In this document: in pieces, positions 1 to 64,000 of the stretch
Position numbering within the stretch: the stretch's first letter is position 1
Layout: every line of letters begins with the position of its first letter
Assembly: GCA_009760885.1 (NCBI GenBank)
Contig: CM019721.1
Span: 21,879,639-21,943,638 of the forward strand
Length of the DNA: 64,000 nucleotides
Source: Achatina immaculata
Lineage: Eukaryota > Mollusca > Gastropoda > Stylommatophora > Achatinidae
Direction of reading: 5' to 3'
Made by a program: the position numbers and the translations under genes
Notes under the pieces: generated by a model
The model's input: the letters and a program-made list of their open reading frames with translations, nothing else
Told to the model about the DNA's origin: nothing
Database searches by the model: none

Positions 1-253
1 GTTAAGTGTGATATTATATTTGACTACACGCTTGTGTGTGTTAAGTGTGATATTATATTTGACTACACGCTTGTGTGTGTTAAGTGTGATATTATATTTG
101 ACTACACGCTTGTGTGTGTTAAGTGTGATATTATATTTGACTACACGCTTGTGTGTGTTAAGTGTGATATTATATTTGACTACACGCTTGTGTGTATGTG
201 AAAGTGTGATATTATATTTGACTACACGCTTGTGTGTATGTGAAAGTGTGATA
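1..253. repeat. 39-bp minisatellite
   Basis: Five near-perfect 39-bp units start at 1, 40, 79, 118 and 157, followed by two units lengthened to about 42 bp by an extra ATGTGAAA-type segment. The array begins at or before the window edge. The 82-residue open frame across it is a by-product of the 39-bp (13-codon) period, not a gene. Confidence 0.95.
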
Positions 254-475
254 TAACATGCGAATACAGGATTGTATGCGTGACAATAATGTGACTACAT
301 GCTTGTAACAGCTGTAATACACAATGAGTTGCTTGGATGTAATGTTGTATTGCATTTTTTATACTTCACAGTTGTTTTTTTTTCTCGGTCAAAATTGCTG
401 TGTAATGTTGTATTACCTATTTTTTAAAATTCATCCTTGTTTTGAAGTAAACTACAAGAAAACCTGACAAATACA
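254..475 (+). other. 5' flank of the GST gene
   Basis: AT-rich sequence directly upstream of the GST start codon. It must hold part of the 5' UTR or promoter, unless the UTR is split by an intron. I see no convincing TATA box or other named motif. The start codon context is favourable, with A at -3 and G at +4. Confidence 0.4.
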
Positions 476-3400
476 ATGGCAAAGTCGACTTACGTGTACT
501 TTAACCTGAAATCAAGAGGTGAACTACCTCGTCTTGTAGCCGCTGTGGGCGGTATCGAGTATGAAGATCAGAGAATTACGTTTGCTGACTGGCCAGGACA
601 ACTCAAAAGCAGTAAGTAAAGATGGTGTTTTCTACATTCAGAACTTTGTCGCTGCTGGTAGTCCTTCTAATAATAATAATTCTATATTTCTCCATCAGAA
701 AATTCACCTGCAAATTCTGTGTGAGAAAATAGTGATGTAAATATTACTCAATTTGGATGTCGCTATTTTCCATAATAATGCTGACTTTGATAATTATGGT
801 CATTTTAAAAATAATTGAAACAAGGAAGAGACATGGATGTTGTGTCCTTGGATGTTCTGTGCTTGGATGTTGTCGTCTTAGATGTTGTGAGTTTGAATGT
901 TCTGCTGTTGGATGTTGTGAGCTTAAATGTCCTGTTCTTGGATGTTGTGAGCTTGAAAGTTCTGTTCTTGGATGTTGTGAGCTTAAATGTCCTGTTCTTG
1001 GATGTTGTGAGCTTAAATGTCCTGTTCTTGGATGTTTTGTGCTTAGATGTTGTGAGCTTAGATGTTCTGTGCTTAGATGTTGTGAGCTTAGATGTTCTGT
1101 GCTTAGATGTTGTGAGCTTGGATGTTTTGTGCTTAGATATTGTGAGCTTAGATGTTCTGTGTTTAGATGTTGTGAGCTTGGATGTTCTGTGCTTATGTTG
1201 TGAGCTTGGATGTTCTGTGCTTAGATGTTGTGAGTTTGGATGTTCTGTGTTTAGATGTTGTGAGTTTGTATGTTCTGTGCTTAGATGTTGTGAGCTTGAA
1301 AGTTCTGTTCTTGGATGTTGTGAGCTTAAATTCCTGTTCTTGGATGTTGTGAGCTTAAATGTCCTGTTCTTGGATGTTCTGTGCTAAAATGTTGTGAGCT
1401 TAGATGTTGTGAGCTTAGATGTTGTGAGCTTAGATGTTCTGTGCTTAGATGTTGTGAGCTTGGATGTTCTGTGCTTATGTTGTGAGCTTGGATGTTCTGT
1501 GCTTAGATGTTGTGAGTTTGGATGTTCTGTGCTTAGATGTTGTGAGCTTGGATGTTCTGTGCTTAGATGTTGTGAGCTTGAAAGTTCTGTTCTTGGATGT
1601 TGTGAGCTTAAATGTCCTGTTCTTGGATGTTGTGAGCTTGAATGTTCTGCTGTTGGATGTTGTGAGCTTAAATGTCCTGTTCTTGGATGTTGTGAGCTTG
1701 AATGTTCTGCTGTTGGATGTTGTGAGCTTAAATTCCTGTTCTTGGATGTTGTGAGCTTGAAAGTTCTGTTCTTGGATATTGTGAGCTTGAATGTTTTGTA
1801 AATTCAGCGAGTTGTTGAGTTCACAATTGGGGACTATAAGGGGAGGGACAGGACCAAAACCCATCTGAAACCAAAAATCCATGGCTTATGTACTATCGTA
1901 CTAGATGGCTAGGCTCAAACCCAGAATCCATGGCTTATGTACTATCGTACTAGATGGCTAGGCTCAAACCCAGAATCCATGGCTTATGTACTATCGTACT
2001 AGATGGCCAGGCTCAAACCCAGAATCCATGGCTTATGTACTATCGTACTAGATGGCTAGGCTCAAACCCAGAATCCATGGCTTATGTACTATCGTACTAG
2101 ATGGCCAGGCTCAAACCCATAACTAACCTACAACCCAGGATCTCCCCTCCAAGGATATTGTATGCCAGTCACGCAGCACATACAGCCACACATCACAGAA
2201 AACATGAATACATATTTACCAAGTCATCATTTATAATATATGAACGTTTTATTATCCATTACATGGATTATGGTAGACACAGGAACATTACATTACATAA
2301 ATACATTAGAGAACATACAACACATATAATTGATATATATGAGGTATAATATCAATAACGCAATTACTCATAGCTAATGTAACTAATTAATAAACTAAAA
2401 AGACCGTGGCTATTCTGGTCTCATTCCCCCCCCCCCCAAATCACAATGCACATTATACATCTCCGAGGCGTGCCAATGCACTTATGAATCTGCAGCCTTC
2501 TGCGAAACTACACCACATTCTGTGTGCATTTAATCCATGTGCCAGGGCACTTTTTAACTCACGACTAGCCTGCCTGTAACTCTCCTCCTACATTATGAAG
2601 TTCCTTGTGCTAAGCGCACTATTATCTCACTCCCTCAATCCATGAAATATAGATGTGCCAGAGCACTATTATCTCATTCCCTCAATTCATGAAATACAGG
2701 TGTGTTAACACACTATTAATCTCATTTCCTCAATACATGAAATACAGATGTGCTAACGCACTACAAAAATCACGACAATCCGCTATCAGGTTCTTTCTCT
2801 CTTCTCCCCCCAGACTCGATGCTCACGTACATCTCAGCTCTGCAGTCTGGCCTTGTATCTCCCGATAACATTGCGACACATAAATTATGCATGCAAATGA
2901 AGGAACTGACGGGCTTTGATAGGTGCCCATCCAGATATACGATGATCCATGAATCTGATAGAATCTCCTCATGTTACGAGAAGGACAAACAATCTACAGC
3001 ACACTGATTTCCGCTCCCCCATGTCCTATGGTTTTCTTCTGCTCTCCGTGTGTAAAAACCTCTATATACAGGTCTTCACATTCGTCACGTGACGAGACGC
3101 GCGCGCACAGACATGCTCTAGTTCTGAGCACACGTCTTGCCCACAGTTCTGTTCTTGAATGTTGTGAGCTCGAATGTTCTGTTCTTGGACCTTGTGAGCT
3201 TGAATTTTCTGTGTTTTGGATGTTGTGAACTTGGATGTTGTGAGCTCGAATGTTCTGTTCTTGGACCTTGTGAGCTTGAATTTTCTGTGTTTTGGATGTT
3301 GTGAACTTGGATGTTGTGAGCTCGAATGTTCTGTTCTTGGACCTTGTGAGCTTGAATTTTCTGTGTTTTGGATGTTGTGAACTTGGATGTTGTGAGCTTG

Positions 3401-6400
3401 AATGTTCTCTTCTTGAATGTTCTATTTTTGGTAGTTGTGATCTTGGATGCTGTGAGCTTGACTGTTTTGTTCTTGAGTGTTGTGAGCTTAGATATTCTGT
3501 GCTTGGATATTGTGAGCTTGATTGTTTTCTGCTTGGATGTTGTGAGCTTAGATGTTGTGAGCTTGGATATTGTGAGTTTAGATGTTTTGTGCTTGGATGT
3601 TGTGAGTTTAGATGTTGTGAACTTGGATGTTGTGAGCTTAGATGTTGTGAGCTTGGATATTGTGAGTTTAGATGTTTTGTGCTTGGATGTTGTGAGCTTA
3701 GATGTTGTGAACTTGGATGTTGTGAGCTTAGATGTTGTGAGCTTGGATATTGTGAGGTTAGATGTTTTGTGCTTGGATGTTGTGAGTTTAGATATTGTGA
3801 ACTTGGATGTTGTGAGCTTAATTGTTTTGTGATTGGATGTTGTGAGCTTGGATGTTGTGAGCTTAGATGTTTTGTGCTTGGATGTTGTGAGCTTAGATGT
3901 TCTGTGCTTAGATGTTGTGAGTTTGTATGTTCTGTGCTTAGATGTTATGAGCTTAGATGTTCTGTGCTTAGATGTTGTGAGCTTGGATGTTCCATGCTTA
4001 GATGTTGTGAGCTTGGATGTTCTGTCTTTAGATGTTGTGAGCTTAGATGTTCTGTGCTTAGGTGTTGTGAGCTTGGATGTTCTGTGCTTAGATGTTGTGA
4101 GCTTAGATGTTCTGTGCTTAGATGTTATGAGCTTAGATGTTCTGTGCTTAGATGTTGTGAGTTTGTATGTTCTGTGCTTAGATGTTGTGAGCTTAGATGT
4201 TCTGTTCTTAGATATTGTGCCTACCTCTGGCACCGTTTGGGATGACTTCTCTTTCTTGTCTAGTCTCAGTAGACCTGCAACTTCTGCTCTCTTCTAGTCT
4301 CAGTAGACCTGCAACTTCTGCCCTTTTCTAGTCTCAGTAGACCTGCAACTTCTGCCCTTTTCTAGTCTCAGTAGACCTGCAACTTCTGCTCTCTTCTAAT
4401 CTCAGTAGACCTGCAACTTCTGCTCTCTTCTAATCTCAGTAGACCTGCAACTTCTGCTCTCTTCTAATCTCAGTAGACCTGCAACTTCTGCCCTTTTCTA
4501 GTCTCAGCAGACCTGCATCTTCTTCTCTTTTCTAGTCTCAGTAGACCTGCATCTTCTTCTCTTTTCTAGTCTCAGCAGACCTGCATCTTCTTCTCTTTTC
4601 TAGTCTCAGCAGACCTGCAACTTCTGCTCTCTTCTAATCTCAGTAGACCTGCAACTTCTGCCATGTTCTAGTCTCAGCAGACCTGCATCTTCTTCTCTTC
4701 TCTTTTCTAGTCTCAGTAGACCTGCAAATTCTGCTATTTTCTGTTGATGTCATGAAAATCTTGAAGCATTGGTGCTGTGGTAGATGGAAGAGAGAGGGTG
4801 GGGTATGTCACAATGACTGGTTAGATGCAGGAGAGAGGGCGGGGTATATCACATAGACTTGTTAGATGAAGGAGAGAGGGTGAGGTGTGTCACAATGATT
4901 TGTTAGATGGAGGAGAGAGGGTGGGGTATGTCATAATGATTTGTTATATGAAGGAGAGAGGGTGAGATGTGTCACAATGACTTGTTAGATGGAGGAGAGA
5001 GGGTGGGGTATTTTACAATGACTTGCCTTAAGTTCCTCAGTGGACTCAATAAGCAAGATTCCTAGCTGGCTCCACCACCATGAGAGTTTCAGTCAGACTG
5101 AAAACAAGACACTCTCATAGTCTGTTACTAGAATCATCACAGGGAAGTGTGTCATTTGAGAAATCAGATTTAAAGGCTCCTGATAACTTTTTAATTTCAA
5201 ATGTCGCTGAAAATTTCTCTTGTTCAAGATTAACCTCTGCATTATTCTAGTGCTATCACTCATCTTTGCTTCGTCTTTGCTTCATCTTTGTTTCATCTTT
5301 ATTGCTCAAAGAAAAGAATAACACCAAAATGTAGCATTACCATCGATGGCACAAATATGAAACAAGTTAATAGATTCAAGTACTTAGGAACGATTATAAC
5401 AACTGATGGGAAATGTCACAATATAATAAAAAGCAGATGTGCTCAGGCCAAGTCAGCATTCCAGACAATGAGACACATCTTGTTCAACAGATCTATATCA
5501 ATGGAAACAAGATTCCGAGTACTTAAATGTACTTACATCGAGCCAATTTTGTTTTATGGGTGTGAAGCATGGTCTATGAATAAGAGAGTACAGCGAGAAA
5601 TGGAAGCCATAGAGATGTGGTTTATAAGAAAGATGCTGAAGGTACTGTGAACAGCCAAGAAAACCAATGAAGCAGTCTTAAGAGAGGCTGGAGTTAAAAA
5701 GCAAACTATAGCAAAGATCAAAAGCAGACAAGCGAAATTTATAGAATATTTCCTGAGAAGAGGGAAATTGGAACACACTGTGGTTCTAAGGACTGCAAAC
5801 GCGCCACAAACAGCCTCTGGCAGTCAAGTCCAGCTCCGGGCCTTCCCGTGGCAGAACTGTTTAAACTGACAGGAGAAGGGGCGAGGGCGAATATCTGGCG
5901 CCTGAAAACCAGTTACTTAGGGTAGATGAGTGTCACGTTTGGTAGCTCATCTGCCGCTGTTGGCGAGATCTTCAGCTGCTGTGTGTGGAGCGGTGCTCTT
6001 CCCGGCCAATGAAGAAATTTGCAAATGAGGTTGCCGCGCAGCATCACTGCGGAAAAGGTGGTTGAAAGATTAAAGCGAAGCAAACAGTCAAATCACGGCA
6101 CCTCTGGTCTGGAGGTCGGCCACGTCCTGAGTGCAGTCATATCGGGTGAAATGCATGAACCGGCTTGTCCCAGAGGTTAAGTCACTGCTGGCTTGACTTT
6201 TCAAATGCCGCGCGTGGAGTGAAGCTCCTCCCGGTTAAGGAAGTAAATGCGGAAATGCGCCGATGGGAAAAGGTGGTGGAAAGTGAAGTTTAACCTGGTA
6301 TGTCCAGTAGTATCGCTACGAGAGCTGTACCACGGCACCTCTGCTCTAGAGGCCGCCTACGTCCGAAATACACCTACACTGGTGAAATATGCCTAAACCG

Positions 6401-9400
6401 GCACACACCAGGGGTGGAACTCGATGGCTAGACATGTCATGCCACCTCCGCTCTAGAGGTCGATAACGCCTGATAAACACCCATACTGGTGAATTTTGCC
6501 TAAACCGGCTCATACCAGGGGTGAATCTTGAAGGCTATGAATGTCACAGTACCTCTGCCCTAGAGGTCGGTCCCGTCCCAAACATACCCATACTGGGAAA
6601 TGCCTAAACCGGCTCAACCCAGGGGTAGAAGTCACTAGTGGCGAGGATTCGTCCTCCTGTACAAAAGCTCCATCCTGGTCACAACTAGGAAAGGTAGCGG
6701 CCACGACCGCAAAATGCTGAAGTCGGAGACACTGGACCAGGGAAGTCTAGATAGGCAACCATCTCTCACCCGGCGGGGATGTCTGCGTATCCTAATCACG
6801 CTGAGGTTTTCCGGTGAGAAAGTCCAACCCTGGACTGGATGGGCAACCACCTCTCACCCGGCGGTGATACACGGGTATCTCAAAACCTCTGCATTATTCT
6901 AGTGCTATCACTCATCTTTGCTTCGTCTTTGCTTCATCTTTGTTTCATCTTTATTGCTCAAAGAAAAGAATAACACCAAAATGTAGCATTACCATCGATG
7001 GCACAAATATGAAACAAGTTAATAGATTCAAGTACTTAGGAACGATTATAACAACTGATGGGAAATGTCACAATATAATAAAAAGCAGATGTGCTCAGGC
7101 CAAGTCAGCATTCCAGACAATGAGACACATCTTGTACAACAGATCTATATCAATGGAAACAAGATTCCGAGTACTTAAATGTACTTACATCGAGCCAATT
7201 TTGTTTTATGGGTGTGAAGCATGGTCTATGAATAAGAGAGTACAGCGAGAAATGGAAGCCATTGAGATGTGGTTTATAAGAAAGATGCTGAAGGTACTGT
7301 GAACAGCCAAGAAAACCAATGAAGAAGTCTTAAGAGAGGCTGGAGTTAAAAAGCAAACTATAGCAAAGATCAAAAGCAGACAAGCAAAATTTATAGAATA
7401 TTTCCTGAGAAGAGGGAAATTGGAACACACTGTGGCAATTGGAAAAATTGAAGGAAGAAAAGACAGAGGAAGACAGAGAGAGAAGTTACTGGATGGGCTG
7501 TCATTGTGGCTAGGAAGAAAGTCAATGGTGGATCTCATAATCAGGTCTAAAGACAGGGAATTGTGGAGAGAAATGATGGCCTCCGCCACGTGCCATGGCA
7601 CTTGAATGAACTCAAACACTGGTAAAGTTATCTTTCATTTCGTTTAACTCCTAACTCATGTTACAGAAACACCTTATGGGCAGATCCCAGTCCTAATAGT
7701 GGACGGAAAGTATTATGCTCAGAAGTTGGCCATCAGTTTGTACTTTGCCAGACAAAGTGGTGAGTATTCATCATCATTGTCACTATCATTATTGTCACTA
7801 TCATTATTTTCACTATCATTATTGTCACTATCACTATTGTCACCATAATTGTATTTGCCTTTTGTGATGTGTAATTGTACATGAATTTTGTCTTTTTTTT
7901 TTGTAGACACTGTAGATTGCATGCAAAAAATATGTAATAAAAAGAATAGTTTTCTTTCTATTTCATTTGATTTAGTAATTATTCTTTGTTTATTTTATTT
8001 TCTATTTCATTTGATTTAGGAATACTTTCTTTCTTTCTTTTTTTTTTAGCCCATGAAATTCACCTATTCTTCTGTATATTCACATTTCAAGTGTCTCAGT
8101 TTTCTGTTCCATTTTCTTATGTTCATGTTTCCAAACCATAGAGTGGTGTGCCATAACATAAGACATGTTTTTCTACATAAGAAATTTACCACTAGAGTAT
8201 CACAGTTCCTGTATGACTGCTACATTTGTAAATTCTACATCACTGATAACTTTCAGGCTTGTATCCGAAGTCTGCAACCGAACTTGAGTTTCTGAGGTAT
8301 GACACAGCCTTGAACTTTACAGAAGAGGTTCTAGAAAACATCATTCAGGCACAAGTAGACAAGCATATTCGCAGCAATGTAAGTACAACTTTCACCATCT
8401 TGCATCTTACATGTCTTACATCTTTCATGTGCCTTTAAATGTTACACAGAACTGGCACCACGTTTTTCTGTTTTCAGCGAGTTTTTCCACTTTGTCAAGG
8501 ATCTTATGCCCACTAATTTAGTCTCTCTCAACATGTTCTCTTTAGTGTTTCACGTGTCAAATGCTTCGTTGCAAATGTTCATAACAATATTGCTTTTCCC
8601 ATCTAGACTCACCTCATATCATCTTAATCCTCATCTTACAACTCATCTTATACTTCATTTTACACCTCACCTTACACTTCATCTTACACTTCATCTTACA
8701 CCTCATCTTAAAATGGATGAGAAGTCAGGTGAAGGTATCACAGTTGATGAGAAGTCAGGTGAAGGTATCACAATGAATGAGACATCAGGTGAAGGTATCA
8801 CAATAATTGAGAAGTCAGCTGTAGGTATCACAATGGATGAGAAGTCAGATAAGCTATCACAATGGATGAGAAGTAAAGTGTAGGTATCACAATGGATGAG
8901 AAGTCAGGTGAAGGTATCACAATGGATGAGAAGTCGGGTGAAGGTATCACAATGGATGAGAAGTCGGGTAAAGGTATCACAGTGGATGAGAAGTTGGGTG
9001 AAGGTATCACTTCTGAAGTTAATCTAAAAAAAAACTCCTCAGCATCATTCCATCAGGCTGCACTAACACAGCAGCATTCCTGTTCTATTAGCCAGGACAC
9101 ACTAACACAACAGCATTCCTGTTCTATTAGCCAGGACACACTAACACAACAGCATTCCTGTTCTATTAGCCAGGACACACTAACACAATAGCCTGTGACA
9201 TTCTTTACCTACATCTTCCTCCCTAACCAACTCCACCTGTCACTAACATTTACTACTTCCAGCTCCATATATTACTTCCAGCTCCATATATTACTGCCTG
9301 CTCCACATATTACTTTCATCTACACTTATTACCTCCAGCTCCATATATTACTTCCAACTTCACATATTGCTTCCAGCTCCATATATTACTTCCTGCTCCA

Positions 9401-10665
9401 CATATTACTTCCATCTACACTTATTACCTCCAGTTCCACAAATTACTTCCAGCTCCACAAATTACTTCCAGCTCCACATATTACTTCCAGCTCCACATAT
9501 TACTTCCAGCTCCACAAATTACTTCCAGCTGCACATATTACTTCCATCTACACTTATTACCTCCAGCTCCACATATTACTTCCAGCTTCACATATTACTT
9601 CCAGCTCAGCTAACTACTTCCAACTTAATTTATTACTTCCACTTAACTTATGAAAACTACAATATCTTTTACTTTCACAATGGCTGTATGAAGTGCATAT
9701 AATATAAATTACTTAACACTTTCACATCATGTCTTTGCTATTACATGTGATGTAATACTCGTTACTTTCTGTGGCAACAACTGTGAAAGCGGTAAATAAA
9801 ATATTGTTATGACACTCTGACAGCTGGACACCATTGCCAAACTACAGAAAGAAACTCTGCCTCTCAAAGTTCCACTTCTGGAGAAACTTTTGAAAGAAAC
9901 TGGCACAGGTTACTTTGTCGGGAACAAGGTCAGTTGTATTTATTTCTTTACAAGTACATATTTATTTTTGCTTTTTTGCTTTTCTTTTTCTCTCTTGACT
10001 AAGAAAATCAGCCAACACTCACTGGTTGACTTTGTGAAAAAGCTGATAATTATAATTAGGTAAATAATAAGTGTTTATGAAGTCTGAAAACTGATAAAGA
10101 TTGATATAGCACTAGAGAAAGTTGAAATAGCACTAGAGAAAGTTGATATAGCACTAGAGAAAGTTGATAAATTGAGTAAGAATTGTGTTCAGCAATGCTC
10201 TGGCACTTTAGGGGACACCCAGGCTCAGAGATCTGCCACCAAACTTTAAACAAGAGAAAAATCGTACAGATGTGCGTGCGTGCGTGCGTGCGTGCGTGCG
10301 TATGTATGTATGTATGTATGTATGTATGTATGTATGTATGTATGTATGTATGTATGTATGTATGTATGTATGTATGTATGTATGTATGTATGTATGTATG
10401 TATGTATGTATGTATGTATGTTACTTTCAGAATATTTTTTGCATACTCTCATTTAGCTATTTCTTTCACTAATTTTTTTTGTCAGTTATCCATTGTGGAC
10501 CTGAGTGCTTTTGATGTTTTGGAACACATAGTTAGCATTCAGGGCAGGTCCTACCTGGACTCATTCCCTCTTCTAAAGGCCAACTTTGAGCTTGTGGGGA
10601 AGAATGAGAAGTTGAGAAAATATCTGTCCAGCCGTCCAGCTCCAGTGCCCGGCAAAGAGTTTTAA
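476..10665 (+). CDS. sigma-class glutathione S-transferase (5 coding exons)
   Basis: Coding exons are 476-611, 7667-7759, 8257-8378, 9824-9928 and 10486-10665. All four introns are GT-AG with matching phases (1, 1, 0, 0). Together they encode 211 residues, a normal sigma-GST length. The N-terminal thioredoxin-like half carries the catalytic Tyr8, the YxxxxxRGE segment with Arg14, DWP with Trp39, and the TPYGQIPVLIVDG block with its cis-Pro at 53. The all-helical C-terminal half ends with GYFVGNKLSIVDLSAFDVLE, containing the SxxD N-capping box. By family knowledge, such cytosolic enzymes conjugate glutathione to electrophiles or act as prostaglandin D synthases. The mollusc branch also gave rise to lens S-crystallins. 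One oddity is that the usual Gln-Ser pair that holds the glutathione gamma-glutamyl group reads Gln64-Lys65. The introns are packed with tandem repeats and transposon fragments. Family assignment is very secure; substrate is unknown. Confidence 0.95.
832..1801. repeat. 15/30-bp minisatellite in GST intron 1 (array 1)
   Basis: About 970 bp of 15-base units of two main kinds, GATGTTGTGAGCTTA and GATGTTCTGTGCTTA, often alternating as a 30-bp dimer, with variants (GAAAGTTCTGTTCTTG and others). Because 15 is a multiple of three, long Cys/Leu-rich or Val/Asp/Leu-rich frames stay open on both strands. These are not genes. Confidence 0.95.
1879..2115. repeat. 49-bp tandem repeat
   Basis: Five consecutive 49-bp units beginning CCATGGCTTATGTACTATCG, differing only by single substitutions (GGCTAGG or GGCCAGG). 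It lies inside GST intron 1. Confidence 0.95.
2116..3139. other. GST intron 1 spacer with a short decayed repeat
   Basis: No gene is seen. The segment contains a C-homopolymer near 2428-2438 and three or four diverged copies of a roughly 50-bp unit (ATGAAATACAG...CTCATT...CTCAAT) between about 2595 and 2770. The rest is unassigned intronic sequence. Confidence 0.6.
3140..4220. repeat. 15/30-bp minisatellite in GST intron 1 (array 2)
   Basis: Same unit family as the array at 832-1801. It opens with three copies of a longer roughly 74-bp module (3165-3390) and then continues as 15-base units. Both strands stay open (a 371-codon frame on minus, 317 on plus) purely because of the 3n period. Confidence 0.95.
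4255..4738. repeat. 34-bp minisatellite
   Basis: About 14 units of roughly 34 bp of the form CTAGTCTCAGTAGACCTGCA plus a C/T-rich half, with variants (AATCTCAG, CAGCAGACC). It starts abruptly after the 15-bp array and is pyrimidine-rich on the plus strand. Confidence 0.9.
4778..5030. repeat. ~41-bp purine-rich tandem repeat
   Basis: Six units of about 41 bp around GGAGAGAGGGTGGGGTATGT, alternating with versions reading GGTGAGGTGTGT. It lies in GST intron 1. Confidence 0.85.
5231..5783 (+). mobile_element. LINE 3' fragment, copy A
   Basis: Encodes the end of a non-LTR reverse transcriptase: FKYLGTIITTDGK, the IEPILFYGCEAWS block and AEMWFIRKML-like sequence, then a stop (TGA at 5648) and further recognisable codons. 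It belongs to the same family as the longer LINE at 15490-17395. It ends abruptly where an unrelated retroposon begins at 5782. A second copy, about 99% identical over the shared part, starts at 6886. Confidence 0.88.
5782..6885 (+). mobile_element. unidentified retroposon, 3'-truncated copy
   Basis: Shares its start (GGTTCTAAGGACT) and about 1.1 kb of GC-richer sequence with the complete copy at 35740-37400. It contains a roughly 110-bp internal repeat (CTCTAGAGGTCGG..., ...CCTAAACCGGC...) and a roughly 80-bp repeat (GAGGTTTTCCGGTGAGAAAG). It stops at ...TATCTCAAAAC where the second LINE copy begins, so its 3' end is missing. No coding frame is recognised. Confidence 0.8.
6886..7630 (+). mobile_element. 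LINE 3' fragment, copy A'
   Basis: Repeats 5231-5783 almost exactly and then continues to the true C-terminus of the ORF: GKIEGRKDRGRQREKLLDG, DRELWREMMA and CHGT followed by a stop at 7605. The same internal TGA as in copy A (after MLKVL) breaks the frame, so the two share a recent origin. It ends only about 40 bp before GST exon 2. Confidence 0.88.
8477..8560 (-). mobile_element. LINE relic (minus strand)
   Basis: A short stretch whose reverse complement reads RETLKRT followed by degenerate codons. It matches the C-terminal GRPRETLKRTLLREA segment of the LINE family at 32399-33770 and 58129-58719. It lies in GST intron 3. Confidence 0.55.
8620..9013. repeat. 30-bp minisatellite with a flanking 11-bp-rich tract
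   Basis: 8620-8712 is a simple run of CATCTTACAC-like units. From 8713 about ten 30-bp units (ATGGATGAGAAGTCAGGTGA plus AGGTATCACA) follow, with one short unit near 8850-8880. The open frames (DEKSGEGIT repeated) come from the 30-bp period. It lies in GST intron 3. Confidence 0.9.
9048..9190. repeat. 39-bp tandem repeat
   Basis: About 3.5 units of 39 bp containing CAGCATTCCTGTTCTATTAG and CCAGGACACACTAACACAA. It lies in GST intron 3. Confidence 0.9.
9238..9645. repeat. ~20-bp minisatellite
   Basis: About 20 units of roughly 20 bp of the form TTACTTCCAGCTCCACATA, with variants (CATCTACACTTATTACCTCC). It occupies most of the sequence before GST exon 4. Confidence 0.9.
10085..10421. repeat. 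21-bp repeat and GTGC/ATGT microsatellite in GST intron 4
   Basis: 10095-10165 holds three to four 21-bp units (GTTGATATAGCACTAGAGAAA). From 10272 there are six GTGC units followed by about 32 uninterrupted ATGT units up to 10421, close to the acceptor of GST exon 5 at 10486. The long pure run is expected to be length-polymorphic. Confidence 0.95.
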
Positions 10666-10683
10666 TATTTTCAAGTTTCTTAT

Positions 10684-10689
10684 AATAAA
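10684..10689 (+). promoter_or_regulatory. GST polyadenylation signal
   Basis: A canonical AATAAA lies 18 bases after the GST stop codon. The spacing is short but workable, and it is the first such hexamer after the stop. Confidence 0.65.
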
Positions 10690-10904
10690 GCATCTAGAAT
10701 TTTACTGAATGTGAATTTAAATTTGATCATCAAAGAGAGAGTGGCATCATCAAATAGAATGTAACACTGTGGCTGGGATCAAGATGGAGGAAAACCAAGA
10801 ACACTGAGGACATGAATCAGTGTCAGAGAGAGAGTGTTCACAATTTAAAACAATTTCTATAATTTACATGAAAACCCTCATGAATGGAATCTCATTTCAA
10901 AAAA

Positions 10905-11460
10905 GCAGATGTTGATAATGGAGACAGGTAAAATAAAATGCAATCATTAAACAGCTGTAGATATTGATAATATTTTGGCCAAACACCATAAGAAACAACA
11001 TCTTGCTGGCAGAAATGCAGATGAAGCCACTGACAGCAATTATTGAGGAAAGACGCTGGCGATGGCTGGGACATGTGCTCCGAATGACTGACAACTCACT
11101 ACCAAAAATAGCACTAAGATGGACACCAAAGGGGAACAGAAGTAAGGGTAGACCAAAAGAGACATGGAGAAGAACAACAGAGAGGATGTTGAGCAATAGA
11201 GGGCTCACCTGGACAAGAACAGAAAAAAGGCAAAGGACAGGCATTTGTGGAAAACCCTTGAGGAACTCCCATGTGCCCTGGGCACTTAAGGTTCAGAGAG
11301 AGAGGTACTGATAATAGAGAAAGGTAATAAAATGCAACCATTAAACAGCTGTAAATATTGATAATGGTGACAGGTAAAATAAAATGCAACCATTAAACAG
11401 CTGTAAATATTGATAATGGAGACAAGTAAAATAAAATGCAACCATTAAACAGCTGTAAAC
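10905..11460. repeat. ~52-bp tandem repeat interrupted by a LINE fragment
   Basis: Units of about 52 bp contain GATAATGGAGACAGGTAAAA and AAACAGCTGTAAATATT. One unit lies at 10914-10970, the LINE fragment fills 10971-11310, and three more units follow to 11460, so the LINE piece appears to sit within the array. Confidence 0.8.
10971..11310 (+). mobile_element. LINE C-terminal fragment
   Basis: Encodes ERRWRWLGHVLRM, then ALRWTPKGNRSKGRPKETWR and further basic residues. This is the characteristic tail of a family of animal non-LTR retrotransposon ORFs. It is 5'-truncated and different from the other LINE families in this window. Confidence 0.8.
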
Positions 11461-13170
11461 TGTGGTATGTCTACAGCTGTAGCAAATCATGAAGCAACAC
11501 ATGATCAGTCAAGTCCGAACTTTATGAGTAAAATTTGTTTTTGCTTAAGAAATAAGGCTAATATCAGGAATGAGTGAAAGGGACACCAAGAAAAGCATTT
11601 TAAAAGGGCACTTTCCATTCTCTCTAGTCACTGCTTAGATTCCAACAGCTTTTACATTTCTGTAATACAGAACATGCCAGAAGTCAAGTTTAAGAAATGC
11701 TGAATGAGAAGTGGTTCAAATATAGATCAGTTCGGTACAAAAGATCTTGCTGTCTTCATGCATGCTGACAAAGGTTGATATTTCTGTCAGACATTATTCA
11801 TTCCATAGCATAAATAAAATGACCATATCTGCAGCTTGTGCAATCTTGTGCAAGGTCCCAGTTTTCTCTAAAGAAAATGTATCTCCATCTTTATCTACAA
11901 CCTTCTGTTACCACTTTAGATTTTTACACAAAAAAAGAAACTGCCATCTTGATAACAAAGAGCCCATCCTTATTTTATATTCAGAAAAAAAGTTCATGTC
12001 ATTTTAGTTTAACTAATCATTACTGTTAAAAATTAAATGTGTGTGTGTGTGTGTGTGTTTTTAACTGAAACTGAATACAAAACAAAGAAAAGTTTTACTT
12101 CCAAAACAAAATGTTGTAGTTGATGGTAAAATATTGTTTATGTAACTTTTATATTGTCATTTTATTTTAGTATTGATGTTTAGTAATAATTGCTTTTATA
12201 TAAAATATTGGATATATTATGATGTTGTTCCTGTTTATATGATCAGTCAGAGAGAGAGAGAGAGAGAGAGAGATTGGGAGGGGAGATGGAGAGAGAGAGA
12301 GAGGGAGGGTCAGTCATTTACATGTCTCTTGTGGAATTTTGCCTCCCTAACACCTCTCCTGTAGGCCTCTTGGTTGTAAGTAAGAGAGAGGGTAAAAGGT
12401 ATGAAAAACTGATTATCTGAAAGAATTTCCAAAAAGCAAAAGTAATTAAGAATGAGGAAAATATAGAATGCTACATAATAAAGATCAAATTAAAAATAAA
12501 GAAATGAAAAATGAAACTTAAAGTAATAATAGTCAAATAATAAAGATCAAATTAATAATAAAGAAACGAAAGATGAAACTTAAAAGAAATAATAGTCAAC
12601 TGAAGATGTTCAGAAAGAAACATTTTTTTTTTAAATGTAAAACAACAGATGTAATCTACCAGTAGGTGACGAAGCAGGCGTGAAGTTTTATCCCGGTTCA
12701 CCCTCCCTCCCTCATCATTCTTTCACAAACAGAAGAATTTGTTAAACCTGAAACCCCGTGTACATACATCATCCCTCATACTCTCATGTCAGCCATTAAC
12801 CGGATCTGATTCTAAAAACTGCTTCGTCACTGAGTGCAGTTATAGCCAGAAGGTGCGTGACAGGGCATGATATAGTCTGTACTAGAACAAGATAAGAAAT
12901 GTGCTGATTCACTGCACATTCTGACATTGATTAAACCAAGGTTGTTTGCAAGACAGCCCACTATTATATGGCGTGATGCCCGCGTTCACCAGACGAGAAC
13001 ACATTAAGTGCGTTTTAGAGTTATTGTGCAAGATTTACAATTCATACAATTAATTTGTTGAGAAAGCGAAACATCTCACATATTTCTGCTGGATTTTCCT
13101 ATATGCCCCTTGCTTTTGGTTAGTCAGTTGGTAACTGAGGATTTGAGTCAATTTTATACTAGTAAAAGAA
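11461..13170. other. intergenic, no gene seen
   Basis: AT-rich DNA downstream of the GST gene. It contains a short GT run (12040-12058), a GA-rich microsatellite (12249-12305) and an A-rich duplicated segment around 12480-12600 (AATAAAGATCAAATTAA... twice). No ORF with recognisable homology. Confidence 0.6.
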
Positions 13171-13405
13171 ACAATGTACCGGCAATCTTTTGGTAGTGTT
13201 GTGCCGAAGTAATGTTACAAAAGAGACAATGCATTGTAGAGGTCGCCAACCTTTTAGTAGTGTTGTGCCGAAGTAATGTTGCAAAAGAGACAATGTACTA
13301 CATAGTTTGGCAACATTTTAGTAGTGTTGTGCTGAAGTAATGTTGCTAAAGAGACAATGTACTGCAGGGGTCGGCAACATTTTAGTAGTGTTGTGCCGAA
13401 GTAAT
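13171..13405. repeat. 64-bp tandem repeat
   Basis: Four units of about 64 bp carrying TAGTGTTGTGCCGAAGTAAT and AAAGAGACAATG, with 5-10% divergence. Confidence 0.9.
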
Positions 13406-13559
13406 GTTGCAAAGTCACTCAGCGTTTCAACCTAGGACCGCCATATTTTTATATACAGCAAACATTGAAACACTTTATATAATTATGTTATTCCTTGTTG
13501 GTTATTCAATATTTTAATTATGGCTTCCTTCACACTGGAATAAATGGAAATGAAAAAGC

Positions 13560-13990
13560 ATATGCCCTCTCCAAGCATGGAGCAGAATGGGACAGAGTAA
13601 CCACTCAGTAACATATTCAGAAGCGAAAAACATCATCCACAACAAACTAAACACCAGCTGGAAAACAAAACTGAATCAACACAAGCCCCATTCATCAACT
13701 ACAGCGATACCAGCAAACCACAATCTTTCAACTAAGAACCGGACACTGCAGACTTCTAAGCCATCTTTACTGCCTCAAAATGTCACACACAGAAGAGTGT
13801 CCCTGTGGCTTTGGGACACAGACACCAGAACATATCCTGCAAACCTGTCCAACCCACTCAAACCTCCGAGCATAGATCTGACCCGAGGGAGAAGAACTGA
13901 ATGAGAAGCTGTGGGGCTCACACTCAAGCCTGAGGCAGGCGGCGGGCTTTGTCAGAACGACAGGGCTGCAGATCCAGCAAGACCAAACTT
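13560..13990 (+). mobile_element. LINE C-terminal fragment with zinc-knuckle-like motif
   Basis: Around 13735-13885 one frame reads TGHCRLLSHLY, then a Cys/His cluster EECPCGFGTQTPEHILQTCP, ending in LRA and a stop. This TGH...CPCG...HIL..CP arrangement follows the RNase H-like region in Jockey/CR1-type LINE ORFs. The upstream part is frameshifted. A remnant only. Confidence 0.75.
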
Positions 13991-14354
13991 CTCGAATGCT
14001 GAATAAGAATATTTTAATATAAATAGAAACAAATACAAAAACTAAATTTGCAAAATTACTTGCCTAAATATACCATTTTTTAAAGCCAGAAACAGCCCTT
14101 TTAATGGCTTAAGTTTTCTCTCTGAGTTAACATAGGGTAATGTTGGTTTGATAGTGTCTTTATACACCTGGTGCAGAGCACATAACACTTTCACAACATA
14201 AAGCAGAAATAGCTCGATCCGTTTGCTGTATGAATCCCTATCCGTTTGTCCAAGTCTTGAAACAACCGGATATCAAGTTTTGTTGTAGAAAGTTTGTTAC
14301 AGTCCAGGTAGAGACTTGACTACCATGTGTACATGACAACCGAGAGAACTCTAC
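13991..14354. other. intergenic, no gene seen
   Basis: AT-rich unassigned sequence between the LINE fragment and the TAGA microsatellite. No ORF, repeat or RNA gene is recognised. Confidence 0.5.
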
Positions 14355-14358
14355 GGGT

Positions 14359-14468
<110 letters not shown>

Positions 14469-14511
14469 CAAAATCAATACCTCTCGCTGCACACCGACTC
14501 AGTCACTTTGT

Positions 14512-14812
14512 ATCACATTGCAGTGTCTTACCTCCCCTGCCTAACATCAGACTGCAGTCTTACCTCCCCTGCCTAACATCAGACTGCACAGTCTTACCTC
14601 CCCTGCCTAACATCAGACTGCAGTCTTACCTCCCCTGCCTAACATCAGACTGCACAGTCTTACCTCCCCTGCCTAACATCAGACTGCACAGTCTTACCTC
14701 CCCTGTCTAACAACAGACTGCACAGTCTTACCTCCCCTGCCTAACATCAGACTGCACAGTCTTACCTCCCCTGCCTAACATCAGACTGCACAGTCTTACC
14801 TCCCCTGCCTGA
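14512..14812. repeat. 30/34-bp minisatellite
   Basis: About nine units of CTTACCTCCCCTGCCTAACA plus TCAGACTGCA, in two length classes that differ by the presence of an extra CAGT-like insert. Confidence 0.95.
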
Positions 14813-14892
14813 AAACTTTGGTTTTTTTAAGGGATGCGAAAACGAAAAGTTTTAAAGAATTATATGCTTCTATTTAACTAAAAATTCACTAA

Positions 14893-14998
14893 AATAGTGC
14901 ACAAAAAAGTTTGAACTGGAATGCAGTAATTATGACCCAAAATTTTTGTTTTAGGTCATAATTACTGCTTTCCAGTTCAAACTTCTTTGTGCACTATT
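14893..14998. other. long inverted repeat (45-bp arms)
   Basis: Arms 14893-14937 and 14954-14998 pair at 43 of 45 positions around a 16-base T-rich loop. The arms start with AATAGTGCACAAA and end with TAATTATGACC. It could be a foldback element or a fused pair of transposon termini. No transposase is associated. Confidence 0.85.
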
Positions 14999-15204
14999 CC
15001 TCGTGCCACGCTTGCCACTACAGCAATTTTTCTGTTCCTGACTAGAGCTAGACAACAGGGGGCGTGTAATATTTCTTTAGGAGGCTCCACTACCCTATTT
15101 CCTGCCACGCCTAAATAAAATAATAGTAATAAAGGTAAGCATTGGGTCAGGGAGGGGAGAACAGGGTGAAGTTATGTGCCTGCTTACAAAATTTCTCTTG
15201 TAAG

Positions 15205-15400
15205 TCTTCCATACATACATACATACATACATACATACATACATACATACATACATACATACATACATACATACATACGTACGTACATACAAACGTACAC
15301 ACATACATATATACAAACATGTATACATACATATATTCATACATACATACAAATACACATTCATACATACATACAAACACACATTCATGTATACATACAT
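15205..15400. repeat. (ACAT)n microsatellite, partly degenerate
   Basis: A run of pure ACAT units to about 15280, then variants (ACGT, AAAC, ATTC). The HTYIHTYI and MYVCMYVC frames on the two strands are artefacts. Confidence 0.95.
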
Positions 15401-15489
15401 ATATAATACACACCCACACACACATATATATATTTATAAATATACATATATAATATTGTATATAATATATATAATATTATATAGAAAAA

Positions 15490-17395
15490 AGAAGCCCCTA
15501 GAAATAAATGGATGACAGACGACATCTTAGGACTGATGGACAAGAGGAGGAGGAGTAAAAATAACCAGGAAAAATATAACAAGATAAATAAAGAAATAAG
15601 ACGCAAATGCGGAGAAGCAAAAGAAGTGTGGTTAAATGAACAGCGCAGACAGATAGAGGACTCTCATATTAAAGACAGCAAAAACATGCACAAACGAATT
15701 AATGAACTCACAGGCAGGAAAACAAAATATACCACAGGATGCTTGAAATCGAAAGAAGGTAAAATGTTAATGGGAAAAGAAGACATTGTGGACAGGTGGA
15801 CAGAGTATATCGTTGAGCTATATGGAGGAGAAAGACCAGAATTAACACCAGATACTGAAAACTGTGATGGACCGCCAATACTTGAAGATGAAATCATAGA
15901 TGCCATCAACACATGAAGAAAGGAAAAGCGACTGGGCCTGATAATATAACAATAGAAGAAATAGAGGCACTAGAGGAGACAGGAATAAAAATAATAACCA
16001 AGTTACTGAATGACATTTACAACAATAGTTATATTCCCAGTGACTTGCTTAAATCCACGTTTATAGCACTACCAAAGAAACCAGGTGCAAAGGAATGTGA
16101 CGACCACCGGTCTATCAACCTCTCATGTCACATAACGAAGCTACTTCTGAGAATAATTATGAGAAAAACAAGGAAAAAGATAAAAATGGAAATAGCAGAT
16201 GAACAGTTTGGATTTGTTGAAGGAAAGGGAACACACAATGCCATTTATCCTTTACGAACACTAACAGAAAGAGCTTTAGAAGTACAGAAAGATTTCTACT
16301 TATGCTTCATTGATTACACCAAGGCATTTGACAATGTGAAACATAATGAAATTATTAAAATGCTTGAAGACATCAGTATAGACGGCAAAGACCTGAGGAT
16401 TGTACAACATCTATACTGGCAGCAAGAAGCAGCAGTTCGAGTTGAAAATAGAACTGGAAAATATCAACTTATAAAACAAGGGGTGCGACAAGGATGTGTA
16501 CTATCTCCAGACCTTTTTTCTCTGTACAGCGAGAATATTCTAAGAACAATCATGACAGAACCAGACATAAAAATTGGAAAATACAATATTAACAACCTTC
16601 GGTATGCTAACGACACCGTACTGATAGCTGAGAACCAACAAGACCTGCAAAATCTCTTGGATAAAGTCACCAAAGAAAGTGAACAGAAACGCCTTACATT
16701 GAACATCAAAAAGACAGAGACTATGGTTATATCTAATAAACAGAATCCACCAGCAAGCAGTATTAAATTAAACGGAACTATTCTAAAGGAGGTGCTGAAA
16801 TTCAAATACCTTGGAGCAGTAATAACTTCAGATGGGAAATGCAGAACAGAAATTAGGAACAGAATAGGCCAAGCAAAGACTGCATTTCAGAGAATGAGAA
16901 ACATATTGACCAACACATCCTTATCAATGAATGTTAGAAAACGAGTCCTAAAATGCTATATTGAACCTATCTTGTTATATGGAAGTGAATCATGGACAAT
17001 AGGCAAGTCTGCACAAAAATCATTGGAAGCAGCAGAAATGTGGTTTATTAGAAGAATGTTGCGAATCCCCTGGACAGCAAAAATAACTAATGAAGAATGT
17101 AGGAGAAGAGCTGGAGAGACAAAAAAAAACCTTGTCAAAAAGATAAGAGAGAGACAATGTACTTTCATAGGACATGCAATGAGAAGAGGGGGCATTGAAA
17201 ATATTATAACAACAGGAAAAATAGAAGGAAGAAGATCAAGAGGAAGACCAAGAGAAATGATACTGGACAGTCAGACGGGATGGTGTGAGAGGAGATCACC
17301 AACTGAGCTGATGGCCTGCATGAAGGATCGGATACTCTGGAGAAGCATAATAGCCAACGCCAGTCGGCACGGCACATGATGATGCTGATGATGAT
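15490..17395 (+). mobile_element. 5'-truncated LINE with reverse transcriptase
   Basis: A non-LTR retrotransposon lacking its endonuclease end. It starts directly after an AT-rich microsatellite, inside the linker before the reverse-transcriptase domain, and ends in a GATGAT-type 3' tail (17377-17394) typical of RTE-like LINEs. It is the most complete copy of the family that also supplied the fragments in GST intron 1. Clade assignment (RTE/BovB-like from the [14 protein letters not shown] and ANASRHGT tail) is tentative. Confidence 0.9.
15512..17379 (+). pseudogene. LINE reverse transcriptase ORF (frameshifted, catalytic-site mutant)
   Basis: A 134-codon frame (15512-15916) and a 488-codon frame (15913-17379) form one protein separated by a one-base shift at about 15912, just before the conserved GKATGPD block. 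The second frame carries RT motif A ([12 protein letters not shown], Asp134), the [11 protein letters not shown] block (about 189-199), the active-site loop at 231-234, the thumb [25 protein letters not shown], and a basic [10 protein letters not shown] tail. The loop reads YAND instead of YADD, so one of the two metal-binding aspartates is Asn233. With the frameshift and the 5' truncation, this copy cannot be autonomous. Confidence 0.9.
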
Positions 17396-17396
17396 A

Positions 17397-19475
17397 TATA
17401 ATATTGAAGTTTGTGAATCATATATTTCTGACTAAAGAAGATGTTTTTGGTTAATACCGATTTTATCTTCACATACATACAGATTTCTGTTGTTTTAGAT
17501 TAGGTTTCACAAACATTGCCACTTCACTAACCAGAGCAGAGCAAGCGCAATGAAATGTTCTCTACAGAATTCATTTAATTCTCACAAATAAGCTCAAAAT
17601 AACATCACTTTGATTGAATCACTTAATTATTTGTTCACAATATCAAACTCTATCATATTCTACATGCTGCAAGTTTTCTAAATGTTCTCTTATTTCACAG
17701 TATTCTATACTTGATACGAGAACATTTCCTAACTCAGTATTATATCAGATCTGCAACACGTGGTCAATCACTTACATGACTAAATTACTGTACTCGAAGT
17801 TTCAAAGTAACAAATATTCATAATCACTTGATTCACCTGAAACACAGCTTCAATCTGTCTTTCCGTGCTATTGGTCATTATAGTGACGCTTCCCGTATCC
17901 CGATTCTTCTGTATGGTCACTATAATGATCACTGATTTGTTTCAATAAAACAACCGGTGTAACATTTAGATTCTACATATTTCGTCCGCGATTCCGGTGA
18001 CACTTTTCAAAATGGCGAAAGAGTGCCTAGTTACGAGCGATGCCGAGCGAGGAAAAGGAAGAGAAAGGCCGAAATTTTTCAATTTTTGATTATGTAGATA
18101 GGGGTATGGACATGGCCTGTGACCACCCCACTGCTCTTGAATGTATCCCAAGTAGATCTAGACATATTTAGATGACTGGAGAAGTAGTTTGGAGTTATTT
18201 CAGACATTAATTTAGCAAGAATGCAACATAGAATCAGAATATGAGATCGACAAGTAGATCTACACATCTCAGATGGTACGTAGTGCAGATCTAGATCTAG
18301 CCGATGGTGAGCTGGCCACAATCAGTGTCTAAAAACATCATATTACTTCTTTTTTCCTAAAAAACTCTGCATTTATGGAATTTTCATTCATTTAGCTATA
18401 CTTTGAAACATATTAAGTATACGGAAGTACATGGAAATACTGTTTTCCATTCCATTTTACAACTAGACCCCCTTACAGACCAAGACCCGCGTTTTTAGTC
18501 CCGTTCCTACCAATACGTCCGCTTTTCGTCCTCCAGCACGGGAAGAGTTAAAACTGCTTCTTCAAAACTGCTTTTCCTGAGTATCTATTGCTCTAGGTGT
18601 TCATTTGTCGTTACATACGTCTTATTTCTCTTTTGAGTCTTTTCTGGAGTCTTTTCTGCTGTTCTTCTCTGATTGTCTCTCCTTCTCTTGTCTGGACCGG
18701 TCTCAGTTCACTGACCGTCCTTGTTCATCCATCTTCGGGCCTCGTCCTCTGTCTCCTCTCCTTCTTCTTCCTTCTTGGATTTTCCTTGTCTCTCTGTCCT
18801 CCTTTTCATCTTCAAGTGCAGCTTGATGGATTAACCAGTAAGTATTTTGGCTCCACCCTTCAGATGTCCACTGGTTCCCATGAGCGTTCTGACTGTCCGT
18901 CATTCAAACTACCCCGAGACTTATATGTCGTAAGTCAATTGTCCAATAGGGCATGCCTCTTAATATTTAATTGGTCAGCTGGCCGAGTTGGTCACTCCTT
19001 TATTTAAAAACCGTGTGCAATCGCGTCCTAACGCGCGTCAACTAACATGTGTCAAAGTGCCAACTCCGTCCATACAATTGTTATTTACCTAAGTCCTTAT
19101 CTTCCTCTTTCATGTCGGAGGTTTTACTGTGTCCACGCTTTGTATTGTGCCTGCCTTTTCTATTCGTCTTTTCTATTGTTTACACATGTCAACGTCCAGT
19201 CATCGCTTTGTTATCACTGGACCATCCTACTTTCTGGCGTCCTTCCTTTGTATTACCTATATGTCAACGTCACTGAGTCTCTTCTTTTTCTATTCACTGT
19301 TTCCACTGTTTACTTTTGTCCTCGTCTTGTTCTAGAGTCATGGAAGTTTTATACCTTTCTCTTCCTTTTCTTTGTCGCTATTCGATGTTACTATTTTTTA
19401 CAGTAAATTTTCATAATCATATTCATTAATGATAATAATATTAACTATAATGATTACTTACAAGGCTATGCTACA
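17397..19475 (+). mobile_element. LTR-like element, copy 1 (with internal insertion)
   Basis: Matches the 1434-bp solo LTR at 39336-40769 along both halves: 17397-17865 matches its left third and 18560-19475 the rest, ending GGC..GCTACA as the other copy does. About 700 bp at 17866-18560 have no counterpart and look like an insertion. Like its sister it carries CCAAT-type boxes (near 18940 and 18971) and a TTTATTTAAAA element near 19000. No coding region is recognised. The C/T-rich open frames at 18597-19007 are not genes. Confidence 0.75.
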
Positions 19476-19640
19476 AATACATGCATACATACATACATAC
19501 ATACATACATACATACATACATACATACATACATTCACACATACATGCATACATACAGACACACATTCATACATACACACACATATATATATACATACAT
19601 GCAAGTACACATTCATACATACATTTATACATATAAAATG
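19476..19640. repeat. (ACAT)n microsatellite
   Basis: ACAT units, pure at the start and then interrupted, directly after the LTR-like copy. Confidence 0.95.
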
Positions 19641-19751
19641 GATGTATGTGTGTATGTATGTTCTAGAATAACTCTGGAGCGCCTGGAGCAGTTTCAACCA
19701 AACTTGGTACACAAATGACCTACAATTTGGAAGAAAAAGTATTGGGGGGGG
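19641..19751 (+). mobile_element. Helitron 5' leader fragment
   Basis: The block GGAGCAGTTTCAACCAAACT...TACAATTTGGA matches the leader following the 5' end of the Helitron at 38746 and the minus-strand copy ending near 34732. It runs into a G homopolymer and the assembly gap. Confidence 0.65.
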
Positions 19752-19851
19752 NNNNNNNNNNNNNNNNNNNNNNNNNNNNNNNNNNNNNNNNNNNNNNNNN
19801 NNNNNNNNNNNNNNNNNNNNNNNNNNNNNNNNNNNNNNNNNNNNNNNNNNN
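19752..19851. other. assembly gap (100 N)
   Basis: Exactly 100 unknown bases, a conventional scaffold-gap size, so the true distance is unknown. Confidence 0.99.
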
Positions 19852-20045
19852 CTAGGCAGTAATGTACATCATGTTGTCAGAATCTAGGCACTAACATACA
19901 TCATGTTGTCAGAATCTAGGCACTAACATACATCATGTTTCAGAATCTATACACTAACATACACCATGTTGTCAGAATCTAGGCACTAACATACATCATG
20001 TTGTCAGAATCTAGATAGTAATGTACATGTGCTATCAGTCTAGGC
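19852..20045. repeat. ~32-bp tandem repeat
   Basis: Six units of about 32 bp (CTAGGCACTAACATACATCA plus TGTTGTCAGAAT), truncated on the left by the assembly gap. Confidence 0.9.
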
Positions 20046-20254
20046 AGTAACATAAATGAGGACAGTAATATTAAAACTGAAAAGTATTTGTTTCTCTTGC
20101 TAATAATATTTCATGAGGTCACAGAATTTAATGCAAGACTTGATGCTGTTTGCTGCTCAAATTCTCTCAGATCAGAGAAAAGCTTATATGAGACTTTATA
20201 TGGGAAATCGTCCAAATAAGCCTCAAGTGCTTTTTGAGAAGAGTTGCTGACATA

Positions 20255-21031
20255 AGAGGGTCATACCGAAAGTCGTGAGCAAAAATCTTTTAAAAATCAG
20301 AATTTATAGATTATAAATGTATCACTTAATCTGCATCCTTTGCACTTCATGTAGAGGTCACATGATGTTGCCTTCATGTGTCACATGACCACACTGATCA
20401 GAAGCAAAATGGCGGGTGCTGAAGTTTTGTTTCGTCAATGTGCTGTTATTGAGTTCCTTATTAAAGAGGAAATCCCCACTGCTAAAATTCACCAAAGACT
20501 TTAACTTGCTTATGCAGATGTGTGTCTCTGGGTGCTAGCAGTGTTAGGAGGTGGGAGAAACATTTCAAGGATGGAAACACGAGCATCCAAGATATGCCTT
20601 GCAGCGGTCGCCCTCAAACTGTCTCCACTGAACGCAACATGGAAAGGGTTGACAACATCATTAAACAAGACAGACATGTTACATTATCTGAAATTGCGGT
20701 ATATCTTGGAATAGGACACAATGCAGTACAGGAAATGATTGAAATATTAGGCTATAGAAAAGTTTGTTCCCGCTGGGAGAGAATGTCCAAAAAGTAGTTT
20801 GTCTGTGCCGTCGGTCAGCTGGAACGGAATTCTACTGGGACGGTATTTTCAAACTTGCAGAGCGATAGGAAAAATGTGTGCAGAGAAATGGAGATTATGT
20901 TGAAAAGTGAAGGAAAGGATGCAGTAAAGTGAAGGAAAAGATTGAGATTAAGGTGATACATTTATATTTTCCTTCTCTATAAATTCTGATTTTTAAAAAA
21001 TTTTTGGTCACAACTTTTGGTATGACCCTCA
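20255..21031 (+). mobile_element. internally deleted mariner with long terminal inverted repeats
   Basis: A 777-bp element flanked by TA at 20253-20254 and 21032-21033. Its terminal inverted repeats are about 55 bp long, with outer sequence GAGGGTCATACC and inner AAAAATCAGAATTTATAG on both sides. Between them lie only the two ends of a mariner transposase. Confidence 0.9.
20409..20935 (+). pseudogene. mariner transposase remnant lacking the catalytic domain
   Basis: Starts MAGAEVLFRQCAVIEF with the N-terminal helix-turn-helix, broken by a stop after IHQRL and a frameshift near 20520. It continues SVRRWEKHFKDG, the GRP box and a second helix-turn-helix ending YRKVCSRW. The sequence then jumps directly to the C-terminal tail (FYWDGIFKLAER, stop, EKCVQRNGDYVEK). 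The whole DD34D catalytic core is deleted. This is the structure expected of a non-autonomous derivative that keeps ends and DNA-binding coding sequence. Confidence 0.85.
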
Positions 21032-21169
21032 TATATAAGCACTAGCAAACATTGCTGCCAGGTTTTGTGCTATCTAGTATGTTGGTACAGCTGCTATATT
21101 CAGGATTTTTCTTGTACAACTTCATTGCAGTTACATAAGCCCTTTGGATGAAATATGGATTTTAATATA

Positions 21170-22672
21170 CTGTTAAAAAAAAAAGAACCGCAACACTACT
21201 GTAGTTGTAATGGACACCAAATTTCAAACTTGTGTCAGAATTTTATTTTACAGAATTAATGTTTCAATCTTGGCATGAAGAAACTTGAAGCCTTTAACAA
21301 TGAAATGATGTTCATTAAATTTGGTTTGGACTTTTATTCTTTGCGACTGAGGCCTCCGTTTCAGTAAGGTGTATGGCCTCCTCTGGCCTGTATCAGAGAA
21401 CAACATCTCTTTGACATGAATCCGATTAACTGTTGAATCTGTTGTTGTGGGATGGCTGCCCACTCTTCCCGCAGTGCAAGAGACAACTTTCAGAGATTGG
21501 TTGGCGCCACGTCTCGCTGGTGGACTTGTCTGTTGAGTTCATCCCATAAGTGTTCTAATGGGTTCATGTCTGATGACATGGATGGCCACGGAATAGTCTG
21601 GACGTTGTTGTCAGTGAGGAACTGGCTGGTGAGTTGTGCCATATGAGGTCGAGCGTTATTCTGCTGAATAATTGACCCTGGTGCAGCCAGAAGTGGAAGG
21701 ACATGAGGACAAAGAATTTCAGCAATGTATCATGGGCATTCAGGCATCCTTCAGTTTGCACCAGGTCACTTCTTCCCATGAAGTTGATCGTCCCCATCAC
21801 CAGTACACCTCCACCACCATGTGGAGGTGCCTCATCCATGCAGTTCTGTGCGTGTAGCGCTCATGGACTCTGCGGTAAACTCTTCTCTGTCTATCATGTC
21901 ACTGGAGCAGAAAGAATGATTCATCACTAAACCAAACCCTTCTCCAATCATTCACAATGGTCCATTGACGATGCTGGTTCACCCACTGTAGTCGGTTCTG
22001 GCGATGCCGGTTTGTAAGAACAGGACCTCTGTAAGGTCTTCTAGCCTAAAGACCAGTGTCGTGCAGCCGGTTCCTGACCGTTTGATCTGGAATTCAATGA
22101 ACTGCTGTCATTGACTGGACTGTTGAGGACGCAGATGCAAATCAATTCGTGAGATGACACAGGCGGCGTATGAAGCAGTCTTCAGCAGGAGTTGTGACTA
22201 TGGGTCTTCCACTGCGTGGCCGGTCTGCAACTGAGCCAGTTTCTTGAAATGGTCTCCAAAGATGATGAATGGTGCTTCTAACCACATTAAATTGTCTGGC
22301 CACTACACTTTGTGACTGCCCTGTCTGTAAACGTCCAGTGGTGATGAGTAGTTGTTTTGTAGTGAGATGAGCCATACTTGCTCATTGAATTTTCAAATGA
22401 ATTGATTTGAGGAGCATCAGTAACATGGTCAGTGAGTTTTGTGTTCAGTAAGTTTCATGGGATTCTCATGAACCTGTCATGAATTATTGTCAGAAATGCT
22501 GTTTTGACTAGTGTTGCTTTTCTGTGTTCATGAATCATCTGCCGAGTACAATTCAGGTCAGCACATGAAGTTGATGTCCAAATGAATGTTTCAGGCAATT
22601 TGCCTTTGTCTGATCAGCAAACTTCACTTTAAACTGCAACATCGCATTTGTTGCGTTTCTTTTTTTGAACAG
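21170..22672 (-). mobile_element. full-length Tc1-like transposon, copy 1
   Basis: 1503 bp flanked by TA (21168-21169, 22673-22674). Terminal inverted repeats start CTGTTCAAAAAAAGAAACGC, with the left end slightly diverged (AAGAACCGCAAC). The transposase is on the minus strand. It is the same family as the element at 45211-46700. Confidence 0.9.
21240..22375 (-). pseudogene. Tc1-like transposase pseudogene
   Basis: Begins at 22375 with MAHLTTKQLLITTGRLQTGQ and a paired helix-turn-helix (VVARQFNVVRSTIHHLW, GRPIVTTPAED). It reaches the first catalytic segment WFSDESFF and then decays through at least five stops and shifts. The NPIE region is recognisable only as HEPIRTLMG in a shifted frame. 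The tail (TAGRVGSHPTTTD...) is shared with the second copy. Confidence 0.88.
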
Positions 22673-22677
22673 TATAG

Positions 22678-23019
22678 ATATATATATATATATATATGCA
22701 TGCGCTACAGCTCAGTACACTCTGTTTGAACATTTACAGACCCAGTGTCCATTTTTGCATAAAAATAACTGGCAGCAGCCTGTTTGTGTAGTGTTGCTGG
22801 TAGACACCAGTGTACAGACATGAGTTAGGAAAACAAGAAAACTTGCATCACCTTCACTTACTAGTTAAGAATTCTAGAGTTGATGGAAATAATCTCACAG
22901 TGCCAGCTGTAATTTTTTTGTGAAAGCAGTAATATATCCGTACATGTCATGTATAACCAGACAGCTAAGAAGACTGGATAATCAACACGGAACTGCCAAA
23001 CACTGGTAGAAATATTGAA
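22678..23019. other. intergenic, (TA)n then unassigned
   Basis: A TA dinucleotide tract (22678-22697) follows the Tc1. The remainder has no recognised feature. Confidence 0.5.
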
Positions 23020-23265
23020 GATGGGATCGGAGATCTTATAAACTAATTGTCTGATGTACAGTGAGGATGATCCATCAACTAACTAACCAGTTAGATATAT
23101 CTTACTGGAGCTTATGGACTAATTATCTGATGTACAGTGAGGATGATCCGTCAACTAACTAACTAGATAGTTATATTTTACTGGAGCTTATGGACTAATT
23201 GTCTAATGTATAATGAGGATGATCCATCAACTAACTAACCAGATAGCTATATCTTCCTGGAGAGC
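23020..23265. repeat. ~77-bp tandem repeat
   Basis: Three units of about 77-79 bp containing GGACTAATTGTCTGATGTAC and GAGGATGATCCATCAACTAA. Confidence 0.9.
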
Positions 23266-23439
23266 ATTTGCTCGTCCTACCAGTGAGCTTTTCAGTTATT
23301 TTTTATCATAAAATAATGAAAGATTTGTGTGTGGCATTTCACTCTTATCTTTCTCTTTCTCATATAGACATCTGGCAGAGTTCATGACTGAGGTTACATG
23401 TACACACAGATGCTCAGATGTTCCCTGGATGTTGAGTTT

Positions 23440-23640
23440 GTGTTAGGCACATTTATATGTTTAGTTGTGAGTGTTTGTTTGTGTCAAGCACATTTATATG
23501 TTTAGTTGTGAGTGTTTGTTTGTGTCAAGCACATTTATATGTTTAGTTGTGAGTGTTTGTTTGTGTCAAGCACATTTATATGTTTAGTTGTGAGTGTTTG
23601 TTTGTGTCAAGCACATTTATATGTTTAGTTGTGAGTGTCC
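23440..23640. repeat. 41-bp tandem repeat
   Basis: About five units of 41 bp (GTGTTTGTTTGTGTCAAGCA plus CATTTATATGTTTAGTTGTGA). The last four are identical or nearly so, which suggests recent expansion. Confidence 0.95.
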
Positions 23641-24129
23641 TGCTGTTTTTTTTGGTTTTTTTTTGTACGATATTTGTTGCATAAAGACTAACTGTATGCA
23701 GACAAACTCAGCCTGCACCAAGTACATAAAAGCTTTGCATGTTGTATGATTTGGCTGTGAACAATTTGTTTCTATTAAATGCAGAGAAAGAGAGATTTAT
23801 TAGTTTTTCTTTTCTGACCAAGGGATGTATGGACATGTGAGTGTTGTGACAGGTGAGTTTGAGTGAACAATTTTTCCATCTTTTCATCCCAGAAACATGT
23901 CAGACTATAAAATTGTGCATTTTTATACCAGACTGTTGAATATACGTGGGAAATATATCTGTTTGGTTGTTTCCGTATACTATAATATAGAGTTGTACAA
24001 AATACAGTTATTTGAATGTCACATACAGTTTGCGGAGGTGTGGCACTGTGTGAGTGAGTTGAAAAATAAAAAACTGAAGATAATTCTTGTACATGAAACA
24101 TACAAATAACCTGGAGAAATGCTAGTTTT
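23641..24129. other. intergenic, no gene seen
   Basis: AT-rich unassigned sequence between two tandem arrays. Open frames of 70-108 codons here lack any recognisable motif. Confidence 0.45.
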
Positions 24130-24700
24130 CCTGAACAAACACTACACTTATACCAGCAACACTACACTTATAGCTGCAACACTACACTTGTATCAGCAAC
24201 ACTACACTTATACCAGCAACATTACACTTATACCAGCAACACTACACTTGTATCAGCAACACTACACTTATACCAGCAACATTACACTTATACCAGCAAC
24301 ACTACACTTGTATCAGCAACACTACACTTGTATCAGCAACACTACACTTATACCAGCAACATTACACTTATACCAGCAACACTACACTTATACCAGCAAC
24401 ACTACACTTATACCAGCAACATTACACTTGTACCAGCAACACTACACTTATACCAGCAACATTACACTTATACCAGCAACACTACACTTATACCAGCAAC
24501 ACTACACTTATACCAGCAACACTACACTTATACCAGCAACACTACACTTATACCAGCAACATTACACTTATACCAGCAACACTACACTTATACCAGCAAC
24601 ACTACACTTATACCAGCAACACTACACTTATACCAGCAACACTACACTTATACCAGCAACATTACACTTGTACCAGCAACACTACACTTGTACCAGCAAT
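24130..24700. repeat. 20-bp minisatellite
   Basis: About 28 units of ACTACACTTATACCAGCAAC with few variants (ATTACAC, CTTGTATC). The 20-bp period rotates through all frames without creating stops, giving a spurious 195-codon frame. Confidence 0.97.
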
Positions 24701-25134
24701 ATTTAAAAGTTACAGTGCAGTGTCTACAACAGATAATATAGGAATGGACTAGCATAAAGCAGTGTTCAGTAAAAGTTTCCAGATTTCACATGATGATGAT
24801 GATGCCCACAGTTTTTTTTTTTACAGTTAATGAACATTTTATCTTTTACCAATGTAAAGACTGTTTTATTGCTTTATTTTTGAGAGTTTTTCAGAAATGT
24901 GTGTGTGTTTTTAAATCATGTCAGTTGTAGATAAAAAGTGAATGAATGACCAAGACATGTTTGTAGAACTAATTCATGTCAGTGTAGTTTGTGAATGTAC
25001 TATCTGTTCAATGTCCAAAACAGCTTTAAAACCACAAATATACTTTGCTTACACAAGCAAGGAATGGCTCACAGACAGCCATGTATGTTATGCCTCTCCT
25101 AGTTTACAGTCTGAAATGATGTTTTTGTGTGACA
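24701..25134. other. intergenic, no gene seen
   Basis: Unassigned sequence with a short GATGAT run near 24791. The 81-codon frame at 24942 has no recognised motif and runs into the next array. Confidence 0.45.
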
Positions 25135-25950
25135 GATGGAAACTGTATCTCAGATATGACAGGGTAGAAGCTCTGTCTCAGATGTGACAGTGTAGAAGCT
25201 CTGTCTCAGATGTGACAGTGTAGAAGCTCTGTCTCAGATGTGACAGTGTAGAAGCTCTGTCTCAGATGTGACAGTGTAGAAGCTCTGTCTCAGATATGAC
25301 AGGGTAGAAGCTATATCTCAGATATGACAGGGTAGAAGCTATATCTCAGATATGACAGGGTAGAAGCTATATCTCAGATATGACAGGGTAGAAGCTATAT
25401 CTCAGATATGACAGGGTAGAAGCTATATCTCAGATATGACAGGGTAGAAGCTCTGTCTCAGATATGACAGTGTAGAAGCTCTGTCTCAGATGTGACAGTG
25501 TAGAAGCTATATCTCAGATGTGACAGTGTAGAAGCTATATCTCAGATGTGACAGTGTAGAAGCTCTGTCTCAGATGTGATAGTGTAGAAGCTATATCTCA
25601 GATGTGATAGTGTAGAAGCTATATCTCAGATGTGATAGTGTAGAAGCTGTATCTCACTGTATCTCAGATGTGATATAGTGTAGAAGTTATATCTCTGATA
25701 TGTTAGTGTAGAGGCTGTATCTCACTGTATCTCAGATGTGATATAGTGTAGAAGCTATATCTCTGATATGTTAGTGTAGAGGCTGTATCTCACTGTATCT
25801 CAGATGTGATAGTGTAGAAGTTATATCTCAGATGTGTTAGTGTAGGAGCTATACCTCAGATGTTAGCGTAGGAGCTATATCTCAGATGTTTTAGTGTAGG
25901 AGCTATACCTCAGATGTGTCAGTGTAAAAGCTATGTCTCAGATGTGTTAA
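25135..25950. repeat. 28-bp minisatellite, left part
   Basis: About 28 units of GTGTAGAAGCTCTGTCTCAG plus ATGTGACA, with subtypes (CTATATCTC, GGGTAGAAG) arranged in blocks and some longer units from 25640. The same array resumes at 30208 and again at 31588. It has been split by a LINE and by a mariner. Confidence 0.95.
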
Positions 25951-26549
25951 TGTTATTGTTTGTCCATCGTCTTCGATGATGACCACAGATTCATCTTTGT
26001 CAGAATAGGGAGAGGTGTGTCCGTGCGTGACCAACTAGGCCCTATACGAGCTCTAAAAGTTTTGCCACACACAAAACATATATATGTCCAGATTCAGTTG
26101 TGGGTGCTTGTGTTGCCTTGGCTTTTTGTATTACATGTTTGTGCTGTTCTGGGCACTTTCAATTCTTGAGCACTCTGTTCTCTTAGCACCCAGGGTGGTT
26201 AAAGCCCTCCATGATGTGTGGACTTGTGCTATGGCCTCCCAAGAGTTTATGTCTATCCCGAAGGCTTTGAGCGAGGTTTTGAGCTTATCCTTGTAACGCA
26301 TTTTTTTACCCTCCAGCTTTCCGTTTTCTATTCAGAAGTTCCCCATAAAGGAGTTGTTTGGCAGTAAAGTTTTACTCATTTCTGACTACGTGCCCTGTCC
26401 ATCGAATTTGCGCCTTTTGAAGCATTGTGTAGATGCTTGGAATATTAGCTCTTGTGAGAACTTTAGTGTTAGGTGTCATTTGCTGCCATTTGATGTTCAA
26501 TATTTTTTGGAGACAGCCTAGATTTAGTTGTCTTGCATGCCTACTATAG

Positions 26550-26890
26550 ACTGTCCATGCTTTGGCTGCATACATTAGTGTGGTCAGAACAACAGCTTTA
26601 TAGACCTTTAACTTGGTGGCAGCATACATTAGTGTGGTCAGAACGACAGCTTTATAGACCTTTAACTTGGTGGCAGCATACATTAGTGTGGTCAGAACGA
26701 CAGCTTTATAGACCTTTAACTTGGTGGCAGCATACATTAGTGTGGTCAGAACGACAGCTTTATAGACCTTTAACTTGGTGGCAGCATACATTAGTGTGGT
26801 CAGAACGACAGCTTTATAGACCTTTAACTTGGTGGCAGCATACATTAGTGTGGTCAGAACGACAGCTTTATAGACCTTTAACTTGATGGT
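26550..26890 (-). repeat. 54-bp tandem array inside the LINE ORF
   Basis: Six consecutive copies of a 54-bp segment encoding TKLKVYKAVVLTTLMYAA on the minus strand. That segment normally occurs once in this LINE family, just before the AWTVY block. Because 54 is 18 codons, the frame remains open for 182 residues. Confidence 0.95.
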
Positions 26891-29140
26891 AACACCGAGT
26901 CCTCTTCTTTTCCCATACATTTTTTCCTAGCCTCCCAAATGCTGCACTGGCTCTAGCCATTCTGTTGCTGACTTCAGCATCAAGACTGACTGCCCCAGAA
27001 AGGGTACTGCCAAGATAAGTGAAATTTTCTGCGGATTTTAGCTTTTGTCCCTTTATCACGATTTCCAGGTCAGTATATTCTTTGTTGGGGGCGGGTTGAT
27101 ATACAACTTCTGTTTTTCCTATGTTGATCGTAAGGCCAAAGTTGTCACGTGTCCCTCGAGAAGTTATCAGTAATGGTTTGCATATTAGATGTTGAATTAG
27201 CATTTAGTGCACAGTCATCAGTGAACAGAAAGTCTTTGATTTTCACATTCCTAACTTTTGAGGCAGCTTTTAATCGCCTTAAATTGAAGAGCTTTCCATC
27301 TGTTCTATAAATTAACGGAAAACAGTTTTCGTTTGAGATTCCGGAGGCATCCATGAGCACACCAGAGAACATCGTGCTGAAGAGTGCAGGTGCAAGGACA
27401 CATCCCTGCTTTACCCCACAGGTAATAGGAAAGGATTCGGAGACCTCACCATCATCGAGAACACAAACCTTCATGCATTCATGAATTTGATGAACTATTT
27501 CTATGAACCTGGCTGGGCATCCAAATTTAGCCATTATTAGCCAAAGACTGTCTCTCTTGACAGCATCAAAGGCTTTGTTAAGTCTACAAAAATGGTTAAT
27601 AGGTCACTGTGCTGATCCTGGCACTTTTCTTGGAGTTGGTGGATAGCGAAGATCATGTCAACTGTCCCTCTTCCTGCTCGAAAACCGCATGGACTCTTGG
27701 GAAGCAAATTATCCTCAAGATATTTATTGAGTCGGTTTAGCAGGACGCGAGCCAGTACTTTGCCAGTGATTGATAGAAGCGAAATTCCTCTGTAATTGTC
27801 ACAATGGTGGCAATTGCCCTTATTCTTGTACAGGTGGACCATTTGAGCATCTTTAAAATCTTGTGGTAGAGTTCCCGAGCTCCAAGCTGAGCAGAAGAGA
27901 TCAGTGAGGCTTTGTATGATGCGGGTTCCCCCTACTTTGAAGATCTCAGCAGGGATGGCATCTGAGACTGCAGCTTTCCCCCTTGATAACTGGTTATGGC
28001 GTTCTTAACTTCCTGGATGGTTGGTGGTAGATCTAGCTTGCTTTTAATTTCAACCTGAGGTGCGAGCAATCGCTTCGTCATTGATGGTCGATGACCAATT
28101 GAGGACTGTATTGAAGTGCTGTGCCCACCGCTTCAGGATTTCGTTTTTTTCTGACAGTAGCATGTTCCCATCTGAGCTGTATAGAGGTGCAGATCTTGAG
28201 GATTTCGGTCCATATATTGTCTTTAGTGCATCATAAAACCTTTTCGTATCATTCCTATCTGCGTACCAACCATGTGTCATATAATTTATTTTGACATTCC
28301 TTACGTGCCCGAACGTATAGTGCCCTCTTTGATAAAGATGTTGGGTCACTTAGTGTTTCCTTGTATAGCTATTTTTTTTTTTTAGCTAGTAAAGTTTTTA
28401 TCACGATGTCATTTTCGTCAAACCAGTCTTGGTTTTTATGCTGGTTTACACCAAGACGGTCCTTTACTGTAATGTAAACGGTTTCTTTAAACATCATCCA
28501 GTGTTTGCCAATATTATCATGATCTCTTGGAAAGTTCTCTAACTTCCTTTCTAGGTTGTGAACCAAGCATTCTGTGATTATCTCAGAATTGAGTTTTTTA
28601 ACACTGAGTCTTTTTTGGACTCTCTGCCCTTGAGGCCATCTTCTTGGTTGGATGTGTAGCTCAAGCTTTGATATAATCAGTCTGTGGTCCGTCCAACAAT
28701 CAGCACCACACATGCCATTTGTAGCACACACATCTCTCAGATCTCGTCTTCTTGTGATGATATAATCGATTAAGTGCCAGTGTTTGGAACGAGGATGCAT
28801 CCAAGATGTCTTATTTCTTTTTGGCAAGCAAAACAGGCTGTTGGTGATCATGAGGTTGTGTGTGGCACATAAACTTAACGGCAGATGTCCATTGCCATTT
28901 CATTTGCTGATCACGCCATTCCAGAACTGGTGGTCTGAGCCGACTCTGGTATTTAGATCTCCAAGAATAATTAGTTTATCCATTCTGGGTACTTTAATCA
29001 CAGCAGCCTCCAGTTCCTCATAAAATTGTGACTTTGTTGATTCAGGGTTTGTCATTGTTGGGGCGCAGACACTGAGTAGGGTTATGAGTTTCTTACTGTT
29101 TACAGGGAGCCTCAGTGTCATAAGTCGGTGGCTAGTTCTC

Positions 29141-29400
29141 CCGGGCAAGTTATCCAACTTGTGTACTAGGCTTGATTTTATTATTCACAGGGAGCCTCGG
29201 GTCATCACTAATTCCCCCGGGCAAGTTATCCAACTTGTGTACTAGGCTTGATTTTATTATTCACAGGGAGCCTCGGGTCATCACTAATTCCCCCGGGCAA
29301 GTTATCCAACTTGTGTACTAGGCTTGATTTTATTATTCACAGGCAGCCTCCGGGTCATAAGTCGGTCACTAATTCCCCCGGGCAAGTTATCCAGCTTGTG
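29141..29400 (-). repeat. 76-bp tandem array inside the LINE endonuclease region
   Basis: Copies of a segment starting CCGGGCAAGTTATCCAACTT at 29141, 29217 and 29293, plus a partial fourth at about 29378. On the minus strand it encodes the LVHKLDNLPGGIS / LRLPVNNKI part of the endonuclease. The 76-bp period shifts the frame at every unit. Confidence 0.92.
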
Positions 29401-30207
29401 TACCGACACCGGCTTCTCGACGATCCATGCTACTACAGCCACTCCAAAAGAAAGTGTACCCATCCCCCGAGCTCTGCAAGTCTTGTCTCGCTCAGAGCTA
29501 CGATGTCCAGGTTGTATTTTGCAAGTTCTCTTGCCACAAGTGCTGTGCGTCTTTCAGGCCTTTTTGACATGCATGCATCATTGAGTGCGCACATTCCAAG
29601 TGCCTATTTTTTAATAACTTCTTCCTTCTCATGGTTGAAGGGGAATACTGTGACTAGCACTTTATCTGGTTTATAGTGAGGGAGAGTTGTGCACATTCAT
29701 CAACCTCACTCTCTCTTCCTGATCTTATCATGTACCAGTGGCTAGACAAGTCGAGATGACTGGAGATAAGTCGGATGGAGTGGATGGCCAGAATGTTCTA
29801 TTGTGTCTCACAAAGCCCTGTGCACTCCACAATGCTCTGTTATAATCGCCTTTCTGCCCGGTGGTTAAAAAAAAGACTCATACGCGTTGTCCACCAACTA
29901 CAGACTTTTTAAACAGGGTAGACAAGGCCCTTTGCTACCGACAGGCAACACACTGAAACCAGCATCGGGAACACAATGCCAACAACACACAAGGCTGCCA
30001 TTTTGGTGACTGCATTTGAATTAGAAGCTGTCCACGCTCGCAAATATATGAAATCATGTATCCCCAAGTAGAACACTGTAATCCAGAAGTGTTGTCCACA
30101 CTTTCACACACTTTAGCACATTATCCGACAGCCCTACTACACGAAAGTGCAAAACATTAGCTAGTGATACACTGGCGAGTCTATTGGCAGCCATGCTAAT
30201 CACGTGT

Positions 30208-30305
30208 GTTAGTGTAGAAGCTATATCTCAGATGTGACAGTGTAGAAGCTATATCTCAGATGTGATAATGTAGAAGTTGTGTCTCAGAAGCAATAGTGTA
30301 GAAGC
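30208..30305. repeat. 28-bp minisatellite, middle part
   Basis: Continuation of the 25135-25950 array after the LINE: TGTTAGTGTAGAAGCTATAT, then three more units up to the mariner. A last unit survives at 31588-31617. Confidence 0.95.
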
Positions 30306-30307
30306 TA

Positions 30308-31585
30308 CAAGGGATGATTGATAAGTTCTCGGCGTAAGGTACAAATACTTGAAACACACAGTTGATATTATGTGCATTGTAGATCAGGTTAGTATAAGAT
30401 TAAACACCAAGTTTCAAGAAATTAACTGCAACCAATTTTTTTTTAACAGTCTTCTGAAGTGGTAAAGGGTAGCAGAAATTGAGAAAATGGATAAAATTTC
30501 TCATTGAGCAGTCATTCGCTACCTCTGCATCAAGGGCTTATCATCGAAGGAGATCCATGAGGATATGACAAAGACTCTAGGGAAGAGTGCCCCTTCTTAC
30601 AGCACAGTGAAGAAATGGGCAGCTCAATTCAAACATGGAAGGGAGAGTCTAGAAGATGATCCCCATCCAGGAAGACCAAGAACGGTAACCGATGAAACCA
30701 CCGGCAGAGTCCATGACATGATAATGGAGGATCGATGACTAACTGAGTGGTATATTGCTGCTGAGTTGGGCATCTCCCAGTAACGTGTTCATGCCATTAT
30801 TCACAATGATTTTCAAATGACAAAGCTCTCTGCTCGATGACTTCTTGGAGCTGATCACAGACGACAGCATCTCAACATTTCAAGAGACAATCTTGGCCAT
30901 TTTTCTGCAGATCCTCAAAAGTTTCTTCAGCAGTTTGTATCTACGGATGAAACTTGGATACATCATTTTCAACCAGAAACCAGAGAACAGTCAAAGCAGT
31001 GGAAACATGGATCCCCACCTCCAAAGAAAGCAAGGGTGGTTCTGTCTGCAGGCAAAGTGATGGCTTCCATCTTTTGGGATTCAGAAGATGTGCTATTGGT
31101 AGACTATCTTCAAAAAGGCAGAACGGTGACCTGGGCCTATTATGCTAATCTTGTGAAGCAACTGCGGGTCAAACTGAAGGAAAAGCATCGAGGGAAATTG
31201 AAGAGAGGAGTCATCTTTCATCAAGATAATGCTCGATTTCACAAGTCGGCAATGACAATGGCTGCCATTCATGAATGCGGCTTCCAGCTTCTTGAACATC
31301 CTCCTTATTCCCCAGATTTGGCCCTTTTGGACTATTACCTGTTTACCAAACTCAAAAAGGAGCTCAGCGGTTGCAAATTTGCTTGAGATGATGATGTCAT
31401 TCATGCTGTAGACCACTTTCCACTGGCACAAGATGCTGACTTTTACAAAGAAGGGATCCATATGCTCCAGGATTGCTGACTAAGTGCATAAACTTGCAAG
31501 GGGACTATGTTGAGGAATAACCCACAAAAGTTGTCCATAAATAATCCGTTGTACCTTATGCCAAGAACTTATCAATCACCCCTCG
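30308..31585 (+). mobile_element. full-length mariner inserted in the 28-bp array
   Basis: Flanked by TA (30306-30307 and 31586-31587). Terminal inverted repeats of about 38 bp begin CAAGGGATGATTGATAAGTT on the left and CGAGGGGTGATTGATAAGTT on the inverted right end. Removing the element and one TA gives back the array sequence GAAGCTATGTCTCAG, which occurs intact at about 25927. Confidence 0.95.
30487..31520 (+). pseudogene. mariner (DD34D) transposase pseudogene
   Basis: About 344 codons from MDKISH. The helix-turn-helix half (STVKKWAAQFKHGRESLEDD, HPGRPRTVT) and the catalytic half are colinear: TDETWIHHF (first Asp), FHQDNARFH (second Asp), and PYSPDLALLDYYLF (third Asp). At least five in-frame stops interrupt the reading frame (after KISH, EDR, ISQ, SAR and CKFA). 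It ends with the usual YVEE at a stop. The catalytic residues are kept but the copy cannot make a full protein. Confidence 0.9.
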
Positions 31586-31617
31586 TATGTCTCAGATATG
31601 ATAGTGTAGAAGCCATG

Positions 31618-32395
31618 TTTGAGGACTTGGAGAGAGCTAATTAATGACGGTCCACTCTTCACAAACTTAAACCAACACTTGTAACCAGATAATAGCCAGG
31701 ACACACCAACATTTGTGACATCATAACATTAATATATGAACTGACACAGTGTCATTCAAGTAAAATTAACAAGTTGCAGTCAGATATTTTGTGATTAGGA
31801 GGAAAAATATTGAATAAAATTTGACAAATAATTCTATGGTCACTTTGATTAACATGGTTGCCTGTGTTTCCCATTCTCTGTTGTCATGTTATATGCTTTG
31901 TAATGTAACACTGGGACTCCTTATCTATGCTGTCATTAACCCTTTATCCAGCAGTGTAAAAGTAATTGAAAACAGTTTATCCACAACCTAATTTTACAAG
32001 TTTTATGAAGTAATCTGCTATTCTGCTGCCTTTATCAAAAAATAAATGGGATGGGGAATTCTTGATTAAGCCGCATTCTGTGAATTAATTTTGTGTGTGT
32101 GTGCTGCTGGACACTAGATAAATGTGTCAGAATTTCTTTCTCATCATCATCATCATCGCCTTTCACTCCCTTGAGAGCATATGCCTTAAACTGAAGAAGA
32201 CGTTGAAAGGTCAGCATTTTTCATGGGGTGCTGAAGCTGAAGCTGTTGTTTGCACATGGACCAGACACTGGCAGAAACTTTCTTCATCAACCGAATGAAA
32301 CAACGGATATCGCAGAATGAAAAATGTGTGGCTGTAAATGGGGACTGTTGACAAATAAATTTATAGTGTGTATCTATCTGGAATCCTATTAAAAT
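31618..32395. other. intergenic, no gene seen
   Basis: AT-rich unassigned sequence between the split minisatellite and the next LINE. It has a short CATCAT run near 32142-32157. No supported ORF. Confidence 0.45.
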
Positions 32396-32398
32396 CAA

Positions 32399-33770
32399 AT
32401 AAAGACCAAAAGCAAAGATGGGCTGAACACTTCCAAGAAATACTTAATCGACCGCACCCAAAAGAATTGTTAAACCTTAATATCAGTTGTGTCAAAAGTA
32501 TTTTGCAGGGTCATTTTGAATAGACTTAAAGATATAGTGGATACTGCAATAAGAGAAGAACAAGCAGGATTTCGAAAAGGGAGAAGCTGTCTCGACCAGA
32601 TCTTTACTCTAAGAGTAATACTTGAAGAACATATTGAAAGCAGAAACCATTAATACTGAACTTCATAGATTTTAAAAAGGCATTTGATAGCATACACAGA
32701 AATTCATTATGGAGAATTTTAAGTCTGTATGGAATACCATCTAAAATTGTCAACATCATTAAGGACTTATACAATGGATATGTTTGTGCAGTCAAGACAG
32801 AAGAAGGGATGAGTGAATGGTTCCAGATTGAAACAGGTGTGAAACAAGGATGTATACTGTCTCCTTTACTTTTTGGAATTACAATAAACTTCATAATGAA
32901 AAAATGCTGCACAGGCAACACAGGTATTGACTGGGTACATGGGACCGAACTAGAAGGTCTTGATTTTGCTGGCATAACTCTTATCAGTAATAATGTGAAT
33001 TCCATGCAAGAAAAAACAGATATCCTGTCTTCACTGGCTAGCAAAATAGGACTTGAAATTAACAAGGATAAAACAAAAATAATGAAACTTCCCATTAATC
33101 AGAATGGAAAAATACACGTAGAAGGGACATATTTTGAAGTCAATCAATTTGCATACCTTGGCAGCTACATAGACCAGGATGGTGACACTAGAAAGGAAGT
33201 TAAGATCAGAATTGCAAAAGCAACATCAATCTTCAAGAATCTTGAGAACATATGGAATTCAAAAGTTATAAACACAAAAACCAAGTTAAGACTATTCAAT
33301 TCAAATGTTATATCCACCCTCATTTATGCATGCGAAAGCTGGAAAACAACTAAAGAAATAGAAAGGAAATTATACTCTTTTGAAAACAAATGCCTAAGGA
33401 AAATACTTAGCATCAAGTGGAACAGATTCAAGAACAATGAAGAGATAAGACAGATGACTGAACAACAACCAGTCTCATGGGTGATCAGGAAAAGGAGATG
33501 GACATATGTTGGTCACTTGATGAGAAGAAATGATCAGAGAATCCCAAAACAAGATATGAAGTGGAACACAGCAGGCCGAAGAAAAAGAGGCAGACCGCGT
33601 GAAACTCTGAAGAGGACATTGTTAAGAGAGGCCAAATTAACAGGCATAAAATCCTTTGATGAGGTTGAAAGACTCGCAGAAGACAGGAAAAATTGGTGAA
33701 CTACTTTGCGAGCCCTATGTGACGTTTAACGGCACAGGAAGGATATAAGATATAAGATATATATAAGATT
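32399..33770 (+). mobile_element. LINE with reverse transcriptase, internally deleted
   Basis: A second LINE family. It starts with QRWAEHFQEILNRP, skips part of the finger region, then reads EEQAGFRKGRSCLDQIF, NFIDFKKAFDSIH, GVKQGCILSPLLF, FAYLGSYIDQDGD and GRRKRGRPRETLKRTLLREA, with a GATATAAGATATAAG-type 3' tail (33743-33765). The main open frame is 32809-33699. Where the FADD active-site loop should be, it reads LDFAGITL, so the catalytic aspartates are deleted. Fragments of the same family lie at 58129-58719 and, as relics, at 8477 and 56460. Confidence 0.88.
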
Positions 33771-34526
33771 TTCTAACTGGACGCTGAGGTGACCACCAGC
33801 AGGAAACATAGATTCATGAATCAGAAATCTGGTCAGTGAAAATGTTTCTTGTTAACAAGCAAAAGGTCAGCAGATACATGTCATCGATTTGTGTTGGCTG
33901 ATCTTTATCCATCACAACCAACAATCCAAAGCAGGCATAAATAGAAAGGAAATTATACTCTTTTGAAAACAAATGCCTAAGGAAAATACTTAGCATCAAG
34001 TGGAACAGATTCAAGAACAATGAAGAGATAAGACAGATGACTGAACAACAACCAGTCTCATGGGTGATCAGGAAAAGGAGATGGACATATGTGGTCACTT
34101 GATGAGAAGAAATGATCAGAGAATCCCAAAACAAGATATGAAGTGGAACACAGCAGGCCGAAGAAAAAGAGGCAGACCGCGTGAAACTCTGAAGAGGACA
34201 TTGTTAAGAGAGGCCAAATTAACAGGCATAAAATCCTTTGATGAGGTTGAAAGACTCGCAGAAGACAGGAAAAATTGGTGAACTACTTTGCGAGCCCTAT
34301 GTGACGTTTAACGGCACAGGAAGGATATAAGATATAAGATATATATAAGATTTTCTAACTGGACGCTGAGGTGACCACCAGCAGGAAACATAGATTCATG
34401 AATCAGAAATCTGGTCAGTGAAAATGTTTCTTGTTAACAAGCAAAAGGTCAGCAGATACAATGTCATCGATTTGTGTTGGCTGATCTTTATCCATCACAA
34501 CCAACAATCCAAAGCAGGCATAAATA
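33361..34526 (+). repeat. 583-bp tandem duplication of LINE 3' end plus Helitron piece
   Basis: 33361-33943 is repeated at 33944-34526 with only about two single-base indels. The unit joins the LINE C-terminus (from the ERKLYSFENKC codons) to minus-strand Helitron leader sequence. The junction shows microhomology (AAATA). The near identity marks it as recent. Confidence 0.93.
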
Positions 34527-34732
34527 TAACGGGAGTTACTTCCCATCATTTCTATTGATCGGTTTCAATCCCACCCCAAATCCACAGGCCCACCTAGGGA
34601 CAATCTAACCACCTCTGTGCACTGTCCAGATTGTAAGTCATATGTGTGCCAAATTTGGTTGAAATTGCTCCAGGTGTTCTAGCGTGATGCTGGAACATAC
34701 GCATATACGTTCATTTAGATATATATATATAT
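33785..34732 (-). mobile_element. Helitron 5' leader, minus strand (duplicated piece)
   Basis: The reverse complement of 34530-34732 matches the Helitron leader at 38746-38965 (start of AT repeat, AAATGAACGT, GGAGCAATTTCA, TTACAATCTGGACAGTGCAC, GTAACTCCCGTTATATTTAT). 33785-33943 and its duplicate at 34368-34526 correspond to about 38960-39060. No coding part is included. Confidence 0.75.
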
Positions 34733-35269
34733 TTCAGTTTTTTCATCTTTTTTTTTTTTTTTTAACAAGATCAGATTTTTAATTTGATTTTGTTTTCTTT
34801 TAAAGATTTAATGTAATACATCTGTGCACAAACAAAATGGAAGTTGAATGTTCCATGCCATCAGACAGATCAAAACTGTGATTAACTTGATTTTGTCCAA
34901 CTTTGCTTCATTCACTTGAGTGATTTTGTGAATCAGATTTGACTGCTCAGATTTCATGCATTTTAGTTATTCATTTAGTTTTGTGAGTTGGATACACTTT
35001 GAAAAAGAAAAAAAAAAAGTAATAAAATATGAAGACATGGACTTGGAAGAGAGCAATGAGAAAATCACACACAAAGACAGAAGTGTTTGGCAGCACATTA
35101 TAAGATAAATGTTATTTCTTCACGTTTAATTTTTGCATCTGTTATTGTCAATTGGATGTGCTCAAATGTAATTTGTTTCACATATTGTTCATCACAGACA
35201 CTCTCTCTGGACTTCAGTTATTTATTATTGTGTCATCTTTTCATCCATTTCTTTTTTATTTTGATCCTG
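34733..35269. other. intergenic, AT-rich
   Basis: Poly-T rich and unassigned. The segment 35041-35115 is an older duplicate of 38310-38370 (GAGAAAATCAC...GGCAGCACATT...AAGATAAATGT). No gene seen. Confidence 0.5.
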
Positions 35270-35739
35270 AGGCCTTAGCATTTATTTTGTTCACTTAGTT
35301 TTGTGGATGAGGCCTTACTTAGCATTTATTTTGTTCACTTAGTTTTGTGGATGAGGCCTTACTTAGCATTTATTTTGTTCACTTAGTTTTGTGGATGAGG
35401 CCTTACTTAGCATTTATTTTGTTCACTTAGTTTTGTAGATGAGGCCCTACTTAGCATTTATTTTGTTCACTTAGTTTTGTGGATGAGGCCTTACTTAGCA
35501 TTTATTTTGTTCACTTAGTTTTGTGGATGAGGCCTTACTTAGCATTTATTTTGTTCACTTATTTTTGTAGATGAGGCCCTACTTAACATTTATTTTGTTC
35601 ACTTAGTTTTGTGGATGAGGCCTTACTTAGCATTTATTTTGTTCACTTAGTTTTGTGGATGAGGCCTTACTTAGCATTTATTTTGTTCACTTAGTTTTGT
35701 GGATGAGGCCTTACTTAGCATTCAGTTGTTCATTTAGTT
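35270..35739. repeat. 44-bp minisatellite, left part
   Basis: About ten units of GAGGCCTTACTTAGCATTTA plus TTTTGTTCACTTAGTTTTGTGGAT. The retroposon at 35740-37400 splits it, and it resumes at 37401. Confidence 0.95.
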
Positions 35740-37400
35740 GGTTCTAAGGACTTTTATTGCCGGAGGTAGGGTGGAGAATTCGCTCTCTGCACCAATGGCG
35801 TGCGTCACAAATAGCCTCTGGCAGTCAAGTCCAGCTCCTGGCCTTCTCGTGGCAGAACTGTTTAAACTGACAGGAGAAGGGGCGATGGCGAATATCTGGT
35901 GCCTGAAAACCAGACAGGGTAGATGAGAGTCATGTTTGGTAGCTCATCTACTGCTGCTGGCGAGAATCTTCAGCTGCCGTGCCTGGAGCGGTGCTCCTCC
36001 CGGCCAATGAAAAAAGGTGCAAATGGGATTGCCGCGCGGCACCACTGCAGAAAAGGTGGTAGAAAGGATAAAGTGAAGCAAACAGTCAAATCACGGCACC
36101 TCTGGTCTGGAGGTCGGCCACGTCCTAAGTGCAGTCATATCGGGTGAAATGCATGAACCGGCTTAACCCAGAGGTTAAGACACTGCAGGCGAAACTCTTC
36201 GGATGCTGCACGTGGAGTGAAGCTCCTCCTGGTCTGAAAGAAACTGCGGAAAAGAAATAATGATTGCTGTATGGTGCCGATGTGAAAAGGTGAAGGAAAG
36301 GATAAAGTGAAGTTTAATCGATATGTCCAGTAGTATCGCTGCGAGAGCTACACATACCACGGCGCCTCTGCTCTAGAGGCCGGCCACGTCCGAAATACGC
36401 CTACACTGGTGAAATATGCCTAAACCGGCATACACCAGGGGTGAAACTTGATGGCTAGGCATGTCACACCACCTCCGCTGTAGAGGTCGGTCACGCCCGA
36501 TATACACCCACACGGGTGAAATATGCCTAAACCGGCACACACCAGGGGTGAAACTTGATGGCTAGGCATGTCACACCACCTCCGCTCTAGAGGTCGGTCA
36601 CGCCCGATATACACCACACGGGTGAAATATGCCTAAACCGGCACACACCAGGGGTGAAACTTCAAGGCTACGCATGTCACGGTACCTCTGCTCTAGAGGT
36701 CGGTCACGTCCCAAATACACCCATACTGGGAAATTATGCCTAAACCGGCTCAACCCAGGGGTGGAAGTCACTTGCGGCGAGATTCGTCCTCCTGGACAAA
36801 AGCTCCATCCTGGTCACAACTAGGAAGGGTAGCGGCCACGACCACAAAATGCTGAACTCGGAGACACTGGACCAGAGCAGTCTAGATAGGCAACCACCTC
36901 TCACACAGCGGGGATGTATGCGTATCTTAATCACGCTGAGGTTTTCCGGTGAGAAAGTCCAACACTGGACTGGTTGGGCAACCACCTCTCACCCGGCGGT
37001 GGTACACGGGTATCTCAAAACACGTCGAGGTTTTCCAGTGAGAAAGTCTAATTCTGGGCTGGATGGGCTACCACCTCTAACCCAGCGGGGATATACTGAT
37101 ATCCAAAACACGTCGAGGTTTTCCGGTGAGAAAGTCCAACTCTAGATTAAACTGGTGCAATGAAAACCACGGTGTCACTTAATCCCGCTTCTGAGACCCA
37201 CCAAGAATACAAGCTCAAGCCCTGCGATACCCTGAACCTCTTGTGGTCTTCTCGGGGATATCGTGTGGTCCTCGTTAAGTCCCGTGGTCCCCGAAAGGAC
37301 CACACGGGAGACCACGGGACTTAACGAGGACCACAGGCGTAAATTCAGTAGGATCACAGGGCGGTTTTGGTGGTAGAAGCGAACGAAGAAGAAAAAGAAG
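35740..37400 (+). mobile_element. unidentified 1.66-kb retroposon, complete copy
   Basis: Inserted in the 44-bp array and flanked by TTCATTTAGTT (35729-35739 and 37401-37411), an apparent 11-bp target-site duplication. The 3' end is a short A/G tail (GAAGAAGAAAAAGAAG), as in LINE-mobilised elements. It is GC-richer than its surroundings, with internal roughly 110-bp repeats (about 36350-36770) and roughly 80-bp repeats (about 36880-37145). A perfect 25-bp inverted repeat sits near the 3' end. No ORF over 100 codons is recognised, so it is presumably non-autonomous. A 3'-truncated copy is at 5782-6885. Confidence 0.8.
37265..37334. other. perfect 25-bp inverted repeat (stem-loop)
   Basis: Arms 37265-37289 and 37310-37334 are exact reverse complements (GTGGTCCTCGTTAAGTCCCG...) around a 20-base loop that itself holds GGTCC...GGACC. 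It lies about 65 bp from the 3' end of the retroposon. Confidence 0.95.
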
Positions 37401-37505
37401 TTCATTTAGTTTTGTGGATGAGGCTTTACTTAGCATTTATTTTGTTCATTTAGTTTTGTGGATGAGGCCTTACTTAGCATTTATTTTGTTCATTTAGTTT
37501 TTTGT
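37401..37505. repeat. 44-bp minisatellite, right part
   Basis: About two more units of the array at 35270-35739 after the retroposon insertion, running into a T-rich tract. Confidence 0.9.
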
Positions 37506-37544
37506 TTGTTTTTTGTTTTTGTTTTGGATGAGATATGTTCTTCA

Positions 37545-38133
37545 TGAAATTTCATTCTAGCAGAAAAATTTAATGCCTTACTACCCAAGCTTCCAAGGGA
37601 AATTAAAAGGAGGACATCTATCGCTCTTCAGAATGTAAAACAAATAAAGTATCTGTGGAGAGGAGCAGACAGAACCACAAAAATAAGATTTTTAAGAGCA
37701 TGCATCTTTCCCATAGCAACATATGCCTGTGAGACCTGGACTCTTAACAAAACAGCTGAGAAACACATAAATGCCTTTGAATGTAAATGCTACAGAAGAG
37801 TTCTCCAAATATCGTGGACACAAAAAAAGAACAAATATATCTATACTACAAGAGCTTAATATTGAAGAAGGCTGGCTAGTGAAGAGGATTAAAGAGAGAA
37901 AACTGAAATATTTTGGACACATTAAACGCCATGATAATTTAGAGAAGACCGTATTGGAAGGATACATAGTGGGAAAAAGAAAAAGAGGAAGACCAAGACG
38001 AAGATGGCTGCAAGACATCATTGACGATCTGGAAATGGATGCAACAGCAGCAGGCCATCTTGCTCACAACCGAGAGGCCTACAAGAGTGCTGTTTGGGAG
38101 GCAAAGTTCCGCAAGGGACATGCAAATGAATGA
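37545..38133 (+). mobile_element. LINE C-terminal fragment (third family)
   Basis: Encodes TTKIRFLRACIFPIATYACETWTL, then after a frameshift NIEEGWLVKRIKERKLKYF, GHIKRHDNLEKTVLEG and GKRKRGRPRRRWLQD, ending in KGHANE and a stop at 38133. This is a typical LINE thumb-to-tail region, 5'-truncated. The sister fragment at 55235-55755 is more decayed. Confidence 0.85.
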
Positions 38134-38745
38134 ATGATGACCCAAGCTTCCAGTGTTAAAGAAGAAGAGTCGCAAACTCTTTGCTTGTGTATGTACAGAC
38201 AAAGGACTAGACTGGACTTTTATTAGACACACAACAGCAAAGCACTAAAAATTCTGTTTGTGCGAAACAACACTGAAAATATTGAAACAAAGACTTGAAT
38301 GAATGCAGATGTCATGAGAAAATCACTAACAAAGATAGAAGTACTAGGCAGCACATTTTAAGATAAATGTAACTTTTATAAAATGTGGCAAAGACTTGGA
38401 GAAGTGCATATGAACATTCAGCATATAGTTCATTTGCATGTAATTTACTTCTGTATTACTGTGGCTTGGATATAATGCCTTTGTATTTCCTAAGCGCTGG
38501 GTTTATCAGTGAGGAAAAACTGGAAGAGGTGGAGAGTGTTGAGTATCTTGGATGTCATTTTAGAGAACAGGCAACGTAGATTCTGCGAGAGAGCAGAAGT
38601 GAAGTATAATTCTCAGCAACTGTTTTATTCCAGCCAGAAAAGACATGCTATCCAACTAGAAACAGTGCCATCTTTAAGGTAAATGAACAGAACTTTTGTG
38701 TAGCAATGAATATGCAGTTAAACATGGAGAGAAAATATTCCATAA
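38134..38745. other. intergenic, no gene seen
   Basis: Unassigned. 38310-38370 is duplicated (diverged) at 35041-35115, and the right end abuts the Helitron terminus. Confidence 0.45.
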
Positions 38746-39115
38746 TCTATATATATATATGTATAAATGAACGTGTGTATGTAAGTATGTATATGTGTAA
38801 GCCTGGAGCAATTTCATCCAGACCTGGCACACACGTGACTTACAATCTGGACAGTGCACTGTAGGGGTCACATCATCCCAAAGGGGGGCTTGGGGAGGGG
38901 GTGGGGTCGAAACCGACCGATAGAAACGACGGGAAGTAACTCCCGTTATATTTATGCCTGCTTTGGATTGTCGGTCGTAACGTATAAAAGTCAGCCCACA
39001 CAAATCAATGACGTTATATCAGCCGAGATGCTGAGAAACATACACGGAACAGATTTCTGATTCACGAAAGGCACCTATATTTTATTAGAAACTAACAAAC
39101 GGAAACTAACCAGAG

Positions 39116-42100
39116 GTGCGCGTGTATCTCAGAAACAAGACGTCAGATTGTGTTAAACCTACAACGGATGTTCATGAGCACAATGATCTTATTAAAACTT
39201 TTAAAACAGCATTGGAATGGATGCCTGAAGTAATCATAAGAGCAGACCGACGACCAGCAGGCGAACACGGGCGGCGCTTCAATGCTCCTCGGGTAGATGA
39301 AGTCGCCGTGGTTATATCAAGCGATGAAGTTGATCTGTAATACTTTCAAGTTATGAATCATACATTTCTGACCAAAGAAGATGTTCTTGATTAATACCGA
39401 CTTTATCTTCACACATATCCAGATTTCTGATGTTTAGATTATGTTTCACAAACACTGCCACTTCTATAATCAGGGGAAGTCCGATGAAAAGTTCACTGCA
39501 TTATTTAATTCTTACAAATAAGTTCAAGATTTTTAGTTGATAACATCACTTGAATTGAATCACTTAATCATTGGTTCACAATATCAAACTATCACATTCT
39601 ACATGCAGCATTCAGATTCACAATATACTACACTTGATACGAGAACATTTCCTAACTCGGCATTATATCATATCTGCAACACGTGGTCAACCAACTACCC
39701 GACTAAATCACTGTACTCGAAGATCAAAACTTATCAATTCTTCGTAATCCCTTGAATCACTTGAAACACAGATTCAGTCTGTCCTAGAACTACTTCTGCA
39801 AGACTCCTTTTCCTGAGTATCTATTGCTCTAATTGTCCATCTATTCCAGCTGTCGTTACCTATTTCTTCTTTGTCTCTTGTGTCTTCTCTGGACTGTGTT
39901 CTCCTTCTGCTGCTCTTCTCCGGTCGTCTATTCTGCTATTCTCTTGTATGGACCGGTCTCAGTTCACTGACCGTCCTTGTTCCTGCGTCTTCGGGGCTCC
40001 GTCTCCTCTCTTCTACTTCTTCTTCGTCCCCCTTCTTCCTTGTTCTTCTTGTCAGTTCTTCTGTCTTCGGGCTCCCTCCTCTGTCTCTTCTTCTTCCTCG
40101 TCCCCCCCCCCCCCGTTCCTCTTCTCTCCTTTTTATCGTCAAGTGCAGCTTGATGGATTAACCAGTAAGTATTTTGGCTCCACCTTTCAGATGTCCACTG
40201 GTTCCCATGAGTGTTCTGATTGTCCGTCATTCAAATTGCCCCGTTACTTATATGTCGTAAGTCAATTGTCCAATAGGCCACGCCTCCAAATATTTAATTG
40301 GTCAGCTGGCCGAGTTGGTCACTTGTTTATTTAAAACCCGTGTGCAATCGCGTCATCTAACAGGTGTCAAGTGTCAATTCTTATTTACCTAAGTCATTAT
40401 CTTGCTATTTCGTGTCAGATGTTTTATTGTGTCCTTGCTTTTCATTGTGTCTGCCTTTTCTATTTTGTTTACTTGTGTCAGCGTCCAGTCACCGCTTTGT
40501 TATCACTGGACCATCCTATTTTCTGGCGTCCTTCCTTTGTCTTCCATATGTGTCAGCGTCACTGAGTCTTGTCTTTTTCTATTCACTGTTTACTTTTGTC
40601 CGCGTCTTGTTCTAGTGTCATGGAAGTTTTATACCTTTTTCTTCCTTACCTCTCCATTTTTCTCTGTAGCTATTCGATGTTACTATTTTCTTTACAGTAA
40701 ATTTTCATAATCATATTCATTAATGATAATAATAATAACAATATCCGTTACTTACAAGGCCAAGCTACAGATCAACGGGATATCATAATTCAACGACGAG
40801 ACGATTCATTGCAGCGCATATTAGAAACACATCTATCTTATGGTGGTCTACAGTACCCTGTGATATTCCCCCGTGGTGAAGATGGATATCAGTTTAATCT
40901 GAGGCAGGTCAACCCAACAACAGGTAAAACAACCAGCAAGAAAGTTTCAGCCATGAATTTCTATACATACAGACTGCATGTTCGAGATACTGAACACAAC
41001 CACATATTAAACTGCAGACAATTGTTTCATTAATTCATCGTTGATATGTGTAGCAAAGATCGAGAATGAGTGTCTTCTTTACACTCGTCTAAATCAACGT
41101 AAACCGAGAGTTGAGGAATACATTCACCTGAGAGATGCTGGGGCAAATGATGGGAACGCTGAAGACCTCGGTGCCTTAGTCATACTACCAGCTACGTTTA
41201 CAGGCAGTCCCAGACACGTGCACGAATATATGCAGGATGCTATGACGTATGTGAGGACGTACGGGCGACCAGATTTATTTATCACCTTCACCTGCAATCC
41301 GACGTGGACAGAGATCAAGGAGATGCTTTACCAGTGGTCAAGTACCTGATTGCGAGAATTTTTAAACAGAAGCAGTTGAAACTAATTGACGTTATAACAA
41401 AGGGTCATGTCTTTGAAGTGCCACGATGCCGGATGTACACAATTGAATGGCAAAAGCGAGGACTGCCACACTCATACAATTTAATCTGGTTGGCGGACAA
41501 ACTTCATCCCACACAAATCGATGACGTTATATCTGCTGAGTTGCCTGCCCAACACAAGATCCTGAACTTTTTGCAGTGGTAACGAAAAACATGATCCGCG
41601 GACCATGTGGAGATCTCAGTCCTAACTCTCCTTGTATCATGGACGGAAAGTGTACCAAGAATTACCTAAGAAGGTTGATTACTGAGACACAGACAGGACA
41701 TGACGGTTATCCTCTATATAGACGGCGAGCTCCAGAAGATGGAGGGTTCACGGGGAAACTAAAGATACGAAGCATCACAGATATAGAAATCAACAATACG
41801 TGGGTTGTGCCATTTTCGCAGCTGCTGTCAAAAATGTTTCAGGCACACATCAACGCGGATGTAACATGTGAAATGGATTGAATATGTGTGGAAGTATGTT
41901 AACAAAGGTAGTGATATGGCTATTTTCGACATAACCAATGACAGAGCAAACGATGAAGTGATGTGGTATCATTTAGGACGGTACATTAACAGCAATGAGG
42001 CAGTTTGGCGAATCCAGGGATTTCCAATTCACGAACGACACCCTACTGTTGTTCACCTCAGCGTCCATTTAGAAAATGGTCAGAGAGTTTATTTCACAAC

Positions 42101-42540
42101 AGAGAGCACCTCTACAGTGGTTGATCACCCACCAAACACGACCTTAACAGCATTCTTTCAACTGTGTCAGCAGGATCCTTTCGCAAGGACAATGTTGTAT
42201 CCTGAGATACTTCGATATTACACATGGAATGCATAGAAGAAAGTTTTATGTAGAAGTTGGCCAGCCCGTCCCTGGATATGATGCAGTCGCGAGTGACGCC
42301 TTGGGTCGAGTGTACAGAGCTCACCCCAATAACGCCAAATGCTATTCGAGGACCGAGGTCTTTCGTGGAGCTAAGAAGAGTAAACGGCGAAGTATCCCAG
42401 ACATTTAGAGAGGCCTGTCAGAAGTTGGGGTTACTGGAAGGAGACCAAGCCTGGGGTGACACATTGCGAGAAGCTGAATTGATCTACCTCCCAGAGCAGA
42501 GCACAAACCTGTTTGCTATAATACAGTATATTGAATGTTA
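39116..42540 (+). pseudogene. Helitron Rep (HUH endonuclease) region, broken
   Basis: Pieces in order: 39116-39335 (HNDLIKTFKTALEWMPEV, RADRRPAGEHGRRF), then after the solo LTR 40770-41349 (QRRDDSLQRILETH, YPVIFPRGEDG, AMNFYTYRLHVRD, MTYVRTYGRPDLFITFTCNP), 41304-41582, 41576-41881 (RGPCGDLSPNSPCI, GKCTKNYLRRLI, GYPLYRRR), 41868-42236 (YVWKYVNKGSD, EAVWRIQGFPIHERHP) and 42257-42541. At least four frameshifts separate them. The HUH metal-binding position reads PHSYNL where this family normally has PHAHIL, so one catalytic histidine is gone. The YxxxY-type tyrosine segment persists. Confidence 0.9.
39336..40769 (+). mobile_element. solo LTR inserted in the Helitron Rep gene
   Basis: 1434 bp starting TGTAATACTTTC and ending CAAGCTACA (TG...CA), flanked by GATC at 39332-39335 and 40770-40773. 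Removing it with one GATC puts the two Rep pieces back in one frame, which strongly supports these boundaries. The interior has CCAAT-type boxes (near 40266 and 40297) and a TTTATTTAAAA element near 40326, as expected of an LTR promoter, and no coding sequence. A second copy lies at 17397-19475. The 4-bp duplication would suit a Gypsy- or BEL-like parent. Confidence 0.85.
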
Positions 42541-43280
42541 GGATGTAAAATAGATAACTCATCTGAGAATTGAAACATTTGTATAAAATGAGTTATCTTC
42601 TAAAGTTAAAGTAATCAGCTGTTTGTGAGTAGAGTCCATCTCCTTTGTCTCGGGTTGCACGAGGGTCTCGGATGGGGAATGATAGGAAAAAGGTCAGGTG
42701 AGAGAGAAATCATATGACGGATGGACAGTTGTGTTTTGTGTATCGTCCGAGATAGACGTAGATTAGGCTGTTAGAAATGTTATTGTTTAGTGAAATAGAT
42801 CTAGAATAGAGTGTATTAGGTTGTTCTAATGGCAACAGTAGTCTGCCAGGAAACATATATCGTAGAGATGTCCAGTCTTGTGTCCATGGGTTTTGTTGAT
42901 GCCTTTGTTGTTCTCGTCATATCGCTCATCGACTCATCGTCACCTTGTACATCATTAAAGTCATTTCAACTTAAGTTGCTGCTTCTGTGTTACTATTTCC
43001 ACTGAGAGAGAATGAAAATGGGAGCAAGTAAGTCTGTGAAGTGAGTAACAAAACAGACGCAAAACAACGTAGAATGGTAATGTGAGAAAGAACATTATTC
43101 TAGTGGACACTAGTGGAAATATACACAGAAACGAATAGCAATACATCTACATTTTACATGCTACACACAGAAGAGCTGGAGATTGAACCACCCGAGAATC
43201 CTGCTTCACTACATGCAGTCCATCGAATCCAAACACTTTATGGGAACAAGACGTACTTAACGCAGATTACATACGAGAAA
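42541..43280. other. spacer between Helitron Rep and helicase parts
   Basis: About 740 bp that I cannot match to Helitron coding sequence. It includes a small 11-bp hairpin (AGATAACTCAT, about 42551 and 42586). The frame at 43113-43301 joins it to the helicase start. It may be an insertion or simply decayed linker. Confidence 0.4.
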
Positions 43281-45150
43281 AGAACTACAGTGTTGAGCTG
43301 AGTGCATACGTCTCAGATAAGAAGTCACTTCTGAATCAGAAAAAAACGTACCAAGTTATCATGGATCATGTTGTGAAACAACAAGGTGGTAGCATTTTTC
43401 TTGATGCTTCTGGGGCACAGGGAAAATTTTTAACTAATTTAATTCTGGCCGAAATCAGGGCACAGGGAGACATTGCTCTTGCCATCGCATCTTCAGGAAA
43501 TGGGGCTATGTTAATGGAATGAGGCAGTGTCTGCCCACACTTAAGTTAATGGAAGGAGGCAGGACAGCCCACACTTAAGTTAATGGAAGGAGGCAGGACA
43601 GCCCACACTTAAGTTAATGGAAGGAGGCAGGACAGCCCGCACTTAAGTTAATGGAAGGAGGCAGGACAGCCCGCACTTAAGTTAATGGAAGGAGGCAGGA
43701 CAGCCCACACTTAAGTTAATGGAAGGAGGCAGGACAACCTGCACTTAAGTTAATGGAAGGAGGCAGGACAGCCCGCACTTAAGTTAATGGAAGGAAGCAG
43801 GACAGCCCGCACTTAAGTTAATGGAAGGAGGCAGGACAGCCCGCACTTAAGTTAATGGAAGGAGGGAGGACAGCCCGCACTTAAGTTAATGGAAGGAGGC
43901 AGGACAGCCCGCACTTAAGTTAATGGAAGGAGGCAGGACAGTCCACACTTAAGTTAATGGAAGGAGGCAGGACAACCCGCACTTAAGTTAATGGAAGGAG
44001 GCAGGACAGCCCACACTTAAGTTAATGGAAGGAGGGAGGACAGCTCGCACTTAATGGAAGTAGGGAGGACAGCCTGCACTTAAGTTAATGGAAGGAGGCA
44101 GGACAGCCCGCACTTAAGTTAATGGAAGGAGGCAGGACAGCCCACACTTAAGTTAATGGAAGGAGGCAGGACAGCCCACACTTAAGTTAATGGAAGGAGG
44201 CAGGACAACCCGCACTTAAGTTAATGGAAGGAGGCAGGACAGCCCACACTTAAGTTAATGGAAGGAGGCAGGACAGCCCGCACTTAAGTTAATGGAAGGA
44301 GGCAGGACAACCTGCACTTAAGTTAATGGAAGGAGGCAGGACAGCCCACACTTAAGTTAATGGAAGGAGGCAGGACAACCCGCACTTAAGTTAATGGAAG
44401 GAGGCAGGACAGCCCACACTTAAGTTAATGGAAGGAGGGAGGACAGCTCGCACTTAATGGAAGTAGGGAGGACAGCCCGCACTTAAGTTAATGGAAGTAG
44501 GGAGGACAGCCAGCACTTAAGTTGCCACTTGACATCGCCAGGCAGGAAAGTCCTACCTGCAACATATGCAAGACAAGTGGTCAGACACAGGTTCTAAGAC
44601 ATGTAAATTAATCATATGGGATGAATGCACCAAGGCTCACAAGAAAGTTCTCGAGGCCCTTGGTGTCACTCTGAGAGATCTGATAGGAAACGACGACCTG
44701 ATGTGAGGAGCTCTGGTACTCCTCTGTGAAGACTTTCGTCAAACTCTGCCCGTCATCCCAAAGTCAACACCGGCCGATGAGATCCACACATGTTTAAAAC
44801 ATTCATTTTCATGACGACATGCGCGAAAGATAACTTCAAAGCAAAACATGAGAATACATCTGAGGGATGAGAGTGCTTAAATGTTCTCAAACAAACTACC
44901 AGAAATTGGAGATGGTAGATTAGCAGTCGAGTCTTCTTGTAAGATAAAATGTTCATCTGATTTTTGTACTCTGGTGCCGTCCATTGCAGAGCTAATAGAT
45001 GCAGTCTATCTGGCTGTTTTCCAAAACTATCACAATTTGAACTGGTTGCGAGAGAGGGCCATTCTTGCTCCGAAAAATGAAGATGTCCACAAAATAAACA
45101 ATCAAATACTTGCCATGTTACCAGGTGTAGTCAGTTAGTATAGGTCTATT
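43281..45150 (+). pseudogene. Helitron PIF1-like helicase, interrupted by its own minisatellite
   Basis: Before the array: NQKKTYQVIMDHVVKQQGG, IFLDASGAQGKF (Walker A, degraded from the usual GGTGKT) and NLILAEIRAQGDIALAIAS. After the array: LPLDIARQ..., IIWDECTKAHKKVLEAL (Walker B/DEAD-like with WDE), ALVLLCEDFRQTLPVIP, NWLRERAILAPKNEDVHKIN and ILAMLPGVV. Both stops and frameshifts are present. By family knowledge this is the superfamily 1 DNA helicase that follows Rep in Helitrons. Confidence 0.9.
43511..44523 (+). repeat. 34-bp minisatellite derived from helicase coding sequence
   Basis: About 29 units of TTAATGGAAGGAGGCAGGAC plus AGCCCACACTTAAG. The unit encodes the LMEGGRTAHTLKL stretch that in this helicase directly precedes LPLDIA, and indeed the last unit reads straight into LPLDIA. 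Two shortened units (near 44050 and 44450) sit in a larger repeated block of roughly 410 bp, so the array also has higher-order structure. Confidence 0.95.
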
Positions 45151-45210
45151 GATACCGTAGCTGCTGAAATATTCCTTCTGTCATTGTTCTCATTTGACTA
45201 TTATTATATA

Positions 45211-46700
45211 CTGTTCAAAAAAAGAAACGCAACGAATATGATGTTGCGATGTAAACTGAAGTTTGCTGATCAGACAAGGGCAAGTTGCCTGAAATGTTCA
45301 CTTGGACATTAACTTCAAGTGCCGACCTGAAATGTACTCGGCAGATGATTCATGAGCACAGAAAAGTGACACTAGTCAAAACAGCATTTTTGACAATAAC
45401 TCAAGACAGGTTCATGAGAATTCCATGAAACTTACTGAATACAAAACTCACCGACCATGTTATTGAATGTCTATAAAAGACTGACACTCCTCGAATGAAT
45501 TCATTTGAAAACTCAATGCGCAAGTATGGCTCATCCAACTCTAGAACAACGACTCATCATCATTGGACATTTACAGACTGGACAGTCACAAAGTGTAGTG
45601 GCCAGACAAGTTAATGTGATTAGAAGCACCATTAGTCGCCTTTGGAGATGATTTCAAGAAACTGGCTCAGTTGCAGACCGGCCGCACAGTGGAAGACCCA
45701 TAGTCACAACTCCTGCCGAAGACCGCTTCATACGGCTGTGTCCCCTCAGGAATCGATTTGCATCTGCGTCCTCAACAATCCAGTCAATAACAACAGCTTG
45801 TTGAATTTCAGATCAAACATCAGGAACCGGCTACATGATGTTGATCACTGGGCTAGAAGACCCTTCAGAAGTCCTGTTCTTACGGACCGGCATCACCAGA
45901 ACCGACTGCAGTGGGTGAACCAGCATCATCAATGGGCCGTTGCGAATGACTGGAGAAGGGTTTGGTTTAGTGATGAATCATTCTTTATGCTCCAGTGACA
46001 CAATAGACGGAGAAGAGTTTACCACAAAGTCCATGTGCGGTATGGCCAGAACTGCAAGGATGAGGCTCCTCAACATGGTGGAGGTGTACTGCTGTGGGAG
46101 AAGTGACCTGGTACAAATTGAAGGACGCCTGAATGCCCAATGATACATCACTGAAATTCTTCGTCCTTCCGTCCTTCCACTTCTGTCTGCACCAGGGTAG
46201 ATTTTTCAGCAGGACAATGCTCAACCTCATGTGACACAACCCACCACTCAGTTCCTCGCTGACAACAAAGTCCAGACCATTCCCGTGGCCATCCATGTCA
46301 TCAGACATGAACCCAATAGAACGCTTATGGGATGAACTCAACAAACAAGTCCAGAAGCGAGATGTGGCGCCAACCAATCTCAAAGATGTCTTTTGCACTG
46401 CGGGAAGAGTGGGCAGCCATCCCACAACAACAGATCCAACGGCTAATCTGATCCATGTCAAGGAGATGTCGTTCTCTGATACAGGCCAGAGGAGGCCATA
46501 CACCTTACTGAAACGGAGGCCTCAGTCGCAAAGAATAAAAGTCCAAACCAAATTTAATGAACATCATTTCATTGCTAAAGTCTTAAAGTTTCTTCACACC
46601 AAGATTGAAACATTAAATCCATGAAATAAAATTTTGATACAAGTTTGAAATTTGGTGTCCACTACGACTACAGGAGTGCTGCATTTCTTTTTTTTAACAG
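45211..46700 (+). mobile_element. full-length Tc1-like transposon, copy 2
   Basis: 1490 bp flanked by TA (45209-45210, 46701-46702), with terminal repeats CTGTTCAAAAAAAGAAACGC on the left and its diverged inverse on the right. Same family as 21170-22672, opposite orientation, on a rough reading some 80-90% similar. It lies immediately after the last recognisable Helitron helicase codons. Confidence 0.92.
45526..46500 (+). pseudogene. Tc1-like transposase pseudogene
   Basis: Starts MAHPTLEQRLIIIGHLQTGQ with paired helix-turn-helix motifs (VVARQVNVIRSTISRLWR, stop, GRPIVTTPAED). The catalytic DDE set is visible across shifting frames: WFSDESFF (first Asp), FQQDNAQPH (second Asp) and MNPIERLWDELN (Glu). 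Several stops and at least three frameshifts make it inactive. Confidence 0.9.
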
Positions 46701-46702
46701 TA

Positions 46703-47049
46703 TATATAATCATCCATTATATTTTCATCCACTGTCACTCAGCAATAGTAACAGTGAGTGGTAAAACTGTGGTCATATCTTGAGAATTGTTTATTTGTAC
46801 TCAGGTCTGCAAGGATTGTACTCAGGATATAACAGACAGTTCTTTCATGTATCAGTTCTCATCAAAACATCTGACAAGCTGCTGATATCTGGCCAAGACA
46901 GTGCATAAATTATCACTAAATCTCAGACTTGTTCATTTCCAAGCAAAAATTCTCAAAATTATTCTTGCCACCACAGTCAAATTTATGATACTTTTCTGGC
47001 AGTTATGTACAAATTAAGCTCCCCCCTCCCCAAACTGCAAATTCTCACT
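46703..47049. other. intergenic, no gene seen
   Basis: Unassigned sequence right of the Tc1. If the Tc1 landed in the Helitron, the continuation should be here, but I cannot recognise Helitron codons. Confidence 0.45.
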
Positions 47050-47610
47050 GACCTAAAAGTACTAAGAACAGTCTAACTAATCACAACCTGGAGCTGCAAG
47101 TCTCGTATATAAGATGCCTTCGGTAGAGAATAGTCTAACTAATCACAGCTGTGAGCTGCCAGTCTCATATATAAGATGCTTTCATTAAAGAACAGTCTAA
47201 CTAATACAGCTTGGAGCTGCCAGTCTCATATATAAGATGCCTTCGGTAGAGAACAGTCTAACTAATCACAGCTGTGAGCTGCCAGTCACATATATAAGAT
47301 GCCTTCATTAAAGAACAGTCTAACTAATCACAGCTGTGAGCTGCCAGTCACATATATAAGATGCCTTCATTAAAGAACAGTCTAACTAATCACAGCTGTG
47401 AGCTGCCTGTCACATATATAAGATGCCTTCATTAAAGAACAGTCTAACTAATCACAGCTGTGAGCTGCCAGTCACATATATAATATGCCTTCATTAAAGA
47501 ACACTCCCACTAATCACAGCTTGGAGCTGCCAGTCACATATATAAGATGCCTTCATTAAAGAACAGTCTAACTAATCACAGCTTGGAGCTGCCAGTCTCA
47601 TATATACTAC
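47050..47610. repeat. 62-bp tandem repeat
   Basis: About nine units of AGAACAGTCTAACTAATCAC plus AGCTGTGAGCTGCCAGTCAC and ATATATAAGATGCCTTCATTAA. Subtypes differ by CTTGGAG versus CTGTGAG and TCGGTAGAG versus TCATTAAAG. Confidence 0.95.
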
Positions 47611-47820
47611 TGGACAAAAGTTAAGGGCTGGTCATTAGTTTCAAGCATATGATTATTTTGACTGCTATACTGAAACTGTAAATAAATTTATTGTAGAATC
47701 TTGATTAAATTGCATTCTCAGGCAGTCCTCTACGCAGCCAGAGCATAAACAACACCAACTGTTCATCACAACAAATGTAAATTATGCAGTAGCATAATCC
47801 TAGACAAAATGATAGGGCAT

Positions 47821-48075
47821 CTACACTAGCCCACTCAGTGTTAACACCAGGTAATCTACACTAGCCCACTCAGTGTTAACACCAGGTAATCTACACTAGC
47901 CCACTCAGTGTTAACACCAGGTAATCTACACTAGCCCACTCAGTGTTAACACCAGGTAATCTACACTAGCCCACTCAGTGTTAACACCAGGTAATCTACA
48001 CTAGCCCACTCAGTGTTAACACCAGGTAATCTACACTAGCCCACTCAGTGTTAACACCAGGTAATCTACACTAGC
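47821..48075. repeat. 35-bp minisatellite
   Basis: Seven essentially identical 35-bp units (CTACACTAGCCCACTCAGTG plus TTAACACCAGGTAAT), indicating very recent amplification. Confidence 0.97.
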
Positions 48076-48111
48076 CTCAGGTGTGAAATATTTGATCTGA
48101 GAATAAAAGAT

Positions 48112-49796
48112 ATCAGTCTTTATTTAATGCTCTAACTGTAGAGACTGGCCCAGCCCATTAGTTTAATACTCTAACTGTAGAGACTGGCTCAGCCCATTTG
48201 TTTAATACTCTAACTGTAGAGACTGGCCCAGCCCATTTGTTTAATACTCTAACTGCAGAGACTGGCCCAGCCCATTTGTTTAATACTCTAACTGCAGAGA
48301 CTGGCCCAGCCCATTTGTTTAATACTCTAACTGCAGAGACTGGCCCAGCCCATTTGTTTAATACTCTAACTGTAGAGATCGGCCCAGCCCATTTGTTTAA
48401 TACTCTAACTGCAGAGATCGGCCCAGCCCATTTGTTTAATACTCTAACTGCAGAGACTGGCTCAGCCCATTTGTTTAATACTCTAACTGTAGAGACTGGC
48501 TCAGCCCATTTGTTTAATACTCTAACTGTAGAGATCGGCCCAGCCCATTTGTTTAATACTCTAACTGCAGAGACTGGCCCAGCCCATTTGTTTAATACTC
48601 TAACTGTAGAGATCGGCCCAGCCCATTTGTTTAATACTCTAACTGTAGAGATCGGCCCAGCCCATTTGTTTAATACTCTAACTGCAGAGACTGGCTCAGC
48701 CCATTTGTTTAATACTCTAACTGCAGAGACTGGCTCAGCCCATTTGTTTAATACTCTAACTGTAGAGACTGGCTCAGCCCATTTGTTTAATACTCTAACT
48801 GTAGAGACTGGCTCAGCCCATTTGTTTAATACTCTAACTGTAGAGATCGGCCCAGCCCATTTGTTTAATACTCTAACTGTAGAGATCGGCCCAGCCCATT
48901 TGTTTAATACTCTAACTGCAGAGACTGGCTCAGCCCATTTGTTTAATACTCTAACTGCAGAGACTGGCTCAGCCCATTTGTTTAATACTCTAACTGTAGA
49001 GACTGGCTCAGCCCATTTGTTTAATACTCTAACTGTAGAGACTGGCTCAGCCCATTTGTTTAATACTCTAACTGTAGAGATCGGCCCAGCCCATTTGTTT
49101 AATACTCTAACTGTAGAGACTGGCTCAGCCCATTTGTTTAATACTCTAACTGTAGAGATCGGCCCAGCCCATTTGTTTAATACTCTAACTGCAGAGACTG
49201 GCTCAGCCCATTTGTTTAATACTCTAACTGCAGAGACTGGCTCAGCCCATTTGTTTAATACTCTAACTGTAGAGACTGGCCCAGCCCATTTGTTTAATAC
49301 TTTAACTGTAGAGACTGGCTCAGCCCATTTGTTTAATACTCTAACTGTAGAGACTGGCTCAGCCCATTTGTTTAATACTCTAACTGTAGAGACTGGCTCA
49401 GCCCATTTGTTTAATACTCTAACTGTAGAGACTGGCTCAGCCCATTTGTTTAATACTCTAACTGTAGAGACTGGCCCAGCCCATTTGTTTAATACTCTAA
49501 CTGCAGAGACTGGCTCAGCCCATTAATACTCTAACTGCAGAGACTGGCTCAGCCCATTTGTTTAATACTCTAACTGCAGAGACTGGCCCAGCCCATTTGT
49601 TTAATACTCTAACTGCAGAGACTGGCTCAGCCCATTTGTTTAATACTCTAACTGTAGAGACTGGCTCAGCCCATTTGTTTAATACTCTAACTGTAGAGAC
49701 TGGCCCAGCCCATTTGTTTAATACTCTAACTGCAGAGACTGGCTCAGCCCATTTGTTTAATACTCTAACTGCAGAGACTGGCTCAGCCCATTCCTA
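48112..49796. repeat. 39-bp minisatellite with higher-order structure
   Basis: About 43 units of TTTAATACTCTAACTGTAGA plus GACTGGCCCAGCCCATTTG. Units differ at TGTAG/TGCAG, GACTGG/GATCGG and CCC/CTC. Thirteen codons per unit give a 442-codon spurious frame (48198-49526). A six-unit pattern is exactly repeated at 48588-48821 and 48822-49055. Confidence 0.97.
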
Positions 49797-49814
49797 GCAT
49801 TGTTAAACTGTCAC

Positions 49815-50075
49815 AAACATGGAGGTTGCTTTTAGTCTGTGCGTGACCTGTCACAGATATGAAGACTGTCTTTAGGATGTGTGTTTGACCTGTCACAGAT
49901 ATGAAGACTGTCTTTAGGATGTGTGTTTGATCTGTCACAGATATGAAGACTGTCTTTAGGATGTGTGTTTGACCTGTCACAGATATGAAGATTGTCTTTA
50001 GGGTGTGTGTGACTTGTCACAGATATGAATGGTTGTCTTTAATGACCAAATGACCTATTACAGATATGAAAGTTG
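49815..50075. repeat. 42-bp tandem repeat
   Basis: About six units of GACCTGTCACAGATATGAAG plus ACTGTCTTTAGGATGTGTGTTT, decaying toward the right. Confidence 0.93.
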
Positions 50076-50787
50076 TCTTTAGCAGTGATCATGCTAAGAC
50101 GTTTTTAAACCAGTACATCTGTACCTGTCTTTCACCTTACATAAAGTACTTTTCACTTCAATATTCAGTACATTATACTTTTTTTGTAAATGTAAAATTA
50201 AACACACTTTACAAACATCAGTGGAAATTAAATGCTCATGTAAAATTGTCTTCTTCCTCATCTGTGGCCAGATTTAATCTTCACAAAATGCTCACATGCT
50301 GAACCAAACTCTTCTCCATACTGAGCATCATCATCAACCTTCTGGCTCTATTATTCTTTAACTGATTTCTCTGGATGCTTTTTACAAGGTTCTTTTGTTA
50401 TATAAACCAGCAACGGTAACCAATAACCTCCAAAAGTTTTCATTTTCCTATTGTTTAATCAGTAATTTACCAGTTGATGCAATCACGTCTTTTTGTGTGT
50501 GTGTATGAAAATGGGAGAGAGAGAGGAGAGGGACCTGTGACAGCCCGTGACTGAGCGGCCGTGTAGATTCCTAGCAGAATGTTCTGTAAACTTACTCAAA
50601 CAAATCAGGCCTAGAAATAATCAGACTCAGCTATAAAACATGACTGTGGTTCGTGACAAGATGATAGGTGAGAACTGTACGGTCAGATAAAAAAAAAAAG
50701 CTAAAGCTTCAGCTCCGCCAGACTGTGATCAGAACAAACTGCATTCAGAAAAGTGTAAACATGGCAACTGCCTTCACAAAATACAGG
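50076..50787 (-). other. 3' flank of the GGT-like gene
   Basis: Lies downstream of the GGT stop codon on the minus strand, so it should hold the 3' UTR. No AATAAA was found on the minus strand near the stop. It contains short GT and GA tracts (about 50493-50530). Confidence 0.45.
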
Positions 50788-53700
50788 TCAATACTGAACT
50801 GCCTTGCCAAATTTTCTGAAATCAGCGTATGCTTGAATGTCATCATTTGTTTTCTCGATACTCATGACAGCACTGGAGTTTTCTGATACTTCCCACACCA
50901 CCATATTGTGACCTTTGTCCTGAAGATCACTAACAACTTGCGCAGGAATCCCAACTGAAAAAAAAAACAAAACAAGTAAGCCACTTATTTCTCCACATCT
51001 CATCAATTACATAAAATTATACACAGACAATGTCTAAGCCACTTGCCACTAAACTTCTTCTACTTGTAAAATATACTGTAAGACTTCTGAAGACCTGATG
51101 TATATAAAATATGCTGGTGAAAAAAATACTGCCATCAATAACTCAAATTACACATTAAACAATAACAATTCTGGCAAAGAGCAAGTGTGTGCTCACCAAA
51201 ATTTCTCTGACATGCATGTCATATCATAACAAAATGAACGTTTAGCTAACAGTGCCTACAGATGCAAAGAGAATTTGAGTTTCATTTCCAAACAAAGCGT
51301 AGGAGATCATTTTCACCAACATCTCAATCATATTTCTAAGAGGGCCTGGACACCTGTGGCTAAACATTTTTGCCTTAGCAACCACAGGGGAAAATAGGAC
51401 ATTACTGTTAGTGCGATCCGCTCTTGTTCTGCTGATGTACGATCTCGAAGGGTCTTAGAACAGCGCCTTATTTTCCAGACTGGCTGTCTCCATCCAGCTG
51501 GAATTAACAATGTCTTCAGCTTTCTGTAACTTCTTTAGTTTTCCACTGGCCTTTTTTATATTCTACTTTCTTTCTCCTAGCTACCCCTCCCTACCACCAC
51601 CCTCTTTTCTTCTCTGCCAACATATTGGTGTATATAGGGTCTTGTCCTATTCACCAGTTTCACATTTTCTCCCCACAGGTGTTTATGTTCTTCATTCATT
51701 ATCTCTCCTCTTCCCCCCCCCGACACCTTCTCCTATAGTGGCTATCATGTTTCATTTGTCCTTCCCCCCCCCCTTTCAACCACCTGTTTTCCTCCTCTCT
51801 CTCCACCTCTTCTTTATGACTGGTTCTATCGGCTTATCCTTTGTGTGGCCTGTGTGGTCCCTATGCATCTTCTAGTGGACATGCATTTCTCTGTTTCCTA
51901 CTTCTGGAGGAGGCCATATTAAGATAAGTTCTTCGTTTAGTTATTTGTTTTTTGTCTCGTTTGTGCATGTAATCCATGAAAAAGGCTCACGCCGAAATAT
52001 TGGATGTTGTATGTTTTTAATTTATATATTCTCATACTTTCTATTCGTTTTTTCTCACTTTACTCAATCCCTCTGCCACTTTGTAAAACTGCACCATACA
52101 CCTCTGTCTACCTTTATTATTTAAACCAGTTTTACTGCAGTCACCATCCCTTTTAGGAATATAAAACTAAGGTTCGGAAAGAGAAAGAAAAAGGAGAGTA
52201 TAGACTAGTCAGACATAGAGGGCAGATCATGTTATAGTCAGAAATGTAGACAGTGTCAGTACTCGGGAGCTGTAGTAGTTTTCAGTGGGTTTCACTAGCT
52301 TGGTGTGCAAAATATAGAACATTATTCATTGTCCTTTTTAGCACAGTCAGTCAGTCAATCAATCAGTTTTGTTAGTCTGTTATTTTTGGTCAATAGGCTG
52401 CTGGTTTAGTATAGTTCATTGGAGGAGATTTCTGTGTGATGTGTTTGTGAGTATTTGGTTGCAATGATTTTCATACATATTTTAAGTATGAAACTTTGGT
52501 AGTAATTGTTTCATTTTTCAGTCTATGTTTGACTTCTATCTCCCCATATGACAAACATGTTCTTGCCAGGGAGTTGAGTATTTTGTTGTAATGTCATCTC
52601 TGATGTGTGGCAGCAGTTTCCATCCTCACGATATCATCCTACATTCTATCATTCAATAAATTTGTTGTCTGTGTTTAAAACTATACTACTGGTTGATAGT
52701 CCCTCACTGTTGATATGTTATTATGTTGTGAGGCTGCCTGGTCTAGCATCCCTGTATCTGCTGTTGTCCTAGTCTAGCATCCCTGTATCTGCTGTTGTCC
52801 TAGTCTAGCATCCTTGTATCTGCTGTTTTTCTAGTCTAGCATCCCTGTATCTGCTGTTGTCTTAGTCTAGCATCCCTGTATCTGCTGTTGTCTTAGTCTA
52901 GCATCCTTGTATCTGCTGTTGTCCTAGTCTAGCATCCCTGTATCTGCTGTCCTAGTCTAGCATCCCTGTATCTGCTGTCCTAGTCTAGCATCCCTGTATC
53001 TGCTGTCCTAGTCTAGCATCCCTGTATCTGCTGTCCTAGTCTAGCATCCCTGTATCTGCTGTTGTCCTAGTCTAGCATCCCTGTATCTGCTGTTGTCCTA
53101 GTCTAGCATCCCTGTATCTGCTGTTGTCCTAGTCTAGCATCCCTGTATCTGCTGTTGTCCTAGTCTAGCATCCCTGTATCTGCTGTTGTCCTAGTCTAGC
53201 ATCCCTGTATCTGCTGTCCTAGTCTAGCATCCCTGTATCTGCTGTTGTCCTAGTCTAGCATCCCTGTATCTGCTGTTGTCCTAGTCTAGCATCCCTGTAT
53301 CTGCTGTTGTCCTAGTCTAGCATCCCTGTATCTGCTGTTGTCCTAGTCTAGCATCCCTGTATCTGCTGTTGTCCTAGTCTAGCATCCCTGTATCTGCTGT
53401 TGTCCTAGTCTAGCATCCCTGTATCTGCTGTTGTCCTAGTCTAGCATCCCTGTATCTGCTGTTGTCCTAGTCTAGCATCCCTGTATCTGCTGTTGTCCTA
53501 GTCTAGCATCCCTGTATCTGCTGTTGTCCTAGTCTAGCATCCCTGTATCTGCTGTTGTCCTAGTCTAGCATCCCTGTATCTGCTGTTGTCCTAGTCTAGC
53601 ATCCCTGTATCTGCTGTTGTCCTAGTCTAGCATCCCTGTATCTGCTGTTGTCCTAGTCTAGCATCCCTGTATCTGCTGTTGTCCTAGTGGGATTAGTTGA

Positions 53701-56700
53701 ATACCTGGGTCATCTTGTGTTTTTAAGAGAATATCATAGAAATTAACTTCTTGGAAGATCTATAGATGAGATCTGGTAAAGTTTAACCGGAGAATAGTTC
53801 TACTTAATCAAGTAGTAATCCTACTAGATGAGCTGTAAATAGTAACAAAAGCACAGTATACATCTTTCATTGTCGATCTCAGACAGGCATCATCAACATA
53901 GGAAGTAGAACACTTCTTTATTGCCTCCATATTCTATATAGAGCTGACTAGCTTCTTTAGTACTGCCATTTAATTTTATAGACTAAGTTATTTGGCAGTC
54001 TGACATGTAGAACTGACAAAAAATCTGGCAGTTTGACATGCAGAACTGACAGAAAACTTGGCAGTCTCACATGCAGAACTGACAGAAAACTTGGCAGTCT
54101 CATATGCTGAACTGATGGAAAACTTGGCAATCTCACAGGCAGAACTAACAGATAATTTGGCAGTCTCACAGGCAGAACTAACAGATAATTGGGCAGTCTC
54201 ACAGGCAGAACTAACAGATAATTTGGCAATCTCACAGGCAGAACTAACAGATAATTTGCCAGTCTGACATGTAGAACTGACAGAAAACTTGGCAGTCTCA
54301 CATGCAGAACTGACGGAAAACTTGGCAGTCTCACATGCAGAACTGACGGATAATTTAGCAGTCTCACAGGCAGAACTAACAGATAATTTGGCAGTCTCAC
54401 AGGCAAAACTAACAGATAATTTAGCAGTCTCACAGGCAGAACTGATGGATAATTTAGCAGTCTCACAGGCAGAACTGACGGATAATTTGGCAGTCTCACA
54501 GGCAGAACTGACAGATAATTTGGCAGTCTCACAGGCAGAACTGACAGATAATTTGGCAGTCTCACAGGCAGAACTGATGGATAATTTGGCAGTCTTTACA
54601 AACTTTGCTAAACATGACATGCAAAAATATTGCTTATCTTAACATGCAAATAAATAAGATAGACAAAATGTGAGATAGGTTTGATAACAGTTTCATCATA
54701 CATACATATCTTTGATAACAGCATCATCACACATACACAGGTTTGATAACAGCCTCATCATACATACATAGGTTTGATAACAGCTTCATCATACATATAT
54801 AGATTTGATAACAGCTTCATCATACAATACATAGGTTTGATAACAGCTTCATCATACATACATATAACTGCTACTTCACTCATTCAGAAAGATGTGCTCA
54901 AAAATAATTCATTTCTTCTCAGCTATAGAAAAAACAACACACATAGTTTTGTATGATATAACAGATGGTAGGTGACTAAAAGATATGCAAAAACAACTTT
55001 AATATAAATGTTAGGAGATTGAAGCAATACTGAAAGTAAGCAATGTATGGTAATTCTGCACATTTAATGAAGAATGAAGGCCAAACTTGAAAATAAGATA
55101 CAAGTACAAAGAGTCTGAACCTTGCACCACAAACATTGGTGCCACTAAAGTCAACCAAATGCTGACAGAATCAGTGAAGGAGAAACTGTTCAGCACTTTA
55201 ATGTTCACTAGTTCCACAAACTAATAATGGAGACACAATGAGGAAAATTAAAAGGAGGACATCTATCAGTCTTCAGAAAGTAAAGCAACTAAAGAAGCTG
55301 TGAAGAGAAACAGACAGAACTACAAAAATAAGATTTTTAAGGGCATGCGTCTTTCCCATTGCAACATATGTCTATGAAACCTGGACACTTTACAAAACAG
55401 CTGAGAAACACATAAATGCCTTTGAATGTAAATGATACATAAAAGTCGTTCAAATATCATGGACACAAGAACTTAATATTGAAGAAGGCTGGCTAGTAAA
55501 GAGGATTAAAGAGAGAAAACTTAAATCTTTTGGGCACATTAAACATCATGATAATTCAGAGAAGACCATCTTGGAAAGGTACATAATGGGATAAAGAAAG
55601 AGAGGAAGACCAAGGCAAAGATAGCTGCAAGACATCGTTGATAATTTGCAAATAGATGCATCAGTCGCAGGGCATCTTGCTTACAACGGAGAGGGAGGCC
55701 TACAGAAGTGCTGTTAGGGAGGCAAAGTTTCACAAGGGACATGCAAATGACTGACTGAGTTCCACAAACTGTTCAGCAAAATAAAGTTTGCGAGTCTCAC
55801 TAACTGCTCAGCACATTAATGTTCAAAAGTTCCACAAATTGCTCAGCAAATTAATGATCACAGGACTGACAAATCTTCAGCACACTGATGTTCACAAGTT
55901 AAGGAAAAAAAACTTCAGCAAATTAATGTTCACAAATTTAACAAAACTTCAGCAAATTAATGTTCACAAATTTAACAAAACTTCAGCAAATTAATGTTCA
56001 CAAATTTAACAAAACTTCAGCAAATTAATGTTCACAAATTTAACAAAACTTCAGCAAATTAAAACTGTTATCATCTGCATTTTATAAAATGAAAAGAACC
56101 ATTAATATCATTACATAAAAAAGGTACTAAAGGAATAGGTTCACTAACGCAGCTGTGATCAAAACACAGCGCAACCATGTCCAGACACAACACAGCACTT
56201 CAGAACACACAACCATACCAGAGATACAACACAGCACTTCAGAACACACAACCATACCAGAGATACAACACAGCACTTCAGAACACACAACCATACCAGA
56301 GATACAACACAGCACTTCAGAACACACAACCATACCAGAGATACAACACAATTATCCTAGAACACAACATAACTATGTCATATAACAAAAGATTTTAGCA
56401 TTTCACACAAAGTGTTCAAAAACTATAAACAATGACTGTCTCCTAAGTAAGGTTTCCTGTCCTCTGAGAGTTTTTCAATCTCATAAAGGGACGTTATGCC
56501 CACTGAACTGGCCTCTCTTAACAATGTCCTCTTTAGAGTTTCACGCGGTGAAACAATTTTAAGAAACAATTTCTGTGAGCAAACAATGCCATATGTTGGC
56601 AAATAAAGATGCTTAGAGACACAAGATGGATAAGTAAGCTCACCCTCATGGAATGTTTTAGCTGGATGCAGTTGGTAATGCACTCTGGGAGCTGACACAG

Positions 56701-56754
56701 CATTCTCCAGGTTCATTCCAAACACAACAGAGTTCACAATAGACTCTACAACAC
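50788..56754 (-). CDS. gamma-glutamyltranspeptidase (glutathione hydrolase)-like, last two coding exons
   Basis: Two minus-strand exons join in phase. 56754-56644 (acceptor TTTTCTGCAG, donor GTGAGC) encodes VVESIVNSVVFGMNLENAV, then SAPRVHYQLHPAKTFHE. 50954-50788 (acceptor TTTTTTTCAG) encodes VGIPAQVVSDLQDKGHNMVV and, after a linker, AVMSIEKTNDDIQAYADFRK and KFGKAVQY, then TGA. This is the C-terminal end of the small catalytic subunit of gamma-glutamyltranspeptidases: the 'FG.....AV..PR.H.QL.P' helix and the 'GH.V......AV..I......Y..sD.RK.G...gY' tail. The family cleaves the gamma-glutamyl bond of extracellular glutathione. The first exon begins in mid-codon and needs an upstream exon, which I could not find before 64000, so the catalytic Thr and the rest lie outside the window. 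The terminal SDPRKGG-like motif is altered to ADFRKFG. Confidence 0.88.
50955..52734 (-). other. GGT intron, left part: no repeats recognised
   Basis: Part of the 5.7-kb last intron. Contains pyrimidine-rich stretches (51540-51880, with C homopolymers at about 51714 and 51766). The 121-codon plus-strand frame at 51510 is low-complexity and not a gene. Confidence 0.5.
52735..53690. repeat. 31/28-bp minisatellite in GGT intron
   Basis: About 31 units of TAGTCTAGCATCCCTGTATC plus TGCTGTTGTCC. A 28-bp subtype lacking TTG is clustered around 52945-53045. From about 53225 onward the units are essentially identical, showing very recent expansion. Confidence 0.97.
53691..53984. other. GGT intron spacer
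   Basis: Unassigned AT-rich intronic sequence, no feature seen. Confidence 0.4.
53985..54600. repeat. 33-bp minisatellite in GGT intron
   Basis: About 19 units of AATTTGGCAGTCTCACAGGC plus AGAACTGACAGAT. Eleven codons per unit keep frames open on both strands (over 200 codons on minus). These are artefacts. Confidence 0.96.
54675..54865. repeat. ~32-bp tandem repeat
   Basis: Six units of GTTTGATAACAGCTTCATCA plus TACATACATAG. Confidence 0.9.
54866..55234. other. GGT intron spacer
   Basis: Unassigned AT-rich sequence. Short minus-strand frames (54976-55217) lack any recognised motif. Confidence 0.4.
55235..55755 (+). mobile_element. decayed LINE C-terminal fragment
   Basis: Sister of 37545-38133: TTKIRFLRACVFPIATYV, NIEEGWLVKRIKERKLKSF, GHIKHHDNSEKTILE and RKRGRPRQR with several stops (for example in the GKRKRGRP block) and a final frameshift. 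It lies within the GGT intron, antisense to the gene. Confidence 0.82.
55770..56060. repeat. 34-bp tandem repeat
   Basis: About eight units of CTTCAGCAAATTAATGTTCA plus CAAATTTAACAAAA. The right-hand four are near-identical and the left ones diverged. Confidence 0.93.
56165..56360. repeat. 39-bp tandem repeat
   Basis: Four and a half units of CACAGCACTTCAGAACACAC plus AACCATACCAGAGATACAA. It lies about 300 bp downstream of the penultimate GGT exon, within the intron. Confidence 0.95.
56450..56565 (-). mobile_element. LINE relic (minus strand)
   Basis: The reverse complement reads SPRETLKRTLLREA, then VGITSLYEIEKLSEDRK. It matches the tail of the 32399-33770 LINE family. It begins about 80 bp after the GGT exon donor. 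Confidence 0.75.
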
Positions 56755-56819
56755 CTGCAGAAAATAGCAGAATGGTTCATAGTCATCAGAAATATGAGAC
56801 TGAGAATTATAGCTGAATT

Positions 56820-56940
56820 TGTAAGCATCTATGGTACTATCTCTGAAGCTGAGCTTATCACATACACTACAATCCTTGAAACTGAGTCAATAATGATTTA
56901 CAATACAATCTTTGAATCTATAATTATTTATACCATAGTC
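56820..56940. repeat. diverged 33-bp repeat, left block
   Basis: Three or four loose copies of ACAATCCTTGAAACTGAGTC-type units, related to the array at 57895-58110. The G-rich array and spacer separate the two blocks. Confidence 0.7.
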
Positions 56941-56959
56941 CCGGGTGTGGGTTGGGGTG

Positions 56960-57632
56960 GATACTGTCGGATTTGACAGTCAGTGACTCACAGCTGGCAT
57001 CAGGGTTGGAGGTTGGGGGTTGGTGACCCACAGCTGGCATCAGGGTTGGAGGTTGGGGGTTGGTGACCCACAGCTGGCATCAGGGTTGGAGGTTGGTGAC
57101 CCACAGCTGGCATGCTAGCATAAGGGTTGGGGGTTGGTGACCCACAGCTGGAAAGCTAGCATCAAGGTTGGTGACCCACAGCTGGAATGCTAGCATCAGT
57201 GTTGGGGGTTGGTGACCCACAGGTAGAATGCTAGCATCAGGGTTGGGGGTTGGTGACCCACAGGTAGAATGCTAGCATCAGGGTTGGGGGTTGGTGACCC
57301 ACAGCTGGAATGCTAGCATCAGGGTTGGGGGTTGGTGACCCACAGCTGGCATACTAGCATCAGGGTTGGGGGTTGGTGACCCACAGCTGGCATACTACCA
57401 TCAGGGTTGGGGGCTGGTGACCCACAGCTGGCATACTACCATCAGGGTTGGGGGCTGGTGACCCACAGCTGGCATACTACCATCAGGGTTGGGGGCTGGT
57501 GACCCACAGCTGGCATACTACCATCAGGGTTGGGGGCTGGTGACCCACAGCTGGCATGCTAGCATCAGGGTTGGGGGCTGGTGACCCACAGCTGGCATGC
57601 TAGCATCAAGGTTGGGGGTTGGTAACCCACAG
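56960..57632. repeat. ~41-bp G-rich minisatellite
   Basis: About 15 units around CAGGGTTGGGGGTTGGTGAC plus CCACAGCTGGCATGCTAGCAT. Each unit repeats GGTTGGGGGTTGG on the plus strand. Length subtypes exist (short units lacking CATGCTAG at the left). Confidence 0.95.
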
Positions 57633-57894
57633 ATGACCAAGACACTGCCCCCCCCCCCACCTTTACATTGGTACCTACAGTAACAGGCCTAGCCTGGCTA
57701 ATGGGGCAAGGCTCGCCATAGTCATCAAGGTGGTGGAGTCTGCTAAAGAAGTATTACACACCCTTTGCTTTTTTTTTGCTTCACTTGTGGACTAAATAAA
57801 TAGCTGCCATATCAAACATGAAACTGTGCCTCCACATCTTCACAGCATCGACTGTACACAACACCAGCTCGCAGTTCCACAGAGATGGAAGAAG
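57633..57894. other. intergenic or intronic spacer
   Basis: Contains a C homopolymer (about 57648-57657) and a T run. No gene recognised. Confidence 0.4.
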
Positions 57895-58114
57895 ATGAAT
57901 ACTACAATCCTTGAAGCTGAATCTATTATTTATATTACAATCCTTGAAGCTGAATCCATTATTTATATTACAATCCTTGAAGCTGAATCTATTATTTATA
58001 TTACAATCCTTGAAGCTGAGTCAACGTACACTACAATCTTTGAACCTAAGTCAACGTACACTACAATCTTTGAAAATGACTCTACCACCACATTACAATC
58101 CTTTAAGCTGAGGT
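57895..58114. repeat. 33-bp tandem repeat
   Basis: Six or seven units of ACAATCCTTGAAGCTGAATC plus TATTATTTATATT, the last three diverged. The open frame is a result of the 33-bp period. Confidence 0.92.
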
Positions 58115-58128
58115 TATTAGTTGTATTA

Positions 58129-58719
58129 TGGACCAGGGTGGTGACACTAGACAGGAAGTTAGGATCAGAATTGCAAAAGCAGCATCAATCTTCAAGAATC
58201 TTGAGAACATATGGAATTCAAAAGTTATAAGCACAAAAACCAAGTTAAGACTATTCAATTCAAATGTAATATTCACCCTCATTTATGCAATGCGAAAGCT
58301 GGAAAACAACTAAAGAAATAGAAAAGAAATTAGACTCTTTTGAAAACAAATGCCTAAGGAAAATACTCGGCATCAAGTGGAATGAATTCAAGAACAATGC
58401 AGAGATAAGACAGATGACTGAACAACAACCAGTCTCACGGGTGATCAGGAACAGGAGATGGACATATGTTGGCCACTTGATGAGAAGAAATGAGCAGAGA
58501 ATCCCAAAACAAGCTATCAAGTGGAACATAACAGGCCGAAGAAAAAGGGGCAGACCGCGTGAAACTCTGAAGAGAACATTATTAAGAGAGGCCAAGTTAA
58601 CAGGCATAAAATCCTTTGTTGAGGTTGAAAGACTCGCCGAAGACAGGAAATATTGGCGAACTACTTTGCGAGCCCTATGTGACGTCTAACGGCACGGGAA
58701 GGATATAAGATATATAAGA
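58129..58719 (+). mobile_element. 5'-truncated LINE with 14-bp target-site duplication
   Basis: Same family as 32399-33770: DQGGDTRQEVRIRIAKA, KNLENIWNSKVISTKTKLR, one-base insertion at about 58289, then CLRKILGIKWNEFKNN, GRRKRGRPRETLKRTLLREA and LRALCDV. A GATATAAGATATATAAG tail closes it. TATTAGTTGTATTA occurs on both sides (58115-58128 and 58720-58733), so the insertion is precisely bounded. Confidence 0.93.
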
Positions 58720-58733
58720 TATTAGTTGTATTA

Positions 58734-58880
58734 CAAGGGCTGTTCACAAAGTTATGGGACTGAATTTTTGACCAAATGAGTAGATTTAGTCTTCTTGCCT
58801 CCTTGCGACTGTATACACTTATTCCAGTGATCCTATTATTTATGGAAGCACCTCTAGAAGTCACTTTGTGAAATAAGCCT
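58734..58880 (-). mobile_element. mariner 3' remnant
   Basis: Begins after TA (58732-58733) with a mariner-like terminus, CAAGGGCTGTTCACAAAGTT. On the minus strand the codons HWNKCIQSQGGKKTK and the following KNSVP match the C-terminal end of a mariner transposase (family pattern W.KCI..QG). The other end was not found. Confidence 0.65.
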
Positions 58881-58979
58881 TGTTTGTCCTGACCTTTGAC
58901 TCATTGCCATGTAGTGGTACACACAAGTTTTTTCTCCTGTATTATTTTTCATTATGCTTTAAAGCAAAGAAATCAAACA

Positions 58980-59448
58980 AGGAGGTTCTGAGAGATGCTG
59001 GAGAGATGAGATAAACAATAAAAGAAGTCAGAAAAAGACAATCCAAATTCTTAGAACACGTTCTAGGGCAAGGCAGGCTAGAGTATATCGTGAAATTCAG
59101 ACTTTATCAATTACTCAGATAATCAAGCTTGAAAGAATTCAAAATAAGATCATGAGAACATTTCTGGGATACAGCAGGGAGACTCTGGTCATAGCAATGC
59201 GCTACTTGCTGAATATGCCCAGCATGAAAGTAAGGGACAAGTATATGCAAGTGACGATGTCCCTCAGGATTGCTGGCATGGCAAACCACCTCCTCCTACC
59301 AGAGCTGAACTCAGCAAATGGCAAGTGAGGGAGATCACGGATGGCGGAGGCAGAAGAGACATTGTCAGCAGTCCGTGACCCAGAGCAGATTGCCCTAGAA
59401 CTAGAATGGACTAAAGTGTCAAATATGCAGAATCTAATGATGGTTATT
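58980..59448 (+). mobile_element. LINE C-terminal fragment (fourth family)
   Basis: Reads IKLERIQNKIMRTFLGYSRE, then MRYLLNMPSMKVRDKYMQV and RIAGMANHLLLPEL before a stop. 'LE..QN...R..LG......I..MRYLL..PSM..R' is a typical post-RT segment of some LINE ORFs. It ends at the LTR element boundary. Confidence 0.7.
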
Positions 59449-62289
59449 GACACAGAATAGCAATTCTGTTCAGAGATTATTTGTGTAGTGCTAAAAATTG
59501 TGTTTGCGTAGACCACAATTACGTCGTTAGAAAGGTCCGTGTGCAAAAAGCCGGTCGTTAGAGGGAGTCTTGGTGTGAATGTGTAACGGGATGGACGTGC
59601 TCTGTGGAATGGTGTGATTGTATCTAGAAATGTGGTAGAGCGAGCCTTGTTGTTGTTAGAATTAGTTTAGTTTATTTTCCCTGTGTGAGTTGCAGTCTTT
59701 GGGTAAGCTTGTAAGTATGATTTTTTGGTATGTATAAATCATTGTAAGGTTTTCTTTGCCCATGTGGCATAGAGGTCATCTCATGCCGGGCATTTGTTAC
59801 TGTGAATTTCTGTTCAGCCTGATGGCTACATTCCCATCATCATGATTTCACCCCTCATTTTGGTCCATTAATAAATGTGTGTTGTCTGATGATAAACTAC
59901 ACCAACTGGCTTTGTGGGAATTCTCATTGTTGACCAGTTTGTTTTGGTCGGAAGACTGCCAAGTTATGTTTAAGTCATTGTATTTGTGCTATTTTTGTGG
60001 AGTTGAAAGCCTGGGTGTCTTGTTGTATTTTCTTAGTGTATAATTACAGAAAATTAGGTGATGGTTAGAACACCAGCAACAAGAAGAAACTTATAAGCTG
60101 AAACTGTACTCCACATGAAGATTTAATCAAACCAGTAGTCATACAATTACAGTGGTCCCCTTTGAAGAGAGAAGTAGTCATACATATCTGTTAGAGTGGC
60201 TGCTATAAATAGTCACAGGCACGCACTTACTGTTTCAGTGGTGCTGTGACCAGCCCTTTCTTTCACGGTCTGTCACAAAGTGTTTTAGTTGTTGCTCGTG
60301 GGCTGCTGGTTTCATGCACGGTTCATACTTCTAATTGTGAAGTCTTGGCAAGTCTCCAGGTTGTAGTATTTTTGTCTCCAGTTGTGTAGTACACACAGGG
60401 TTTTGTCTATTGTTACCATGCCCTAGATTACGATTATCGATCGATGACCTGTTTACCTTGGCCTCGTTTTGGCTCTCAAACATGCGCAGACTCTGTTTTG
60501 GTCAACAGCAAATATGTTGTAGAGTAAGGATAGCTAGCTTAAGTTTTGGAAGCTGACTGTAGATAGATTAGGAGTTGATAGGTTTGTAGTTAGTTAGGGA
60601 GTCAAGATTGGAGTTTGGTTAGCTAGCTAGCGTTCGAATTTCGGTTGGTAGTTCTGTCAGCATTGGCTTCCCGACATCTTCTGCCGGAGAAGAAAAGGAG
60701 TAGATTAGGAAAAGAGTTGAGTTGCATTGGTGTCCTTTTCTTCCTTCGAATTGGCGTCAAGGGTGTGTTGACGAGTTTTTGAGGCATCTACTCAAGGCGG
60801 CGACGATGTCCAGCTTGCTCAGAATCTTGGTAGGCACCTCTAGCTCCTGGGCCCTAGGCAGCATAGTGGATAAAGCCATACCAGTAGCTTGTATCCAGTC
60901 CAGTGAAGCTGATCCTGAACCAGTATCCTGCCGGGAACCAGTGCAGCTTGTACGGTACATTTCGCTGGTACTATGTAGGAAGGGACAGGTAACAATTTGT
61001 AACTTAACTGTGACCTCTGAAATTTCAGCAAGAAGTCAAGCCAGATCGTGCAGACTGAACATTATTAATTATTGCAAATAGTGAATGTTGGATTTATTTA
61101 CTGTCATTCTCTTTGGAAGTTTGTTGGACAATTGAGTAGTTCTGATTCTTCCAGTCGCCAGACATTCATACAGAGGGATATAGTAACTTTTTGGACTACC
61201 TTCACCTGTGGAAAAAATTTGTTTTTGGAAATGAACATTCTGTTGATTGGAAATTGCCAGATATGCTTCTTCTGGATAGATTATCTAGAAATTTCAGGAA
61301 CATTATTGTGTTTATACATTAGGGACAATTAATTTGTTCTGATGTGGAATTTTTCTGGATTGCAATTAATTAGCATTTAGTTTACCATTTTGTTGTGATT
61401 TTGCATTAGCAAGGATGATATTGATATTTGACATTAGTGTATGTGTCATTAATTTCAGTTTTTTACTCTGCTAGGTGCTAGAAAACTGAGGATTCTTAGT
61501 TAAAATTTTTCTGGAAGATTGCCATTTGCTGTTATAACTTATTTAACTAAAAAGTACAGTAATTATTCTGGACTGTATAGGTGCCAGTATGGTTGGATTG
61601 GTTTGAGTGGATTGGATATTGCTAATATTGTTTTTTTTTGTTTTGTTATAGATTATTGGTTCCACGTCTGAGTTTTTCCAGAAAGAGTCATGTTACTATG
61701 GAAGAGGTTAGGCTTTGTCATGCAGTGCATTGGAAATGTACCAGAAGCCCTGGAAGTATCATTGCTACATATGGGAAGTCCCTGGGAGATTAAGGCTGCA
61801 GTTGGAGATTCTCTTAAGCATAATTTTTTATAGATTATATAGTTCTTGTGCAGCAATTAGTTAATGTATTTTTTTTTCCTCTGTTTATTTTTTGTATAAC
61901 GGATTTATTAGTAGTTAATTAGGATGGATGATAAATCATGTAGCCTTGAATAAGGTGACATTACTGATGATGACTTATCAATGGCCAATTGTTATGGCAT
62001 TTACCATGTTCAAATTGGTTATTTATCTTTGATGTGACAGCATTGCCTTGGATGTGACATTATTGCCACGGATGTGATGTTATGAGGAGATTACACAAAC
62101 AGGTGTGGTTCTCTGATTGGGTACCTAGGCCGGCACATGGAGATTCCATGTGACTGAGCTCAGGGTACAAATTACCAGAGGGGGTCTTTTTTTTTTTAAG
62201 GACCTAGATATTACATTGTTTTGTTGCGCATACATGTGGTACGTGGCACAGTCCCTTTGGGGATAAATAAAAGGTGGATTAGCCTGATA

Positions 62290-62735
62290 CCAAAGTTTTG
62301 CCTGTTCTGCATATGTTAATGGATAATTATATATGTTAAGAATGGATGATTATATATGATACCTAAAGATTCGCCTATTCTGCATATGTTTAATGGATAT
62401 TTACATGTTTAAGAATGGATGATTATATATGATACCAAAGTTTTGCCTGTTCGGCATATGTTTAATGGATATTTACATATGTTTACGAATGGATGATTAA
62501 TAATTGTAACCCAGATGAACCTATTCTGCGTATGTACAGCATATAGCTGCATTTGTCTGTAATAGCAGATTATATATGATACCAAAAGTTTTGCCTATTC
62601 TGCATATGTTTAATGGATATTTACATATGTTTAAGAATGGATGATTAATAATTGTAACCCAGATGAACCTATTCTGCGTATGTACAGCATATAGCTGCCT
62701 TTGTCAGTAATAGCAGATTATTTATGGTACCAGAG
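62290..62735. repeat. irregular tandem repeat inside the LTR element
   Basis: Four to five copies of a unit containing TATATGATACCAAAGTTTTG, CCTATTCTGCATATGTTTAA and GAATGGATGATTA, with period varying from about 80 to 170 bp. Confidence 0.85.
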
Positions 62736-62965
62736 TTTACCTATTCTATGTATGTGTATTGAGGAGTCACACATAATAGAAATAGATGATTGTATATGAA
62801 GTGGACATGGGCTGAGTATAGCCGAAAGTCACACGAACAGTTTATGGGTATAGTCAGAGTATGATGTTCTATGCTGAGAGTCGATTATTATCTTTGAATT
62901 AGCCTGGAGTATGATTTAGATAAGTAGACTGGTTTTTTTGAAAGTTTTGACAGGCAAAACTCTAC

Positions 62966-63703
62966 TTTTTGGGAGGGGGGAATATTATAGCAGCATAGGC
63001 CAGGGGTTATACCCAGGATTGGTATTTAAGAAATAATTACTAGAGTGAGTACCCTTGTTTGAGAGGTAGGTTGGTTGAGACCACTGAGCGGGGGTCTTGG
63101 GAAAAGCGTGCTGCATGGCGAAAACTGAGTGGGTAGGAATAGTATAAATACCACTCACGATTAGTCTAAAGAGGAGAGCCTTACTTGTTTTGTATAGCAA
63201 GAGCCTTACTTGTTTTGTTGTAGGAAGAATTTTAGAGTTTTGATGTAGAGGGAATCTCGTTTAGGAAGAGTTTCTAGCAGTGGCAATTTGTTAGTAGTTA
63301 GTTGGAGGAATTAGGTTTCTTGATGGCTGAGGTTTTAGGTGGAATGTGGTGAGTATGATTTCATGTGTATAGGACTTATTGTAAGGCGGATTGCCTTTTA
63401 CTCATTTTCCTGTTATGTCCATGTTGCGGACAGTCACATGCGCCAGATATAGGATGGGTTGTTATGGAGATTGCATATGTTATACTTTACTACTCATAGC
63501 GTTGAATATACACATAAGAGTAGGTAGTTATTTGAATATTGTACACCTTGGTACACCTTGTGGGTAGAATTAGGGTTGTGTTGGATAGTGATTAGTTTGA
63601 TTAATTCTTTTTTTTGAGAGTTTTCTGTAAAAGTTAGTAATTTTTTGTTGGAGATATTTGATGGCCAAATATCTAACTTTAGGGGGTGGGGAGATATTTT
63701 GTA
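62966..63703 (+). other. possible second, diverged LTR-like segment
   Basis: Starts after its own purine run (GGGAGGGGGGAA, about 62971-62982) and contains TATAAATA (63145-63152) with downstream features loosely like the flanking LTR (AGTATGATTT, TTATTGTAAGG). It could be the remains of another LTR. Low confidence. Confidence 0.35.
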
Positions 63704-64000
63704 ACAGAATAGCAATTCTGTTCAGAGATTATTTGTGTAGTGCTAAAAATTGTGTTTGCGTAGACCACAATTACGTCGTTAGAAAGGTCCGTGTGCAAAA
63801 AGCCGGTCGTTAGAGGGAGTCTTGGTGTGAATGTGTAACGGGATGGACGTGCTCTGTGGAACGGTGTGATTGTATCTAGAAATGTGGTAGAGCGAGCCTT
63901 GTTGTTGTTAGAATTAGTTTAGTTTATTTTCCCTGTGTGAGTTGCAGTCTTTGGGTAAGCTTGTAAGTATGATTTTTTGGTATGTATAAATCATTGTAAG

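Follow-up and report, generated by a model that had tools for sequence, protein, structure and literature searches.

The window, as the whole 64,000-bp stretch of Achatina immaculata DNA analyzed here is called, contains on its forward strand the remains of a Helitron. The N-terminal or Rep part of the element is present by match to the Helitron_like_N domain, in one relic at 41122..41346 (Pfam PF14214, E 6.1e-20) and a second piece at 41403..41579 (PF14214, E 6.4e-5; its 23.7 bits fall below the 28.9 cut-off). The PIF1-like helicase follows in three pieces on the same strand: one with the Walker A motif at 43289..43519 (PF05970, PIF1, E 6.8e-11), one with the WDECTKAHK region at 44548..44703 (Pfam PIF1, E 3.4e-5, 24.0 bits, below the 25.9 cut-off), and one at 44881..45135 that has no Pfam match alone and was recognized by alignment to other Helitron copies. 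The window helicase is a decayed relic containing stops; the flank consensus of the Helitron copies consists of open helicase codons. Helitrons end at their 3' side in a hairpin and CTRR, followed by a host T. In relatives of the window element this end was seen as a GC-rich hairpin and CTAG, then T, at 7 of the 17 loci compared, with TTAG in an eighth, and the homology of the window copy stops near 45160, before this 3' end. The DNA located where the Helitron homology ends, at about 45200-46600, appears by eye to be Tc1-like. Elsewhere in the window lie a transposase relic at 30841-31386 (Pfam Transposase_1, E 5.6e-21) and a reverse transcriptase open reading frame at 15892-17376 with several named matches from sea slugs; a search of a phage collection gave no match.

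The helicase is interrupted between its Walker A part and LPLDIA block, the place named in a preliminary description of this DNA, by a minisatellite array of 30 units, mostly of 34 bp, at 43511..44521 on the forward strand. Tandem Repeats Finder, run on the window, placed it at 43510-44523 with a period of 34, 30.1 copies, 92% matches, and a score of 1697, and 30 units at 92% matches is far above chance level; the roughly 29 copies described earlier are thus real. The array comprises a degenerate first unit of 35 bp (43511..43545), which the helicase piece just enters and into which the upstream helicase codons run on, 27 units of 34 bp, and two shortened units of 29 bp. The first of the latter (44022..44050) has lost 5 bp between TTAA repeats, and the second (44425..44453) lies 403 bp beyond it, a spacing that marks the larger repeated block already noted in the preliminary description. 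The last unit (44488..44521) continues into TTGCCACTTGACATCGCC, the LPLDIA block. The GTT microhomology reported at the boundaries is present at both edges and also at the unit junctions, save where a 29-bp unit precedes the junction. The term satellite, which had been applied to the array, is too strong. Arrays of classical satellite DNA are long, free-standing, and typically heterochromatic; the arrays parsed here have 2 to 50 units, and helicase sequence adjoins them in the 20 loci fetched from the genome. A 34-bp unit and these unit numbers fall within the range of minisatellites (units of about 10-100 bp, up to about 100 units).

The source of the unit can be read from Helitron copies elsewhere in the 1.65-Gb genome, in which the same place in the helicase is occupied by a single 39-bp, 13-codon segment reading LMEGGRTAHSALK. 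By sequence comparison, the 34-bp unit is this segment minus 5 bp. In the helicase frame the consensus unit gives LMEGGRTART and then a stop, and an array of such units meets stops in all three frames, whereas 39-bp units alone stay open; the earlier statement that the unit encodes LMEGGRTAHTLKL is therefore not borne out, as no unit does so in one frame. The descent of the unit from the Helitron's own helicase codons, also claimed earlier, holds well, because many relatives in the same genome have one segment and the segment occurs exactly once in 119 of the 120 homologues listed (1626 were found), with up to 6 changes in 13 allowed for a match. The remaining protein, P0019, starts inside the segment. 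Insect and hookworm proteins are among the homologues with these conserved helicase codons, and such comparisons support one segment as the ancestral state. A protein listed under Aedes albopictus (P0002) shares 78% identity with the helicase across 80% of the query, a similarity that could come from horizontal transfer or contamination. GTT flanks the duplicated segment; by our estimate, a shared 3 bp would be expected at roughly 1 in 20 breakpoints placed at random.

The presence of GT and AG at the bounds of the array, and the fact that an array made purely of 39-bp units would stay open, might be taken to indicate an intron or a functional in-frame repeat of the protein. Both are highly improbable. 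Removal of the sequence from GT to AG would, as reasoned from the sequence, put the following codons out of frame and cost the protein 13 conserved residues, on which ground the intron reading was rejected, and the 34-bp units bring stops into all frames. Moreover, outside CpG-type sites the units of 11 array loci have changed about as much as their flanks (4.7% versus 5.8%).

The preliminary description proposed that the unit be sought elsewhere as a dispersed repeat, and it occurs at many other loci. Two units used as a genome query produced 52 candidates, 40 of which were scored and yielded 276 matches, and among the matches listed there are at least 33 other places with the 34-bp repeat. 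The array lies beside the same helicase in all 20 of the 33 places that were fetched, with both flanks in 17, only the downstream flank in 2, and only the upstream flank in 1, and its phase is identical wherever an edge is present. Among the other 13 places, 5 were read by way of a flank search (L034 and L049-L052), 7 have a helicase protein match no more than about 0.5 kb away (from a protein search with 351 candidates, 150 of them scored), and the last, on C6, was left out. This distribution bears on the converse history, in which a free 34-bp satellite came first and was then captured by, or inserted into, a Helitron. An independent satellite of this kind had been named as the finding that would overturn a coding origin, but each of the 20 fetched loci has at least one helicase flank, and none has an array without one. 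Nothing was found in support of capture, the unit consists of helicase codons conserved in homologues, and single-segment copies exist, so that this history was rejected as scarcely credible.

Comparison of 17 loci indicates how the arrays came to be dispersed. After the hairpin and CTAG (TTAG in the eighth of the loci with this end) the sequences cease to align, and a shared 3' end followed by non-aligning DNA implies separate insertions. Three loci on C13 (L019, L026, and L027) share several kilobases past the element and, from that similarity, may represent one duplicated locus. Assemblies frequently misjudge the length of tandem arrays; as an explanation of the array or of its spread, however, an assembly artefact is most implausible, given that arrays with private variants and differing unit numbers occur at many loci with differing 3' flanks. 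Groups of three helicase matches lying close together on C24 (24643616-24647053) and about 4 kb apart on C3 (48515692-48524418) are possible tandem or duplicated Helitron copies.

Whether other copies of the Helitron carry one segment or an array, a question raised with the first description of the locus, has a mixed answer, as both occur. A search with the downstream flank gave 220 candidates, of which 40 were scored and all 40 read, the window included. Twelve of these helicase copies have arrays of at least 2 units, 9 have a single 39-bp segment (L054 being assigned to this class by eye), 9 have a single segment of the 34-type (33 to 35 bp), 5 have other partial deletions, and in 5 the segment is truncated or lost. 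With a single-segment query, which is biased toward single 39-bp copies, all 40 scored matches (of 151 candidates) span the site without an array, with a net length change of 0 in 21, -5 in 12, and some other value in 7. A further set of 16 copies with contiguous helicase matches contains 13 judged to be of the 39-type (3 by eye) and 3 of the 34-type; since a contiguous helicase match favors 39-type copies, this set was not used as a census. Single 34-bp segments differ at 8 of 227 sites, versus 16 of 207 for single 39-bp segments.

The composition of the arrays provides intermediates between these states. Among 23 parsed arrays, the window included, 18 consist purely of 34-type units. Mixed arrays retain 39-bp, in-frame units in varied proportion, these being 7 of the 11 units in L020, 3 of 7 in L034, and 2 of 21 in L025; L041 has one unit of each type, and in L017 one of the 50 units is of the 39-type, possibly as an artefact of parsing. 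Four other arrays (L021, L022, L024, and L052) have no clear flank on one side and were not parsed. As the phase is the same throughout and 18 of the 23 arrays have 34-type units only, the duplication and the deletion are most likely older than the window copy. The array, present in the same phase in many other Helitron copies, was thus probably not first born at the window site, contrary to what had been supposed.

How array-bearing and single-segment copies are related to each other is less simply read from their flanks. The flank tree (51 rows, with L009, L017, and L045 dropped and L022 represented without its downstream flank) is star-like, with 35 of its 48 inner branches unsupported, and array state changes 17 times on it, as compared with 15.5 times when labels are shuffled. 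None of the three classes of copy (array, single-34, and single-39) forms a lineage of its own. Nor does any flank column separate 39-type copies (13) from 34-type copies (35), single-34 from array copies, or 39-type from single-34 copies, the best p values being 0.021 over 255 columns, 0.0105 over 172 columns, and 0.017 over 63 columns, respectively. This lack of lineage structure implies either a shared origin just before or during the burst of insertion or a copy number that changes very often.

One alternative extends the in-place birth of the preliminary description to every locus, with arrays born independently after each insertion from a single segment, always with the same breakpoints, at a site that is a hot spot of tandem duplication. 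Array state is scattered on the star-like tree and unlinked to flank differences, the window array has grown mostly locally, and a similar scatter is seen in a LINE-like element described below. Other tandem duplications, each common to a few helicase copies, also occur in the flanks, namely of 28 bp (L013, L051, and L060), 56-57 bp (L010 and L024), and 67 bp (L011 and L015), with microhomology of 1 to 4 bp by eye. Independent birth is nevertheless unlikely. Every array that has both its edges shows the same breakpoints; in several arrays the divergence among units comes close to the age of the insertion; and, with 18 of 23 arrays purely of the 34-type, the same 5-bp deletion would have had to occur in dozens of copies. 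Deletions of at least 3 bp in the flanks number 26 in 41 upstream rows and 33 in 49 downstream rows (L009, L017, L026, L027, and L045 dropped), and the same deletion seldom recurs exactly, the commonest being found in 5 copies at a CAAACAAA repeat. Because flank deletions are few and rarely recur exactly, the 5-bp loss was probably shared rather than recurrent, and its recurrence is disfavored. L026 and L027 have variant units 2 and 3 in common, which also speaks against independent birth, although in both loci these units lie inside a larger shared duplication.

The arrays have nonetheless continued to change at their separate sites. The ratio of unit divergence to twice the flank divergence ranges from 0.08 to 0.98 over 20 loci, with a median of 0.47 and a value of 0.37 for the window (L009 and L017, with poor flank alignment, were set aside). 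Judged from these ratios, a few arrays seem to date from about the time of their insertion, and most look younger or homogenized. In the window array, 24 of 30 units have C at unit position 15, a variant found in none of the 385 units compared from 22 other loci with arrays; window units served as the query by which some of these loci were detected, so that any bias would be toward shared variants. A private variant in so many units shows that the bulk of the window array expanded locally or in its immediate source. The earlier claim that the array grew in place accordingly stands for most of its length and is not supported for its first birth.

The account considered likely is that of a minisatellite belonging to a Helitron family, in which a helicase segment was duplicated, a unit lost 5 bp, the array spread with the element, and turnover followed at each site. 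Because the array lies beside the helicase in many copies and a single segment is ancestral, the segment would have undergone duplication in source Helitrons, whose movement then dispersed it. The initial step would be a tandem duplication of the 13-codon segment in a source element, producing a 39-bp array, probably at the GTT microhomology and by slippage or template switching. Loss of 5 bp in one unit, itself directly visible in the sequences, would then have produced the frame-breaking 34-bp unit; that the 39-bp array came first and the deletion second is suggested by the three mixed arrays. Array-bearing copies, their helicase dead, may have been mobilized in trans by single-segment copies in one burst, landing at the many places that the separate insertions attest, after which each array would have grown, shrunk, or been homogenized where it lay. 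The simplest reading is a single burst from near-identical sources among which the repeat already varied. The comparisons establish the coding origin of the unit, its common site and deletion, its dispersal by separate insertions, and its local expansion.

A second coding array in the window bears comparison with the first. On the reverse strand at 26563-26889, a 54-bp, 18-codon unit encoding TKLKVYKAVVLTTLMYAA is repeated in frame. The open reading frame that contains it has no Pfam match of its own; RVT_1 matches (Pfam) are found a short way upstream of it, also on the reverse strand (27148-28004), and we take the frame, from its motifs, to be the tail of a LINE. Twenty copies (L099-L118) were read from 40 scored of 453 candidates, with reads cut at about 400 bp. 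Ten have an array at the same place, of 4 to at least 7 units, 9 have one segment, and 1 has none. The tree of these copies, in which L107 aligned badly, is nearly unresolved, with 5 changes of array state versus 6.9 for shuffled labels and values as low in 55 of 500 shuffles, so that weak clustering of array state in the LINE-like element is possible. A broader and more tentative proposal, which we regard as doubtful, is that transposon copying itself is coupled to tandem duplication, with Helitron and unrelated LINE-like bursts gaining and losing arrays at fixed coding sites. If so, a large share of each family would consist of array-bearing copies without lineage structure, and minisatellites would be born as a side effect of transposition or of an unusually duplication-prone host rather than by rare accident.

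Tandem repeats make up 27.5% of the window (1-64000), and they differ in their distribution. Unlike the 34-bp array, a neighboring minisatellite with a 39-bp unit (48119-49792) has a single candidate place in the whole genome. A 107-bp repeat at 36365-36763 and 6336-6630 was also found in 4 of the 20 fetched 9.5-kb loci (L010, L013, L016, and L017) and is therefore probably carried by a mobile element.

Minisatellites born from transposons, also within open reading frames, and repeats within relatives of Helitrons are already known (PMC9659126, PMC6947457, PMC7492417). Central satellite-like repeats are described for the Helentron/HINE elements Cg_HINE of oyster (PMC7492417) and DINE-TR1 of Drosophila (as cited in PMC6947457), which resemble the present case in having tandem repeats of variable number inside a rolling-circle transposon that disperses them. 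Those repeats form the central module of non-autonomous elements, between two non-coding modules; here, the array lies inside helicase codons and its unit stems from the gene for the helicase, the element retains coding relics of both the N-terminal part and the helicase, and single-segment relatives reveal the coding origin. Other transposon-born minisatellites and satellites, including those from LINE-1 ORF2 (PROsat, Pvc 20) and 7276 human minisatellites (reviewed in PMC9659126), likewise represent segments, sometimes coding, turned into tandem arrays. The present array differs in that it stays in its element, changes in length from copy to copy within a single family, and makes the change from 39 to 34 bp visible. 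Among the open-licence papers searched, none was found by title to treat a helicase-born minisatellite in a Helitron. Minisatellite birth by slippage or unequal crossing-over between short direct repeats of 5-10 bp (Haber and Louis 1998, as cited in PMC6947457) has a parallel in the GTT that flanks the duplicated segment. The shared stretches are nonetheless shorter than the 5-10 bp given there, at 3 bp for the present array, 2 bp for the LINE-like one, and from 1 to 4 bp for the other duplications, as read by eye.

To a known kind of event, the window case adds an unusually readable series of intermediates. The findings suggest that the coding sequence of two unrelated transposons has seeded dispersed minisatellites in one genome. 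For the Helitron, a natural series at one coding site, in dozens of insertions, leads from single 39-bp and single 34-bp segments through mixed 39/34 arrays to long arrays of 34-bp units, and as the relative age of the insertions can be estimated, the steps of minisatellite birth and turnover become countable.
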